NCBI GenBank assembly: GCA_023382715.1
Contig: JAHDWP010000020.1
Span: 1 to 58,341, forward strand
From: Anaerolineae bacterium
GTDB taxonomy: Bacteria > Chloroflexota > Anaerolineae > Aggregatilineales > Aggregatilineaceae
Reading direction: 5' to 3'
Length of the DNA stretch: 58,341 bases
In this document: positions 1 to 58,341 of the stretch, one piece after another
How positions within the stretch are numbered: the stretch's first letter is position 1
How the letters are laid out: every line of letters starts with the position of its first letter
Translations under genes and position numbers: made by a program
Notes under the pieces: generated by a model
What the model was told of the DNA's origin: nothing
The model's database searches: none
What the model saw: only the letters and a program-made list of their open reading frames with translations

Positions 1-447
1 CCAGGGCGCAGCAGAGCTTTACCTCACCCCCCGCCGCGCGGCGCTCGGCTTGCCCCCTCTCCGCGTGTGGAGAGGGGGCGGCGAGGCGCGTCAGCGCCGA
101 GCGGGGGTGAGGTCAACCCGGGCGCAGCAGAGCAGCGCCCCTACCGCCCGACAGGTTTTGCACGCACCCTTGCGGCGGGATGCGTGCAAAGGCTGACAGC
201 GATTGACCTTGCTGAGGGAAGGGGTGGGGGATGGGGGCCTGCGGCCACTGCCTGGCAACTCGTTCGTGGATCCCTGTTTTTCGCCACGCGGAGTAATTTT
301 TGAGATAATCATCTAAGAAACATGATGCAGATTCTGTGGGGCGCGAACAGCCCATTCAGAAGCCTGTGAGACTTCCAAGCCTGTCTCCGCATCTGGCGCT
401 ATGGAACGAGCGGACACAGTCACCTCGTCAGAAAAGGATGATGAACG
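1..447. repeat. Gene-free leader with palindromic repeats
   Basis: No gene is supported here. At about 21-111 there is a nested palindrome: an outer pair (CCTCACCCCC and GGGGGTGAGG), inner GC-rich arms, and a CCCCCTCTCC / GGAGAGGGGG hairpin at the centre. At about 119-173 there is a copy of the GGGCGCAGCAGAGCAGCGCC repeat followed by a CTACCGCC-GACAGG-TTTTGCAC stretch; both recur at several other places in the window. The last 150 bases before folE hold no repeat and probably carry its promoter, but no convincing -35/-10 pair stands out. Confidence 0.6.
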
Positions 448-1107
448 ATGAGCAACGACGGCAAGCAGCATACCAACGGCAACGGGCACAGGCATCTCCA
501 CGAGATCGCCGGACGCATTGCCACCGCCGAGTTCGAGACACCCGACCCCAAAGCGGAGATCGAGGAGGCCGTGCGGCTCATCCTGCTCAATGTGGGCGAA
601 GATCCGCAGCGCGAAGGTCTGCTGCGCACGCCGCACCGCGTCGCCAAGATGTATGACGAGCTGCTGGAAGGCTATCACCAGGACGTGGCCACGCTCATCA
701 ACAACGCCATGTTCGAGGTCGAATACGGCGCGGGCGAGATGATCGTCGTGGCCAACATTGACTACACCTCGATGTGCGAGCACCACATGCTGCCTTTCAC
801 CGGCAAGGCGCACGTCGCCTACATCCCGCGCGAAAAGGTCGTCGGCCTCAGCAAGATTCCGCGCATCGTGGACATGTTCGCCCGCCGCCTGCAAATGCAG
901 GAACGCCTGACCAACGAAATCGCGGACGCCCTGCAGGAGCATCTCGATCCGCTCGGCGTGATCGTCGTCGTCGAGGGGCAGCATAGCTGCGCGGCCCTGC
1001 GCGGCGTCAAGAAGCACGGCCTGGACATGATCACCACCGCCAAGCGCGGGCAATTCCGCACCGATCCGGCTCTCGTCCAGGAGTTCTACCGCCTGGCCGG
1101 GATATAG
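448..1107 (+). CDS. folE: GTP cyclohydrolase I
   Basis: This 219-residue protein should convert GTP to 7,8-dihydroneopterin triphosphate, the first step of tetrahydrofolate and pterin synthesis in the cytosol. The zinc site is visible as CEHHMLPF (Cys110, His113) and the HSCAALRGV stretch (Cys181). The [19 protein letters not shown] segment near residues 51-69 is also typical of the family. Length is normal for a type IA enzyme, with about 40 extra N-terminal residues rich in His, Asn and Gly. The ATG follows a purine-rich AAGGATGA. It heads a folate cluster with the SDR, folB and folK downstream, separated from them by a repeat-filled gap. The usual HLCMTMRGV is HSCAALRGV here, a normal variant. 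Confidence 0.97.
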
Positions 1108-1444
1108 AGTGCCCAGCAATCAGTTGTCAGCAGCCCGTGATCAGCGCGCGCGTGTGATCGAAGGCTGATGCGTCAGGGCGGAAATAGGCGCGTGGCCTGG
1201 CCTGGCCCAGCCCCCCATCCCCAGCCCTTCCCCCACGAGGGGAGAAGGGAGCAGAGCGCCGACCTGAAGCCCCTCCCTTCTGGTGGGGGAGGGGTTTGGG
1301 AGAGGGGGCCACAGCGAACAGCTACCGGCGAGCTTCCGCCCACATGCGCCAGAGTTGTCAGTTTGGACCAGGATGGCGGTACAATCCCCTGACCCCCACC
1401 CACCGATCACCAATAACCAACCACCACCCAAGAGGGAGCACCCG
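1108..1444. repeat. Repeat-filled spacer between folE and the SDR gene
   Basis: The spacer contains a GATCAGT/GTCAGCAG-type stretch (about 1118-1160) and one copy of the bipartite double-hairpin repeat (about 1207-1310, with ACGAGGGGAGAAGGGAGC and CCCTCCCTTCT-type arms). A plausible sigma70 promoter for the SDR gene is listed separately. The end of the spacer (about 1390-1440) is a CCAACCACCACCC low-complexity run. Confidence 0.6.
1355..1385 (+). promoter_or_regulatory. Candidate promoter for the SDR-folB-folK genes
   Basis: TTGTCA at 1355-1360 and TACAAT at 1380-1385 are separated by 19 bases, just after the repeat and about 60 bases before the SDR start codon. It suggests that the SDR, folB and folK are transcribed independently of folE. 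Seen by eye only. Confidence 0.4.
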
Positions 1445-2209
1445 ATGGACCTGCAAGACAAAGTCGCCATCGTGACCGGCGGCGCGCACCGCGTCGGCAA
1501 GGCGATTGCCCTGGCCCTGGCCCGCGAAGGGGCGCACGTCGTCGTGCACTATGGCAGCTCCGAGGCAGCGGCGCGCGGCACCACCGCCGAGATCAAGTCG
1601 CTGGGCGTGCGGGCCGTGCCCATTCAGGCCGACCTGCACAACCCGGCCCAGATTGACGCGCTCTTTCAGGCCGTTGACGAAGAATTCGGGCGGCTGGATG
1701 TGCTGGTCAACAGCGCGGCGAGCTTCGTCAAGCAGCCGTTCGACGAGATCGGGCTGGACGACTGGAAAGACGTGCTGCAGGTCAACCTGCGCGCGCCCTT
1801 CCTGTGCACGCAGCACGCCGCCCGCCTCATGCGTCGCACCGAGCGCCCGCCTGACGAGCCGGCCCTCATCGTCAACATCACCGATCTCAGCGGGCTGTAT
1901 CCCTGGCGCGGCTACGCGCAGCACGGCGTCAGCAAGGCCGGGCTGATTCACCTGACCTACGTCTCCGCCTACGAGCTGGCGCCGGCCATTCGCGTCAACG
2001 CCATCGCGCCGGGGGCGGTGCTGCCGCCGCCGAGCATGGATCCGCGCGGCGAGGCGTGGCGATCGCTCGGCGAGCGCGTGCCGCTGCGTCGCACCGGGCA
2101 CCCCGACTACGTGGGGCAGACGGTCGTCTTCCTGGCGCGCAACGACTACATCACCGGCGCGCTGATCCCGGTGGACGGCGGCGAGCACCTTGTCGGCGCG
2201 CTGAAGTAG
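1445..2209 (+). CDS. Pteridine-reductase-like SDR (FolM/PTR1 type)
   Basis: A 254-residue short-chain dehydrogenase. The cofactor motif is TGGAHRVG (residues 11-18), the TGxxxRxG form that marks pteridine reductases (PTR1, FolM) and favours NADPH, rather than the usual TGxxxGxG. Asp147 in NITDLSG fits the extra catalytic Asp of pteridine reductases. Its place between folE and folB/folK supports a dihydrofolate, dihydrobiopterin or dihydromonapterin reductase role. The odd point is the YxxxK site: Lys164 is present in HGVSKAG but the position four residues before it, normally Tyr, is His160; a Tyr lies at 158. Either the catalytic residue has shifted or the activity has changed. The ATG at 1445 follows GAGGGAGCACCCG and is preferred over an in-frame upstream start inside the repeat. 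Confidence 0.85.
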   Translation: MDLQDKVAIVTGGAHRVGKAIALALAREGAHVVVHYGSSEAAARGTTAEIKSLGVRAVPIQADLHNPAQIDALFQAVDEEFGRLDVLVNSAASFVKQPFDEIGLDDWKDVLQVNLRAPFLCTQHAARLMRRTERPPDEPALIVNITDLSGLYPWRGYAQHGVSKAGLIHLTYVSAYELAPAIRVNAIAPGAVLPPPSMDPRGEAWRSLGERVPLRRTGHPDYVGQTVVFLARNDYITGALIPVDGGEHLVGALK

Positions 2210-2325
2210 GGAGTATCTGGATGAGGGGCGGGATTCCTGAGACGCGGCGCGCGCTGGCGCGCGCCCGGCCCGCAGAGTATGATCACGGATGAACCTGGCG
2301 GCTTTCTGCAATGGGTGAGAGACTC

Positions 2326-2694
2326 ATGGCCCTGGACAAGATCATCGTGCGCGACCTGCTGCTGCGCGGCATCATCGGCCTGAACGACTGGGAGCGCGAG
2401 AAGAAGCAGGACATCCTGATCAACCTGACTCTCTTCACCGACACGCGGCGCGGCGGCATGACCGACCAGGCGGGCGACATCCTCAACTATCGCACGATCA
2501 CCAAGGCGATCATCGCCCACGTCGAGGACTCGGCCTATTACACGGTCGAGGCGCTGGCGACGGCCATTGCCCGCCTCTGCGTGGTGGATCACGGGGCGGA
2601 ACGGGCCATCGTGCGCGTGGAGAAGCCGGGCGCGCTGCGCTTCGCCCGCTCTGTGGGCGTGGAGATCGAGCGGGAGCGCGCCGACTTTGACTGA
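2326..2694 (+). CDS. folB: Dihydroneopterin aldolase
   Basis: A 122-residue protein of the FolB family, which cleaves 7,8-dihydroneopterin to 6-hydroxymethyl-7,8-dihydropterin and glycolaldehyde. The start MALDKIIVRDLLLRGIIGLN, the WEREKKQDI segment with the acidic active-site region, the LNYRTITKAI segment and the C-terminal VEKPGAL with the catalytic Lys are all typical. Size is normal; the family forms octamers. The ATG at 2326 is chosen over one at 2311 because the homologous N-terminus begins there; the upstream one would add five residues. The stop overlaps the start of folK, so the two are probably translationally coupled. Confidence 0.93.
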   Translation: MALDKIIVRDLLLRGIIGLNDWEREKKQDILINLTLFTDTRRGGMTDQAGDILNYRTITKAIIAHVEDSAYYTVEALATAIARLCVVDHGAERAIVRVEKPGALRFARSVGVEIERERADFD

Positions 2695-3226
2695 TCCCCA
2701 CCCGCCAACCCCCGCCCTGATCGTGCTCGGCTCGAATATCGCGCCGGAGCGCAATCTGCTTCGCGCGGTCGCCCTGCTGCGCCAGAACTACCACCTGACG
2801 GTGCGCGCCGTCTCGCGCGTCTATGAAAGCCTGCCGGTCAGCGCGAGCGGCGGGGTGGCCGAAGATCAGCCGCCGTTCCTCAACGCGGCGCTGCGGGTCG
2901 AGACCGATGGCTATTACGGGCCGCTGGCGCTGAAATTTCACGTGCTGCGTTTCATCGAGCTGCTGCTGGGCCGCCGACGCTCCGCCGACAGGTTCGCGCC
3001 GCGCCCCGCAGACCTCGATCTCGTCCTGTTTGGCGACTGCGTGCTCACCAGTCCGCACCTCACCCTGCCCGACCCGGACATCCTGACGCGCGCCCACGTC
3101 GCGCTACCGCTGGCCGAAATCGCCCCGGACTGGCCGCACCCGCTCACCGGGCAGACGCTGGCCACCATCGCCGCCGGCTTCGGCGAGGTGGCGGGGATTT
3201 TCCCTCGCGACGACCTGGCGCTGTGA
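2687..3226 (+). CDS. folK: Hydroxymethyldihydropterin pyrophosphokinase
   Basis: About 179 residues. HPPK transfers pyrophosphate from ATP to 6-hydroxymethyl-7,8-dihydropterin. The VLGSNIAPERNLLRAVALL start, SRVYES, FLNAAL, RPADLDLVLFG (the two Mg-binding Asp) and HVALPLAEIAP segments follow the family order. No ATG lies near the expected N-terminus; a TTG at 2687, overlapping the folB stop by eight bases, gives a start eleven codons before LIVLGSN. The alternative is an ATG at 2567 well inside folB, which would add a 40-residue extension made of shadow sequence. With folB it supplies two consecutive folate steps; no folP is in the window. Confidence 0.9.
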   Translation: MTDPHPPTPALIVLGSNIAPERNLLRAVALLRQNYHLTVRAVSRVYESLPVSASGGVAEDQPPFLNAALRVETDGYYGPLALKFHVLRFIELLLGRRRSADRFAPRPADLDLVLFGDCVLTSPHLTLPDPDILTRAHVALPLAEIAPDWPHPLTGQTLATIAAGFGEVAGIFPRDDLAL

Positions 3227-3249
3227 CGCCAGATCCCGCATTTCCCCTC

Positions 3250-3278
3250 TTGTGCGCGCCATGACATGGTGCTATAGT
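3250..3278 (+). promoter_or_regulatory. Candidate promoter of the membrane protein gene
   Basis: TTGTGC (3250-3255), a 17-base spacer and TATAGT (3273-3278) lie about 95 bases before the start of the next gene, directly after folK ends. Confidence 0.45.
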
Positions 3279-3373
3279 GCCAATAATTGGTGAGGGAACG
3301 TCCCTCTGGCCTGGGGAAACCACCCCGCGCCCAGCGCGCACGCGCACCACTTAGCTTCTCAGGAGGCATGACA

Positions 3374-3856
3374 ATGGCACAGAATCAACCGCAATCACCG
3401 CGTAGGTCGCAGCTCCAGGCTGGTGACATAGGAGACCGGGCGCTGCGCGTATTGGATCAGCTTGGCATCGAGCGCGGACTGGGCCTCAGAGTGCTGATCA
3501 TCGCCCTCGTGTCGGGCGTCGTCGCGGCGCTCATTGATACCGTCATTGAGCTGCCGACCGGAGCGCTGTGGTTCATGTTCGGCTGGGGTCTCATCGCCGC
3601 TCTCAACGGCCCGACCTACCTGTTCGCCAAGGGCAAGGAGAGCATCGCCGCGACCATTATGAGCGCGGTCACCGGCTTTGTGGCGCTGCTGGCCTGGTGG
3701 ATCATCACCAAGATCATCGGCGAGCGCGACTTCGGCTACAACCCGGCGGACGCGCTGAACCTGCTCGAAGTGCTCGTCTGCGGGGTCGTCGTGGGGCTGC
3801 TCAGCTACGGCTGGTTCGTGCTGTTGCGCTGGCTGCCGGGCAAGGTCGGGCGCTAG
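3374..3856 (+). CDS. Small integral membrane protein, function unknown
   Basis: A 160-residue protein with a polar, Gln/Ser-rich N-terminus of about 35 residues and then four likely membrane segments (around LRVLIIALVSGVVAAL, LWFMFGWGLIAAL, TIMSAVTGFVALLAWWII and LLEVLVCGVVVGLLSYGW). It ends with a short basic tail. AGGAGG lies seven bases before the ATG at 3374; an ATG at 3368 sits almost on the ribosome binding site and is less likely. I do not recognise a family. It has its own promoter and no functional link to the folate genes is visible. Confidence 0.7.
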   Translation: MAQNQPQSPRRSQLQAGDIGDRALRVLDQLGIERGLGLRVLIIALVSGVVAALIDTVIELPTGALWFMFGWGLIAALNGPTYLFAKGKESIAATIMSAVTGFVALLAWWIITKIIGERDFGYNPADALNLLEVLVCGVVVGLLSYGWFVLLRWLPGKVGR

Positions 3857-4286
3857 GATCGCCGGGCAGGCCCATCGGGACATTTAAGGAGCCTATGGCT
3901 GTCGCCGCAGGAGCGCGATCTGGCCGGAAGACCCCTCCCCCTGAGGGTGCATGCAAAGGTTGTCAGCGATTTGCCTGACACCCAACGAGGGGAGGCTTGT
4001 GTGGGCGTATTACAATACGCCCCTTCGGGGGCGCAGCAGAGCAGCGCCCCTACCGCCTGACAGATTTTGCACACTCCCCTGACTCCCTCCCCGGCCAAGC
4101 CAGGGAGGAGGAATGTGCCGCGCCGGGCTTTCAAGTCCCCCTCTCTAGCCCGGCTGGAGAGGGGGGAGAGGCGCATGTCGGGGCGTATGGCGATACGCCC
4201 CGGCGAGCCGCTTGCCACCTCGCGCAAAAAGAGACGGGCGGCTCCCCAGCCGCCCGCCTATCCCGCTTACCCTGGCTCCATCCCCG
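3857..4286. repeat. Convergent intergenic region with repeats
   Basis: This gap lies between the plus-strand membrane protein and the minus-strand ctaB. It contains a GCATGCAAAGGTTGTCAGCGA stretch (3949-3970), an ATTACAATACGCCCC element joined to the GGGCGCAGCAGAGCAGCGCC repeat (about 4006-4072), a CCCCTCTCTAGCC hairpin repeat (about 4137-4168) and an ATGGCGATACGCC element. The ctaB terminator lies at 4226-4255. Nothing in it looks coding. Confidence 0.6.
4226..4255 (-). terminator. Rho-independent terminator of ctaB
   Basis: On the minus strand an 8-bp perfect stem (GGGCGGCT / AGCCGCCC, loop GGGG) is followed by GTCTCTTTTTG. It lies about 30 bases after the ctaB stop. Confidence 0.85.
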
Positions 4287-5207
4287 TCACAGCAGGCTGG
4301 CGATGACTACTGCCAGCAGGACCAGGCTCAGGTAGATATTGGAGACTTTGAAGACGCTCAGCGCGCGCGCGCCGCTGTATTCGCTGCGCAGCGCCCAGGA
4401 CGCGCGCCACAGCCACAGCGTGGCCGGCAGGGCCGCCAGCAGATAGGGCCAGCTCAGCGCCCCGTGCGCGGCCAGCAGCAGCCCAAAGACGCCCGTTGCG
4501 AAGGCGTGCGCCAGCATCCAGAAGACCGCGCGCTCCCTGTCGGCGACGACCGGCAGCATGGGCACGCCCGCCCGCGCATAGTCCGGGCGATAGGCCAGCG
4601 CCAGGCTCCAGAAATGCAGCGGCGACCAGGTGAACAGCAGCGCCGCCAGCCCCCATACGCCGGAATCGCTCCACGCGCCGACCGCCGCCCCGCCGCTGAT
4701 CACCGCGGCGCTGCCCGCCGCCCCACCGATGACCACGTTGAGGACGCTGCGCGGCTTGAGCCAGACCGTGTACACGCCCACGTAGATGAACGCGCCCACG
4801 GCCAGCCACAGCGCCAGCGAGGCATTGCCCGCCGCCCAGGCGAGCACGCTGGCCCCGCTCACCATCCCCAGCGCAACCAGTCGCACGAGGCGCACGCTCA
4901 CCTGGCCGGTGGCCAGCGGGCGGCGGCGCGTGCGCTTCATCAGCACGTCCCTGCGGCGCTCGATAACCTCGTTGAGCGCGGACGCCCCCGCCGCCGCCAG
5001 CGTCCCCGTGATCAGCAGGAGGGCCAGCTCACTGCCCGACAGGGCGCCGGCGCTGCCGATCAGCGCGCCGCCCAGCGCGGCGAAGAGCAACAGCGCGACG
5101 ACGCGCAGCTTGAACAGGACGACGAGCGTTTCCAGCAGGCCGCCGGGCGCTTCTTCGCGTGTATGAGCGGTGCCAGGCTCAGCGTTCGGGCGCGCGGTTG
5201 TTGTCAT
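4287..5207 (-). CDS. ctaB: Protoheme IX farnesyltransferase (heme O synthase)
   Basis: A 306-residue UbiA-family membrane prenyltransferase that adds farnesyl to heme B to make heme O for a haem-copper oxidase. The prenyl-diphosphate-binding segment reads ALNEVIERRRDVLMKRTRRR then PL, matching the CtaB pattern N-x3-(D/E)-x3-D-x2-M-x-RT-x2-RPL. YTVWLKPRSVLNVVIGGAAG and HFWSLALAYRPDYARAG then VPMLPVV are also characteristic. Seven to nine hydrophobic helices are visible. The start at 5207 follows GGGGAGAG. No oxidase subunit or ctaA lies nearby, so it appears to be a single-gene unit; a terminator follows. Confidence 0.93.
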   Translation of the reverse strand: MTTTARPNAEPGTAHTREEAPGGLLETLVVLFKLRVVALLLFAALGGALIGSAGALSGSELALLLITGTLAAAGASALNEVIERRRDVLMKRTRRRPLATGQVSVRLVRLVALGMVSGASVLAWAAGNASLALWLAVGAFIYVGVYTVWLKPRSVLNVVIGGAAGSAAVISGGAAVGAWSDSGVWGLAALLFTWSPLHFWSLALAYRPDYARAGVPMLPVVADRERAVFWMLAHAFATGVFGLLLAAHGALSWPYLLAALPATLWLWRASWALRSEYSGARALSVFKVSNIYLSLVLLAVVIASLL

Positions 5208-5381
5208 GATCTCTCCCCATCGCGGCGCCGCGATGCGGCGCACAACGGGCGGTGGACAGCGAGCGTAGTCTTTTTAGAAGATTTTCATCTTGTTATTCCC
5301 GGTTATTATAACAGGACAGACATCCCTCAGCAAGGCTGATTTCTCCGAAGGGACGTGCAAAACCTGTCAGGCGGCAGGGGT

Positions 5382-5442
5382 GCTGCTCTGCTGCGCCCGG
5401 CCCAAAACCAGACTTCCGAAGTTTTGGAAACTTCGGAAGTCT
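5382..5442. repeat. 61-bp direct repeat, left copy (flanks methyltransferase)
   Basis: Identical base for base, as far as I can see, to 7261-7321. It consists of the GCTGCTCTGCTGCGCCCGGC part of the dispersed repeat plus the 33-bp palindrome AGACTTCCGAAGTTT-tgg-AAACTTCGGAAGTCT. The two copies are in the same orientation and bracket the methyltransferase gene. Confidence 0.85.
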
Positions 5443-5463
5443 CTTGTGGCGCGCACCCCGCCG

Positions 5464-5481
5464 GGCGAATCCGGGTATACT
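5464..5481 (+). promoter_or_regulatory. 18-bp promoter element shared by both restriction-modification genes
   Basis: GGCGAATCCGGGTATACT occurs here and again, identically, at 15071-15088 upstream of the MmeI-like gene. In both places it lies downstream of a GACTTCCGAAG element. TATACT is a good -10 box; no strong -35 is seen. Confidence 0.55.
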
Positions 5482-5594
5482 GGAAGCGAGAGAGAAGTGC
5501 ATTGCGGATTGCGAATTGCGAATTGCGGATTTCAAGTTCTGATCTCAATTCGTAATCCGAAATCCGAAATTCGCAATCCAGGAGTGCCAGACCG

Positions 5595-7256
5595 ATGACC
5601 CACCCCAACACCCTCTACTACGGCGACAACCTCGACATCCTGCGCAGCCGCGACTATTTCCCCAGCGAGTGCGTAGACCTGATCTACCTCGACCCGCCCT
5701 TCAACTCCAACCGCAGCTACAACGTGCTCTTCAAGGACGAGAGCGGCCTGGAGTCCGAGGCGCAGATCACCGCCTTCAACGATACCTGGCACTGGGGCCA
5801 CGCCGCCGAAGCGACCTGGCACGGTCTGGTGGACTACGCCCCGCCGCGCGTGGTGACGGCCATCGGCGCGCTGCGCGACCTGATCGGCCCCAACCAGATG
5901 ATGGCCTACCTGGTGATGATGGCCGCCCGACTGGTGGAGCTGCACCGCGTGCTCAAGCCGACCGGCAGCCTCTACCTGCACTGCGACCCGACGGCGAGCC
6001 ACTATTTGAAGATCGTGCTGGATGCGATCTTCGGGCCGGAGAACTACAGGAATGAGGTCGTATGGAAGCGTACAAGTAGCCACAACGATGCCAAGCGATT
6101 CGGCAGAATACACGATGTGTTGCTCTATTATTCGAAAGACGTGCAACAAGTAGCCTTTTCGCCCGTTTATGTTAGTTACTCACAGGAGTATTTAGAGGCG
6201 GAGTTCCGGCAAGATGAACAGGGACGTTGGTACAAGACCGAGAACTTGACAGCCCCATATCGCGGTGGTTCTGGCGGCAGATTTGAGTTTCGCGGGCGAA
6301 TCCCCGGCCCTTCGAGAATGTGGCGCTTGAGCCAAGAGGACATGGAGCGGCTCTGGCAGGAAGGCCGCATTATGACCGATCGCGATGGAATACCGTTATT
6401 GCGGGGCCAGATTGTATACCTGGACGAGAAGCTAGGGATGCCTGTTCAGGACTGGTGGGACGATATTCTACGTGTCGGCAACACTTCACGGGAGCGCCTG
6501 GGCTACCCCACGCAGAAGCCGCTGGCCCTGCTGGAGCGCATCGTCAGCGCCAGCAGCAACCCCGGCGACGTGGTGCTCGACCCGTTCGCCGGCTGCGGCA
6601 CGGCGGTCGCCGCCGCGCACAAGCTCGATCGCCGCTGGATCGGCATAGACATCACTCACCTGAGCATCAACCTGCTCAAGTTCCGCCTGCGCGACATGTT
6701 CGGCCTCACGCCCGGCGCGGATTACCAGGTCATCGGCGAGCCGGTGACGGTGGACGGGGCGCGCCAGCTTGCCGAAGACGACCGCTTCCAGTTCCAGTTC
6801 TGGGCGCTGTCGCTGGTGCAGGCGCGTCCGCTGGGCGGCGAGGTGGGCGGTCGGACGGGCAAGCGCGGCGCGGATCGCGGGGTGGACGGGCTGATCACCT
6901 TCATTGACGACAACACGGGCCGGCCCAAGAAGATCATCGTGCAGGTCAAGTCCGGCAAGGTCAAGAGCGGCGACATCCGCGATCTGAAGGGCACGGTGGA
7001 GCGCGAGAAAGCGGCGATGGGCGTCTTCATCACGCTGGAGCCGCCCACGCGCGAGATGGTCACCGAGGCGGTCAGCGCCGGCTTCTACCGCTCGCCGGGC
7101 TGGGGGCGTGACTACCCGCGCATCCAGATGCGCACCATCGAGGAGTTGCTGGGCGGCGCGGGGATCGAGATGCCGCTGTCGTCGGTGACGTTCAGGCAGG
7201 CGGGGCGCGTCAGGGACGAGGGGCCGCGCACGCTGAGCCTGTTCGACGAGGAGTAG
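5595..7256 (+). CDS. DNA methyltransferase fused to Mrr-like nuclease
   Basis: A 553-residue protein. Residues 1-380 form an amino-methyltransferase of the beta order: YLDPPF (catalytic motif IV, residues 32-36) precedes the target-recognition region and the SAM-binding DPFAGCGT (motif I, around residue 331). The C-terminal third (about 420-510) has a restriction-nuclease pattern: Asp431 in GVDGLITF, then Gln450-Val-Lys452 in IIVQVKSGK, as in Mrr-type PD-(D/E)XK folds. It may therefore modify and cut DNA as one chain. The central part (about 6050-6490, the likely target-recognition region) is clearly AT-richer and uses other codons than the flanks, which suggests exchange of specificity. The gene sits alone between two identical 61-bp direct repeats. 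An alternative is an orphan methylase whose C-terminal domain is a dead relic; the D and QxK residues argue against that. Confidence 0.85.
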
Positions 7257-7260
7257 GGAC

Positions 7261-7321
7261 GCTGCTCTGCTGCGCCCGGCCCAAAACCAGACTTCCGAAG
7301 TTTTGGAAACTTCGGAAGTCT
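7261..7321. repeat. 61-bp direct repeat, right copy (flanks methyltransferase)
   Basis: Second copy of the repeat at 5382-5442, starting four bases after the methyltransferase stop. Its palindromic half (7289-7321) could fold as a stem of about 15 bp in RNA and may also end transcription of the gene, although no T-run follows. Confidence 0.85.
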
Positions 7322-7339
7322 TGGCCTGAGTCTGCGCGT

Positions 7340-7370
7340 AAAAAAACCGGGCGGCCCGTAGGCCACCCGG
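7340..7370 (-). terminator. Rho-independent terminator of candidate small RNA
   Basis: Read on the minus strand, CCGGGTGGCC and GGCCGCCCGG form a 10-bp stem with one G-U pair and a 4-base loop (stem arms 7347-7356 and 7361-7370), followed at once by seven T (7340-7346). This is the strongest terminator in the window, and no minus-strand protein gene ends nearby. Confidence 0.88.
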
Positions 7371-7439
7371 CCAGGCTGCCGGACCGTGAGGGTGGGAGGG
7401 GCACGGTCTGGCGGCTCGTGGATGGGAGTTCAATCCGCT
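7340..7439 (-). ncRNA. Candidate LexA-box-controlled small RNA, about 100 nt
   Basis: A complete promoter (7444-7473) and a complete terminator (7340-7370) on the minus strand delimit a transcript of about 100 nt with no open frame of note. Its centre can form a stem (GACCGUG / CACGGUC, at 7402-7408 and 7382-7388) extended by further pairs, with a 13-nt pyrimidine loop read as CCCCUCCCACCCU. Such C-rich loops are known in small RNAs that pair with Shine-Dalgarno sequences. The transcript lies between convergent protein genes. It is not a tRNA: no cloverleaf fits. It could instead be the remains of a longer transcription unit. Confidence 0.5.
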
Positions 7440-7443
7440 TTCC

Positions 7444-7473
7444 AGTATAGCGAACACATGTTCTGTCTGTCAA
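7444..7473 (-). promoter_or_regulatory. Sigma70 promoter with perfect LexA-type box in the spacer
   Basis: On the minus strand TTGACA (7473-7468) and TATACT (7449-7444) are 18 bases apart. The spacer contains GAACATGTGTTC (7463-7452), a perfect GAAC-N4-GTTC palindrome like the LexA box of Gram-positive bacteria. The flanking GACAGACAGAACAT also occurs in the two phage-operon promoters at 43.8 kb and, with a GA insertion, at 36.8 kb. Confidence 0.8.
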
Positions 7474-7504
7474 GAAGTGCAACCTTAAAGTTTTGACGCG
7501 CTTG

Positions 7505-9550
7505 TTAGCCCGCCGCCCGCACGTAGAACAGCCACAGCGCCTTGCGCAGCGGCACGTCGTCGTGTGGGCTGCCCGTCACGGGGTGCGGGCCGAACGTCTC
7601 GGTCAGGCGGGCCAGCGTCGTGTTGTCGCCGGGCGGGAAGAAGATCGCCAGGTCTGCGTCGCGCGGCAGCGCATCCAGCATGGCCGTGAACTCGTCCGGC
7701 GCGGAGACGAACACCTGCAAGTCGTCGGCCACAAAGTTAAGCAGGCGCTGGGCGTCGCTCTGCGGCAGTGCCGGGCCGTCCACCAGCAGGTAGATGCGCG
7801 TGCCGGGTGGGGAGTCTGTGACGCGCAGCAGGGCATCCTCCACGTCGTAGGCCACGTGCTGGCGCACCTCGACGTTGAACGTCTCCAGGAACGGGCCGAA
7901 GTAGTATGCTGCGCCGGGCAGCGCCAGCGCCAGGGCCAGGATCAGCGCCAGCGCGGTTTGCGCGGCACCTGGCCAGCGGCGCGGCCACAGCAAAGCCAGC
8001 AGGTCGCCGACGCCCAGCGCGATCAGCAGCGCCAGCGCCGGGAAGACGAGCACGTAGCGCGCGGTGACGGCGCTCTCGACCAGCAGCGCGTTGCCCGCCG
8101 ACGTGCCCAGCAGCCAGGCCAGCGGCAGGACGCCCGGCGTCCGCCAGCGCCAGGCGGCGAACACCCCCCCCAGCAGCAGCGCGGGCACGGCGCAGGGCAG
8201 CACGAGGGCGTACTTTCCCCCGTAGTACAGGTAATAGTGGTAGAGCGTGTTCTCCGGTGAATTGACGTAGTGCAGCAGCGAGTGCTGGAAGCGCGCCAGG
8301 CGTGCCCCTGGCGTGTTCGGCTCGCGCCCGCTGTCCCAATAGAGGTCGTCCAGCTCGGTCTTGTCCAGCCGGTCAAACAGCGGGTGATTGCCCCCGGCGA
8401 GCGTGATGTACGCCGGCGCGGCCACGATCACAAAGGCCAGCAGCGCCAGCAGCACGCCGCGCCCCGACGGGCGCGGTCGCCAGCAGGCGAAACCGACGGC
8501 CAGCCAGGTCGCCGCCAGCAGCGGGTAGAGGATGCGCCCGCCCTCGTAGAAGTACTGCGTCAGGCCGAGGGCCACGCCGCCGAGCGCGTAGCCTGTCCGC
8601 CGGCCCGTCCGCCAGCCCCAGCCCAGCAGTCCCAGGGCCAGCGTGCCAAAGAGCGGGTCGGCGATGTTGTTGAGCGCCAGGCGGCTGTAGTGCAGATGCG
8701 GCGGGAAGGTCAGCAGCAGCAGCGCCGCGATCAGCGCCGTGCGCCGCCCGTACAGCGCGCGGCCCAGCAGGTACAGCGCGGGCACGGTCAGCGCGCCCAG
8801 GACGGCGCTGAGGGCGCGCAGCCCGGCCAGGTTGCGCCCGATCAGCGCGGCCAGCCCTGCCTGTCCGTAGGAGAAGACGAACGGGAACGAGGCCGAGGTG
8901 GGCATCGGCGTCAGCAGCCTGACATCGGGGAAGTCGCGGAAGTACGTCGCGCCGAGCGCGAAGTGGCTCTCGTCCACCAGCACGCGCACCGCCTCGCCGA
9001 GGCTCACTGCCCGCAGGCCGAGCGCCGCCCCGCTCAGCGCCAGGAGCAGGGTGGCTTCGCGCGCGCTCGCCCCGCGCAGGGCGGGTCGCCCCACCCCGCC
9101 CAGGCCCCACGCCACGAGCAGGATGCCCCCCGCCAGCAGCGCGGCCTGCGCGTGATGCGACAGCGTGCGCAGGGTCTCGATGCCGATCAGCGCCGCGTTC
9201 GCCTCGGTGACGACGGCCAGGGCCAGCAGCCCCGGCACGGTCAGCGCCCAGGCCCAGCGCGGATGCAGCGCCGTCAGGCGGGGCGCGGCCTGACGCGGCG
9301 CGTCTCCGCGCGCGCGGCTCAGCGCCAGCGCCACGATCAGCAGCAGCGCCCCCGTCGCAAAAGCCCAGGGCGCATAGGCGGCGTAATAATCTTTGGGGCC
9401 GGGCGTGGGGCGATAGTGTACCAGGCTCTCAAGCTGCGGGCGGAAGCCGTAGGCGCTGGCGGCCATGCACACGGCGGCGAGCAGCGCCAGGGCGCGGGCA
9501 GCCAGGGCGCGGTAAGGGAGTCTGGCAGGCGGGGAGGGAGCTAAGCGCAC
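7505..9550 (-). CDS. GT-C-type membrane glycosyltransferase (ArnT/PMT-like)
   Basis: About 681 residues with 11-13 hydrophobic helices, followed by a soluble C-terminal part of about 130 residues. An acidic pair in the first large loop (VLVDESHFALG) is placed as the catalytic Asp/Glu of ArnT/PMT-type enzymes that use polyprenyl-phosphate sugars. HLHYSRLALNNIADPLFGTL is a typical motif of family 39-like proteins. The likely role is sugar transfer at the outer face of the membrane to lipid or protein. No ATG lies near the first helix; a GTG at 9550 is taken as the start, since an ATG at 9652 would read through part of a repeat. The gene stands alone and its acceptor cannot be told from context. 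Confidence 0.75.
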   Translation of the reverse strand: MRLAPSPPARLPYRALAARALALLAAVCMAASAYGFRPQLESLVHYRPTPGPKDYYAAYAPWAFATGALLLIVALALSRARGDAPRQAAPRLTALHPRWAWALTVPGLLALAVVTEANAALIGIETLRTLSHHAQAALLAGGILLVAWGLGGVGRPALRGASAREATLLLALSGAALGLRAVSLGEAVRVLVDESHFALGATYFRDFPDVRLLTPMPTSASFPFVFSYGQAGLAALIGRNLAGLRALSAVLGALTVPALYLLGRALYGRRTALIAALLLLTFPPHLHYSRLALNNIADPLFGTLALGLLGWGWRTGRRTGYALGGVALGLTQYFYEGGRILYPLLAATWLAVGFACWRPRPSGRGVLLALLAFVIVAAPAYITLAGGNHPLFDRLDKTELDDLYWDSGREPNTPGARLARFQHSLLHYVNSPENTLYHYYLYYGGKYALVLPCAVPALLLGGVFAAWRWRTPGVLPLAWLLGTSAGNALLVESAVTARYVLVFPALALLIALGVGDLLALLWPRRWPGAAQTALALILALALALPGAAYYFGPFLETFNVEVRQHVAYDVEDALLRVTDSPPGTRIYLLVDGPALPQSDAQRLLNFVADDLQVFVSAPDEFTAMLDALPRDADLAIFFPPGDNTTLARLTETFGPHPVTGSPHDDVPLRKALWLFYVRAAG

Positions 9551-9802
9551 GGTCGTTCTCTCGCGGCGGTGGCTCGGACGAACCTGCTTCGTGGGCAATG
9601 CTAGTGCATATTGGTGGAAGTCCGCCAGTAGTTGCTCGCTGTCTCCCCCCACCCCAAACCCCTCCCCCGCAAGGAGGGAGGGGCTGAAGGCCTGCGCTCT
9701 GCTCCCTTCCCCCAGCCGAGCCAGGGGAAGGGGAGAGCCGCCTGCCAGATCATCCCCCTCTCTGGCTCGGTTGGAGGGGGGGACTGAGGGAGAGGCGTAT
9801 CC
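9551..9802. repeat. Bipartite double-hairpin repeat between two minus-strand genes
   Basis: Bases 9640-9785 hold the repeat made of CCCCCACCCCAAACCCCTCC, a hairpin of CCTCCC arms, CTCTGCTCCCTTCCCCC and a second hairpin, here followed by a CCCCCTCTCTGGCTCGG hairpin. It separates the glycosyltransferase from the cysH-epimerase pair. Confidence 0.65.
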
Positions 9803-10810
9803 CTACGCGCCTTCTTCCTGCCAGGACTCGGTACCCAGGGGCACGAACCCGCGCAGATGGTCGAGCAGCTCAGCCAGCCCCGCTTCCAGGCCCACCTGGG
9901 GGTACCAGCCCAGCCCGTTGAGGCGGCTCTCGCTCACCGCCAGCGACAGGTGGGTGAGCACATCCTGCTCGGTGAAGCGCACCTGCGCCGATGGGCGCAG
10001 CGCGCGCAGGGCGGCGACCATGTCCAGCACCCGCGCGTTCTCGCCGACGACGTTATACGTTTCGCCCGCCACCTGCTCCACGTGGGTCAGCGCGAAGCGA
10101 ATGGCCTGGCTGGCATCGGCCACGTGCAGCAGCGGGCGACGCTGCTCGCCCGTGCCGTACACGGTCAGGGGACGGCCCACGCCCGCCAGATAAGCCAGGC
10201 GATTGGCCACCGCGTCGAAGCGCACGGCGGGCGCCCAGCCAAACGCCGATCCCAGGCGCAGGACGGTCACGCGCAGCCTGCCCGCCGCCTGCAGAGCCAG
10301 CAGCTCGCGCTCGGCGCGCAGCTTGCTCTCGGCATATGGCCCCAGCGGGCGGCAGATCGCGCTTTCGTCGAAAGGGTGCGCTGCAGAGATGGGCGACCCG
10401 GCCACCGCGTCCACCGGGCCATAGACGGCGGCGCTGCTGGTGTAGATCAGGTGGGCCACACCCGCTTCAGCCGCGGCCCGCCCAACGGTCGCCGATCCCC
10501 AGTGATTGACCTGCTCGATCCAGCCGGGCGGCCCAAAGGCGAGCGGCGTGCGCACGATGGCCGCCATGTGCACCACCGCCCACACGTCGCGCATGGCCAG
10601 GCCCAGGCCCGCGCCGTCCAGAATGTCGCCTTCCACGAACTGGTAGCGGCCTCTCGCGGGCAGATCGAGCAGCGAGTGAAACGTCTCGCGCTGCAAATTG
10701 TCATAGATGCGGATCAGGCAGTCGTCGAAGGCCGGGTCTGCGGCCAGGTCGCGGATCAGGCGCGAGCCGAGATAGCCGGCACCGCCGGTGACCAGCAGGG
10801 TGCGCGTCAT
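9803..10810 (-). CDS. NAD-dependent sugar-nucleotide epimerase/dehydratase
   Basis: A 335-residue extended SDR. TGGAGYLGS (near residue 8) binds NAD, TSSAAVYG holds the catalytic Ser and YAESK the Tyr/Lys pair. The substrate cannot be named; the PFDES and NVVGENARVLDMV stretches resemble 3-beta-HSD/UDP-glucose-4-epimerase-like proteins. Its ATG overlaps the cysH stop (ATGA), so it is translated together with cysH, an unusual partner for a sulfur-assimilation gene. Confidence 0.85.
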   Translation of the reverse strand: MTRTLLVTGGAGYLGSRLIRDLAADPAFDDCLIRIYDNLQRETFHSLLDLPARGRYQFVEGDILDGAGLGLAMRDVWAVVHMAAIVRTPLAFGPPGWIEQVNHWGSATVGRAAAEAGVAHLIYTSSAAVYGPVDAVAGSPISAAHPFDESAICRPLGPYAESKLRAERELLALQAAGRLRVTVLRLGSAFGWAPAVRFDAVANRLAYLAGVGRPLTVYGTGEQRRPLLHVADASQAIRFALTHVEQVAGETYNVVGENARVLDMVAALRALRPSAQVRFTEQDVLTHLSLAVSESRLNGLGWYPQVGLEAGLAELLDHLRGFVPLGTESWQEEGA

Positions 10811-11532
10811 GTCTTGTGCTCCTGGTCGGGGCTGGGCGGCTGGTGCAGGGCGTCTGTGTGCAGGCCGCACTCGGTCTTGCCCGTGCCCGCCCAACGCCCG
10901 GCCCGCTCGTCACCGCCGAAGGCCGGGACGGTGCACGGCGCGCAGCCGACGCTCAGGTAGCCCTGCGCCAGCAGCGGGTGCGCGGGCAGATCGTGGTGAT
11001 GGCTGTAGCGCCAGACATCCTCGCGCGTCCACCCGGCCAGCGGGTTGATCTTCACCCCCCCCTGCGGCAATGGCTCCACCACCTGAGCGCCCGCGCGCTG
11101 AGGGGTCTGGTCGCGCCGGATGCCGCTGATCCAGGCGTCGAGATCGCGCAGGGCGCGCTGCATGGGCAGCACCTTGTGCACGTAGCAGCACCGATCCGGG
11201 TCGCGGCGATAGAGCGACTCGGTGCGGGCTGCTGCCTGCTGCGGGTCCGGGCGCACAATCTGCACGGTCAGCCCGAAGCGCGCGATCAGCTCATCGCGGA
11301 AAGCCAGCGTCTCCGGGAAGTGGTAGCCGGTGTCGAGGAAGAGCACCGGCACCTGCGGGCAGACCTGGCTGATCAGGTGCAGCAGGGGCACGCTCTGCGT
11401 CTGAAACGAAGACGTGGCGGCCAGGCGCGGCATGAAGCGCCCCGTCGCCCAGGCGAGCACGGCAGCAGGATCAGCACCTATAAAGCGGGCGTTGAGCGCG
11501 CTGGCTTCGTCCGGCGACATGGTGACCGGCAT
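10807..11532 (-). CDS. cysH: Assimilatory adenylyl-sulfate (APS) reductase
   Basis: A 241-residue protein of the PAPS/APS reductase family that reduces adenylyl sulfate to sulfite with thioredoxin. The Cys115-Cys116 and Cys197-x2-Cys200 pairs are the four ligands of a 4Fe-4S cluster, which marks the APS-using type. The C-terminal KTECGLH (Cys222) is the catalytic thiol motif, and SSFQTQSVPLLHL and LFLDTGYHFPETL are typical of the nucleotide site. The ATG follows GGGGAGAG. A TATAAT (11569-11574) lies upstream. The downstream epimerase is coupled by an ATGA overlap. Confidence 0.93.
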   Translation of the reverse strand: MPVTMSPDEASALNARFIGADPAAVLAWATGRFMPRLAATSSFQTQSVPLLHLISQVCPQVPVLFLDTGYHFPETLAFRDELIARFGLTVQIVRPDPQQAAARTESLYRRDPDRCCYVHKVLPMQRALRDLDAWISGIRRDQTPQRAGAQVVEPLPQGGVKINPLAGWTREDVWRYSHHHDLPAHPLLAQGYLSVGCAPCTVPAFGGDERAGRWAGTGKTECGLHTDALHQPPSPDQEHKT

Positions 11533-11568
11533 GATTCTCTCCCCAGGCGAGTCCGGCAGACGCCAGAG

Positions 11569-11614
11569 ATTATACTGCGCTGGCCCGCCGCGCGCCCCTA
11601 ACACGTGGTACAAT
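11569..11614. promoter_or_regulatory. Divergent -10 boxes between cysH and the anchored protein
   Basis: On the minus strand TATAAT occupies 11574-11569, about 37 bases before the cysH start. On the plus strand TACAAT occupies 11609-11614, about 45 bases before the next gene. No clear -35 boxes stand out, and the two promoters must share a very small region. Confidence 0.45.
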
Positions 11615-11658
11615 ACAGAGCGTTACTCAGCCGACCGCTCAGTGAGGAGAGCCGACCG

Positions 11659-12270
11659 GTGTTCGAGGGCTGTAGTGGCTGCTGTCTGTCCGTCATCCTG
11701 ATCCCGCTGCTGTGCCTGGGGCTGATCGCCTGCGTGGTCATCTACGCCGCGACCAGCGACAGCGGCACGCCCGTGTCCAGCGCCTTCAAGCCCAGCCTCA
11801 CCGAGTCCCTCGCCTTCGAGCGGGCCATTGACGATGCCATTGCCCAGGCGCGCAGCCAGGGCTGGTGGGCGCTCAAGTTCACCGAGCGCGAGCTGTCGTC
11901 GTGGATGGCCCTCGAAGGCAAGGCGTTCGCCGAGGAGCACGGTCACGTCTACCCCTTCACGAACGTGCGAGTGAAGCTGGACGATGGCGAGATGCGCTTC
12001 TACGCTGACGTGGAAGTGCGCTTCCTGAAAGTGCCGCTCAAGGTCTTCATCAAGCCGGGGGTGGACGTCGCCGGGCAGATCGCCTTCGACGTCACCAAAG
12101 TGGACGTGGCGGGCATCGGCGTGCCGGATTTCGCGGTGCAGACGGTCAAGGCGCAGTTCGAAGACGTGCTGATCCGGCCCTTTGCAGACCTGCCGGGCAG
12201 CTATTTCCTGTATCAGCAAAGCCTGCTTGTGGACAACGGCACGTTCGAGGTGCAGGGCATCATCCGCTAA
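11659..12270 (+). CDS. Membrane-anchored protein, function unknown
   Basis: A 203-residue protein. One hydrophobic segment near the N-terminus (LSVILIPLLCLGLIACVVIY) follows FEGCSGCC, and the remainder is a soluble domain rich in beta-type alternation (VRVKLDDGEMRFYADVEVRF, VPLKVFIKPGVDVAGQ). The start is a GTG at 11659 with GAGGAGA nine bases upstream; an earlier ATG has no such site. The Cys cluster before the segment is not a clean lipobox. I do not recognise the family. Confidence 0.6.
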   Translation: MFEGCSGCCLSVILIPLLCLGLIACVVIYAATSDSGTPVSSAFKPSLTESLAFERAIDDAIAQARSQGWWALKFTERELSSWMALEGKAFAEEHGHVYPFTNVRVKLDDGEMRFYADVEVRFLKVPLKVFIKPGVDVAGQIAFDVTKVDVAGIGVPDFAVQTVKAQFEDVLIRPFADLPGSYFLYQQSLLVDNGTFEVQGIIR

Positions 12271-12315
12271 TAGGGGCAGCACAGCCGGGCCATGGGCCGG
12301 CGAAAGGACGGGCAC

Positions 12316-13287
12316 GTGAGCATCCTGGTGACGGGCGGGGCGGGCTTCATCGGCAGCCATCTGGCGCGGGCGCTGCTGGCGCGCGGCGAGAGGGTGATCG
12401 CCCTGGACAACTTCAACGACTACTACGACCCGGCCATCAAGCGGGCCAACGCCGCCGGGCTGGCTCAGCACCCGGCCTTCACGATGGTCGAGGGCGACAT
12501 CCGCGACGAGGAGACGGTCCAGGCGCTCTTCGCCGCGCACAACATCCGCCGCGTGGCGCACCTGGCAGCGATGGCCGGCGTGCGCGAAAGCATGAAACAG
12601 CCCCGGCTGTACTACGCGGTCAACCTGGACGGCACGCTCAACCTGCTCGACGCGGCGCAGCGGCACGGCTGCGACAATTTCGTGCTGGCCTCCACCTCGT
12701 CGGTTTACGGCGAGACACAGCGCCTGCCCTTCAACGAAGAGGATGCCGCCGACCGCCCGCTGGCCGCTTACCCGGCCAGCAAACGCGCCGCCGAACTGCT
12801 GGCCCACACCTACCACCATCTGCACGGCATGAACGTCACCGCGCTGCGCTTCTTCAACGTTTACGGGCCGGCGGGCCGCCCGGACATGATGCCCATGCGC
12901 GTCATGGAAGCCGTGCTCGATGGCAGCGTCGTGCCCATCTTCAACGGCGGCGACATTCACCGCGACTGGACGTACATTGACGACACGGTGACCGGCGTGA
13001 TCGCCGCGCTCGACCGTCCGCTCGGCTATGAGGTGATCAACCTGGGCGTCGGCGCGCCGATCTCGCTGAAGGAGTTCATTGACGTGATCGAGGAGCTGTC
13101 CGGGCGGGCGCTCAACACGCGCAGCGTGCCCACCCCGCCCAGCGACCCGCCGATCACCTTCTGCGACAACAGCAAGGCGCGCCGCCTGCTCGGCTTTGCC
13201 CCGTCCACGCCCGTGCACGAGGGGCTGGCCCGCACGTGGGCCTGGTTCAAGGCGTGGAAGATGGCCAGCGGCGGCTGGCCCGAATGA
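12316..13287 (+). CDS. UDP-glucuronate 4-epimerase-like protein
   Basis: A 323-residue extended SDR. TGGAGFIGSHLARALLARG binds NAD; LDNFNDYYDPAIKRAN is the signature of UDP-glucuronate 4-epimerases and close relatives; STSSVYGE and YPASK give the Ser, Tyr and Lys of the active site. The C-terminus keeps HRDWTYIDDTVTGV. The likely product is UDP-galacturonate for surface polysaccharide. GTG start at 12316, with AAAGGA eight bases before it. The following YhhN gene starts 27 bases downstream and may be cotranscribed. Confidence 0.88.
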   Translation: MSILVTGGAGFIGSHLARALLARGERVIALDNFNDYYDPAIKRANAAGLAQHPAFTMVEGDIRDEETVQALFAAHNIRRVAHLAAMAGVRESMKQPRLYYAVNLDGTLNLLDAAQRHGCDNFVLASTSSVYGETQRLPFNEEDAADRPLAAYPASKRAAELLAHTYHHLHGMNVTALRFFNVYGPAGRPDMMPMRVMEAVLDGSVVPIFNGGDIHRDWTYIDDTVTGVIAALDRPLGYEVINLGVGAPISLKEFIDVIEELSGRALNTRSVPTPPSDPPITFCDNSKARRLLGFAPSTPVHEGLARTWAWFKAWKMASGGWPE

Positions 13288-13314
13288 GCCGCCCTTCCCC
13301 AAAGGCAGACGCCG

Positions 13315-13950
13315 ATGACCCTGCCCATCGCCCTGCTCAGCGCCACCGCCGCCCTGTGTGCCGCGCTGACCATTGTCGCCAAGTACCGCCAATCAAAGCG
13401 GCTGGAGTACGTCTGCAAGCCGCTGGCGACGGCCAGCATCCTTCTGATCGCGCTGCTGGCCGCTGACCCGCTCACGACGCGCTACCAGGCGCTGATCGTC
13501 CTGGGGCTGGCTGCTTCGCTGGCCGGGGATGTCTTCCTGATGCTGCCGGATCGCTTTCTGCCCGGCCTGCTCAGCTTCCTGGTCGCGCACCTCTTCTACA
13601 TCGCCGCCTTCACGCTGGAGGGACGCGGCACCGCCCCGCTGTGGTACGTCGCCCCCTTTGTGCTCTACGGCGTGCTGATGCTGCGCTGGCTGTGGCCGCA
13701 CCTGGGATCGCTGCGCGGCCCGGTGATCGTCTACCTGGCGGTGATCCTGCTCATGGCCTGGCAAGCGGCCAATCGCTGGATCGAGACGCGCCAGGACGGG
13801 ACGCTGCTGGCCCTGGCTGGCGCGTATCTGTTCGTCACGTCGGACTCGGTGCTGGCGGTGGAGCGGTTCCGGGGCGCGTGGCGCAGCGCGCCGTTCTGGG
13901 TGCTGAGCACCTACTTCGTCGCGCAGTGGTTGATCGCCCTGTCGGTGTAG
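13315..13950 (+). CDS. YhhN/TMEM86-family lysoplasmalogenase
   Basis: A 211-residue protein with seven to eight hydrophobic helices. Family features are YVCKPLATAS near residue 35, SLAGDVFLMLP near 68, LPGLLSFLVAHLFYIAAF, the MAWQA stretch and the C-terminal SDSVLAVERF and TYFVAQWLI. Members hydrolyse the vinyl-ether bond of lysoplasmalogens in eukaryotes and some bacteria; the substrate here is inferred only. It follows the epimerase closely on the same strand. Confidence 0.85.
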   Translation: MTLPIALLSATAALCAALTIVAKYRQSKRLEYVCKPLATASILLIALLAADPLTTRYQALIVLGLAASLAGDVFLMLPDRFLPGLLSFLVAHLFYIAAFTLEGRGTAPLWYVAPFVLYGVLMLRWLWPHLGSLRGPVIVYLAVILLMAWQAANRWIETRQDGTLLALAGAYLFVTSDSVLAVERFRGAWRSAPFWVLSTYFVAQWLIALSV

Positions 13951-14001
13951 AAGCCGCTGCGGCTCAAGAATCTCACCCCTGCTGTGCCCCGCGTGAGGGT
14001 C

Positions 14002-14898
14002 TCACACCGGCCAGTCGCCCGCCGCATAGCCGATGTCGAAGGCCACCGTCCCCGTGTGCACGGCCAGAATCGGCCCGGCCAATGATCGTTCCAGGTGCAC
14101 GCAGTCGAAGTGCTGGCGCAGCTTCTCGCTCAGCCGGTCGGCCAGGGTCGGCGTGGGATCGGTGCCATAGACGATGTGCACGCGCAGCTTCTGCCCTTCG
14201 CCCACTTCCTTGACGATCTGCTCCACGAAGGCGTCCACCGCTTTATCCAGGCGGCGGACGCGCCCCGCCGGGACGTAGGTGCCCGCTGTCTCGCCGCTCT
14301 TGCTGACGGTGATCAGGGGCTTGATGTGCAGCGCCTGGGCCACGTGATACTGCACCGTGCCGATACGCCCGCCGCGCACCAGCGGCGTCAGGTCGTCGAG
14401 GATGAAAAGCAGCCCCCCGGCGGTGTGCGTCTGTTCCAGCAGCGGCACGATCTGCGCGGTGCTGTAGCCGGCGGCGGCGGCGCGGGCGGCGGTCAGCACC
14501 TGCAAGCCCAGCGCGGCGGAGATGGTGCCGCTGTCGTGCACGGTGATGTCCTGGTCGGGCAGAGCCTGGGCCGCCTGGCGCGCCGCGTTGACCGTGCCGC
14601 TCAGCCCGGCGCTGAGATGAATGGACAGGATGGGCGCGCCGGCCAGCGATTCGTACAGCGCCTTGAAGTCGGGCACGGTGGGCTGCGACGAGGTGGGGTG
14701 CACATCGCCGCGCGCCATCCGCTCGGCGAACTGGTAGAGGTCCATATCCAGGTCGCTGCGATAGGACTCCTCGCCGAACAGAATCTTGAGCGGCGCGCGC
14801 CGGATGTTGTAGCGCTCCCAGGCGTCCGCCGGCAGATCGCAGGTAGAGTCGGTGACAATGATCGGCGAGCGACTGCCCGCCAGGGAGCCTTCTGCCAT
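14002..14898 (-). CDS. DegV family fatty-acid-binding protein
   Basis: A 298-residue protein of the DegV/FakB type, which binds a fatty acid for presentation to the kinase FakA. The N-terminal IIVTDSTCDLP, the HPTSSQPTVPDF loop (lipid-contacting Ser), LSAGLSGTVNAARQAA and the SKSGETAGTYVPAGRVRR segment are all characteristic. The ATG follows AAGGAG (minus strand) at good spacing. No fakA/DAK gene is in the window. It converges with YhhN across a gap of 51 bases. Confidence 0.9.
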   Translation of the reverse strand: MAEGSLAGSRSPIIVTDSTCDLPADAWERYNIRRAPLKILFGEESYRSDLDMDLYQFAERMARGDVHPTSSQPTVPDFKALYESLAGAPILSIHLSAGLSGTVNAARQAAQALPDQDITVHDSGTISAALGLQVLTAARAAAAGYSTAQIVPLLEQTHTAGGLLFILDDLTPLVRGGRIGTVQYHVAQALHIKPLITVSKSGETAGTYVPAGRVRRLDKAVDAFVEQIVKEVGEGQKLRVHIVYGTDPTPTLADRLSEKLRQHFDCVHLERSLAGPILAVHTGTVAFDIGYAAGDWPV

Positions 14899-15044
14899 GT
14901 ATAGTCTCCTTGAGTGATAGCCGCGCCAACCACCGTCAATGGGGGGAACGCACGCGGGCTGAAACGAGGCACGAAATGAGCCGGACGAGGATGATACCGC
15001 GTTTGGGGCAAAGCTGCCTGTTCTCGGCGCGGGTGCAGAAGGAG

Positions 15045-15088
15045 GGACTTCCGAAGTCTGCATTTGGCCAGGCGAATCCGGGTATACT
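15045..15088 (+). promoter_or_regulatory. Upstream element of the MmeI-like gene
   Basis: A single arm of the GACTTCCGAAG palindrome (about 15045-15059) is followed by the same GGCGAATCCGGGTATACT (15071-15088) that precedes the methyltransferase at 5.6 kb. TATACT lies about 30 bases before the start codon. Confidence 0.55.
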
Positions 15089-15117
15089 TACGGGAGCAAG
15101 CCCAGGAGGTATGTCCG

Positions 15118-18100
15118 ATGATCAGCAGTCTCACCCCCCAGCAGTTCGTCCAGAAATGGGAGGACTCCGCGCTCAAGGAACGCTCCAGCTACCAGGAGCA
15201 CTTCATGGACGTGTGCCACCTGGTGGGCCACCCCACCCCCGCCGCGCTCGACCCCATCGGCGAGACCTTCACCTTCGAAGCCGGCGTCAAGAAGCTCGGC
15301 GGCGAGCAGGGCTGGGCCGACGTGTGGTACAGGGGGCACTTCGCCATCGAGTACAAGGGCAAGGGCAAGTACGACACCCTTGATGCCGCCTACGACCAGC
15401 TTCTCAAGTATCGCGAGAACCTGCTCAACCCGCCGCTGCTCGTCGTCTGCGACATCACTAACTGGGAGATTCACACCAACTGGCCCAATACCTCCAAGAA
15501 GGTCTACCGCTTCAAGAACCTCGAGATCACTCGCCCGACCGTCCAGCGGATGCTCCACAACCTGTTCTACGAGCCGAACGCCCTGCACCCCGACCGCACC
15601 ACCGAGCAGGTCACCGCCGACGCCGCTAATGTCTTCAGGCAGATCGCCGAAAACATGCGTGACTGGCAGGCCGCGCCGGAGCGCATCGCCCGCTTCCTGA
15701 CCAAGCTGGTCTTCTGTCTCTTCGCCGAAGACGTAGGCCTGCTGCCCATCGTGGACACGGGCAAGGGCATCTTCACCGAGATCATCGCCAAGAGCCGCCA
15801 GCGCCCCAGCTTCCTCACCCGCTACCTGCGCGAGCTGTTCGAGACTATGCGCGACGGCGGCGAGATGCTCTTCCGCGACATCCCCTACTTCAACGGCGGC
15901 CTGTTTGAGAACGTGAGCGTGGAAGAGCTGAGCCTGGAAGCGCTCACCGCCCTGGAACGCGCCTGCAACCTGGACTGGTCGGCTGTGCAGCCCGGCATCT
16001 TCGGCACGCTCTTCGAGCGCAGCCTCGACCCGGCCAAGCGCGCCCAGCTTGGCGCGCACTACACCAGCGAAGACGACATCCGCCTGATCGTCGAGCCGGT
16101 GCTGATGGGGCCGCTGCGCCGCGAGTGGGAGACACTGAAAGCCGAGGCCGCGCCCATCCGCGCCGCCTATGAGGAGGCCCTGGCCGAGCGCAACGTACGC
16201 AGGCAGGTCAACCGGCTGCGCGAGCTTGAGACCCTGCGCGACCAGATGCTGGAGCGGCTGCGCAGCGTGACCGTGCTCGACCCGGCCTGCGGCAGCGGTA
16301 ACTTCCTCTATGTGGCCCTGCAAGCGCTGCTCGACCTGGAGAAGGAAGTCCGCCTGCACCCGCTCTTCGCCGACCTGCCGCTGGCCTTCCCCGGCGTGCA
16401 CCCACGCCAGCTTTACGGCATCGAGAAGGACGCCATCGCCCACGACCTGGCCTCGATTGTGGTCTGGATCGGCTACATCCAGTGGTGGCGCAGCAACGGT
16501 GAGCGCTACCACAGCAAGCCGATCCTGGAGCCGCTGGACAACATCCGGCTGATGGACGCCATCCTGACTTTTGACGAGGCGGGCAACCCGGTCGAGCCGG
16601 AGTGGCCGAGCGTAGATGTGATCGTGAGCAATCCGCCGTTTTTAGGTGGGAAGAAACTGCGCGGGGAACTGGGCGACGGATATATTGACCAGTTGTACAG
16701 GCTGTGGCCGCAAATGCATGGAGAGGCCGACCTGGTCACGTATTGGTTCGAAAAAGCACGACAGCAGCTGGAATCCGACCAGGTCGAACGCGTGGGGCTG
16801 CTGGCAACGAACTCAATTCGCGGCGGAGCTAACCGCGAAGTCCTGCAGCGGATCAAGAAAGTTGGGGATATTTTCATGGCGTGGTCGGACCGCGAATGGA
16901 TTCTGGAAGGCGCCGCAGTCCGGGTATCCATGATAGGCTTTGATGACGGCAATGAGCGCATCAAGACATTGAACGGTGAGAGGGTAGACAGCATAAACCC
17001 GGACTTGACGGCGTCTGTCAACATCACAATTGCAGAGAGGCTGCTGGAGAATCGCAACGTCGGCTTCATGGGAATAACACCAACAGGTCGTTTTCAACTG
17101 GAAGACAACAAGGCTCGAAGCATGTTGCACGTGCGGAATGCTGATGGGAACGCGAACAATAGAGATGTGCTCCGGCCTTATATGAACGGTATGGACGTAA
17201 CTCGGCGCGCGAGTGATACATGGATCGTTGACTTCACAAACACCGCCTCACTTCTGGAGGCGTCGAGATACGAACTTCCGATGAGGCACGTTGTAAAAAA
17301 TGTCAAGCCGTTCAGAGATGCGCATAAGACCGACAAGTTACGCAGGAACTGGTGGCTCTTTGAAGCTCCGCGCCCCGAAATGAGAGAGGCGCTGAAGTCT
17401 CTTGATCGCTATATTGCGACGCCTACCGTGGCAAAGCATCGGCTATTTGTGTGGTTGAGCAGGGAAATCCTGCCCGACCACCAACTGATTGTTATCGCCC
17501 GCTCGGACGACTACTTCTTCGGCGTGCTGCACTCGCGCTTCCACGAGGTCTGGGCGCTGCGCATGGGGACGCGGCTCGGCAAGGGGAACGATCCGCGCTA
17601 CACGCCGACCACCACCTTCGAGACCTTCCCCTTCCCCTGGCCGCCGGGCCACGAGCCGGTGAGGCCCCCCCACCCCACACCCCTCCCCCACGAGGAGGGA
17701 GGGGCTTCAGACGCCGCTTTTCTCCCTTCCCCCCTTGCGGGGGAAGGGCCGGGGATGGGGGGGCGGTCGCCAGAGATGGGGGGCCGCATGCCAGAAAAGA
17801 ACGATGACGTGCCCTGGACGCTCTCGCCAGAACAAGAGCAGGCCATGACCCAGGTCGCTCGCCTGCTGCGCAAGACCCCGACGCCAAGCGAAGGCTGGCT
17901 GTGGCAGGCGATCCGAAAAGAGCAGTTGGACGGTCGCAAGTTCCGCCGCCAGATGCCGATCGGTCCGTTCGTGGTGGATTTCTACTGCTCGTCAGAACGG
18001 TTGGCCGTGGAAGTGGACGGGCCGATTCACGAATCCCAGCGCGAGGCGGATCGCCAGCGCCAGATCATGCTGGAGTCGCTTGGGCTGCGTTTCGTGCGAG

Positions 18101-18621
18101 TCACCGCCGCGCAAGTGGGGCATGACTTGCCCAGTGTTCTGGAGAAGATACGCGCTGCCTTTCTTTTCGCCCCCCTCCCCCACGAGGAGGGAGGGGCTTC
18201 AGACGCCGCTCTTCTCCCTTCCCCCCTTGCGGGGGAAGGGCCGGGGATGGGGGGTCAGTCGCCGGAAATGAGAGCCTATTCCGCCTACCACGCCATCAGC
18301 GCCGCCGCCGCCCGTCTCCACGCCGAGCGCGACGCCTGGCTCAACCCGCCCGGCGTGCCGGAGAGCCAGCTCAAGGATCGCACGCTGACCAACCTCTACA
18401 ACGCGCTGTCCGTCTTTCGCGGCGATCCGCCCGCCCAGGGCAAGCGTCACCCGCCGGTCAAGCGCGCCGCCGGCGACTTCGCCCCACGCTTGGCCGCGCT
18501 TCACCGCGCGCTCGACGAGGCGGTGTGCGACGCCTACGGCTGGGCGCACGACGTGCTGGCCGACGAGGAAGAGATTCTGCGCCGGCTGCTGGCGCTCAAT
18601 CTGGCGCGGGTGGGGGACTAG
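15118..18621 (+). CDS. MmeI-like single-chain restriction-modification enzyme with DUF559 insert
   Basis: A 1167-residue protein. The N-terminal nuclease has Asp68-x9-Glu78-x-Lys80 (ADVWYRGHFAIEYKGKG), the spacing found in the Type IIL enzyme MmeI. Methyltransferase motif I DPACGSGNF starts at residue 388 and motif IV NPPF at 505. Residues about 510-800 form the target-recognition region, which is AT-richer than the rest (about 16640-17510), suggesting exchange. Around residues 855-1051 an extra block is inserted in frame: a repeat, a DUF559 (Vsr-like) nuclease (FVVDFYCSSERLAVEVDG then PIHE), and the repeat again. After it the normal C-terminus resumes (WLNPPG, LKDRTLTNLYNALS). The ATG follows AGGAGGT. 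Its TAG stop overlaps a palindrome. Whether the chimera is active cannot be seen. Confidence 0.88.
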   Translation: MISSLTPQQFVQKWEDSALKERSSYQEHFMDVCHLVGHPTPAALDPIGETFTFEAGVKKLGGEQGWADVWYRGHFAIEYKGKGKYDTLDAAYDQLLKYRENLLNPPLLVVCDITNWEIHTNWPNTSKKVYRFKNLEITRPTVQRMLHNLFYEPNALHPDRTTEQVTADAANVFRQIAENMRDWQAAPERIARFLTKLVFCLFAEDVGLLPIVDTGKGIFTEIIAKSRQRPSFLTRYLRELFETMRDGGEMLFRDIPYFNGGLFENVSVEELSLEALTALERACNLDWSAVQPGIFGTLFERSLDPAKRAQLGAHYTSEDDIRLIVEPVLMGPLRREWETLKAEAAPIRAAYEEALAERNVRRQVNRLRELETLRDQMLERLRSVTVLDPACGSGNFLYVALQALLDLEKEVRLHPLFADLPLAFPGVHPRQLYGIEKDAIAHDLASIVVWIGYIQWWRSNGERYHSKPILEPLDNIRLMDAILTFDEAGNPVEPEWPSVDVIVSNPPFLGGKKLRGELGDGYIDQLYRLWPQMHGEADLVTYWFEKARQQLESDQVERVGLLATNSIRGGANREVLQRIKKVGDIFMAWSDREWILEGAAVRVSMIGFDDGNERIKTLNGERVDSINPDLTASVNITIAERLLENRNVGFMGITPTGRFQLEDNKARSMLHVRNADGNANNRDVLRPYMNGMDVTRRASDTWIVDFTNTASLLEASRYELPMRHVVKNVKPFRDAHKTDKLRRNWWLFEAPRPEMREALKSLDRYIATPTVAKHRLFVWLSREILPDHQLIVIARSDDYFFGVLHSRFHEVWALRMGTRLGKGNDPRYTPTTTFETFPFPWPPGHEPVRPPHPTPLPHEEGGASDAAFLPSPLAGEGPGMGGRSPEMGGRMPEKNDDVPWTLSPEQEQAMTQVARLLRKTPTPSEGWLWQAIRKEQLDGRKFRRQMPIGPFVVDFYCSSERLAVEVDGPIHESQREADRQRQIMLESLGLRFVRVTAAQVGHDLPSVLEKIRAAFLFAPLPHEEGGASDAALLPSPLAGEGPGMGGQSPEMRAYSAYHAISAAAARLHAERDAWLNPPGVPESQLKDRTLTNLYNALSVFRGDPPAQGKRHPPVKRAAGDFAPRLAALHRALDEAVCDAYGWAHDVLADEEEILRRLLALNLARVGD
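17680..17778. repeat. 99-bp in-frame direct repeat, left copy
   Basis: Copy of the dispersed bipartite hairpin repeat inside the MmeI-like gene. It translates as PLPHEEGGASDAAFLPSPLA then GEGPGMGG. It matches 18172-18270 in 94 of 99 positions by eye, in the same orientation and reading frame. Confidence 0.88.
17788..18171 (+). mobile_element. DUF559 endonuclease-like module inserted in frame
   Basis: About 128 codons between the two direct repeats. From the ATG at 17788 the module reads MPEKNDDVPWTLSPEQEQ, then a helical part (TPSEGWLWQAIRKEQLDG), then RRQMPIGPFVVDFYCSSERL and AVEVDG, and PIHESQ with the Asp, Glu-x-Asp and His typical of DUF559/Vsr-like nucleases. In many bacteria DUF559 proteins are free-standing small proteins of this size; an internal start here could also make it separately. 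It fits a mobile unit carried by the flanking repeats, but no transposition function is visible. Confidence 0.7.
18172..18270. repeat. 99-bp in-frame direct repeat, right copy
   Basis: Second copy, starting exactly 492 bases (164 codons) after the first. Five differences are seen, four of them in the last 16 positions. Recombination between the copies would remove 164 codons without shifting the frame. Confidence 0.88.
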
Positions 18622-18653
18622 ACTTCCGAAGTTTGCGCAAACTTCGGAAGTCT
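18620..18653. repeat. GACTTCCGAAG palindrome at the end of the MmeI-like gene
   Basis: AGACTTCCGAAGTTTGC and GCAAACTTCGGAAGTCT form a perfect 34-bp palindrome whose first two bases belong to the stop codon TAG. Other copies: 5410-5442, 7289-7321, 29506-29539, 37077-37109, 55520-55553; half copy 15045-15059. Confidence 0.85.
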
Positions 18654-18755
18654 GAATCTCCGCGCCCATCTCCCGCCATCTGCTACTTGCTTATTGCCGC
18701 GATTCTTTGTACCTTCATGGATGCATCCACTTTCTGATCCAGCGAGCGTGATATC

Positions 18756-22265
<3,510 letters not shown>

Positions 22266-22328
22266 TCGGCGGCGCAAACGCAGGCCGGCGAAGCGACGCG
22301 CGCCCGGCCAACTTCGCGCTGAACGCCA

Positions 22329-22360
22329 GGGCTGGCAGATTTTTCCGCCAGCCCTTGTTT
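22329..22360 (+). terminator. Rho-independent terminator of the kinase gene
   Basis: GGGCTGGC (22329-22336) and GCCAGCCC (22347-22354) form an 8-bp stem with a 10-base loop containing TTTTT, followed by TTGTTT, about 65 bases after the kinase stop. Confidence 0.75.
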
Positions 22361-22394
22361 CTGGCACGGCTGCCCTACGCTGGCCCTACCCTCG

Positions 22395-22422
22395 TTGACG
22401 CTCCCCTGGGCAGCGGTATAAT
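22395..22422 (+). promoter_or_regulatory. Promoter of the secreted protein gene
   Basis: TTGACG (22395-22400), a 16-base spacer and TATAAT (22417-22422) lie 50 bases before the start codon of the next gene. Confidence 0.7.
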
Positions 22423-22471
22423 TCAGCATACTCAGCATCCGGTTTTGGGGAAAAGTGGAGGAGCAAAAGGG

Positions 22472-23290
22472 ATGTCTCGCAAGTTATCTGCCGTACTGAT
22501 CATGGTCATTCTGGCGACAATGCTGATCCCGCAGGGGATTTCGGGCGCGCAGAGCGCCCCGTTGAAAGTGCTCACCTGGCGCGGAATCGAGACCTCAGCC
22601 GGGCGTTACACCATCGCCCCAGGCACGCCGGTCACCCTGATCTATAGCTGGGTTGCCCGAACCACGCAGCAAGTCGAGGAGTTCACAGCTCACGCGGATA
22701 TCACCGTGCTGCTGAATGGCGAGACCGTCTTCAGCCCGCGCGCCGGTGTGGATGCCGGCTGGCAGGCCGTCGAAGTCCTCGCTGGCGGGACCATCGCGCG
22801 CGCCTACTGGAGCTTCCCACTCGCGGCGCTGCCCGCAGGGACGCACACGATTCAGACAGTCATCACGCTGGACGCGCCGGTATCGGATGGCATCGCCGCC
22901 ACGCCGTTCCCGGTGGGCGCGGTCAACGACACCACGAACATCATCGTCGTGACGGGTGACCCCGCCGCTGTGACAGGGGCCGCGCCGGTCGTCGCGGCGC
23001 CGCCGGCCGCACCCGCCGTGCCAGCGGGCAAGCTGATCTGCGACCGGGCGGTTGGCACGTTTGTCAAGGACGCGGTCGGCTACTGGGGGCCGGACCTGTC
23101 CAAGCCGATTCAGCCGGACTTCGTGATGCCGGCGGGCAAGACGCTGTGGGTCTTTGGCATGGATGAGACACAGCGCTTCTATCAGGTGCTGCTGGACGCC
23201 CAGTTGTTCTGGGTTCGGGCCGACACGATGGCCCCGACCGCCGATGCGGTCTGGCACAGCACCCCGCTGCCCAACTGCCCTGTTCACTAA
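22472..23290 (+). CDS. Secreted protein, function unknown
   Basis: A 272-residue protein with a clear signal peptide (SRKLSAVLIMVILATMLIP, cleavage likely near GAQSA). The mature part begins with a beta-rich domain of about 140 residues, followed by an Ala/Pro/Val linker (AAPVVAAPPAAPAVPA) and a C-terminal domain with two Cys (LICDRAVG and LPNCPVH) that may form a disulfide. The ending VWVRAD-type pattern (LFWVRADTMAPTADAVWHST) hints at an SH3-like fold, but this is weak. It has its own promoter and terminator. AAAAGGG precedes the ATG. Confidence 0.7.
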   Translation: MSRKLSAVLIMVILATMLIPQGISGAQSAPLKVLTWRGIETSAGRYTIAPGTPVTLIYSWVARTTQQVEEFTAHADITVLLNGETVFSPRAGVDAGWQAVEVLAGGTIARAYWSFPLAALPAGTHTIQTVITLDAPVSDGIAATPFPVGAVNDTTNIIVVTGDPAAVTGAAPVVAAPPAAPAVPAGKLICDRAVGTFVKDAVGYWGPDLSKPIQPDFVMPAGKTLWVFGMDETQRFYQVLLDAQLFWVRADTMAPTADAVWHSTPLPNCPVH

Positions 23291-23306
23291 CGATCGGTGC
23301 AGGCCG

Positions 23307-23336
23307 GGGGGCGCAGGCGATCATGCGCCCCCTTTT
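23307..23336 (+). terminator. Rho-independent terminator
   Basis: GGGGGCGCA / TGCGCCCCC (23307-23315 and 23324-23332) with an 8-base loop, followed by TTTTGATT, about 15 bases after the secreted protein gene. Confidence 0.85.
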
Positions 23337-23454
23337 GATTCCGCTTCGCGCGCGGCGCAGCGTGGCCCATCGCGCCCGCACTTCATTCCCCAAGCGCTTC
23401 CCAGTCCAGTATAATGGGAAGACAGGCACAGCATACCCATAAGGACGGCTTGCG

Positions 23455-24765
23455 ATGATCCCGGAAGAACCCAGGACGCCCTACGAAGACGAAGAATCCC
23501 CGCTCGACATCGCCGCGAGCGGTACCGATACGCCCGCTTCGCCCAGCGACACGGTGATCCTGCCGCCGCGCGTCGTCGCCGAGACGCCGGTCGGCGGCCT
23601 GCGCCCCGCCTATCACGCCCCCGGCAGCGCCGAAGAGACACCGTCAGCCGAAGCGGAGCCAGCCGACGAGGGTGCGCCAGCGCTCGAAGTGGCGGACGAG
23701 GGCGCAGTGGCCGAAGCGCTAGAGGTCGCCAGCGAGGAGACAGCGCCACCAGCAGAGCACGAGCCGGGCGAAGCTGCCCTCCCTGTGACAGCGCCAGAGC
23801 CGGAAGCTGAGCCAGCCGCCGCGCCAGAGTTGGACAGCGCTGAGACGTTCGCTGGCGCTGCTGAGACGACCGCGCCGGAGATCAGCGCCGAGATCGCCGA
23901 TGCGACTGTCGTGGAAGTGCCCGATCTGGAAGCGCCCACGTCGGTCGTGAGCGCGGCTATCGCCGCCGTCGAAGAGGCGCGCCCAGAGCCGGAGACCGCA
24001 GCCCCGACGCCGGAGGTTGCCGAGCGCCTGGACTCGGAGCAGGAATGGGACGAGGACCTCTCGCCCGCGCTGGCTGCCGTGCTGTTCGGCTCGCCGCGCA
24101 GGCCGCCCGTCGAAGCCGCGCCGGAGATCGCTCCCGCCGCCGAATCCATCCCCGTAGCCAGGCCGCGCCCCGCCGCCAGCGCCGGGCCGATCCGCCTGAA
24201 GGAGGAGGGAGAAGCGCGGACGCTGCCCCTCACTGCCGGGCAGCACGTCGCGCCCGCGCCGGACGTGACGCTGAGCGGCAAGGTGCGCTATACGCGCCTG
24301 GAGGAGCCGCTCAAGAACGACGCCGGGCAGCGCGTTGTCGAGACCTGGGACTATTTCAAGCCGGACTATCCGGGGCTGGACGGGCAGTTGGTGTGCGCCG
24401 TGCGCAGCGAGGAAGAGCGTTTCAGCGATGGGTCGTGGCGCTGGCGCTACGAACGCCAGTACGCCGACCGGGGCCGCGACCGTCGCGAAGTCCGCGCCAA
24501 CGCCGACCGCACCTATTTCGAGCGGGCTGACGAGATCGCACTGCGCGATCCGGAAACGGGCAAGCGCCAGCAGATCAAGGAGGAGGCGGGCATGATCTTC
24601 GCCCCGCCACCCCGCGAGGAGAAGCGCGGCCTGCTGAGCAGCCTGCTGCGGCGCGATGATGACAAGCCGGCTGGCCCGGCAGCCTGGCGCGAAGCGACGC
24701 CGGGCGAGATGCGCCAGGCGGGCAAAGATGGCGGGCAGGCGTTCAAGCGCGGCCTGTTCGGCTGA
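23455..24765 (+). CDS. Acidic low-complexity protein with conserved C-terminal region, unknown
   Basis: A 436-residue protein. The first 280 residues are rich in Glu, Ala and Pro with many short EVA/EEP/PAPE runs and no apparent fold. The last 150 look folded and are richer in aromatic and charged residues (YTRLEEPLKNDAGQRVVETW, FSDGSWRWRYERQYADRGRD), ending with PPREEKRGLLSSLLRRDDDK and a GGQAFKRGLFG tail. There is no signal peptide or membrane helix. A TATAAT lies at 23410-23415. The function is unknown; a disordered scaffold or adaptor, perhaps for the kinase upstream, is only a guess. Confidence 0.65.
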   Translation: MIPEEPRTPYEDEESPLDIAASGTDTPASPSDTVILPPRVVAETPVGGLRPAYHAPGSAEETPSAEAEPADEGAPALEVADEGAVAEALEVASEETAPPAEHEPGEAALPVTAPEPEAEPAAAPELDSAETFAGAAETTAPEISAEIADATVVEVPDLEAPTSVVSAAIAAVEEARPEPETAAPTPEVAERLDSEQEWDEDLSPALAAVLFGSPRRPPVEAAPEIAPAAESIPVARPRPAASAGPIRLKEEGEARTLPLTAGQHVAPAPDVTLSGKVRYTRLEEPLKNDAGQRVVETWDYFKPDYPGLDGQLVCAVRSEEERFSDGSWRWRYERQYADRGRDRREVRANADRTYFERADEIALRDPETGKRQQIKEEAGMIFAPPPREEKRGLLSSLLRRDDDKPAGPAAWREATPGEMRQAGKDGGQAFKRGLFG

Positions 24766-24931
24766 CGGCGCGCGCCATCCTGCGCGCCTGGCCGTTCCCC
24801 GGCGGAGCCAGAGAGGGAAAACATCCCAACCGGCGGTCAAAGCCCCCGTCTCTGGTGCACCAGGGCAGACATGAGCATACAGTCTGACCTGGTCCAGGCG
24901 CGCGACCTTTCAAACGGCCCTCTCCGCCATC

Positions 24932-26128
24932 TCAGTTGGCCGCGTCGTCGGGCACCGGCGAGTCCTTGACCGTGCTGATCGGCGGCTCCGGCTGCGGCGC
25001 CGGGAGCACAGCAGCCAGGGCCGCAGCATCGGGCACGCTGGCCGGCTGCACGAGCACCGTGCGCGACGGGAAAGCGACCGCTACGCCGCGCTCGGCCAGC
25101 AGGCCCATGATTTTCAGGTTAATGTCCTGCCTGGCCGCCTGGAAGTCTGCCCAGGCAGGCGTGTTGATGAAGCAGATGATCATGATGTCCAGCGAGCTAT
25201 CACTGAAGGCCACGAACTGCACCACCACCGAGTCCCGCTCGATCAGCTCGTGCGCGCGCAGCATCTCGCGGATGGCCTGCACCACCGAGAGCACCTGCTG
25301 CGGTGAGCTGTCGTAGGTGATGCCCAGCGTCATATCCAGGCGACGCTTGCTCAGGCGCGACCAGTTGGTGATGCTGGCTTTCATCACCGTGCTGTTGGGC
25401 ACCGTGATCAGCGACTGGTCGGGCGCGCGGATGCGCGTGCTGCGAAAGCCGAGCGCCTCGACTGAGCCTTTGACCCCCTCGAAGATGACATAGTCGCCGA
25501 TCTGGAACGGCTCGTCGGCCAGGACGACGAAATAGCCGAAGAGATTGGCCAGCGTGTCCTGCGCGGCCAGGGCGACGGCCAGGCCGCCAATGCCCAGCCC
25601 GGCGACCAGCCCGGCCACGTCATAGCCCCAGGAGCCAATGACCGCCGCCGCACCCAGCACGACGATCAGCGCCCCGCCGATCTGCTTGATGACCGGGGCC
25701 AGGCGCGCGTCGAGCAGGCTGGGCGCCACCGCAGGGCGCACCGTGCGCCGGCTGAGCATCAGAAACATATCCACCGCTGGCCCCACCAGGCGATAGATTC
25801 CCCAGAAGAGGCCGATGGCGATCAGCGAGTTGGCCACCGGACTCAGCGCGTCGCGGACGGCCCGTGGCGGCTCCAGGGCGAGCACCGCGCTCCACAGGCC
25901 GATCACGGTGACCAGGAAGCGCGCCGGCGGTTGCAGCGCCTCGATCAGCGGCTGGTCCCAGGTGATCGGTGTGCGGCGCAGCAGGCGGCGCACCACGCGC
26001 GGAATGACGGCGGTGATGATCTGGCGGAGGAGCCAGGTCAGCAGCAGAAGCGCGATCACCAGGGCCAGCCGGGTGATCAGGCTCGCCGCGTCTTCGCCCA
26101 GGTGGTCCTTGATGACATCGGCCAGCAT
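24932..26128 (-). CDS. MscS-family mechanosensitive channel
   Basis: A 398-residue membrane protein. Four hydrophobic segments lie in the first 190 residues; the pore helix and beta-domain signature is GLVAGLGIGGLAVALAAQDT then LANLFGYFVVLADEPFQIGD, followed by VEALGFRSTRIRAPDQSLIT then VPNS. A C-terminal alpha/beta part (DSVVVQFVAFSDSSLDIMII) and a short Pro-rich tail follow. It should release solutes on hypo-osmotic shock. ATG at 26128 with AAGGAG six bases upstream; the longer frame to 26254 lacks a site. Confidence 0.92.
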   Translation of the reverse strand: MLADVIKDHLGEDAASLITRLALVIALLLLTWLLRQIITAVIPRVVRRLLRRTPITWDQPLIEALQPPARFLVTVIGLWSAVLALEPPRAVRDALSPVANSLIAIGLFWGIYRLVGPAVDMFLMLSRRTVRPAVAPSLLDARLAPVIKQIGGALIVVLGAAAVIGSWGYDVAGLVAGLGIGGLAVALAAQDTLANLFGYFVVLADEPFQIGDYVIFEGVKGSVEALGFRSTRIRAPDQSLITVPNSTVMKASITNWSRLSKRRLDMTLGITYDSSPQQVLSVVQAIREMLRAHELIERDSVVVQFVAFSDSSLDIMIICFINTPAWADFQAARQDINLKIMGLLAERGVAVAFPSRTVLVQPASVPDAAALAAVLPAPQPEPPISTVKDSPVPDDAAN

Positions 26129-26284
26129 GGCACTCTCCTTCGCACGCGCGGCAGGGCAGGCCCGCGCGTCTTGCCTGGGGCTGCCTGACCACGTCTGCGC
26201 CGCAGCGGCGAGCCTCAGCGTTTGCTCAATAACCAGGCTTCCGGAGTCCCTCAAGGCTTTGGAAGCCCCTACCCCACCCTTCCC

Positions 26285-27322
26285 TCAGCGCAAGCCTTCG
26301 ACCAGGTAGGTGAGCACCGCCTCCTCGCGCCCGCGCACCACGTGCGGGCCGGTGCGCGTGGCGATGACGTGATCGGCGACCAGGCTGTACGTCGCCGCGC
26401 TGACCGTGATCTCGCTGTGGTCGCTCAGCCGTTGCAGGCGGCTGGCCAGGTTGACCGTGTCGCCGATAGCCGTGAAGTCCATCAGCTCCGGCGTGCCGAT
26501 GATGCCCACGATGGCCAGGCCGGTGTTGATGCCCACGTTCACCGCCAGGCGAAAGTCCGGCTCCAGCGTGTCATAGAAGGGGGGCAGCGCGTCGCGGATG
26601 GCCAGGGCGGTGCGCACGGCGCGCAGGGCGTGGTCGGGCTGGGGCAGCGGCGTGTTGTAGAGGGCCATCACCCCATCGCCGAGGAACTTGTTGAGCGTGC
26701 CGCCGTGCGCCTTGATCTGGCGCACCATCAGCGCGTGATAAGCGTTGAGCACTTCGATCAGGCGCGGCGGGGCGGCGAGTTCGGCCAGGCGGGTGAAGCC
26801 TTCGAGATCGGCGAAGAGCACGGTGACGATGGCCTCGGCCCCGCCAAGCTGCACGCGCGACGGGTCTTCGAGAAGCTGCTCGACGATCTCGTGGGCGACG
26901 AAGCGCTCAAACGTCTGGCGAATCTGCTCGCGCTGCGCGCGCAGCGTGTCGGCCTCTTCTTTGGCGCGCAGCCGGGCGGCGATGCGCGCGATCAGCTCGC
27001 GCGGGTGGAACGGCTTGACCAGGTAATCGTCGGCCCCCACGCCCAGGCCGCGCACCCGCGATTCGATGTCCACCTCCGCCGTGAGCATGATCACCGGGGT
27101 AGAGGCCGTGCGCGGGTCGCCGCGCAGCGCCGCGCAGACCTCGAAACCGTCCAGCAGCGGCATGTTGATGTCGAGAATCACCAGGTCGGGCAGGTCTTGC
27201 CGGGCGCGTTCCAGGGCGGCGCGGCCATCGGCAACTGGAATGGCCTGGTGGCCCAGGGTGCGCACGATGTCGTAGACCAGCTCGCGGCTGTCGCGGTCGT
27301 CTTCGGCCACCAGGATTTTCAT
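26285..27322 (-). CDS. Response regulator with class III adenylate cyclase output
   Basis: About 345 residues. Residues 1-120 form a receiver: ILVAEDDRD, phosphoacceptor Asp in LVILDINMP, and the Lys in YLVKPFHP. A coiled-coil linker (ARLRAKEEADTLRAQREQIR) leads to a class III nucleotidyl cyclase domain. The two metal Asp are in VLFADLEGFT and KFLGDGVM, and the transition-state Asn/Arg in DTVNLASRLQ. The Lys of NKFLGD and the Thr of DFTAIGD fit the adenine-specific set, so cAMP is the likely product. A second start at 27352 would add ten residues. The lone receiver 27372-27737 lies just upstream on the same strand, so both probably form one two-component output unit. Confidence 0.9.
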   Translation of the reverse strand: MKILVAEDDRDSRELVYDIVRTLGHQAIPVADGRAALERARQDLPDLVILDINMPLLDGFEVCAALRGDPRTASTPVIMLTAEVDIESRVRGLGVGADDYLVKPFHPRELIARIAARLRAKEEADTLRAQREQIRQTFERFVAHEIVEQLLEDPSRVQLGGAEAIVTVLFADLEGFTRLAELAAPPRLIEVLNAYHALMVRQIKAHGGTLNKFLGDGVMALYNTPLPQPDHALRAVRTALAIRDALPPFYDTLEPDFRLAVNVGINTGLAIVGIIGTPELMDFTAIGDTVNLASRLQRLSDHSEITVSAATYSLVADHVIATRTGPHVVRGREEAVLTYLVEGLR

Positions 27323-27371
27323 GGCTGGCGCCACCTTCGCCTGCGCTGGCATCCCTGTCAGGGCGAGAGCG

Positions 27372-27737
27372 TCAGCGCAAATAGTGCTTGAGCTTGCTGG
27401 TCAGCTCGCGCATGTCAACCGGCTTGGACACGTAGTCATCGCAGCCCGCCCGCAGCGCCTCTTCGCGGTCGCCGACCATCGCGTGGGCGGTCAGGGCGAT
27501 GATCGGAATGCGCGCCAGGGCCGCGTCCTGCTTGAGTTGGCGCGTCAGCGACCAGCCGTCCATCCCGGGCAGCGACAGGTCCATCAGGATCAGGTCGGGC
27601 TTTTCGGCCTGAGCCAGCGCCAGGCCCTGCACGCCGTTCTCGGCGACGAGCACGCTATAGGCCAGCGACTGCAACAGGTCGGTGAGCAGGATACGGCTGT
27701 CCTGGTTGTCCTCAACTATGAGAATACGCCTGGTCAT
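27372..27737 (-). CDS. Single-domain response regulator (CheY/DivK-like)
   Basis: A 121-residue receiver with nothing attached. Acidic pair in ILIVEDNQD, phosphoacceptor Asp in LILMDLSLPGMDG, Thr in IIALTAHAM and Lys in YVSKPVD are all present. It precedes the receiver-cyclase gene with a gap of about 50 bases and is probably in the same operon. No histidine kinase is in the window. Confidence 0.93.
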   Translation of the reverse strand: MTRRILIVEDNQDSRILLTDLLQSLAYSVLVAENGVQGLALAQAEKPDLILMDLSLPGMDGWSLTRQLKQDAALARIPIIALTAHAMVGDREEALRAGCDDYVSKPVDMRELTSKLKHYLR

Positions 27738-28041
27738 ACTGATTGGGCCGCGAGGCTCTTTCTGCTCCCTTCTTCTCCGCCGGGGCGCTGTCGCGCACAG
27801 AGGACATGATAGTGGAATCTTAGCCTATTATGGGCTGCGGCGCATGTAGTGAGTGGGGGGGTGATCAGCCGTCAGCCGTCAGCGATCAGGCGCGGGGCGG
27901 CGGCAGGAGCGCGCGCGAGGCCCGGCACTGCCGCATGCCCGCAGAACTTGCGCCATCCACCGCCCTGCGCTACAGTCCGCAGCGAATTCAATCCCCATAG
28001 GCACACACTCATCACCCGATCAAAACACGAGGAACACACCC
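27738..28041. other. Divergent intergenic region
   Basis: Between the receiver and the phosphoglucomutase. It contains a short GATCAGCCGTCAGCCGTCAG repeat (about 27862-27888) and must hold the promoters of both divergent units. No sure -35/-10 pair was seen for either. GAGGAACACACCC precedes the mutase ATG. Confidence 0.5.
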
Positions 28042-29490
28042 ATGAGCATCGCTTTTGGCACTGACGGCTGGCGCGCCGTCATCGCCGACACCTTCACCTT
28101 CGGCAATCTGCGCCGCGTGGCCCAGGCCGTCGCCGACTACGTGCGCCAGGAGATGGCCACCAACGGCGACCACGCCGCGCCCGAAGTCGTGGTCGGCTTC
28201 GACACGCGCTTCCTGTCCGACCGCTTCGCCGTCGAGACGGCCCGCGTGCTGGCGGCCAACGGCATCATCACCTGGCTGGCGCGCACCGACGCCCCCACCC
28301 CGGCCATCAGCTACAACATCCTGTACAAGAAGGCAGCCGCCGGAGTGGTGATCACCGCGTCGCACAACCCCCCGCGCTACAGCGGCTTCAAGCTCAAGGC
28401 GGCCTACGGCGGCTCGGCCCTGCCGGAACAGTGCGCTGAGGTTGAGCGCTTCCTGGTGCTGGCCGAGCGCGAAGGGCGCGGCCCCAACCTGATGGACTAC
28501 GAGCGCGCCGTTGACGAAGGGCTGATCCGCCGCTTCAACCCCACCAACACCTACTACGAACACCTGGAAACGCTGGTAGACATTGACAAGATCTCGCAGG
28601 GCGAGCTGTCCATCGTCGCCGACCCGATGTACGGCTCCGGGCGCACGGCGATTCGCTCGATTCTGTCGCGCACACGCTGCAAGGTGCACGAGATTCGCGG
28701 CGAGATGAACCCCGGCTTCGGCGGCATCCACCCGGAGCCGATCCGCAAATACCTGGATATGATGGCCGCGACGATCAACAACCTGCACGCCGATGTGGGC
28801 ATCGCCACCGATGGCGACGCCGACCGCGTGGGGGCGATGGACGGCGACGGCACCTTCGTGGACCCGCACACGATCATGTCGCTGGCCCTGCACTACCTGG
28901 CCGACAAGCGTGGCTGGACGGGCGACGTGGTCAAGACGGTGAGCACGACGATGATGATCAACCGCATCGCCGCCCAGCACGGCCTGACCGTACACGAGAC
29001 GCCGGTCGGCTTCAACCACATCGCCGACCACATGCTGCACGGCGACGTGCTGATCGGCGGCGAGGAGTCCGGCGGGATCAGCATCAAGGGGCACATCCCC
29101 GAAGGCGACGGGATTCTGATGGGGCTGCTGCTGCTGGAGATCATGGCCGACGCCAAAGCGCCGCTGCGAGAGGTCGTGGCCGACTTGCAGCGCACGTTCG
29201 GCCCGACTTGCTACGAGCGCACCGACTTCGCCCTGAAGAAGCCCGTGCCCAAGCGCGAGATGGTCGCGCGGCTGCAAGCCGCCGCGCCCGGCAGCATGGC
29301 CGGCCAGACGGTGCGCGAGGTGCTGACCTTCGACGGGATCAAGTTCGTGCTGGCCGACGATAGCTGGCTGCTGATCCGGCCCAGCGGCACCGAGCCGGTG
29401 CTGCGCGTCTACGCCGAGGCGCGCGACGCAGAGATGGTGCGGGCGCTGCTGGCCGCTGGCCGCGCCATGAGCGGCCTCGAAGAGCACTAG
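28042..29490 (+). CDS. Phosphoglucomutase/phosphomannomutase family protein
   Basis: A 482-residue alpha-D-phosphohexomutase. FGTDGWRAVIAD opens the chain; the phosphoserine loop is ITASHNPPRYSGFK, the metal loop ATDGDADRVG, the sugar loop GGEESGGIS and the phosphate-binding loop RPSGTEPVLR. All four family motifs are intact. It should interconvert glucose or mannose 1- and 6-phosphates for nucleotide-sugar synthesis, which suits the sugar epimerases elsewhere in the window; substrate choice cannot be read from the sequence. Confidence 0.93.
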   Translation: MSIAFGTDGWRAVIADTFTFGNLRRVAQAVADYVRQEMATNGDHAAPEVVVGFDTRFLSDRFAVETARVLAANGIITWLARTDAPTPAISYNILYKKAAAGVVITASHNPPRYSGFKLKAAYGGSALPEQCAEVERFLVLAEREGRGPNLMDYERAVDEGLIRRFNPTNTYYEHLETLVDIDKISQGELSIVADPMYGSGRTAIRSILSRTRCKVHEIRGEMNPGFGGIHPEPIRKYLDMMAATINNLHADVGIATDGDADRVGAMDGDGTFVDPHTIMSLALHYLADKRGWTGDVVKTVSTTMMINRIAAQHGLTVHETPVGFNHIADHMLHGDVLIGGEESGGISIKGHIPEGDGILMGLLLLEIMADAKAPLREVVADLQRTFGPTCYERTDFALKKPVPKREMVARLQAAAPGSMAGQTVREVLTFDGIKFVLADDSWLLIRPSGTEPVLRVYAEARDAEMVRALLAAGRAMSGLEEH

Positions 29491-29505
29491 GGGGCGAGAA
29501 AAATG

Positions 29506-29640
29506 AGACTTCCGAAGCCTGCGGAGACTTCGGAAGTCCGCTGCGGCAGAAGGCCCTGCCCTCTGGCCGCCACCCGTAGGGGTGCTGCTCTGCTGCGGCC
29601 CCGTCGGGGCGTATCGCAATACGCCCCGACGATTCCCGCT
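29506..29640. repeat. Palindrome and repeat cluster at the end of the phage block
   Basis: A GACTTCCGAAG palindrome with a variant loop (29506-29539), then a reverse copy of the CTGCTCTGCTGC repeat and a GGGGCGTATCGCAATACGCC palindrome (about 29605-29628). It marks the boundary between the phosphoglucomutase and the phage-type genes. Confidence 0.7.
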
Positions 29641-29647
29641 GCGTGCT

Positions 29648-29977
29648 CTATGCCTGTCGCGCCGCCTCGCCATCCTCCCCCAGCGCGCGATCCAGCCCCG
29701 CCGCCAGCGCCGTCAAAAAGGCAGGCAGGAACGCCGCCCATACCCCCGGCGGCACCGCCGTCAGCCGGGCAAGCTGGACGATCAGCGGGTCCGCTGGCTC
29801 GTCCAGCGCAGCGATCACTTCGGCGCGGTGCCCGCGCAGCGCCCGCCACAAGGCCCGCGCCTGCTCCGTCACCCGCGCCCCCGCCCACAGCGAGGCTGCG
29901 ACCAGGGCCAGCGTGCCGAGCAGCGCGCCCAGCAGCCGCCACACGTCGAGCATTCCCCCGGCGATCCAGGCGTCCAT
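29648..29977 (-). CDS. Small membrane protein at the end of the phage module, holin-like
   Basis: A 109-residue protein with a strong hydrophobic segment near the N-terminus (RLLGALLGTLALVAASLWAG) and a second near the C-terminus (VWAAFLPAFLTALAAGL), with a charged middle. Size, topology and position at the downstream end of the phage cluster resemble a holin, but there is no endolysin next to it and no family motif. The ATG follows AAGGGAGAG. An alternative is any small two-helix membrane protein. Confidence 0.5.
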   Translation of the reverse strand: MDAWIAGGMLDVWRLLGALLGTLALVAASLWAGARVTEQARALWRALRGHRAEVIAALDEPADPLIVQLARLTAVPPGVWAAFLPAFLTALAAGLDRALGEDGEAARQA

Positions 29978-30041
29978 GCATCTCTCCCTTCTGTGCGCTA
30001 TGCCCTGAGTGATTTCGGATTGCGCATTGCGCATTGCGCAA

Positions 30042-30386
30042 TTACAGAACCGCCAGGCCCAGCTCGCCCGCCAGCAAGCGCAGCAGCGCATCCTTGTCAG
30101 CGGGCGACCACTGCGCCCAGGGCTTGCGCAATGCCTCCAGCGCTGCCCCCCGCTCGCGCTCCACCTGCTGGTCGGCGGTCAGCCGGCCTGCGTCGTGCCC
30201 GGCGACGATCTGCCCCGCCAGCTTGCGCTCGTCGGATGTAGTGGAATCGAGCAGGTGGACGCGCACGCCGCGCCCATTGCCGCTCAGCCCGACCAGTTTC
30301 CCGCCGAGCGCCGCCGTCAGTTCCTGGTGCAGCAGGGACAGGTTCACCGTCTCCCGCTCGAACGCCAGATCGATCATGCCCGCCAT
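30042..30386 (-). CDS. Small phage-module protein, unknown
   Basis: A 114-residue soluble protein (MAGMIDLAFERETVNLSLLH, ending LLRLLAGELGLAVL). Its ATG overlaps the stop of the preceding fibre-like gene as TGATG, so it is translated with it. I do not recognise a family. Position suggests a tail-associated accessory protein. Confidence 0.6.
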   Translation of the reverse strand: MAGMIDLAFERETVNLSLLHQELTAALGGKLVGLSGNGRGVRVHLLDSTTSDERKLAGQIVAGHDAGRLTADQQVERERGAALEALRKPWAQWSPADKDALLRLLAGELGLAVL

Positions 30387-30916
30387 CAGCTCACCTCCCG
30401 CGCCACCAGCACCGCCGGCACCTCGTTGACATCGTCCAGATCGCTCGCGTCGGCGTGCAGCGAGACCGTGCCAGCGTTGGTCTTCCACAGCAGCTCGAAC
30501 GTGTGCTCGCCCGCATCCAGCCCGGCGATGACCAGCGGCCCCAGGTTGACGACCTCGCCGGTAGTCGTGCCCAGGCGGTGATTGAGCAGCCCGCCAGCGT
30601 AGTCCGCCCCGACGCGCCCCGTCCCGTCCACGCGAATGTCCAGCCCGACACGCCGCCCCGCCTGGTCAGCGTGAAAGACGCCCCAGAACCAGACCAGCAC
30701 ATCGCCGCCGTTAGTGGTCAGCGTCGCCTTGAGATTCGTGCTGTCTACGGCCACGAAGCTGGTCGAAGTCGTGCTGTAGGCGGCCCCGTTGTCGCGGACG
30801 ATGGCCTGCGACGGCGGGGCCTTGAGCGCGTTCAGGTTATCGCGCAGGTGCGTGTTGAAGTTCGCTGCCGTCAGCAGCTCGTCCACCTGCCAGGTCTTGG
30901 GTGTCGTCCAACTCAT
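30386..30916 (-). CDS. Phage tail/fibre-like protein
   Basis: A 176-residue protein that opens with SWTTPKTWQVDELLTAANFN then THLRDNLN, a start common in tail-tip or fibre proteins of siphophages and their prophages. The rest is beta-rich (TTSTSFVAVDSTNLKATLTT), as expected for a particle-surface domain. The ATG overlaps the stop of the minor-tail gene by four bases, and its own stop overlaps the next start. Confidence 0.6.
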   Translation of the reverse strand: MSWTTPKTWQVDELLTAANFNTHLRDNLNALKAPPSQAIVRDNGAAYSTTSTSFVAVDSTNLKATLTTNGGDVLVWFWGVFHADQAGRRVGLDIRVDGTGRVGADYAGGLLNHRLGTTTGEVVNLGPLVIAGLDAGEHTFELLWKTNAGTVSLHADASDLDDVNEVPAVLVAREVS

Positions 30917-32400
30917 AGTCCCAGCCTCGTTGTGCTCCCCAGCTCAGCGTATCCGGCGCGATCCAGCAGGGCGTAGCGGCGCTCATCGGCGCGCTCCAGG
31001 TGCAGCGTCACCGCAAAGCCGTCCGCCGCCAGCTCGTACTCGACGGCATAGACCCAGTGCGCCGTCGCGTCCAACCCCGACGCGGCATCAGAGACGATCA
31101 CCTTGTCCATCAGCTCCACGCCGAAGATGCTCGCTCCGCCGATCTGTGCCCGGTCGCGGACGCGCAGCCGCGTGGCAACCAGGGTGGGCGTCTTGAAGCG
31201 CCCGATCAGGTACTCGGCATACGCCTGCCCGAAGACGGGATCGGGCTGCATGGGCAGGTCGAGCGCCAGCGCCCGCTTCTCGAAGCTCGCCTGGCTGTCG
31301 GCGTCGCCCACGTCCAGGGTGATCGGGTCGTAGACGCGGATCGGCTTGCCGCGCACCTGCAGGCGCGTGACGTACAGCGGGCCGATGGCCGTATTGGTCA
31401 GCGTGATCGCCGCGCGCGTCGCCTCGATCTCCGCGCTCAGCGCGAAGCGCGGGCTGGCGGTGTAGTTGTAGCCGGAACCGTCGGCCCGATCGCTGACCGC
31501 ATAATCGGTCGTCGCGACGGGCGCGAGCACATCCAGCGCGCCGATGCGCACCCCGTTCTCATCGTGGAACGGCGCGTAGAGGGTGCGCGTCTGCCCCGGC
31601 GCGATTCGCAGCACGGTGCGCGCCGTCCACAACACTTGCAGGCTGCCCACCGTCTCGACCGGGTAGATGGTCACCTGGGCGTGGTTGATCACCCCCTCGG
31701 CGTCGAGGGCCACATCCAGCGCGTCGAGCGGGGCCGCGCTCGCCCCCGTCCCGATAGTCAGCGCTGCGCTCACCGACGGGTCCTGTCCCTGGCGGCGCGA
31801 CCAGAAAGTGACCGCCCCGGCGCGCGCCACCCAGAAACGCCCGTAGACCGCCCGGCAGATATCCGCCAGCGCGTCGAGGACGGTGATGCTCTCCGGCTCC
31901 CACGAGCGCCCGTAGTGGGCCAGGGAGTCGCCGTTGTCGGCCACATGCAGCGCGGGCGGTGTGTAGACGGCGTTCACCAGGTCGCTCACCGCCTCGTCAA
32001 CGGGCATCGCGGCGGCGTGCGGCACGCTGACACGGGCGCGGGCCAGGCGAGCGATGCCGTCGGCGCAGGTGATCGTCACCAGGCCAGGCCAGGCCCCCGC
32101 CTCCGGCGCGATACGCGCGATCGTCCCGCAAAAGAGCGTCCAGGTGTCGCCACCCTCGCTCGCGCGGACGCGCACCGCCCGCCCCGGCAGCAGCTTCCCC
32201 GCCAGCGGCGACGCGGCATTGCCCGGCGAAAAGCGGCGGTCGCGGTTGTCGAGCGTCAGCGCGCAGACCCCCGGCGCGGCAACCGGCTCCCGCGCCCGCG
32301 CGAACCCGGTCCGCGTGCGCACCCGCCGGACGCGCGCTGTCTCGTCGCTCCAGGTGCCATTCGCAAGCCAGTCCACTTCGACGGTGAAGGTGACAGTCAT
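30913..32400 (-). CDS. Minor tail (tail-tip) protein
   Basis: A 495-residue protein. The N-terminal CALTLDNRDRRFSPGNAASP then LAGKLLPGRAVRV segment is the signature of minor tail proteins of many siphophages, usually encoded after the tape measure. It should belong to the tail tip or baseplate hub. AAGGAGGG lies six bases before the ATG at 32400. The next gene overlaps by ATGA. In a normal siphophage the major tail and tape-measure genes would lie between this gene and the terminator-like gene upstream; here there are only 132 bases. Confidence 0.75.
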   Translation of the reverse strand: MTVTFTVEVDWLANGTWSDETARVRRVRTRTGFARAREPVAAPGVCALTLDNRDRRFSPGNAASPLAGKLLPGRAVRVRASEGGDTWTLFCGTIARIAPEAGAWPGLVTITCADGIARLARARVSVPHAAAMPVDEAVSDLVNAVYTPPALHVADNGDSLAHYGRSWEPESITVLDALADICRAVYGRFWVARAGAVTFWSRRQGQDPSVSAALTIGTGASAAPLDALDVALDAEGVINHAQVTIYPVETVGSLQVLWTARTVLRIAPGQTRTLYAPFHDENGVRIGALDVLAPVATTDYAVSDRADGSGYNYTASPRFALSAEIEATRAAITLTNTAIGPLYVTRLQVRGKPIRVYDPITLDVGDADSQASFEKRALALDLPMQPDPVFGQAYAEYLIGRFKTPTLVATRLRVRDRAQIGGASIFGVELMDKVIVSDAASGLDATAHWVYAVEYELAADGFAVTLHLERADERRYALLDRAGYAELGSTTRLGL

Positions 32401-32532
32401 GCGCCCTCCTTTCGGTTGATGGTGATTAGTTGTTGGTGATTGGTTCTTGATGTCCGGTTCCTGGCGGCATGGGTCTCTGCGGATAGCCACCTCTCAGGAA
32501 CCAAAAACCAACAACCAGAAACCAATCACCGC
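32401..32532. repeat. Repeat-filled gap where tail genes would be expected
   Basis: The gap consists of GATTAGTTGTTGGTGATTGG-type units and inverted copies of GTTCTTGATGTCCGGTTCCT-like sequence (CAGGAACCAAAAACCAACAA). It separates the tail-terminator-like gene from the minor-tail gene, precisely where major tail protein, chaperones and tape measure lie in siphophages. Confidence 0.6.
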
Positions 32533-32970
32533 TCACCCCACATGCAGCGTCCACGTGTGCGTGAAGACCGCGCCGTGATAGTCCGCCCCGCCGAAGGGCA
32601 CGACTCCCGCCCGCACCGCGCAGCGCAGCGGGACGGCCAGCGCCCCGCCCAGCGTGGGGTCGGCGGCCAGCGCCTCGGCGTAAGCGTCAATCGCCGCTGC
32701 CAGCGCCGGCAGTGCCCCGCGCGGCCCAGCCCCGCCCGGCAGCGGGGCCAGCAGCAGCACATGGGCCATCGTCACGGTCAGCCGCCCGTCGCCCGCGCTG
32801 AACCCGCTCGGCTCCAGCCCCGCCGACTCGCCGCCCAGCTCCGGCACGACGATCAGCGCGGGAAGCTGCGCCCGCGTCAGTGCGCCGGGCGTCTCGTCCA
32901 GGGCGAAAGAGGTCACCCCGCCCACTGTCAGCGCGGCCAGCCTGGCCAGCGCCGTGCTCAGCGTGCTCAT
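32533..32970 (-). CDS. Tail-terminator-like phage protein
   Basis: A 145-residue protein (MSTLSTALARLAALTVGGVT, ending FTHTWTLHVG). Order after the connector, size, and the alternating strands with a long helix (LPALAAAIDAYAEALAADPT) resemble tail-terminator/completion proteins (gpU or HK97 gp10 type). The call rests on position and size. A GGAGGGAG ribosome site precedes the start; the connector gene ends 18 bases upstream. Confidence 0.55.
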   Translation of the reverse strand: MSTLSTALARLAALTVGGVTSFALDETPGALTRAQLPALIVVPELGGESAGLEPSGFSAGDGRLTVTMAHVLLLAPLPGGAGPRGALPALAAAIDAYAEALAADPTLGGALAVPLRCAVRAGVVPFGGADYHGAVFTHTWTLHVG

Positions 32971-32988
32971 CAGACTCCCTCCTCCCCC

Positions 32989-33810
32989 TCACACCACGCG
33001 CACGCGGACCAGCGGCTCCAGAATCTGGCGCACGTCGTCGGGCAGCGCCGGCGGGACGATCACCTCGCCGCGCAGCCCGCCCGTCCGCTGGACAAAGCCC
33101 GCGTCCGGCTGCTTATAGAGCCAGTGCGTCACGCGCAGGCACGCCTGGCACACCTCCTCCGGCGGCGCGTAGAGGGCGATGGCCGCGCCCTGGGCATGGC
33201 TGGCCGCCGCCGTGCCGTTGGCCCCGCGCGTGACGGTCAGCGTATTGGTCAGCGCGTGCACGGCCAGGGCGTGCAGGTACTCCTCGCCGACGCGCAGAAG
33301 CTGCCCGACGGCAAAGCCCGCCCCGTCCGCGTCGCTCACCGTCAGCACTACGGCGTCAGCGGCCAGCGGATCATCCCCCACACTGTCGCCGGAATCCTGC
33401 CAGGCTTCTGCCCAGGCGGGGTGATAGCCCCACGTCCCTTCGACGGCGATGGCCCCCAGCGGATCGCCGCGGTGCACGAACGCGGTGCGCGTCCGATCGA
33501 GCAGCAGGCCGGCGCTCACGGCCTCGTTGGCTGGCTCCAGGTGCACGGCCTCGAGCGGGATGGCGCTGCCGTCGCCGTTGGTCAGGCTGTGCAGCGCCAG
33601 CAGGTCGGCGCCGAGCAGCAGACGAAACGGATCGCTCGCCGTGTAGCGGCGCGTCGCCCGTTGCGGGTAAAAGCGCCGTCCGGCGTAGCCCTCGATCAGC
33701 CGCGACGCCGCACCTAGCAGCATCAGCAGCAGGTCGTCGTCGCCGGTCTGGTCGGCGGCCAGCCCCAGGTAGCGCCGCGCCCCGTCGAGTGTTGCGTAGA
33801 GGTTGGTCAT
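32989..33810 (-). CDS. Phage head-tail connector (adaptor) protein
   Basis: A 273-residue protein. TNLYATLDGARRYLGLAADQ then TGDDDLLLMLLGAASRLIEG is the start of gp6/gp15-like head-tail adaptors, a helical bundle that sits below the portal. The C-terminal half is longer than usual and carries an inserted beta-rich piece (VLTVSDADGAGFAVGQLLRV). A C-terminal helix (EEVCQACLRVTHWLYKQPDA) resumes the adaptor pattern. The start at 33810 has GGAGG nearby; the longer open frame to 34029 reads through a repeat. Confidence 0.75.
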   Translation of the reverse strand: MTNLYATLDGARRYLGLAADQTGDDDLLLMLLGAASRLIEGYAGRRFYPQRATRRYTASDPFRLLLGADLLALHSLTNGDGSAIPLEAVHLEPANEAVSAGLLLDRTRTAFVHRGDPLGAIAVEGTWGYHPAWAEAWQDSGDSVGDDPLAADAVVLTVSDADGAGFAVGQLLRVGEEYLHALAVHALTNTLTVTRGANGTAAASHAQGAAIALYAPPEEVCQACLRVTHWLYKQPDAGFVQRTGGLRGEVIVPPALPDDVRQILEPLVRVRVV

Positions 33811-34210
33811 GTGTGCCTCCAGGAGTGCGTATATGGCCCTTGCTGCGCCCGGTGAGGCGCTGCTGTGCTGTGCCCGGCCTTGCAGAGAGGCCGTTTGAGA
33901 AGTCGTGCGCCTGTCTTTGCCCCCCGTCCCCGGCCCTTCCCCCACGAGGGGGGAAGGGAGCAGAGCGCCGGCCTTAAGCCCCTCCCTCCTTGTGGGGGAG
34001 GGGTTTGGGGTGGGGGGGACAGCGAGCACCTGCCGGCAGACTTCCGCCAGCCTGTGCTAGCCTTGCTGGGGGAAGGGGTCGGGGGATGGGGCTTTCGACA
34101 ACCGCCTGACAACCCGTTCGTGCACCCCGAATGCACCCCCCAGTTGCTTAAGTTGCGGCTCTCGCTACAATGGACTGTGCGTATCCCGCGCACCCGATCC
34201 GGAGCAAGGC
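33811..34210. repeat. Repeat block between connector and FHA gene
   Basis: Contains the TGCTGCGCCCGGTGAGGCGC repeat fragment (about 33840-33890) and a complete bipartite double-hairpin repeat (about 33918-34020), followed by CTTGCTGGGGGAAGGGGTCG-type sequence. A promoter for the FHA gene (TTGCTT 34144-34149, 16 bases, TACAAT 34166-34171) lies at its right end. Confidence 0.65.
34144..34171 (+). promoter_or_regulatory. Candidate promoter of the zinc-ribbon/FHA gene
   Basis: TTGCTT and TACAAT with a 16-base spacer, about 40 bases before the ATG at 34211. Confidence 0.5.
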
Positions 34211-34771
34211 ATGGCATCCGACTCTGCAATGCTGATCTGCCCACGCTGCGGGGCGCGCTACAGCGCCGAGAGAGAGGCCTGCCCCAATTGCACGCTAGCC
34301 TTGCTCCATGACGAGGCGAGCTACACCCGGCCCCTCAAGCGCTCGCCCACCCTGTTGTCTCAGCTTGACACAGCCAGCGAAGAGCTGACCCCACAGCACG
34401 TCGTGCTGCTGCAAGCTCTGCCGTCGGGCATGTGCATCACCCTGCCCCCCGATGCCGCCGTTATTCTGGGCCGTGCGCTGCGCGACGCCGCGCCGACGGA
34501 CTACCCGCTGGTCGCCCTGAACAAACTGGACGCTCAGCGGCACGGAGTCTCGCGGCAGCACTGCCTGATCAAGCGCCGCATCAGCGACCTGATCGTCAGC
34601 GATCTGGACAGCACCAACGGCACCTTCATCAACGAGCACCTGCTCGAACCGCATCGGCCCTATACGCTGGTACATGGCGACTGCCTCACCCTGGGGACGC
34701 TGCACCTGGTGGTGTTCTTCGGCGCTCTGGGCGAATCGCCGCTGCCTCCTTGCGCGGATTCTCCATGCTGA
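34211..34771 (+). CDS. Zinc-ribbon and FHA domain protein
   Basis: A 186-residue protein. Two CxxC pairs near the N-terminus (CPRCGARYSAEREACPNCT) form a zinc ribbon. Residues about 90-165 are a forkhead-associated domain: ILGRAL with the phosphopeptide-binding Arg, HGVSRQHCLI with Ser and His, then VSDLDSTNGTFIN. FHA domains bind phosphothreonine, so a partner of Ser/Thr kinases such as the one at 18.8 kb is likely. It is a host-type gene on the opposite strand, standing inside the row of phage genes. Confidence 0.87.
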   Translation: MASDSAMLICPRCGARYSAEREACPNCTLALLHDEASYTRPLKRSPTLLSQLDTASEELTPQHVVLLQALPSGMCITLPPDAAVILGRALRDAAPTDYPLVALNKLDAQRHGVSRQHCLIKRRISDLIVSDLDSTNGTFINEHLLEPHRPYTLVHGDCLTLGTLHLVVFFGALGESPLPPCADSPC

Positions 34772-34912
34772 ATGATCCAGCGCAGGGGGTATGAAGATAG
34801 ATCACTCGCTTCACTTCGCCCCCTGGCCTCGCTGCGCCCGGCCTGTCCCCCTCTCCGCGCGGGGGAGAGGGGGCAGTGAAGCGCGCCAGGCCGGGCGGGG
34901 GTGAGGACTCCT
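34772..34912. repeat. Hairpin repeat between FHA gene and capsid gene
   Basis: A CCCCCTCTCCGCGC / GGGGGAGAGGGGG hairpin with flanking GAAGCGCGCCAGGCCGGGCG and GGGGTGAGG (about 34840-34907), the same family as at 21-111 and 51075-51220. It may serve as a bidirectional terminator for the two convergent genes. Confidence 0.6.
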
Positions 34913-36181
34913 TTACACGGTGATGTTGTAGAGCAGGCTGGCCACGTGGTTGTCGAACGGGGCGAAGGCCAGGCGCACCGTCGCCACCATCTGGTAGGCG
35001 TCGTAGTACGGCAGGTAGTCCATCGTCGCCGCCACACGCCGCCGGTAGCCGACCACCCAGCCGGGCCGGTAGACGCATACCGCCTGACCCTTCGTGTTGC
35101 TGGTGGTGTTGGCCTTGCCGTCGGCCTGGGTCAGCGGCATCTCCGCGCTGACCAGCACCGGCACGCCGTCCACCTTGGCGATCTCGCCGGTGAGCACCGT
35201 CGCGTGCGGGCCGAACTTGTCCACCGTGGCCAGGTTGGCGTCGCTGAGCAGCTTGGCATACGTGCTGCCATCCACGATCCAGGCGCAGTCTTTGGGGCGC
35301 AGGGCGTAGCGCGACGGCATGAGGAAGCGCGCCGCACGCAGCAGGGCCACCGACGGCGCGCCGTTGGCGTCCTGAGCCTGGGTCGCCGTGGTGACCAGCG
35401 GCAGCTTGCGCAGCCCGTCGAAGACCAGGTACTTGGCCGTGGCTTCCGGCGCGGCGTTGTCGCTGTTGACATTGCCGGTCGCGCCGGTTTCCGTGTCGCC
35501 GTTGAGCAGCACATGGTCAATGGCGTCGGCCATCACGCGCAGCGCCTGCTCGCGGTAGAGCGGGATCAGCGGCAGCGCCGCATCCTCGACCAGCTCCGCC
35601 GAGAAGCCCACGCGCAGCGCCAGCTTTCTGGCGCTCAGCGTCACCTTGCCGCTGCCGATCTGGCTGTCCGGGATGGGGTTGCTCGCCCCCAGCGTCAGGT
35701 CGTCTTCGTCCTGCGTCTCCGGCACGTAGTAGACCGTCGGGTCAGTGCCGGAAATGGGCAGCTCGTAAGGGTTGGCTGGCATCTCGAAGGTGCGGAAGAG
35801 CGGCAGGATCACGTTCTCGGCGCGCGCCTTGCGCCACAGCTCGCTCGACCACACATCCGGCACCCACTCCGCCCCGTAGCCGCTCAGGCCGGTGTGCATC
35901 AGCTCGTCGGACTTGACCGGCAGATCGCGCACAGCCCCGGCGTCCAGCTCGCCGCGCTCGACGGCGCGATAGGTCTTGCTGGCCAGCTCGCGCATGAACG
36001 CCGCCGAGGGCGCCCACTGCCCGCTGCGGCTGAGCCAGGTGTGCATGAAGGCCATGTCCACCGCGTCCAGGCCGGCGTACTTGCTGCGCACCTCGATATT
36101 CGGCGTGGCTGCGCTCTGCGCCGCCGGCAGTCGTTTGATCGCGCCGCCGTTGGCGCTGCTGTCGTGCTCGTGAATCGTCAT
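34913..36181 (-). CDS. HK97-fold major capsid protein (internal start within fusion frame)
   Basis: Residues 189-610 of the longer frame form a 422-residue HK97-type major capsid protein. The N-arm is helical and the core shows typical stretches such as VTLSARKLALRVGFSAELVE, AIDHVLLNGD, and the C-terminal RPGWVVGYRRRVAATMDYLP. A very strong ribosome site (AAGGAGGGAGC) lies directly before an ATG at 36181 in the same frame, inside the protease coding sequence. The capsid can thus be made separately, in large amount, besides any fused form. Internal in-frame starts of this kind are known for scaffold genes in lambda-like phages. Confidence 0.8.
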   Translation of the reverse strand: MTIHEHDSSANGGAIKRLPAAQSAATPNIEVRSKYAGLDAVDMAFMHTWLSRSGQWAPSAAFMRELASKTYRAVERGELDAGAVRDLPVKSDELMHTGLSGYGAEWVPDVWSSELWRKARAENVILPLFRTFEMPANPYELPISGTDPTVYYVPETQDEDDLTLGASNPIPDSQIGSGKVTLSARKLALRVGFSAELVEDAALPLIPLYREQALRVMADAIDHVLLNGDTETGATGNVNSDNAAPEATAKYLVFDGLRKLPLVTTATQAQDANGAPSVALLRAARFLMPSRYALRPKDCAWIVDGSTYAKLLSDANLATVDKFGPHATVLTGEIAKVDGVPVLVSAEMPLTQADGKANTTSNTKGQAVCVYRPGWVVGYRRRVAATMDYLPYYDAYQMVATVRLAFAPFDNHVASLLYNITV

Positions 36182-36745
36182 GCTCCCTCCTTGGTCGTCC
36201 GTCACCCATTCCCTGACCTGCGGTTCGTCCAAAGACAGCCGTCCCACCGGCAGCCCCAGCGCCTGGTAGGCCGCCTTGACCGCCACCGCGTCGGTGTAAC
36301 GCGGCTCGGCGGGCGTCGGCGTCAGGCTGCCCTCGACGATGGGCCAGCGCCGGATGTGCCCATCCGCCTCGACCTCGACTAGGTGCGGCAGGCTGCCGCT
36401 GCTCCAGCCGAGCGCGCCCTGCCGCACCAGATCGAGCACGGCCCGCGCCCAGCGGCGGCGCAGGTCTAGCTGCGCCTCCACCCACAGCCCGACCGAGTCC
36501 GGCTGCATGGCCTCGATCTGCCCGATCAGCGCCGGGCCGAGCGCGCCATCCAGCCCGTGCTGGTAGAGGACGGGCCGGCGCGGGTACCAGTTCAGCCCCA
36601 GGTCCGTCTGCGGCGAGAAGAACTCGCCCTGCAGGTCGCGACGCGCGTCATCACCCCATACGACCAGGTAGCCGCCGACGCGCCCGTTGTCGTTCAGCAT
36701 CTTGACCGCCGTGCTGACCGGCGCCGTCCGAGTTTGCTGTAGCAT
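34913..36745 (-). CDS. Prohead protease fused in frame to major capsid protein
   Basis: A single open frame of 610 residues. Residues 1-188 are an HK97-family prohead protease (peptidase S78 type): GRVGGYLVVWGDDARRDLQG, His in YQHGL and Ser in WSSGS as candidate catalytic pair, and PTPAEPRYTDAVAVKAAYQA at the end. Residues 189-610 are the capsid protein. In most phages protease and capsid are separate genes; fusions exist. The gene has its own promoter at about 36791-36820. The ATG follows GAGGAG. No stop or frameshift separates the parts. Confidence 0.85.
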   Translation of the reverse strand: MLQQTRTAPVSTAVKMLNDNGRVGGYLVVWGDDARRDLQGEFFSPQTDLGLNWYPRRPVLYQHGLDGALGPALIGQIEAMQPDSVGLWVEAQLDLRRRWARAVLDLVRQGALGWSSGSLPHLVEVEADGHIRRWPIVEGSLTPTPAEPRYTDAVAVKAAYQALGLPVGRLSLDEPQVREWVTDDQGGSMTIHEHDSSANGGAIKRLPAAQSAATPNIEVRSKYAGLDAVDMAFMHTWLSRSGQWAPSAAFMRELASKTYRAVERGELDAGAVRDLPVKSDELMHTGLSGYGAEWVPDVWSSELWRKARAENVILPLFRTFEMPANPYELPISGTDPTVYYVPETQDEDDLTLGASNPIPDSQIGSGKVTLSARKLALRVGFSAELVEDAALPLIPLYREQALRVMADAIDHVLLNGDTETGATGNVNSDNAAPEATAKYLVFDGLRKLPLVTTATQAQDANGAPSVALLRAARFLMPSRYALRPKDCAWIVDGSTYAKLLSDANLATVDKFGPHATVLTGEIAKVDGVPVLVSAEMPLTQADGKANTTSNTKGQAVCVYRPGWVVGYRRRVAATMDYLPYYDAYQMVATVRLAFAPFDNHVASLLYNITV

Positions 36746-37128
36746 CGGCTCTCCTCACCTATGCCGGGATCGCCCGTCTATTGCGCTATCAGTTTAGCAC
36801 GGATGTTCTGTCTCTGTCTTCGCCGCTAAGGGTTCAACTTTAAGGGGGAGAGAGCGGCATCAGGGGGAATGCTGGGGATGTATGGGGCAGTGGATTTCGG
36901 ATACTCTGAAGAATCGCCCGCGACGCCCTGTCGCGCGATGGCGCAGGCCCCTCCCCCTGGCCCCCTCCCCGGCGGAGCCAGGGAGGGGGGAAGCGCGGTG
37001 CACCGCGAATCAAGTCCCCCTCTCTAGCTCGGCTGGAGAGGGGGATTTAGGGGGTGAGGTCAATCTGCTCCCGGCCAGACTTCCGCAGTTTTGGGAACTT
37101 CGGGAGTCTTGCTGTTACGCGACTCCGC
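36746..37128. repeat. Capsid promoter region and repeat cluster
   Basis: Nearest the capsid gene lies the promoter/operator listed at 36791-36835. Beyond it are a bipartite hairpin repeat (about 36945-37065, with a CCCCTCTCTAGCTCGGCTGG hairpin and GGGGGTGAGGTCAATCTG) and a degenerate GACTTCCGAAG palindrome (37077-37109). Confidence 0.65.
36791..36835 (-). promoter_or_regulatory. Capsid-operon promoter with LexA-like operator
   Basis: On the minus strand GAACATCCGTGC (36808-36797) is a one-mismatch GAAC-N4-GTTC box, followed at once by TAAACT (36796-36791) as -10. Upstream sequence AGTTGAACCCTTAGCGGCGA then AGACAGAGACA matches the terminase-operon promoter (43774-43818) over about 45 bases. 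Confidence 0.65.
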
Positions 37129-38616
37129 TCATCGTTCCTGGCCGAGCGCCATAAACGGCCAGTCACCGGACTCGCCGCGCTGATACTGCTCGACGGCTTC
37201 GCGCGCCTGCGGCGTATCCAGGCGCGCCAGCGCCTCCAGCGCCGCTTCGCGCACAGCCGGCTGCTCGTCGTAGAGCGCTTCTTCCAGCCCGACAACCGCC
37301 GCCGCGTCGCCGATCTGCCCCAGGGCGCGCGCCGCCGCTTCGCGCAGGACCAGGTACTCGTTGCGCAGCAGCGCCAGCAGGCCCGGCACCGCTTCCGCAT
37401 CGCCGAGACGAGCCAGCGCCCCGATGATGGCCAGCCGCGTACCCATATCCTCGTGCGGCGCGCGCAGCGCGTCCAGCAGCGTGGGCACCGCCGCCGGGTT
37501 GCCGCTGCGCCCCAGGGCTTCCGCCGCCCACCAGCGCACCACGCCGTCGCGGTCGCCCAGCGCGCTGACCAGGCCGGGCAACGCGCTTATGCCGCCAATC
37601 TGGCCGAGCGCGCTCGTCGCCCGCGCGCGCAGGTCGTCGTCTTCGTCGGATAATATGCCCACCAGCGCCGGGATCGCTGCCGCATCGCCCAGCCGTCCCA
37701 GGGCGTCTACGGCCAGCGCGCGCTGCTCCCAGTCGCCGCCATCCAGGGCGTGCACCAGGGCGGGCACCGCCGCCTCGCCCAGGCGCACCAGCGCCGCGAC
37801 CGCTGCCTCGCGCTGCGCCCCCACGTCGCGGCGCAGCACGCCGATCAGCGCCGGAATCGCCGTCTCGCCCGCCCCGGCCAATGCGTCGGGGGCGCTGCGG
37901 GCCAGGGCCATGGCTGCGCCTTCGCGCAGGCGCGCGTCCTCATCGCCAAGCGCCGCCTGCAGCACGGGCAACGCGCTCTTGCCCAGCGCCTTCAGCGCGT
38001 CGGCGGCGGCATAGCGCACGTCGGGGCGTCCGTCCGGCAGGGCGCGCAGCAGCGCGTGCACCGCCGCCGTGCCGCCCAGCCGACCCAACACGGCCAGCAG
38101 GCGGCTGATCAGGCCGGTGTCGGCGTCTTCCTGGGCCAGCAGCAGATCGCTCATCGCGGACAGCTCGCCGGTGATCAGAGCGTGATCGTCGGCGTCCAGC
38201 GCAGGGGATGCGCCGGGCGCGGCGAAGTAGGAACGTGTCGCCTGGCCGATGCGCAGCCGCCCGATCAGCTCGTCCCAGGGCGCGCGGCGCGCATCGGTGA
38301 AATCGAGCACGCCCAGCGCGCGCAGGCGCGGGTGCAGCATGGTCGGTTCGATGGCAACCGGGATCACGTCCGCGCCCAGGCCCAGCCCGCACGCCCACTC
38401 GTAGGCGATGAACGGCGAGGTGCTCGCCGCGCGCGACATGATCACGACGACAGCGAACGCCTCGCGCAGGGCCAGGTCTACCGTCTCGCGCCATTCGTCG
38501 CCGGCGCGCAGATCGCCGCCTGTCCACACGGCGAATCCGGCCTCGGCCAGCCTGGCCCGCAGGCGGTCAACAAAGGGGCTGTTCTCACGAATGTAGGAAA
38601 TGAAGATGTGCGCCAT
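37129..38616 (-). CDS. TIR domain protein with HEAT repeats
   Basis: A 495-residue protein. Residues 1-135 form a bacterial TIR domain: HIFISYIRENSPFVDRLRAR, FAVWTGGDLRAGDEWRE, VVVIMSRAASTSPFIAYEWA with the candidate catalytic Glu, and DVIPVAIEP. Residues about 165-485 are eight or more HEAT repeats of 31 residues (AAIPALVGILSDEDDDLRAR then ATSALGQIGG and similar). Bacterial TIR domains often cleave NAD in antiphage systems, with a sensor domain in the rest of the chain; HEAT repeats would suit binding of a partner. It sits within the phage gene block and near another HEAT gene. A role in defence is an inference; a signalling adaptor is also possible. Confidence 0.85.
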   Translation of the reverse strand: MAHIFISYIRENSPFVDRLRARLAEAGFAVWTGGDLRAGDEWRETVDLALREAFAVVVIMSRAASTSPFIAYEWACGLGLGADVIPVAIEPTMLHPRLRALGVLDFTDARRAPWDELIGRLRIGQATRSYFAAPGASPALDADDHALITGELSAMSDLLLAQEDADTGLISRLLAVLGRLGGTAAVHALLRALPDGRPDVRYAAADALKALGKSALPVLQAALGDEDARLREGAAMALARSAPDALAGAGETAIPALIGVLRRDVGAQREAAVAALVRLGEAAVPALVHALDGGDWEQRALAVDALGRLGDAAAIPALVGILSDEDDDLRARATSALGQIGGISALPGLVSALGDRDGVVRWWAAEALGRSGNPAAVPTLLDALRAPHEDMGTRLAIIGALARLGDAEAVPGLLALLRNEYLVLREAAARALGQIGDAAAVVGLEEALYDEQPAVREAALEALARLDTPQAREAVEQYQRGESGDWPFMALGQER

Positions 38617-38679
38617 CGGCAGGCCGTCCTTATCACTTGCCTGGCAGCGATCTCTGCGGCGATCTCCCTGCTGCGCTGA

Positions 38680-39045
38680 TCATAGCCTAGTTCCGCGCCA
38701 ACGGGCGAGCGCCGCCCGCGCGCTGGAGATATTCAGGCGGCGCAGGGCCGCTTCTGCCGCCCAGCGCACGGACGGATCGGCGTCTTCCAGGCCGCGCGCC
38801 AGGCCGGGCACCACCTGGGCCGCCGCCCGCGCTTTCGGCTCGGTGCCAATGCGCGTCAGCGCCCCGATGACGCGGCGGCGCACGTCGGGGCGCGCGTCGT
38901 CGAGCGTGTCCATCAGCCGGGCGATGGCCACCGGGTTGCCGATCTTGCCCAGGGCTTCGGCGGCGGTGATGCGCACGTAGACATCGGCGCTGTCCAGCGC
39001 GCGCAGCAGGCCCGGCACGGCGTTGGGGTCGAGGGGCATACTCAC
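38680..39045 (-). CDS. HEAT-repeat protein
   Basis: A 121-residue protein made of about three and a half HEAT repeats (PNAVPGLLRALDSADVYVRI then TAAEALGKIGN; RPDVRRRVIGALTRIGTEP). It is similar in style to the HEAT part of the TIR protein 64 bases downstream. The GTG at 39045 overlaps the stop of the AEC transporter; an ATG at 39039 is possible. It may be a partner of the TIR protein or a piece split from it. Confidence 0.75.
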   Translation of the reverse strand: MSMPLDPNAVPGLLRALDSADVYVRITAAEALGKIGNPVAIARLMDTLDDARPDVRRRVIGALTRIGTEPKARAAAQVVPGLARGLEDADPSVRWAAEAALRRLNISSARAALARWRGTRL

Positions 39046-39992
39046 AGCTCCGGGTTGAGCACGAAATAGACCGTGAACAGCACGATAGAGACGACCGTGT
39101 ACAGCGTCAGCACGTTGTTGACGTAGCGCCGCTCGCCGGGCAGCCCCGCCTTCATATAGAGCGGGATGATGAACGGCGGCGGCAGCACCAGCAGCGTGAA
39201 CAGCCCCGCCTCAAACGGCGCTTCCAGGCCGAGCAGGCCGCGCAGCAGCAGCCGGTTGAGCAGCAGCGCCAGCGGGACGAGAATCACCAGCCGGATGCCG
39301 ATCACCGGCACGGCCTCGCGGATGCCGGCGCGATCCAGCCTGATCCCGTAGCCGACGATGATCAGGATCAGCGGGATGGTCAGGCCGCTGAGAAACTCCA
39401 GCATGGCCATGAACGCCCCGGTCACCGGGCGCTCGTAGAGGTCTTCGCGCAGGCCGAGCACGTTGCCGGCGATGCCGCCCAGGATGGCGATGATCACCGG
39501 CGAGGTGAGGAACGCCCGCAGCAGTTGGCGCGGGTCCTGGTGCCCGTCGCGCAGCATGAGCAAGAAAGCCAGGAACACAAACCAGATGAACAGCTCGTGT
39601 CCCAGGTCAATGACGGCGATGTAGCCGATCTTGTCCAGGCCGTAGGCGCTGCCGAACAGGCTGACGCCCAGCATTCCGTACTCGAAGCCGGTCATCAGGA
39701 AGGGGAAATACTGGTATTCGACGCCCAGCCGCGCCTTGAGCGAGCGCCCCAGGGCAAACAAGGCTGCGTTGATGGCGAAGACCAGGGCGAAGACCACCAG
39801 GTACTTCGTCTGGAGCTTCATTTCCAGGAAGGAAATGAACAGCACCGAGGGCAGCGCCAGGGTGACGACCAGCTTGCGCAGATCGTCCACCGTGCTCTCG
39901 GCGACGAAGCGACTGCGGCGAATCCAGTGGCCGAGGCCGATCAGGAACAGGATGGGCAGCACGCGGTTGAGGATCAGCGTGGTGTCGTCCAT
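39042..39992 (-). CDS. AEC family transporter (auxin efflux carrier type)
   Basis: A 316-residue membrane protein with ten hydrophobic segments. The start DDTTLILNRVLPILFLIGLG then HWIRRSRFV and the middle ILGGIAGNVLGL are typical of the AEC/permease family, as is the LTIPLILIIVGYGI segment. Members export organic acids or act as permeases; the substrate is not visible. A longer frame (to 40226) reads through non-coding sequence. It overlaps the start of the HEAT gene, so AEC, HEAT and TIR-HEAT are probably one operon. Confidence 0.85.
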   Translation of the reverse strand: MDDTTLILNRVLPILFLIGLGHWIRRSRFVAESTVDDLRKLVVTLALPSVLFISFLEMKLQTKYLVVFALVFAINAALFALGRSLKARLGVEYQYFPFLMTGFEYGMLGVSLFGSAYGLDKIGYIAVIDLGHELFIWFVFLAFLLMLRDGHQDPRQLLRAFLTSPVIIAILGGIAGNVLGLREDLYERPVTGAFMAMLEFLSGLTIPLILIIVGYGIRLDRAGIREAVPVIGIRLVILVPLALLLNRLLLRGLLGLEAPFEAGLFTLLVLPPPFIIPLYMKAGLPGERRYVNNVLTLYTVVSIVLFTVYFVLNPEL

Positions 39993-40139
39993 GCGAGGGA
40001 GTCCCCCTTCGGGTGAGCAGCGGGCGCACAGTTCCATTGTACCCGAAGTCGCGCAGGCGGGTGGGGAAGGCTTGGCAGAGCGTGATACAAGAGTCGCAGC
40101 AGACGGGAAAGAGCTGGGGACAACGGACAATGTGGAATT

Positions 40140-40407
40140 ATGGTCAAGCCAGTTCGCTTCACCAGACATGCTCAGCAGAAGTTTACAGACCTGGCTCGTT
40201 TGGGATTCATCATCACACCGGAGCAAGTGCTTGAGGCGCCGCGCAACCCGGAGCGTGGACAGGGATCTCGACCCGCCTGTTGCTCAGAAAGCGATCAGCG
40301 ACCGCCATTTGATCCGAGTGGTCTTTGTTGAAGATGAGGGTGAGGCGCGTATCGTCACGTTCTACCCGGCGAGGAGGGCGCGCTATGAGCCTGACGATGC
40401 GCTATGA
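40140..40407 (+). pseudogene. DUF4258-like gene broken by a 2-base deletion
   Basis: The first 39 codons read MVKPVRFTRHAQQKFTDLAR then LGFIITPEQVLEAPRNPE; the frame then shifts. In the +1 frame the text continues VDRDLDPPVAQKAISDRHLI then RVVFVEDEGEARIVTFYPAR and RARYEP, ending at 40407. The junction reads GAGCGTGGAC; GAGCGCGTGGAC, with one more CG, would restore NPERVDRDLDPP. The gene is like the small toxin-like proteins that pair with DUF2283 proteins, and the intact DUF2283 gene follows with an overlap of 23 bases. A sequencing error is the main alternative. Confidence 0.75.
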
Positions 40408-40606
40408 TCGCGAAGACGACGTATTGATGATCTGGTTCGCGCAAGAGAAGCAGGTGGATCACGCCAAGCAGTCCGGCCAGAGCATCCTGCACCTGACCGC
40501 GCAAGGTGAGCCGGTGCTGCTGGAGATCCTCAAAGCGCACGAGTTCGTCCCGGAACTGGTGCGCGCCGTGATGACCTCCGAGCCAGCAGCGGCGGCTGGT
40601 GACTGA
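40385..40606 (+). CDS. DUF2283 family protein (possible antitoxin)
   Basis: A 73-residue protein: MSLTMRYDREDDVLMIWFAQ, then SILHLTAQGEPVLLEILKAH and EFV. This is the usual pattern of DUF2283 proteins, which are commonly encoded right after DUF4258-type proteins and are suspected to be the antitoxin half. The start at 40385 overlaps the broken partner and follows GGAGGGCGCGCT. It is intact although the partner is frameshifted. Confidence 0.8.
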   Translation: MSLTMRYDREDDVLMIWFAQEKQVDHAKQSGQSILHLTAQGEPVLLEILKAHEFVPELVRAVMTSEPAAAAGD

Positions 40607-40639
40607 GTGATCTCCTCGCCGCCGCAACGCAGACGCGCG

Positions 40640-40672
40640 GCGTAGGGGCGTATGCGATACGCCCCTACGCCG
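40640..40672. repeat. GGCGTAGGGGCGTATGCGAT palindrome
   Basis: A near-perfect palindrome (GGCGTAGGGGCGTAT-gcg-ATACGCCCCTACGCC) between the DUF2283 gene and the portal gene on the other strand. Related ATACGCCCC elements occur near 4010, 29610 and 55645. It could terminate transcription from both sides. Confidence 0.75.
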
Positions 40673-40696
40673 CCGGCAGACGTCCGCAGAGTCGAG

Positions 40697-41962
40697 CTAC
40701 TCCCCAGGCCCTGGCGCGGGCGTCTCCTCACCCTCCTCAACCCCTGTTGCAACAGGTGCGGGCAGCGGCCCCAGCCCGAAGTACCGCGCGCGCAGCTCGT
40801 CCACGGTCAGCACGCCGCGTGCCAGGCGCAGCTCAGCGAGCTGCTGGGCGCGATCCTGCGGGCGGATGTCGTCGAAGCGACCGACCAACCCCGCCCCGTA
40901 GAAGGGCAGCAGGTCGGTGGTGATCTTCTCGGCCAGGCGCACCAGCTTGGGCCACAGCGTGCGCTCGACGAAGACGCGCTCGCCGACCAGGGCGTTGGCC
41001 TCGGTCGCGTTCTCGCTGAACAGCCCCACAGGGATGCCGAAAATCTGGAAGATCTCCTCGCGGTTGAAGCGGCGCGCGTTGAGGAAGTCCATGTCGTGCT
41101 GGCTGAGGCCGACGTTGTGCCACTCGACCGCCGCTCCGCGCAGGAACGCCGTCCTGCGCTCGCGCCCGCCGTAGGCCGCGCGCCACTCGCGCTTGATGCG
41201 CTCGAAGTCGGCGTCGCTCACCCGCTCGCGGATGGCGACGATGCCCGCCGGCACGGCCATCCCCTCGCCGAAGTAGCGCCGGTTCCAGTCGGCCATGGCC
41301 CGGTCGGTCTCCACCGCCAGCCGCGCCGCCTCGAGCGCGCTGAGACCGTAGTAATCGTTGGCCGGGTGCCAGCGCCGGAAGTGCACCACCTCCGCCGCAT
41401 CGAGCGGCAGGTGCCGCCCATCCACCTCGTAGACGTAGCCGCGCACGCCGCGCGCGGCATCCGGCACAATCTGCACGCGGTCGGGGCGCAGCGGCCAGAT
41501 TTCCTGGGGCGTGCCGCCGGGCTGTCCGGCCAGAAACCAGTAGGCGTTGCCGTGAATCTCCAGGCTGCCGACGGTGTGCTCGATCAGCTCGAAGCGGCTG
41601 AGCAGCGGATTGGGCCGCTGGAGCAAGCGCGCGAACGGATGACCAGGCAGCGCGACCTCGCCCGCCCCTGCCGGGGCGACCTCGCCCGCGCTGCCCGCGC
41701 TCGCTGCCGCCCGGCATACGCCGAAGGGCACCAGCGCCGCCGCCTCTGCAATGCGGTTGACGGCCACGTAGACCCAGGGGCTGCCCATGTAGACGCCCGC
41801 GTGACGGGCCGCTCCCGCGATCTCCGGGGCGATGGCCGGCAGCGGATCGCCGGGCGCGCCCGCCTCCACGCGGTGAATGACGCTGGCCGGACGCCACTTG
41901 ATATACCCGGCGTGGCGCAGCGCCCGCTCGACAAACGATAGCCGGCTGGCAGTTGGGGGCAT
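40697..41962 (-). CDS. Phage portal protein (HK97 family)
   Basis: A 421-residue portal. It opens with a short linker and then PWVYVAVNRIAEAAALVPFG, the usual portal segment. LLSRFELIEHTVGSLEIHGN then AYWFLAG, and VGLSQHDMDFLNARRFNREE then IFQIFGIPVGLFSENATEAN are characteristic of the family. The ATG at 41962 has AAAGGAG seven bases upstream. Terminase lies upstream in the normal phage order, but the expected protease and capsid lie 4 kb further on, beyond five host-type genes. Confidence 0.92.
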   Translation of the reverse strand: MPPTASRLSFVERALRHAGYIKWRPASVIHRVEAGAPGDPLPAIAPEIAGAARHAGVYMGSPWVYVAVNRIAEAAALVPFGVCRAAASAGSAGEVAPAGAGEVALPGHPFARLLQRPNPLLSRFELIEHTVGSLEIHGNAYWFLAGQPGGTPQEIWPLRPDRVQIVPDAARGVRGYVYEVDGRHLPLDAAEVVHFRRWHPANDYYGLSALEAARLAVETDRAMADWNRRYFGEGMAVPAGIVAIRERVSDADFERIKREWRAAYGGRERRTAFLRGAAVEWHNVGLSQHDMDFLNARRFNREEIFQIFGIPVGLFSENATEANALVGERVFVERTLWPKLVRLAEKITTDLLPFYGAGLVGRFDDIRPQDRAQQLAELRLARGVLTVDELRARYFGLGPLPAPVATGVEEGEETPAPGPGE

Positions 41963-42085
41963 GTTGCGCTCCTTTGTGAGTTGCGGGTTGTTGGTTGTTG
42001 GTGATCAGTTGTCGGTGATCAGTTGTCAGTGGCCGGGGCGAGAGTGCGATCCTGCCCCACAATTCTGATCACTGACTACCGATCG
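41963..42085. repeat. GATCAGTTGTCGGTGATCAG repeat between portal and terminase
   Basis: Short imperfect tandem units of GATCAGTTGTC(A/G)GTG and GTTGTTGGTTGTTGGTGAT (about 41983-42032), the same kind as at 32405-32450 and 55441-55495. Confidence 0.7.
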
Positions 42086-43285
42086 CTACACAAAGCTGAC
42101 GCCCGACCCGCCGTGCAGCGCGCCGTGCCAGGCCAGGGCCAGGGCGATCACCGTGTCGTCGTGCAGGCCCGGCGGCGCGCCGTAGCAGTAGCGCCCGCTG
42201 GGCAGCCGCTCCAACGTGTACGCGGCCAGCTCATCGAGCAGGGCCGGATCGCGCAGGATGGCCAGCTCACCGCGTTCCAGGGCCAGGGCCAGCGCCTCGA
42301 TCAGCGGCCCCTTGCTGCTGGCCGTCGTCATGAAGGGCACCACCGGCAGCCCTTCCTCCTGCAGCGCCTCGATGTTCGGCCCGCCCATGCTGTTGGCCTC
42401 CGCCCAGATCGCGTCGGGTTGCCAGAGCGCAGCCAGCGCTGCCAGCCGCCCGCGCTGCGCCGCCCAGCCGAGGGCGTTGAAGCGCTCCAGGGCCACCAGT
42501 CGCCGTGACCTTGCGGCCAGCACGGCGATGCAGGTGAAGTCGGCGTCGCGGCCCCAGTCCACGCCGAAGACGTAGCGCTCGCCCGGCCCCGGCTCGCCGC
42601 CCGGCTCGACCGTCGCTGCCCCATCCACGCGGCGGAAGACGCGCCCGCCGTCGTCAAGGAACTCGGCCAGGTACTCCTCGCGGAAAACCCGCTCCGGCAG
42701 CAGCGCCCGCGCGTCCGCGATCTCCGCCGGATCGATCAGCGGATTGGCGGCGGTAGGGAAACGCCAGCTTTTCCAGTGCGGGTGATCGGCCTGCTGCCCG
42801 ACCATCCACAGCCCCCAGAACCAGTTGCGCCCGCGCGGGGTGCTGAGGAAGAGCGCCTCTCCGCGCCGGTCGGCCAGGGCGGGCCGAATCGCCGCCGACC
42901 ACACCGCCGGATGCAGGTAGGCCGCCTCGTCGAGCACGGCCAGATCGAGGCCCGCCCCGCGCAGCCCGTCGGGATCGTGCCCGCTGCGCACGGCGATCAC
43001 GCCGCCGCCGGGCAGGTCAATGCGGTGCATATCTTCGTGCTTGGCCCGCCACACGCCGGCCAGCGCCGCCTTGAAGCCGCGCCATACGTCGTCGGCCAGC
43101 CGATACGTCGGCGCGATCCACCAGCAGATGCGCCCCGCCAGCGCCCGCTCAATCATCAGAATCCGCCCCGTCTCCGTCTTGCCGAAGCGTCTCCCGCAGG
43201 CTACCACCTTGAAGCGCGCCGGATGGCGCAGGATTTCGCTCTGCCCAGGGTGCGGCTGACACAGGCTTACCGTCACGGCTGCCAT
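42086..43285 (-). CDS. Phage terminase large subunit
   Basis: A 399-residue ATPase-nuclease that should package DNA into proheads. Walker A is GRRFGKTE (about residue 33), Walker B is LAVLDEAA, and the motif III-like STPRGRN follows. The nuclease domain has Asp in FGVDWGRDADF, Glu in IWAEANSMGG and Asp in GLHDDTVIAL. All catalytic residues are present, so the enzyme appears intact. ATG at 43285 preferred; a GTG at 43294 is possible. It overlaps the end of the small-subunit-like gene by about 137 bases in another frame. Confidence 0.93.
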   Translation of the reverse strand: MAAVTVSLCQPHPGQSEILRHPARFKVVACGRRFGKTETGRILMIERALAGRICWWIAPTYRLADDVWRGFKAALAGVWRAKHEDMHRIDLPGGGVIAVRSGHDPDGLRGAGLDLAVLDEAAYLHPAVWSAAIRPALADRRGEALFLSTPRGRNWFWGLWMVGQQADHPHWKSWRFPTAANPLIDPAEIADARALLPERVFREEYLAEFLDDGGRVFRRVDGAATVEPGGEPGPGERYVFGVDWGRDADFTCIAVLAARSRRLVALERFNALGWAAQRGRLAALAALWQPDAIWAEANSMGGPNIEALQEEGLPVVPFMTTASSKGPLIEALALALERGELAILRDPALLDELAAYTLERLPSGRYCYGAPPGLHDDTVIALALAWHGALHGGSGVSFV

Positions 43286-43619
43286 ACTCCACACGAATGG
43301 TCTGCCCGGCCTCGCGCGCGGCCAGCGGGCCGACGCGCTCCAGCACTTCGCGGGCGGCGCGCAAGGCCAGCGCGTCGTCGTCGCCGTCCAGGGCGCGGCG
43401 CAGCGCGGCGATGGCGACCGGCGTCAGGTCGTCCAGCGCGGCCAGGGCATCGCGCGCCCGCCCGTGCTCGCGCAGACAGGCCAGCAGCGCCCGAAACTCG
43501 TCGTCACACTCCCACGCGGCCAGCGTGCGCGGCAGCGCGCCGACCGCCCGCGCCACCTCTTCCCGATCGCGCCCTTCGGCCAGCAGCCGGATCGCCCGGC
43601 AGACGCGCAGCTCGCGCAC
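43149..43619 (-). CDS. Terminase small-subunit-like protein
   Basis: A 156-residue protein. The N-terminal 60 residues (ELRVCRAIRLLAEGRDREEV then ARAVGALPRTLAAW) look like the helix-turn-helix of small terminase subunits that bind phage DNA; a helical segment and a charged, Gly-rich tail follow. The call rests on this fold and on its place before the large subunit. The last 45 residues overlap the large-subunit gene and may be chance reading. Confidence 0.65.
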   Translation of the reverse strand: MRELRVCRAIRLLAEGRDREEVARAVGALPRTLAAWECDDEFRALLACLREHGRARDALAALDDLTPVAIAALRRALDGDDDALALRAAREVLERVGPLAAREAGQTIRVEYGSRDGKPVSAAPWAERNPAPSGALQGGSLRETLRQDGDGADSDD

Positions 43620-43935
43620 TCTCCCCTCACCTTCCCTCTCATCCGCATCTCACCCCGGCGCGGCGGGCGGGACTCGCCTGCGCGGCTCCTGCTGACGGCA
43701 CCCATTCAGGCTTCTCCCGTTTTGTTTGTGGGTCCGTGCCCGCCCGCCGCGCCAGGATCATGACTCTATGATAGCACATATGTTCTGTCTGTCTTCGACG
43801 CAAACGGCTCAACTATAGGGGTCAGCGCTAACGACGAGGCGTCTCCCCGCCCGGGGGGCGTGCAAAACCTGTCAGGCGGTAGGGGCGCTGCCCTGCTGCG
43901 CCCTGGCTTACCTCACCCCCGCCCGGCGCGGTATA
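43620..43935. other. Terminase operon promoter region and repeat
   Basis: Next to the small terminase gene is a stretch without features (43620-43755), then the operator/promoter at 43767-43818. From 43857 to about 43908 there is a reverse copy of the dispersed repeat (GTGCAAAACCTGTCAGGCGG then TAGGGGCGCTGC). TATAAT overlaps the first ATG of the DMT transporter gene (43931-43936). Confidence 0.6.
43767..43818 (-). promoter_or_regulatory. Terminase-operon promoter with LexA-like operator
   Basis: On the minus strand GAACATATGTGC (43785-43774) is a one-mismatch GAAC-N4-GTTC box, overlapped at its end by a TATCAT -10 (43773-43768). Upstream AGTTGAGCCGTTTGCGTCGA then AGACAGACA matches the capsid promoter. 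The pair implies joint control of packaging and capsid genes. Confidence 0.65.
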
Positions 43936-44946
43936 ATGGCTCGCGATCCGCGTCTGCCGCACACGAAAGCCGAGCCAATCTCCTTGTCCGCGCTGACCAC
44001 CGCCTTCTGCCAGCGCCGCGCCGACACGCTGATGTCGGGCATGGTGCTCATTTGGGGCTTTCACTTCATCGTCGCCAAGGACGCGCTGGCCCACGTCAGC
44101 CCGCAGGCGTTCAACGCGCTGCGCTTCGTCGTCGGCCTGCCGATCATCCTGCCGCTGGCCTGGCGTGGGCGGCGCGCGCTGCGCCTGTCCTGGCGCGATT
44201 TCGCCCTGGTCACCCTGCTGACATTGGCCGGCCCGGTGATCTACCAGATCGGGTTCGCCGAGGGGATCCGGCGCACGACCACCACCAACACCGCGCTTAT
44301 CGTCTCCACTATCCCCGCCTGGACGGCCCTGTGCAGCATGATCATCGGCATGGTCGAAGTGCGTCGGCAATTGCTGGCCGGCATCGGGTTGACGCTGATC
44401 GGGGCGACATTGGTCGTGCTCAGCCGGTCGGAGTCAGGGCTGAGACTCTCGCACGATGACCTGCTCGGCAGCGCGCTGGTGCTCGGCGCGGCCATCAGCG
44501 GCGGCGTGTCGGACGTGTTCGCCAAGCCAGTGATCGATCGCCTGGGGGCCATGCCGCTGGCCATCTGGCGATTTTGCCTGAGCGCCGCCGCCATGATCGC
44601 GCTGGCCGCGCCCGAGCTAAGCACCCTCTCCAGCGAGAGCGTGCCGCTGGCGAGCGTGCCCAATATCCTCTACAGCGGCCTGCTGTCCAACGCGGCGGGC
44701 TTCCTGGTCATTCACCTGGCCATCCACGAGCTTGGCCCCACCCGCATGTCGAGCTACTTCAACTTCAGCCCCATCATCGCCGCCTTCGCCGGAGTGCTCA
44801 TCCTGCGCGAGCCGTTCTCGCTCTGGCTGCTGTTCGGGGCCGCGCTGACTCTCTTCGGCGTGATGGCCGTGCGCCGCAACGCCTTCCTGCGCCGTCCAGC
44901 ACCTTCGCCCGACGCGGCGCAGGTCGCCGAAGCCGCCGGACGCTGA
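43936..44946 (+). CDS. EamA/DMT family transporter
   Basis: Up to 336 residues with ten hydrophobic helices in two EamA halves (start LMSGMVLIWGFHFIVAKDAL; second half SALVLGAAISGGVSDVFAKP). The Glu of VLILREPFS near the end is typical of the family. It should be a drug/metabolite transporter of unknown substrate. The first ATG (43936) overlaps a TATAAT sequence, so translation may begin later, for example at 44032 just before the first helix. Confidence 0.87.
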   Translation: MARDPRLPHTKAEPISLSALTTAFCQRRADTLMSGMVLIWGFHFIVAKDALAHVSPQAFNALRFVVGLPIILPLAWRGRRALRLSWRDFALVTLLTLAGPVIYQIGFAEGIRRTTTTNTALIVSTIPAWTALCSMIIGMVEVRRQLLAGIGLTLIGATLVVLSRSESGLRLSHDDLLGSALVLGAAISGGVSDVFAKPVIDRLGAMPLAIWRFCLSAAAMIALAAPELSTLSSESVPLASVPNILYSGLLSNAAGFLVIHLAIHELGPTRMSSYFNFSPIIAAFAGVLILREPFSLWLLFGAALTLFGVMAVRRNAFLRRPAPSPDAAQVAEAAGR

Positions 44947-45068
44947 GGGCGCGGAGCGCGGAGATGCGAAGGGTTCTGGGCAAGGCGCTACGGGCCGTCC
45001 ATCTGCTGGATTTCCGTTAGCGCCCGGTTAGAGAATCGTTCACAATATTGCTGCGCGTTTTTCTCCCG

Positions 45069-45121
45069 TTGACAGCCAGCGACGCTCTCCGCTATACTGG
45101 CAATCAAACGAACAGGTGTTC
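45069..45121 (+). promoter_or_regulatory. Promoter with perfect LexA-type box upstream of the lexA-like gene
   Basis: TTGACA (45069-45074) and TATACT (45093-45098) with an 18-base spacer form a near-consensus promoter. GAACAGGTGTTC (45110-45121), a perfect GAAC-N4-GTTC palindrome, lies just after the expected transcription start. This is the arrangement for negative autoregulation. Confidence 0.8.
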
Positions 45122-45207
45122 TATCCTGTGACAAAGGGGTTGAGCGCGCCCCGCCAACTCAGGCGGGGGCAGCGCCCGGCCTCGTCCGGCACGACGGAGG
45201 GGCAGCA

Positions 45208-45459
45208 GTGAGCGAGAAGTATCCACCCACGCGCGAGCGGGTGTTCCGCTTCATCGTTGAGTACAAGCGCCAGCACGATGGTCTCTCACCGGCTATCAAA
45301 GAGATCAGCCGCGCGTGCGTGTTGCACACCTCCACCGTGAAGTACCACCTGCTCAAGCTGGAAAACCAGGGGCGCATCCGCATCAACGGCCGGCGCGCCA
45401 TCGAGGTCATCGGCGGCGTGTGGAACCTGCCCGACCAGCCAGAGGCTCCCGCGCCGTGA
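45208..45459 (+). CDS. LexA-type DNA-binding domain protein lacking the peptidase domain
   Basis: An 83-residue protein that matches the N-terminal winged helix of LexA: PTRERVFRFIVEYKRQHDGL, SPAIKEISRACVL, then HTSTVKYHLLKLENQGRIRI. The S24 self-cleavage domain is absent; the frame stops soon after VWNLPDQPEAPAP. It should bind DNA but cannot self-cleave on RecA activation. It may be a SOS antagonist, a phage-type repressor or a regulator of the neighbouring phage genes. GTG start with GGAGG seven bases upstream. Confidence 0.85.
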   Translation: MSEKYPPTRERVFRFIVEYKRQHDGLSPAIKEISRACVLHTSTVKYHLLKLENQGRIRINGRRAIEVIGGVWNLPDQPEAPAP

Positions 45460-45594
45460 AAAGCAGCCAGCAGCTTTCAGCAAGGGCAGCGCGCCCCTTT
45501 TGCCGCTGACGGCTGCGCCGGCCCTCCATTGCCCGTGCGCCCTTTTTGTGCTTAGATCGGCCCAGAGCAACTCACCATCAGAAAGCGACCGGCC

Positions 45595-46083
45595 ATGACC
45601 CAGCTAACCAGCACGCTCCCTCGCCGTAAGCGCATCGCCCTCATCGCTCACGACGATCGCAAGCAGGACCTGCTCGAATGGGCGCGTTTCAACATCGGGC
45701 GGCTGAGTCGTCACGAAATCCTAGCCACCGGCACAACCGGCGCCCTGCTCAAGCGCGAATTAGGGCTGCCCGTCCAGGTGTTCTTGAGCGGGCCACTGGG
45801 CGGTGACCAGCAGATCGGCGCCAAGATCGCCCAGAGCGAAGTGGACGTGCTCATTTTCTTCTGGGACCCGCTCGAATCGCACCCCCACGACCCGGACGTG
45901 CGCGCTCTGCTGCGGCTGGCCGTGCTGCAGAACATCCCGGTCGCCATGAACCGCTCCTCAGCGGACTTCATCTTCTCCTCGGCGCTGATGGAAGACGCCT
46001 ACGAGCGCCAGCTCTACGACTTCGCCGGGCGGCTGGAGCGCCGCCGCGCAGTGGATGCTCTGCGCGCGTCGGGGGAGGAATAG
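45595..46083 (+). CDS. mgsA: Methylglyoxal synthase
   Basis: A 162-residue protein that converts dihydroxyacetone phosphate to methylglyoxal and phosphate. ALIAHDDRKQDLLEW (catalytic His/Asp region), ILATGTTGALL, LSGPLGGDQQIGA (Asp and Gly of the active site) and FFWDPLESHPHDPDVRALLR are all diagnostic. Its tail is somewhat extended (LERRRAVDALRASGEE). The gene stands alone on its strand between the LexA-like gene and the TcmP cassette. Confidence 0.95.
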   Translation: MTQLTSTLPRRKRIALIAHDDRKQDLLEWARFNIGRLSRHEILATGTTGALLKRELGLPVQVFLSGPLGGDQQIGAKIAQSEVDVLIFFWDPLESHPHDPDVRALLRLAVLQNIPVAMNRSSADFIFSSALMEDAYERQLYDFAGRLERRRAVDALRASGEE

Positions 46084-46183
46084 GCGCGCAGTGGGCGATG
46101 GCCCCAAAAGTCATGATGGTGTACAATGAGACAATAGAACGAGTGTTTCAATATTAGCATGTTTTGGCAGAAAGGACAGTTCA

Positions 46184-47065
46184 ATGCCCGAAAAATCTCA
46201 TGACTTTGGCGGAGATTGGACCACTGAGAAGCTGGAACGGGTTGCGAAGTATTTGAAAGCATACGCAACGATCATGAAGGAGAAGGCCTTCCCTTTCGCT
46301 TACATTGATGCCTTTGCGGGCACGGGATATCGGACATTGAGGCGAAGTGACGAGGCAGAACAACTGATGTTTCCTGAGCTATCAGAAGCTGAATCGCAGC
46401 AGTTCCTTGATGGTTCTGCCCGCAAAGCTCTACAGGTCCAGCCGCGTTTCTATAAGTACCTTTTCATCGAAAAGGATGAACAGCGATTCCGCGCACTACA
46501 GAAACTGCGCACTGAATTTCCCGAAGTTGCTGGGGACATTATTTTGGTCAACGCAGAGGCAAATTCTTATCTGCAAGATATGTGTGACAATAGAAACTGG
46601 AAGAAACACCGCGCAGTGTTATTTCTTGATCCTTACGGCATGGAAGTTGAATGGCAGACGATTGAGGCCATCGCACGGACTCAGGCGATTGATCTGTGGC
46701 TTTTGTTTCCGCTTGGTATCGCCGTGAACCGACTCTTGAAACGAGATTCTAATATTGGCACCGCCGTCAGAAATGCTTTGAATCGTCTCTTCGGAGCCGA
46801 AGACTGGTACGAGACCTTCTATGAGACTACGACTAGGATCAGCCTGTTTGGCCCAGAGACTCACCGGCATAAAGTAAGTGACTTTGACACAATAGCAGAG
46901 TACATGATAAAACGGTTGCGAACGGTCTTCCCCGGCGTCGCCCAAAATCCCCTGCCCTTATTGAATTCACGCAATAATCCGCTATATCTGTTGTGCTTTG
47001 CCGCAGGTAACCCTAAGGGGGCGACAACCGCTGTCAAGATCGCCCAAGATATTCTCAAGAGGTGA
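46184..47065 (+). CDS. tcmP: Three-Cys-motif partner protein (TcmP family)
   Basis: A 293-residue protein of the family that accompanies DUF5131 (three-Cys-motif) proteins. It looks like a Rossmann methyltransferase: [12 protein letters not shown] (residues 40-50) fits a SAM-binding loop and [13 protein letters not shown] (145-157) a motif IV-like loop. [15 protein letters not shown] supplies the acidic end of strand 2. Activity of the family is not established. The gene is clearly AT-richer and uses rarer codons than its neighbours, a sign of transfer. AAAGGA precedes the ATG. The DUF5131 gene follows after four bases. Confidence 0.85.
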
Positions 47066-47069
47066 CATC

Positions 47070-47804
47070 ATGGCCGACCGTTCAGCAATCGAGTGGACTG
47101 AATCAACATGGAACCCGATCACTGGTTGCACAAAGGTTAGCCCTGGCTGCAAGCACTGTTATGCTGAGCGCATGGCCCTGCGGCTGCAAGCCATGGGGCA
47201 GCCGAATTACGCGAATGGGTTCGCTCTGACCCTCCACGACCATGTGTTGGAGCTTCCTCTGCAATGGAAAACGCCCAAGACCATCTTCGTCAACTCGATG
47301 AGCGATCTGTTTCATCAAGATGTTCCCCTCGAGTTTATACTGAAGGTGTTCGATGTCATGGGACGCGCTCACTGGCATCAATTCCAGATTCTGACCAAGC
47401 GAGCCGAGCGGCTATCTGAGCTTGATTGCAGTCTCTCCTGGTCTCCCAATATCTGGATGGGAGTCAGCGTCGAAAATCAGAAGTACGTCCATCGAATCGA
47501 TCACCTGCGACATACCGGCGCTGTGATCAAATTTCTTTCACTTGAGCCGCTCCTGGGACCTCTACCCAATCTTGATCTCTCTGGCATTGGCTGGGTGATT
47601 GTCGGCGGCGAATCCGGACCAAAGGCCAGGCCGATGCAAAAAGCCTGGGTCGTGGAAATTCGTGATCAGTGTCTTGAAGCAAGAGTCCCCTTCTTCTTCA
47701 AACAGTGGGGGGGAGTTCGCAAGAAGAAGGCTGGGCGGTTGTTAGAGGGCCGTGTCTGGGATGAGATGCCTTCCAGCATCGGAGCGCCGGCAGCAGGACC
47801 ATAG
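47070..47804 (+). CDS. DUF5131 (phage Gp37/Gp68-like) three-Cys-motif protein
   Basis: A 244-residue protein: [20 protein letters not shown] then [12 protein letters not shown]. The Cys20-x6-Cys27-x2-Cys30 motif resembles an iron-sulfur-binding site, close to but not the standard radical SAM CxxxCxx[48 protein letters not shown] and [10 protein letters not shown] are the known conserved blocks. Function is unknown; members occur in phages and mobile islands. It is coupled to tcmP and shares its AT-rich composition, though less so. Confidence 0.88.
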
Positions 47805-47826
47805 GTGCGCTCGTTTCCGCCCGGCG

Positions 47827-47832
47827 TATAAT
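47827..47832 (+). promoter_or_regulatory. TATAAT -10 box before the lipoprotein gene
   Basis: TATAAT occurs 35 bases before the start of the lipoprotein gene; no clear -35. CAGGAGG provides the ribosome site. Confidence 0.4.
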
Positions 47833-47866
47833 AAGCGCAGACACCCCTTCACCCAGGAGGCCCGCC

Positions 47867-48634
47867 ATGCGCAACTGGCTGCCGCTGCTGCTGATTCTGG
47901 CTCTGACGCTCGCCGCGTGCGGTGACGATTCCCCCCCGCCCCCCACCCCAGCCGCCAGCCCTGCCAGCCCGGACGCCACCGCCGAGCCGCAGAGCGCGTT
48001 CGAGTTGGAGCCGCTTGTGCCCGGCCTGCGCGTGCGCAACGGGCTGACCGTGCTCGCCCACAGCGAGGGCGTTCGCGAGGGCATGGGTTACTTCTTCGCC
48101 GAGGTGCGCAACGACAGCGACCAGTGGCTCAGCCAGGTTGATGCGGTGATCTACGCGCTCGACCAAGGCGGGTTAAAGCTGGGCGAGATCTCCGCAAACC
48201 CGCTGCTCACCGACATTCCTCCCGGACAGGTCTTCTACGCCGGGCAGTCCTTTGCTCTGCCCGATGGTTACGCCGATACGCAGCGCTGGCTGTGGTACAC
48301 CCCCGCCGAAAAGCCGAGTCTGCAAGGAGTCTTCAACCTGCCCGCCAGCGTGACCAGCCAGAGCGTGGGCGAGAGCGGACTCTACACCGTCAGCGGCACC
48401 GCGCAGAACACCGCCGGCGCCGATCTCTACTTCCCCGTGATTGACGTGGTGCTGATCGGCCCGGACGACGACCTGGTGGGGCTGGCCCATGCTGCGCTCC
48501 TCACCGGGCGCGACGATGGCATGTGGCCCGCTGGCGTCGAAGCGCCTTTCGACGCGCAGTTTTCCTTCATCAGCGTGGGGCCGGAGCTGGTCAGCGAGGT
48601 GCGCATCTCGGCAGTGGGCTATCTCGTCCCGTAG
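47867..48634 (+). CDS. Lipoprotein, function unknown
   Basis: A 255-residue protein with a signal sequence and lipobox (LLLILALTLAAC, Cys at 18) followed by a Pro/Ala/Ser linker. The mature part has two beta domains with repeated features (GMGYFFAEVRNDSDQWLSQV and SGLYTVSGTAQNTAGADLYF), like the FxLYD-type domains of other lipoproteins. It is anchored outside the membrane. No partner is visible. Confidence 0.75.
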   Translation: MRNWLPLLLILALTLAACGDDSPPPPTPAASPASPDATAEPQSAFELEPLVPGLRVRNGLTVLAHSEGVREGMGYFFAEVRNDSDQWLSQVDAVIYALDQGGLKLGEISANPLLTDIPPGQVFYAGQSFALPDGYADTQRWLWYTPAEKPSLQGVFNLPASVTSQSVGESGLYTVSGTAQNTAGADLYFPVIDVVLIGPDDDLVGLAHAALLTGRDDGMWPAGVEAPFDAQFSFISVGPELVSEVRISAVGYLVP

Positions 48635-48642
48635 TGCGCAAC

Positions 48643-48668
48643 AAAAACGCCGCCTTCGGGCAGCGGCG
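48643..48668 (-). terminator. Terminator of the minus-strand gene 48705-49049
   Basis: On the minus strand CGCCGC / GCGGCG with a 9-base loop is followed by GTTTTTGTTG. It also lies just after the convergent lipoprotein gene. Confidence 0.75.
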
Positions 48669-48704
48669 TGCACTATCTGACATCTGTGCGGGCGAAATCA
48701 GGGG

Positions 48705-49049
48705 TTAGAGCGGGTCGGGCTGCGCGCCGGCGTTGTCCTGCGCCGGGTCAATGATCGCTTCGTGCGGCACCTCGTTGCTGCTGCCATCCAGCCGCGCTTC
48801 TGGCTGGCCGGTCTCCGCGCAAACAGCGAAGATCACCCGGCGATCCGTTCCAGCGCGATGCTGCACCATCGGCGCGTCGCCTTCGGCCAGGTCAGCAGCA
48901 TCCTCCGGCTCGAACGCCAGATGACTGAACGGTGTCCCATCCAGGCCGGGCATCTCGCCCTCGGGGATCGGGCCGCCGACTGCCTCCGCCTGGAGATAAT
49001 CGGGGTCGTTCTGCTCGCCTGGGCCTGGCACATTGGGGAGTCGCGTCAT
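48705..49049 (-). CDS. Small acidic protein, unknown
   Basis: A 114-residue protein (MTRLPNVPGPGEQNDPDYLQ, then AEAVGGPIPEGEMPGLDGTP), rich in Asp, Glu and Pro, without membrane helices. A very strong AAGGAGGGGGG ribosome site precedes the ATG, and a terminator follows the stop, so it is a genuine gene. No family recognised. Confidence 0.7.
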   Translation of the reverse strand: MTRLPNVPGPGEQNDPDYLQAEAVGGPIPEGEMPGLDGTPFSHLAFEPEDAADLAEGDAPMVQHRAGTDRRVIFAVCAETGQPEARLDGSSNEVPHEAIIDPAQDNAGAQPDPL

Positions 49050-49152
49050 GGCCCCCCTCCTTAACGTCAATCTTCCTACCGCCCGCGCTGACCCCATTGT
49101 GACCTGTTTGGCGGCTTGCCGCAACACATCCGGACCAATTTTTAGGAATTTT

Positions 49153-50019
49153 TTATTTATTGTCCGGCGCGCCGCGCACCAACACCGGCACGCTGGCGCG
49201 CGCCTCCAAAACACCCGCCCAGTCCCCCGCATTGCGCACCACGAATCCAGCGACGCCGCGCGCGCCGCCCGCATCCTCATACTCCACGCGCAACAGATTG
49301 TCGTCGAAGGGATTCTCGCCCGGCCTCGCCCCGCGCTCGGTGACCACCACGCGGCGGATGCGCGTCAGCGGGATGGCGTGCGCCCGGTCGAACAGCAGCC
49401 GGTCGGGGGCCAGGTACAGCCAGCGCGCCGCCTCCATCCAGTCGGGCGGCAGCGCGCGCGGATCGGGCTGGTCGGCCACCCCCGGACGCCAGCCCCGCTC
49501 GCCCTCTGGCACCATATACACGGCGGGCGCGGGGCCGAAATCTTCATAGGCCTCGCCCACTGCCAGCACAGGCAGCCCGGTCAGCGCGCCAAGCTGCGCC
49601 GCAAAAGCCTCCAGCGGCCCCTCGATGAAGGCGCTGACCCGCCAGCCACCCGCTTCCTCGCTGTGAATGACCAGCTCTGGCGTCTCGATGCGCCGGTTCC
49701 AGGCCGTCTTGACGCGCGTGCGCAGCCCGATCCAGCGCACCGCCTCCAGCGGGGTGACATGATCCAGCGCGGGCGAGCGGTGCCCGGCGAAGACCAGCCG
49801 CCCGTCCAGGACGGCCAGCGCGCCAAAGGCGCGATACCCCGGCTCGCGCGCCAGTAGGTCGCCCCGGCTGATCGTGCCCAGCGGCCCGGCCTGCGCTGTC
49901 TGCCCGGCGTCCGTCCACGCGGCGACAGCGCGCGCCACGTGCCGGCGCTGGGCCAGCGTATCCCAGGCCAACGCCGCGCCAACGATCATCAGCAAGAGCA
50001 CCAGCAGTGCGATCTCCAT
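49153..50019 (-). CDS. Membrane-anchored protein, paralogue of the next gene
   Basis: A 288-residue protein with one N-terminal membrane helix (IALLVLLLMIVGAALAW). The C-terminal part shares an arrangement with the product of 50078-50863: (E/D)DFGPA, then YLAPDRLLF, then LLRVEY and AGFVV-NAG-W. The common domain looks beta-rich, perhaps a PH-like or lipid-binding fold. No family recognised. The two genes are tandem on the minus strand, 58 bases apart. Confidence 0.65.
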   Translation of the reverse strand: MEIALLVLLLMIVGAALAWDTLAQRRHVARAVAAWTDAGQTAQAGPLGTISRGDLLAREPGYRAFGALAVLDGRLVFAGHRSPALDHVTPLEAVRWIGLRTRVKTAWNRRIETPELVIHSEEAGGWRVSAFIEGPLEAFAAQLGALTGLPVLAVGEAYEDFGPAPAVYMVPEGERGWRPGVADQPDPRALPPDWMEAARWLYLAPDRLLFDRAHAIPLTRIRRVVVTERGARPGENPFDDNLLRVEYEDAGGARGVAGFVVRNAGDWAGVLEARASVPVLVRGAPDNK

Positions 50020-50077
50020 GCGATCTTCCCCCCGTCTTTCTCAGCAGGAATGCCGCCCCGCTGCCACCGATTCGCCA

Positions 50078-50863
50078 TCACAGGTCCTTCCGCTTGCGCC
50101 CCTCGTGCACGGTCAGCGGCAGATCGGCCCGGCGCACGATAGCCTCGGCCCAGCGCCCTGCGTGCTCCACCAGGAACCCGGCGGCGCTGGGCGTCCCGTC
50201 CGGCGCGGCGTATTCCACGCGCAGCAGCGTGCCCGTGCGCCGCCCCTCGCCACCGTGATACACGTCCAGGCGGGCCATTGTCACCAGCAGGATGACTTCG
50301 CGCCATTCGAACAGCAGCCGGTCAGGAGCCAGGTAGAGCGCCCCCTCACGGTCAGGAGTCCACTCACCATAGACATCCTGGATCATGTGCGTGGCCCGCG
50401 CCGGGCCGAAGTCATCCCGACCTTCGCCCGCATCGTGCAGAGGGAGAGCGCCGGCACTGCTCAGCGCCGCGGCAAGCTCCGGGATGTCCTGCCCGGAGAA
50501 CGTGGCGACGCGCCACCCGTCCGGGCTGTCATAGTGCGCGGCCAGCGCCCGCGCCCGCCGTCCCGCTGGCAGCGCAATGGTGACCAGGCCCAGGCGTCGC
50601 ACCTGCTCCAGCGCAATCTGCCCATCGAAGACGCTGCTGCCCTGCCCCTCGAAGGCCAGCGCCCCCCCGACGAGGCCCGCCGCGCCGAACACGCCGCGCC
50701 CGTAGGCAGCGCGCGGGCGCAGCCCATGACACACCGCCCCGATCGGGCCATAGCGCACGACCAGCCCGGCGCGCACCCAGGCCGTGCGCACACGAATCAC
50801 ATGGACGCGCCGTCTGCGCCGCTGCCACCACCAGCCGCCTCCGCTCACGTCTAACGCCTCCAT
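50078..50863 (-). CDS. Paralogue of the preceding unknown gene
   Basis: A 261-residue protein. From DDFGPARATHM onward it parallels its neighbour (ALYLAPDRLLFEWREV, TLLRVEYAAPDG, AGFLVEHAGRWAEA). Its N-terminus is basic and Trp-rich (GGGWWWQRRRRRVHVIRV) rather than a membrane helix. The start is set at an ATG at 50863; a longer frame to 51004 exists. Function unknown. Confidence 0.65.
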   Translation of the reverse strand: MEALDVSGGGWWWQRRRRRVHVIRVRTAWVRAGLVVRYGPIGAVCHGLRPRAAYGRGVFGAAGLVGGALAFEGQGSSVFDGQIALEQVRRLGLVTIALPAGRRARALAAHYDSPDGWRVATFSGQDIPELAAALSSAGALPLHDAGEGRDDFGPARATHMIQDVYGEWTPDREGALYLAPDRLLFEWREVILLVTMARLDVYHGGEGRRTGTLLRVEYAAPDGTPSAAGFLVEHAGRWAEAIVRRADLPLTVHEGRKRKDL

Positions 50864-51559
50864 CGCCCCCGCGACCGCTGCCGGACGGCAGCGCCTGGCG
50901 GGCCACCGCGCCCCGATCTTACCCGCTTCTGTCGCGCGCGCCATGCGCCGAACTCTGGAGCGAAAGATCACCGCCGAGGCGTAGAGAGCGCAGAGAAAAA
51001 ACAAGCTGTACGTTCTTCTCCGCGTCCTCTGCGCCTCTGCGGTTCCAGAATCCTACATCCCCCGCCCCGCCCACCTTGCCCCCTCTCCGCGTGTGGAGAG
51101 GGGGCGGCGAGGCGCACCAGCGCCGAGCGGGGGTAAGCTCCCCCTCATCCCCCCAACCCCTTCTCCCTCCAAGGGGAGAAGGGGAGCAAGGCGCGCCAGC
51201 ACCGAGCGGGGGTGAGGTCAGCCAGGGTGCTGTTTCCCCCCACCCCAAACCCCTCTCCCGCAGGGAGGGAGAAGCTCAGCGGGCGCGCTTTTCTCCCTTC
51301 CCCCCCGCGAGGGGGAAGGGCCGGGGATGAGGGGGAGCGAGGCGCACCAGCGCCGCGCGGGGGTGAGGTCAGCCAGGGCGCAGCACCCCCCACAGAGGCA
51401 TTTCGCAACCGTTCGCGCACCTTCGCCATCCCGCACGTTGTAGCTAGCAGCGAAACGATTATAATCTGAGCAGGCGCCGACTCCAGGCGCGCCCGGCGGC
51501 TGAAATGCGCCGTCCTCTTTTCATGCGCAGCAGAATCTCATTGAACAAAGGAAGAGCCT
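50864..51559. repeat. 696-base repeat-rich intergenic region
   Basis: No gene is supported. An inverted repeat with GAGGCGTAGAGAGCGCAGAG on one side and TCCGCGTCCTCTGCGCCTCT on the other lies at about 50978-51043. From 51070 to 51220 there are two hairpins (CCCCCTCTCC..GGAGAGGGGG and CCCCTTCTCC..GGAGAAGGGG) each followed by GCGCC-AGC-(A/G)CCGAGCGGGGG. A bipartite double-hairpin repeat spans about 51233-51335, followed by another GCGCACCAGCGCC unit. The promoter of the next gene is at 51438-51465. Confidence 0.7.
51438..51465 (+). promoter_or_regulatory. Promoter of the first secreted-triplet gene
   Basis: TTGTAG (51438-51443), 16 bases, TATAAT (51460-51465), about 95 bases before the start codon. 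Confidence 0.6.
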
Positions 51560-52615
51560 ATGAAACGCCGCTGGTTATTGGGAACGATGGTCTTGGCTAT
51601 GCTGGCTGCCCCCATGCTGGCTTGTGGATTCCCCCTGCCCGCCGGGACAGCTACGCTGGCCGTCAGCAAGGCGGTCTGCGCCGAGGGTGAGGCAGCAGAC
51701 TCCTGCCAGGTGCGCCAGGATGCGTACCAGTTGATGAGCAAGCTGCAATCGGTCGCCATCGAGGACCTGACCATGACCCTGCACATTGATGACGGGGAGA
51801 GCGTCACCGCGATGAGCCTCACCGGAACCTACGAGTACGTGGTCACGGGCGACGAGGTCGGCCTGGGAGCCAACATCCACGCCGTGCTGACCGAAGCCGA
51901 GATGAGCGACGCGGACGGCACGGAATCGCTCAGCGGCGCCGAGTTCATCGTCTTCGGCGACAAAGCCTACACCAAGAAGCCCGGCGAGGATTGGGTCTAT
52001 GAAGAGCTGGACGAGAACGCCCTGCTCGGCCTGGGCATAATCCTCGGCCTGGGCGGCCCCACGGGGGCCGGGCTGGACCTGTTCAGCGATCCGGCCATCT
52101 TCGCGGTCAGCGTCGCGGACGGCCCGGCGGTGGGCGGCCAGGCGACGCAGGCCCAGACGCTGACGCTCAACCTGGGGGCGCTGCTCTCCAACGCCAATGT
52201 GCTGGACAGCGTGATGGCGCAGGGCTTCGGCGCCGGCGGTGAGGCGCTGGGCATGTCTCAGGAAGACCTCGGCGTGGGCGCGGCGCAGTTGGCGATGATG
52301 TCCATGCTGCTCCTGCCGATGTTCGAAGGCTCCTCCTTCACGACCACCGTCTACATCGGCGCGGAGGATGGCTACATCCACCGTATCGAAGATAACTATG
52401 TGTTCGCGATGGACACTGCCGCGTTGGGCACGTTGTCTGAGGGCGAGCCGCAGAAGATGATCATGCGTTACGAGCTGTCCGGCGATCTTGTGCGCCACAA
52501 CCAGCCCGTGACAATCGCCGCGCCCGAAGGAGCAACTGAGGGCCAGGGCCTGCTCGGTGAAGAGGGTGGGCTGTTCGGCGGCGGGCTGGGCAGTGGCCTG
52601 CTGGGCGGCCAGTAG
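51560..52615 (+). CDS. Lipoprotein, first of three tandem exported proteins
   Basis: A 351-residue protein with a signal sequence ending in the lipobox MLAC (Cys22). The mature part starts with a Cys pair (KAVCAEGEAADSCQ) comparable to the GLSDADC region of the next two proteins. Long beta-type stretches, the YIGAEDGYIHRIE motif and the Gly-rich end (GGLFGGGLGSGLLGGQ) follow. The strand pattern and the VYIG-x2-DGY motif resemble LppX/LprG-like lipid carriers, but this is inference. Own promoter and terminator. Confidence 0.7.
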   Translation: MKRRWLLGTMVLAMLAAPMLACGFPLPAGTATLAVSKAVCAEGEAADSCQVRQDAYQLMSKLQSVAIEDLTMTLHIDDGESVTAMSLTGTYEYVVTGDEVGLGANIHAVLTEAEMSDADGTESLSGAEFIVFGDKAYTKKPGEDWVYEELDENALLGLGIILGLGGPTGAGLDLFSDPAIFAVSVADGPAVGGQATQAQTLTLNLGALLSNANVLDSVMAQGFGAGGEALGMSQEDLGVGAAQLAMMSMLLLPMFEGSSFTTTVYIGAEDGYIHRIEDNYVFAMDTAALGTLSEGEPQKMIMRYELSGDLVRHNQPVTIAAPEGATEGQGLLGEEGGLFGGGLGSGLLGGQ

Positions 52616-52646
52616 TCGCCGCATTCTCCATATCACATGCGCGGAG

Positions 52647-52680
52647 GGGCCGCTTGTCCAACCCAGGCGGCCCTTCACTT
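52647..52680 (+). terminator. Rho-independent terminator
   Basis: GGGCCGC (52647-52653) and GCGGCCC (52667-52673) with a 13-base loop, followed by TTCACTTTG. The tail is weak in T. Confidence 0.55.
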
Positions 52681-52803
52681 TGCCGGCCCCGTGTTTACGG
52701 AGATTTTTCGCCCTTTTTAACACTTTGGCATTGCCTCGCAGAGAAGTCCGTGTCATACTGGCCTCATGTGAAAGTTGTGCTTGGTCATCAAGGAGCATTT
52801 GCT

Positions 52804-53793
52804 ATGAAGCACTTCATGCGAAGACTGCCTGTCGTACTGGTTGTCTTGCTGGCCCTCACCCTGGCTGCGCCCGCTTTCGCCCAGGCTGACAACCCGCTGT
52901 GTGCCGGTCTCAGCGATGCCGATTGCCAGCTTCTGCTGGGCACCACCACGGCGATGGCCGGCGTCACGTCGCTCACCGCTCCCGCCTGGGCTATTGATCT
53001 CAATATCAATGATGGCACAGGGGAGTATGTGCTCCAGGCCAGTGGCAGCGGCGGCTTCCAGTTCGCGCCGAACGCCTCCGAGTTTCTCATCCACCTGGTG
53101 ATCGATCAGGTATCTGTTGTCTCCCCCACCCTGACGCAGTCGTTCGCGGCGGAGATCATCCTCACCCCGAACATGGGTTACGTCAACTACAATGGCGAAT
53201 GGTATGGTGAGGAGATCACCGAGGAAGACCTCGCCGAAATGGGCCTGGGCGACCTGGGCAGCATGTTTGGTGGCGGCATGGCCAGCCCAAGCGATGCGGC
53301 TGAGTTGGCCGGTATTGACCTGACCGGCATTGTCACCACGACGCGCGGCGCGGATGAGCAGGTGGGTGGGCAGCCCACAGCCGTCTTCACCACCGACATC
53401 AACCTCGCACAGTTTTTCACGGCCCTGCTCACTTCTCCCATGGTAGGCGAGGCGCTGGGCCTGGGCGGTGACGAGTTGGGCCTGGGAGAAATGACCCCCG
53501 AAGACATCCAGATGATGGGCATGTTCTTCACGCCGCTGCTCGGCAACACCACGCTGACAGTCGGGCAGTGGATCGGCATCAGCGATCAGAAGCCCTACAA
53601 GTTCTCTCTGAACATCGCGCTCAACCTGGACCTGTCCATGATCGACCCGGGGATCAGCGCTGTCACGGGTAACATCTCGTTCATGTCGGAGTTCGGTGCC
53701 TTCAACCAGCCGCTCTCCGTCACCTTCCCGCAGAGCTACCGCCCGATCGAAGAACTGGAGGCGCAGCTCGAGGCGCTCGACATCGGGTTCTAG
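52804..53793 (+). CDS. Secreted protein, second of the tandem set
   Basis: A 329-residue protein with a Sec signal peptide (RRLPVVLVVLLALTLAAPAF, cleavage AFA-QA). The mature N-terminus PLCAGLSDADCQLLL is nearly the same as that of the third gene (NCNGLSDADCQII). TLTVGQWIGISDQKPYKFSL corresponds to SITMEQWIGADDGYLHRFGM of the third and VYIGAEDGYIHRIE of the first. AAGGAG lies nine bases before the ATG. The signal peptide and common WIG motif suggest related extracytoplasmic carriers. Confidence 0.75.
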   Translation: MKHFMRRLPVVLVVLLALTLAAPAFAQADNPLCAGLSDADCQLLLGTTTAMAGVTSLTAPAWAIDLNINDGTGEYVLQASGSGGFQFAPNASEFLIHLVIDQVSVVSPTLTQSFAAEIILTPNMGYVNYNGEWYGEEITEEDLAEMGLGDLGSMFGGGMASPSDAAELAGIDLTGIVTTTRGADEQVGGQPTAVFTTDINLAQFFTALLTSPMVGEALGLGGDELGLGEMTPEDIQMMGMFFTPLLGNTTLTVGQWIGISDQKPYKFSLNIALNLDLSMIDPGISAVTGNISFMSEFGAFNQPLSVTFPQSYRPIEELEAQLEALDIGF

Positions 53794-53807
53794 CGACCGT
53801 GTACATG

Positions 53808-53846
53808 CCGGCCCCCAGCGCGTCAGCAGGGGGCCGGTTGTCTTTT
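53808..53846 (+). terminator. Rho-independent terminator
   Basis: CCGGCCCCC (53808-53816) and GGGGGCCGG (53829-53837), 12-base loop, followed by TTGTCTTTT, 15 bases after the gene. Confidence 0.8.
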
Positions 53847-53955
53847 CCTCTCCATGTCCCTGGCGCAACCTCTTCCGTCCGCCCGCGTATAGGGGAGTGA
53901 GCATGGCCCGCATCGTTCGCCTGGGCAAGACCACCCCGCAGGAGGGAATTTGAAC

Positions 53956-55434
53956 ATGCAGCGTCTACTCCACTTTATGTCGTGCACGGCGCTCATCGCC
54001 CTGCTGCTCACCAGCCCGGCCCTGACCGCGCTGGCCCAGGGCGGCGAGCAAACCGTCAATTGCAACGGCCTCAGCGATGCCGACTGCCAGATCATCACAG
54101 ACGCCACCACCGCCATGCAGGGTCTGCACGCCTTCAGCGTTCCCGAATGGGGTGTCAACCTGACGGTGGACAGCGATCAGGAGACTGTGCAGATTCACCT
54201 GGCCGGTTCTGGCGCGCTGGTGATGCCCCAGTCGCTCATGGCGCTGATCAGCGACCTGCCGCCGATGGCTGGCCTGACCGACCTGGCCCCCATCATCGCC
54301 TTCTACGAGCAGCTTGACGCCACGACTCTCCTCACCATGCTCCAGGAGACGAGCGGCTATCTTGTCCTCGACGAGATAGTGCTGCCAGAAGCGACCCGGT
54401 CGACGGACAGCTCCATCGAGATCATCTTCAAAGACATGGGCCTCTACCTGCACGCGCCCTCGCCCACCGGCACCGATGCCTGGTTCGGCGAGAAGCTGAC
54501 CCTGACCCCCGCCGATCTCGACGAGCTGGAGACCAGCCTGGCCGAGTTGTTGACCAAGCTTCAGAGCGAAGAGACCGCCCAGGCATTCGCCCAGATCTCC
54601 GAGCTGTCCGGGCCGACGCAGCGCTTTTACACGCTGCTGTCCACCCACATCAGCTCGACGCGCGGCCCCGATGCCGTCTTCAACGGTCAGACCATGTTCA
54701 CCTTCACCACTTCTTTCGATCTGGAAGGATTCCTGAACGACCCGAACCTGCCCTCGGTCCTGATCAGCCTGCTCAAGAACCCGGCGTTGGCCGCGCTGGA
54801 GCTGGAGATGGGCGAGTTGGAGACGCTCAACGAGACCCAGATTCGGTTCGTGCTGATGACCGCGGGGCTGCTCCTCGCCGACTCGTCCATCACGATGGAG
54901 CAATGGATCGGCGCCGACGACGGCTACCTGCACCGGTTCGGCATGGACCTCTCCCTCGATCTCAACCTGGAGCTGCTGGCCCAGGAAATCGAGACGCAGA
55001 GCGCCACTATTGACGGCTCGGTGTACCTGACGCTGGACGACATCAACACGGCGACGCTGGAGGGCATCACCGTGCCCATCGTCTACTACCCGCTCGACGA
55101 CACAGAGGACTTCCTGAGCGGCACGCCCGCCATGATCAAGAGTCAGATCGTGCTGGGCCAGGTGGTCAGCGGCACGCTTTCCGGAGCCACAGAGGCCAAG
55201 GATATCTACAGTCTGAAACTCAACGCCGGCGACTCAGTGGAGATCGCGCTCGTCTCAGAAGCCTTCCCCTACCTGAGCGTGTACGGGCCGGATGGCTTTC
55301 TGGTGACTAAGTTCGATACCTACCGCAAGCAGACGGTGACCTTCACCGCCGAAAAGAGCGGCCTGTACCTGTTCGTCGTGTACGCTTACTGGAACATGGA
55401 CTACGAGATGACGGTCAGCGCTCCGCAGCCGTGA
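53956..55434 (+). CDS. Secreted protein, third of the tandem set, with C-terminal PPC-like domain
   Basis: A 492-residue protein with a signal peptide (CTALIALLLTSPALTALAQG). The core parallels the previous gene (NCNGLSDADCQII; ITMEQWIGADDGYLHRFGMD). An extra C-terminal domain of about 100 residues (LGQVVSGTLSGATEAKDIYS, then SVEIALVSEAFPYLSVYGPD) resembles PPC-type beta domains seen at the end of the kinase at 22 kb. The ATG at 53956 is preferred to a TTG at 53950; GGAGG is upstream. Confidence 0.75.
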   Translation: MQRLLHFMSCTALIALLLTSPALTALAQGGEQTVNCNGLSDADCQIITDATTAMQGLHAFSVPEWGVNLTVDSDQETVQIHLAGSGALVMPQSLMALISDLPPMAGLTDLAPIIAFYEQLDATTLLTMLQETSGYLVLDEIVLPEATRSTDSSIEIIFKDMGLYLHAPSPTGTDAWFGEKLTLTPADLDELETSLAELLTKLQSEETAQAFAQISELSGPTQRFYTLLSTHISSTRGPDAVFNGQTMFTFTTSFDLEGFLNDPNLPSVLISLLKNPALAALELEMGELETLNETQIRFVLMTAGLLLADSSITMEQWIGADDGYLHRFGMDLSLDLNLELLAQEIETQSATIDGSVYLTLDDINTATLEGITVPIVYYPLDDTEDFLSGTPAMIKSQIVLGQVVSGTLSGATEAKDIYSLKLNAGDSVEIALVSEAFPYLSVYGPDGFLVTKFDTYRKQTVTFTAEKSGLYLFVVYAYWNMDYEMTVSAPQP

Positions 55435-55691
55435 GGGGAGCAGGTGATCGGTGGTCAGTGATCAGTAGTCAGTGATCGGTGATCAGTGGTCGGGAGAGGT
55501 TTAGCGGCTCCCCGCCAGAAGACTTCCGAAGTCTCCGCAGACTTCGGAAGTCTGGTCCTGCGCCCCGGCCCCGTCCGGCAATCAAAATCCCCCTCTCTAG
55601 CCCGGCTGGAGAGGGGGATATAGGAGACAAGGCACATAGGGACGTATGGCCATACGCCCCTACGGAGGGCGCAACAGCGCAGTGTCCCTTG
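55435..55691. repeat. Repeat cluster between convergent genes
   Basis: Contains GATCGGTGGTCAGTGATCAG-type tandem units (55446-55490), a GACTTCCGAAG palindrome (55520-55553), a CCCCTCTCTAGCCCGGCTGG hairpin (about 55589-55618), an ATGGCCATACGCC palindrome and a GGGCGCAACAGCGCAGTGTC unit (about 55640-55690). Five repeat families are stacked in 250 bases. Confidence 0.75.
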
Positions 55692-56921
55692 CTAGCCGCT
55701 CGTCTGCGGCTCCAGCGAGGCGTCCTCCGCAATCAGGTCGAGGTTGCGGCCCACTGTCGCCAACCCCTTCAGGGCGCGGTCGAGGTGCTCTTTGCGATGC
55801 GTGGCCATGTAACTGGTGCGCAGCAGGGCGCTGTTGGGCGGGACGCCGGGCGACACCACCGGGTTGGTGTAGACGCCTTCCTCGATCAGCGCGTGCCAGG
55901 CCAGCACCGTGCGGTAGTCATCGCGGATGTAGATCGGGATGACCGGGGTGTTGCTCGTGCCGATGTCGAAGCCCAGCCGCTTCAGCCCGGCGCGCATGTA
56001 CTCGGCATTCTCCCACAACCGGTGCACGTGCTCCGGCTCGTTCTCGATGATGTCCAGCGCCGCCAGCACCGCCGCCGCGTTGGCAGCCGGCAGGCTGGCG
56101 CTGAACGCGAAGGGCCGCGCGAAGTGCTGGATGTAGTGAATCGTCTGCTCGTCGCCGGCGATGAAGCCGCCAATGGACGCCAGCGACTTGCTGAACGTGC
56201 CCATGATCAGGTCCACTTCGTCGGTCAGCCCGAACTGCCAGGCTGTGCCGTGTCCCTCACCCAGCACGCCGATGCTGTGCGCGTCGTCCACCATGATCCG
56301 CGCCCCGTGCCGCTTGCAGATTTCGATCAGCGTCGGCAGCGGGGCGATGTCGCCGCCCATGCTGTACACGCCGTCCACGATCACCAGCTTGCCGGCGTCC
56401 TCCGGCAGCTTGGCCAGGGCGTACTCCAGGCTGTCGGGGTCGTTGTGCGAGAAGCGGCGCATCTCGGCCTGGTTCATGCCGCGCGCCATGAAGCAGCCGT
56501 CCACAATGCTGGCGTGATCGTCCTTGTCCAGGATGGCGAAATCGCCGCGGCCCACGAGGGCTGAGATCGTGCCCAGGTTGGTCTGGTAGCCGGTGGAGAA
56601 GACGATCGCCGCTTCTTTGCCCACGAACCTGGCCAGCCGGTTGTCCAGTTCCAGGTGAAAGGCCAGCGTGCCGTTGAGGAAGCGGCTGCCGGTGCAGCTC
56701 GTCCCAAAGCGCTCGACAGCCTCAATCGCCGCCTGTTTGACTTTAGGGTGCGTCGTCAGGCCCAGGTAGTTGTTCGACCCGATCATCACCACTTCTTTGC
56801 CCTTGAAGGTGGCGGTGGTGGCGTCCGAGTCCTGCAGCGGCTGAAAGAACGGGTACAGCCCCATCTCCATCGCTTCACGGGCACGGGTGAACGTGCGCGT
56901 CTTGTCGAAAATGTCTCTCAT
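55692..56921 (-). CDS. Alpha-oxoamine synthase (PLP enzyme; serine palmitoyltransferase/KBL/BioF family)
   Basis: A 409-residue fold-type I PLP enzyme that joins an amino acid to an acyl-CoA with loss of CO2. The Schiff-base Lys245 lies in GTFSKSLASIGG, the PLP-stacking His136 in DKDDHASI, and the Asp/His of VDDAHSIGVLG are present. The N-terminus GLYPFFQPLQDSDATTATFK then VVMIGSNNYLGLTTHPKV is closer in style to bacterial serine palmitoyltransferases than to BioF or KBL. No biotin or threonine genes adjoin, which leaves sphingoid-base synthesis possible. Substrate not proven. Confidence 0.88.
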   Translation of the reverse strand: MRDIFDKTRTFTRAREAMEMGLYPFFQPLQDSDATTATFKGKEVVMIGSNNYLGLTTHPKVKQAAIEAVERFGTSCTGSRFLNGTLAFHLELDNRLARFVGKEAAIVFSTGYQTNLGTISALVGRGDFAILDKDDHASIVDGCFMARGMNQAEMRRFSHNDPDSLEYALAKLPEDAGKLVIVDGVYSMGGDIAPLPTLIEICKRHGARIMVDDAHSIGVLGEGHGTAWQFGLTDEVDLIMGTFSKSLASIGGFIAGDEQTIHYIQHFARPFAFSASLPAANAAAVLAALDIIENEPEHVHRLWENAEYMRAGLKRLGFDIGTSNTPVIPIYIRDDYRTVLAWHALIEEGVYTNPVVSPGVPPNSALLRTSYMATHRKEHLDRALKGLATVGRNLDLIAEDASLEPQTSG

Positions 56922-57152
56922 GATGATGCGATCCCTTTCCTCCTAGCCTGCAATCACAAAACGCCCTGCCTGGCAGCGCGCCTCGCGCGCAAACCGTCGC
57001 TGGTCCATTTTACGGAACGGGGTGGAATCGAGTGGGCGCCGGCACGCGCCGCCAGTGCCCACGAGTGCTCTCATTGTAGCCGACAGACCTCATCTTGGCG
57101 ACAAACAACCGCCCTGGCACTATGTGACTTTCGCACAGATCGCCGGGCGCTC
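56922..57152. other. Intergenic region between two minus-strand genes
   Basis: No repeat or clear promoter recognised, except a GTGGAATCGAGTGGGCGCCG stretch. ACGAGTGCTCTCATTGTAGC near 57060 reads on the minus strand as a weak TACAAT -10 for the oxoamine synthase. Confidence 0.4.
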
Positions 57153-58007
57153 TCACCAATCCAGCGCGTCAGAAGGGACATCCCACTCGCCGCTGTCCGG
57201 CGCCCATTGCTCTTCTGGCGCGTCGGGGATGGCTGTGTGCAGCAGCGAGCGCCGCCGATCCTGCGCTTCGGGCGGTGTGCGCCGCCCTGCGCGCCGTTCG
57301 CCGGGCGCGGGCTGTGGGTCGGGCAGGGATCGTTCCGGGAACCAGAGCGCCTTCAGCCAGTCCACCAGCCCCGCGATCATGTCGGGTGTCAGGCGGACCG
57401 CGGCCTCGATCCCGTGCGGCGAGAACGCATACAGCCGCCCGAAACCTTCGCGCGTCACCAGGATCAGGTACGGCTGCTCCCAACGCTCGCGCGTCCAGAG
57501 CATGGTGATGCCGCTGTCGCGCCGCAACAGCTCCATCCACCGCAGGCGATCAGGCTCCAGCAGCGGCGAAAGGTGAAAGCGCAGCGCCAGCGTCCCAAAC
57601 AGGGTGAAGGTGAAGACCAGCGCCGCCGTCTCGTCCAGCGCGGCGTCAACGGTCAGCGTGGCCACATCGTCGTTGCTGCCCAGGATCGCCGTCGCCTGGC
57701 GGCGCAATGGCTCGCCTGCCTCTGGCACAAGCCGCAGATGCGCGAGCAGCGGGGCGTTGGCAAAGCGCCGGGCGAGATCATCGTCGAGGTCAATCTCGCC
57801 CGCGAAGAACTGCTGTAGCATAGCCGGGGCGCCGGCCCACAGCCGCCGCGCGTCGCCAGATTCGCGCAGGGCCAGGGTCAGCCGCTGGCGATCCTGGTCG
57901 GTGATGCGCCGGGTGAGCGCGCGACTCAGCCGGATCAGCTCTTCAACCGGCATCTCGTCGAGATCGGGCGGTCGGCGGGGCAGGCCCGCGCGCGGCGACT
58001 CAGGCAT
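57153..58007 (-). CDS. Protein of unknown function
   Basis: A 284-residue soluble protein. The first 70 residues are helical and charged (VEELIRLSRALTRRITDQDR); the middle has FTFTLFGTLALRFHLSPLLE and WEQPYLILVTREGFGRLYAF, and the C-terminus is Pro/Arg-rich and ends in WDVPSDALDW. No signal or membrane helix. Not recognised. Confidence 0.6.
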   Translation of the reverse strand: MPESPRAGLPRRPPDLDEMPVEELIRLSRALTRRITDQDRQRLTLALRESGDARRLWAGAPAMLQQFFAGEIDLDDDLARRFANAPLLAHLRLVPEAGEPLRRQATAILGSNDDVATLTVDAALDETAALVFTFTLFGTLALRFHLSPLLEPDRLRWMELLRRDSGITMLWTRERWEQPYLILVTREGFGRLYAFSPHGIEAAVRLTPDMIAGLVDWLKALWFPERSLPDPQPAPGERRAGRRTPPEAQDRRRSLLHTAIPDAPEEQWAPDSGEWDVPSDALDW

Positions 58008-58341
58008 CGGCAGCTCCTACGCGGACGGGTGTCTGGGGCTGATTATACGGCAGGGCGTCGAAAACCGAAAACGCCCGACGCAGCGCGCAGTAGAAGCGGA
58101 ATGCCTGAACCGTCGAGGCGCAGAGGGCGCGGAGAAGAGGGAGTCCGCCGGGGTCTCGTCCCCTCTCCGCGTGTGGAGAGGGGATTGAGGGGTGAGGTAA
58201 ATCCGCCCGCTTTCCGCGCCGGCCCCGTATGCCCCTGCGGCGTGTCTGGTTGGGATAGCCCTACAGCGGGTGACAAGAGGGGCCGATCTGTCCTGCGGTT
58301 GAAAAACTGGACACTTTTCGGGCCATTCATAAGAGAGGGAT
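58008..58341. repeat. Right end of the window: repeats, no gene
   Basis: An ACCGTCGAGGCGCAGAGGGC-type unit (about 58108-58135; compare 50978-51043) and a CCCCTCTCCGCGTGTGGAGA hairpin followed by GAGGGGTGAGGT (about 58159-58198). The last 80 bases show no clear coding or promoter signal. Confidence 0.6.

Follow-up and report, generated by a model that had tools for sequence, protein, structure and literature searches.

The minus strand of the window, which is the whole stretch of 58,341 nucleotides that was analysed, carries a short unit between positions 7473 and 7340, consisting of a sigma70 promoter, a predicted LexA box in the promoter spacer, a hairpin with a C-rich loop and a terminator. 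The unit is conserved in related genomes with a covarying stem, boxes of the same type lie at lexA and one recA, and the loop is complementary to the ftsZ leader in four genomes. Our preferred reading, to which we assign a probability of about 0.6, is that the unit encodes a free-standing, LexA-repressed, damage-induced and trans-acting small RNA, the loop of which would pair with G-rich leaders, ftsZ being the likeliest target.

Architecture and coding potential of the unit

The unit was read base by base. On the minus strand, the -35 hexamer TTGACA (7473-7468) and the -10 hexamer TATACT (7449-7444) are separated by a spacer of 18 nt, and the predicted LexA box GAACATGTGTTC (7452-7463) lies entirely within this spacer. 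Both hexamers and the GAAC-N4-GTTC motif are present in all six homologues. A consensus scan of positions 6400 to 8600 returned a single promoter-like site (11/12), compared with a mean of 0.1 in shuffled sequences. Taking the 5' end as the inferred transcription start, 6-7 nt past the -10 hexamer, the predicted small RNA would be about 98 nt long (7340-7437, minus strand); this assignment is based on the fold, the homologues and the absence of a common complete open reading frame.

Fold and alignment delimit a stem with a 5' arm GCCAGACCGTG (7402-7412) and a 3' arm CACGGTCCGGC (7378-7388). Between the arms, direct reading places a 13-nt C-rich apical loop, CCCCTCCCACCCT (7389-7401), which is the proposed pairing site and the core of which is kept in the genus. 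The 5' arm in the window contains one A.C mismatch; the stem at locus L009 is perfect. An intrinsic terminator hairpin with its T-tail (7340-7372) was found by reading, scan and fold. Its stem begins at 7372 and the seven T occupy positions 7346-7340. The fold of the transcript of about 100 nt has a z-score of -4.0, and none of 200 shuffled sequences was equally stable. The promoter, in-spacer box, stem, 13-nt loop and seven-T terminator claimed in an earlier sequence-only reading of this DNA were all found as described, but the terminator stem has 11 pairs in the fold or 12 in the scan, rather than the 10 announced. Searching the whole window with Rfam at gathering score gave no match.

The same reading held that no protein gene lies within the unit, and none was found. 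One of several overlapping minus-strand frames (6486-7457) had no Pfam match, and the reading frames of the six homologues were compared. SOS-induced small membrane peptides such as DinQ and TisB are known, and some GTG-started frames remain open in close pairs of homologues, as would be expected if the transcript were a minimal mRNA encoding an SOS-induced peptide. However, no complete frame (start and stop, at least 8 codons) is common to the homologues. Among frames of at least 8 codons, one has a stop (11 codons, in G011, its start coinciding with the first base of the analysed segment); the others have GTG or TTG as start codon and continue past the transcript end. Moreover, indels of 2 and 5 nt separate the homologues. 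A peptide of the TisB/DinQ kind was rejected for lack of a conserved short frame of that length with start and stop, and this explanation is very improbable.

The unit is preceded on the same strand by a PMT-type glycosyltransferase gene (7505-9652) and is faced by a DNA methylase gene (5595-7256). Just past the terminator lies a perfect 15-bp inverted repeat, AGACTTCCGAAGTTT (7289-7321), parts of which were also found at six further genomic positions and at two in L040. Judging from these copies, it is predicted to be a member of a dispersed palindromic repeat family.

Conservation and covariation in related genomes

A DNA search of 101 genomes detected the unit at 85% identity in G004 and at 70% in G003 and G002. 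Within the order (154 genomes), a covariance model built from the window and G004 copies reached E <= 1 in seventeen genomes. Apart from the four strong matches, 15 loci were read, of which two, L081 and L082, were accepted. The accepted matches are in G000 (the genome of the window), G002, G003 and G004, all from one genus, and in G005 and G011, from two other genera of the family. Their E-values are 1.7e-36 and 9.3e-36 (both model-building copies), 1.5e-16, 1.7e-16, 3.3e-6 and 0.0025. The loop is C10 in L081 and UUUUCCCCACCCCGCGG in L082; box, promoter and terminator are retained in both. L082 is the weakest homologue (E 0.0025, poor T-tail). The loops of these two distant homologues are C-rich, with no exact sequence in common. 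Among the remaining order matches (L083-L095), several were box-bearing promoters in front of reading frames, and the rest were without a convincing unit.

The covariance search in related genomes, which had been suggested on the basis of the window's sequence, thus found promoter, box, stem, loop and terminator kept in 6 of the 18 genomes of the family (three genera), including four of the five genomes of the window's own genus. The full match was absent in G001 (same genus, 80% complete) and in 11 other family genomes. In G006 and G017 the match was restricted to the promoter.

A plain pattern (box, -10 hexamer and C-rich run) was found at 11 places in 10 of the 154 order genomes, namely the same six units and five unrelated places, and its backward control at none. 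In the class, the pattern matched 7 of 396 genomes, corresponding to the window's unit, L138 and five others. The covariance search of the class reached E <= 0.1 in 88 of the 396 genomes and returned 29 loci besides the window's. For 16 of these, the sequence behind a perfect box was read: 15 showed, by eye, a promoter before a reading frame, and one was L138. The latter (G155:C218:10592-10699, minus strand; another family of the class) displays a LexA-box promoter, a hairpin with the loop UCCCCCC and a terminator, an arrangement that possibly represents another SOS small RNA with C-rich loop, unrelated to the first. The hairpin at L095 (G112:C44, near locus 1530) is strong (z -4.9) and has a C7 loop; no LexA box was seen in the stretch before it.

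Across the six homologues, 97.6% of the cells of the structure are paired, compared with 30-43% for slid structures, and the terminator helix is 100% paired. Eight pairs are changed on both sides (shuffled mean 3.5), in an alignment that had been fitted to the structure. Folded separately, the four genus members, L081 and L082 each formed a hairpin with a C-rich loop and a terminator hairpin. The loop core CCCCTCCCACC is invariant in the four unit-bearing genus members, the overall identity of which is 70-85%. The stem letters vary, and much of the terminator is also kept within the genus. We consider it highly probable that the unit is a real small RNA gene.

In G003, the unit follows an epimerase gene which is the orthologue of window gene 9803-10894, the glycosyltransferase gene being missing between the two. 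Because this copy is syntenic, the copies within the genus were inherited in place rather than placed independently, although their immediate neighbours differ. No Pfam match was obtained in the scanned flanks of the G005 unit; a CorC/CNNM-type protein and a TPR protein are encoded near the G011 unit. Elsewhere in the window, at 28-38 kb and mostly on the minus strand, a gene cluster with a prohead protease match (PF04586) has its order kept on contig C32 of G003, with about 59-89% protein identity. Rather than a recent prophage, this cluster is perhaps a domesticated one or a gene transfer agent.

The predicted LexA box and its probable SOS link

The perfect box AGAACNNNNGTTC has 17 matches in the genome (14 distinct places) versus 11 for the backward control. 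A number so near to chance is what would be seen if the box were fortuitous and the small RNA constitutive or under other control. Against this, the box is kept at the same place in all six homologues while its four central bases vary, and the layout of the lexA promoter is identical. We therefore consider the box meaningful because it is placed in the promoter and conserved, a perfect box alone not being rare in this genome; a fortuitous box is improbable.

G000 contains one full LexA (TIGR00498, L096) and two RecA genes above cut-off (L145 and L146). The lexA promoter carries a perfect box, TTGACATCGAACATAGGTTCGGCCTATAAT, in its spacer, exactly as in the small RNA unit. A promoter box with one mismatch is present at the recA of L146, and no box, with up to one mismatch allowed, was found near the start of the recA of L145. 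Other covariance matches in the class and order are frequently promoters with a box in front of reading frames. Six proteins of related genomes located behind such promoters were identified as four radical SAM proteins, one AlkZ-like DNA glycosylase and one unmatched protein. Two of the four radical SAM proteins, compared with NCBIfam, matched TIGR03916 (putative DNA modification/repair) below its cut-off. Since GAAC-N4-GTTC occurs at lexA, at one recA (with one mismatch) and at putative repair-type genes, it is likely to be the LexA box of this genome. A box that overlaps the promoter and is conserved in orthologues, the criterion for a LexA regulon member, is found in all six homologues. Control of the small RNA gene by LexA is thus predicted, and we consider it very probable. 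As a prediction, the SOS-linked small RNA put forward earlier stands: the unit is conserved (6/18), its stem covaries, and the same box occurs at lexA and at one recA.

Two further boxes were observed. At L111 (G000:C24), a LexA-box promoter precedes the gene of a glyoxalase/bleomycin-resistance-type protein (PF00903). In the window, an 83-residue reading frame (45208-45459, plus strand) matches the LexA DNA-binding domain (PF01726) alone, and a perfect GAAC-N4-GTTC box lies about 90 nt upstream (45110-45121). This protein is a possible LexA-like repressor without protease domain.

Candidate targets and comparison with known systems

The sequence-only reading had proposed two targets, the genes of the capsid protein and of a protein at 49 kb. 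The capsid site (36192, minus strand) forms a 6-bp run with the loop and the 49-kb site (49062, minus strand) a 7-bp run. Runs of at least 6 bp occur in 64 of 521 genes within -25 to -1, versus 24 of 521 within -90 to -66; by complementarity count, both the capsid gene and the 49-kb gene are unremarkable and gain no support as targets. The 49-kb gene nevertheless comes top of 396 upstream regions by net energy and may therefore still be a target. In the net-energy ranking of the G000 loop, an ssb-like gene (identified by eye from its start) is second, and the leader of the LexA-domain protein at 45 kb in the window is third; neither is put forward as a target here.

The higher frequency of complementarity at ribosome sites, together with distant loops that are C-rich and share no exact sequence, could indicate that the loop of an SOS small RNA acts generally against the Shine-Dalgarno sequences of many mRNAs, broadly damping translation during damage. 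Two results argue against this. Twenty shuffled loops of the same composition found 8-bp sites in 28-85 genes, compared with 53 of 1274 for the real loop, and the enrichment was dismissed as being not above that of shuffled loops. In addition, the exact loop is conserved in the genus beyond the need of a generic C-run. We regard this general action as unlikely. C-rich loops that otherwise differ would also be compatible with an SOS RNA that binds a protein instead of mRNA, and proteins that bind C-rich RNA, for instance Rho, a KH protein or a cold-shock protein, would be suited to a loop presented in this way. Here again, the exact conservation of the loop in the genus and the 12-bp match to the ftsZ leader favour pairing, and protein binding is improbable. 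The small RNA would rather act by pairing of its loop in trans, which we consider fairly probable.

The ftsZ gene was examined in six genomes, a choice prompted by Klebsiella DinR. Its ribosome site was discarded as the pairing site, the motif AGGAGGG being a generic, unspecific strong Shine-Dalgarno sequence in all six. Further upstream, the leader contains a site complementary to the loop over 8 bp in G000 and G004 (GGGTGGGA) and over 12 bp in G003 (GAGGTGGGAGGG) and G002 (AGGTGGGAGGGG). In these four genus members, the sites lie 96-99 nt before the start codon and 15-19 nt past the inferred ftsZ transcription start. Net energies of the loop/ftsZ pairing were -8.6 (G000), -5.0 (G004), -14.8 (G003) and -18.2 kcal/mol (G002), and with a different leader cut -9.4, -11.5, -15.2 and -17.6 kcal/mol, respectively. 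The site is part-folded, with an opening cost of 6.7-10.7 kcal/mol, and far from the ribosome site.

Among 2000 shuffled ftsZ leaders, the run was reached by 74 for G000, 113 for G004, none for G003 and G002, 204 for G005 and 1984 for G011. With the ribosome site left aside, the G000 and G004 ftsZ leaders were equalled by 6 of 396 upstream regions, and those of G003 and G002 only by the G003 ftsZ region itself. The G005 and G011 leaders gave no support: equally good matches were found in 39 and 394, respectively, of the 396 background regions. By gapped duplex energy, the regions as good were 49 (G000), 51 (G004), 1 (G003), 2 (G002), 62 (G005) and 320 (G011) of 396; ftsZ is therefore unremarkable in G000 and G004 by that measure. 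By net energy of perfect runs, the corresponding numbers were 7 (G000), 3 (G004), 2 (G003, ftsZ included) and 1 (G002).

In a comparison of 110 reciprocal-best ortholog pairs from two genomes, each with its own loop, based on home-made gene calls and with ftsZ deliberately included, ftsZ came first (8 and 12 bp; runner-up 9 and 7). It was also top among 408 G003 genes. A scan of four genomes for the loop core's exact complement, GGTGGGAGGGG, yielded 13 places, including the small RNA itself four times; because the backward control is equally frequent (13), this count is at chance. One of the nine remaining places is the G002 ftsZ leader; two places with the exact 11-mer, L171 and L174, were examined for reading frames only.

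The support comes from two pairs of closely related genomes and therefore amounts to about two independent observations. The specificity of the loop is not clearly co-evolved, because the loop of G000 is a match for the ftsZ sites of G002 and G003 as well. Since 8-bp runs are not rare in G000 (53 of 1274 genes), the site lies 96-99 nt upstream and it was not seen in two other genera, ftsZ is kept as a hypothesis. It is the best single candidate target that we found and was absent from the earlier list; the odds that it is the true target are somewhat less than even.

The mechanism that we propose would run as follows. LexA would occupy the box in the promoter spacer and repress the small RNA gene. 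Upon DNA damage, RecA would trigger LexA cleavage, and RNA polymerase would make a transcript of about 100 nt ending at its own terminator. The stem would present the single-stranded C-rich loop to target mRNAs; by trans pairing with a G-rich segment close to their 5' end, the loop would lower their expression. With ftsZ as the likeliest target found, less FtsZ would be made, possibly through mRNA decay or a refolded leader, and cell division would be held back during DNA repair. More tentatively still, this stand-alone, LexA-repressed small RNA may serve a Chloroflexota lineage as its SOS division checkpoint, silencing ftsZ near the mRNA 5' end as an RNA counterpart of protein division inhibitors, independently of Klebsiella DinR. 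Should ftsZ prove to be the target, SOS control of cell division through RNA would exist in two distant lineages. A small RNA that stands alone and has an SOS promoter of its own would make a cleaner case. Literature searches, with subscription journals mostly outside their range, returned no publication dealing with SOS-controlled small RNAs in Chloroflexota, nor any for exact phrases describing SOS- or LexA-controlled sRNAs.

Rfam families were considered both at gathering score and at E up to 10, and none fits the window RNA; 6C was not among the matches up to E 10. The small RNA sX13 of Xanthomonas carries C-rich loops. Its family (RF02232) gave a weak whole-length match of 18.4 bits (E 0.2, chance level; gathering score 50 bits). 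For SOS promoters, GAAC-N4-GTTC is described as the LexA box of Firmicutes and Actinobacteria, with the regulon analysis extended to Sphaerobacteraceae (PMC3323433). The box is the same here, but it drives a non-coding unit.

The C-rich loops of actinobacterial 6C/B11 are proposed to pair with a G-tract in the 5' leader, and a title cited there states that 6C binds its targets via C-rich loops without RNA chaperones (PMC10470900). The proposed action of a C-rich loop on a leader G-tract is alike. B11, as presented in that source, has two C-rich loops, whereas the window RNA has one, plus the terminator; the term SOS is absent from the main text of the B11 paper (PMC10470900).

Klebsiella pneumoniae DinR is a LexA-controlled small RNA which represses ftsZ; it is processed from the 3' end of the dinI mRNA, depends on Hfq and occupies the ftsZ ribosome site (PMC10907235). 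LexA control, the proposed target ftsZ and action on the 5' part of the mRNA would be common to both RNAs. In contrast to DinR as described there, the unit of the window RNA includes both a promoter and a terminator, and the candidate ftsZ site lies 96-99 nt before the start codon, in four of six genomes. By the tests made, the window RNA falls outside 6C/B11, sX13 and DinR, and it would combine a DinR-like connection from LexA to ftsZ with pairing of the 6C/B11 type.
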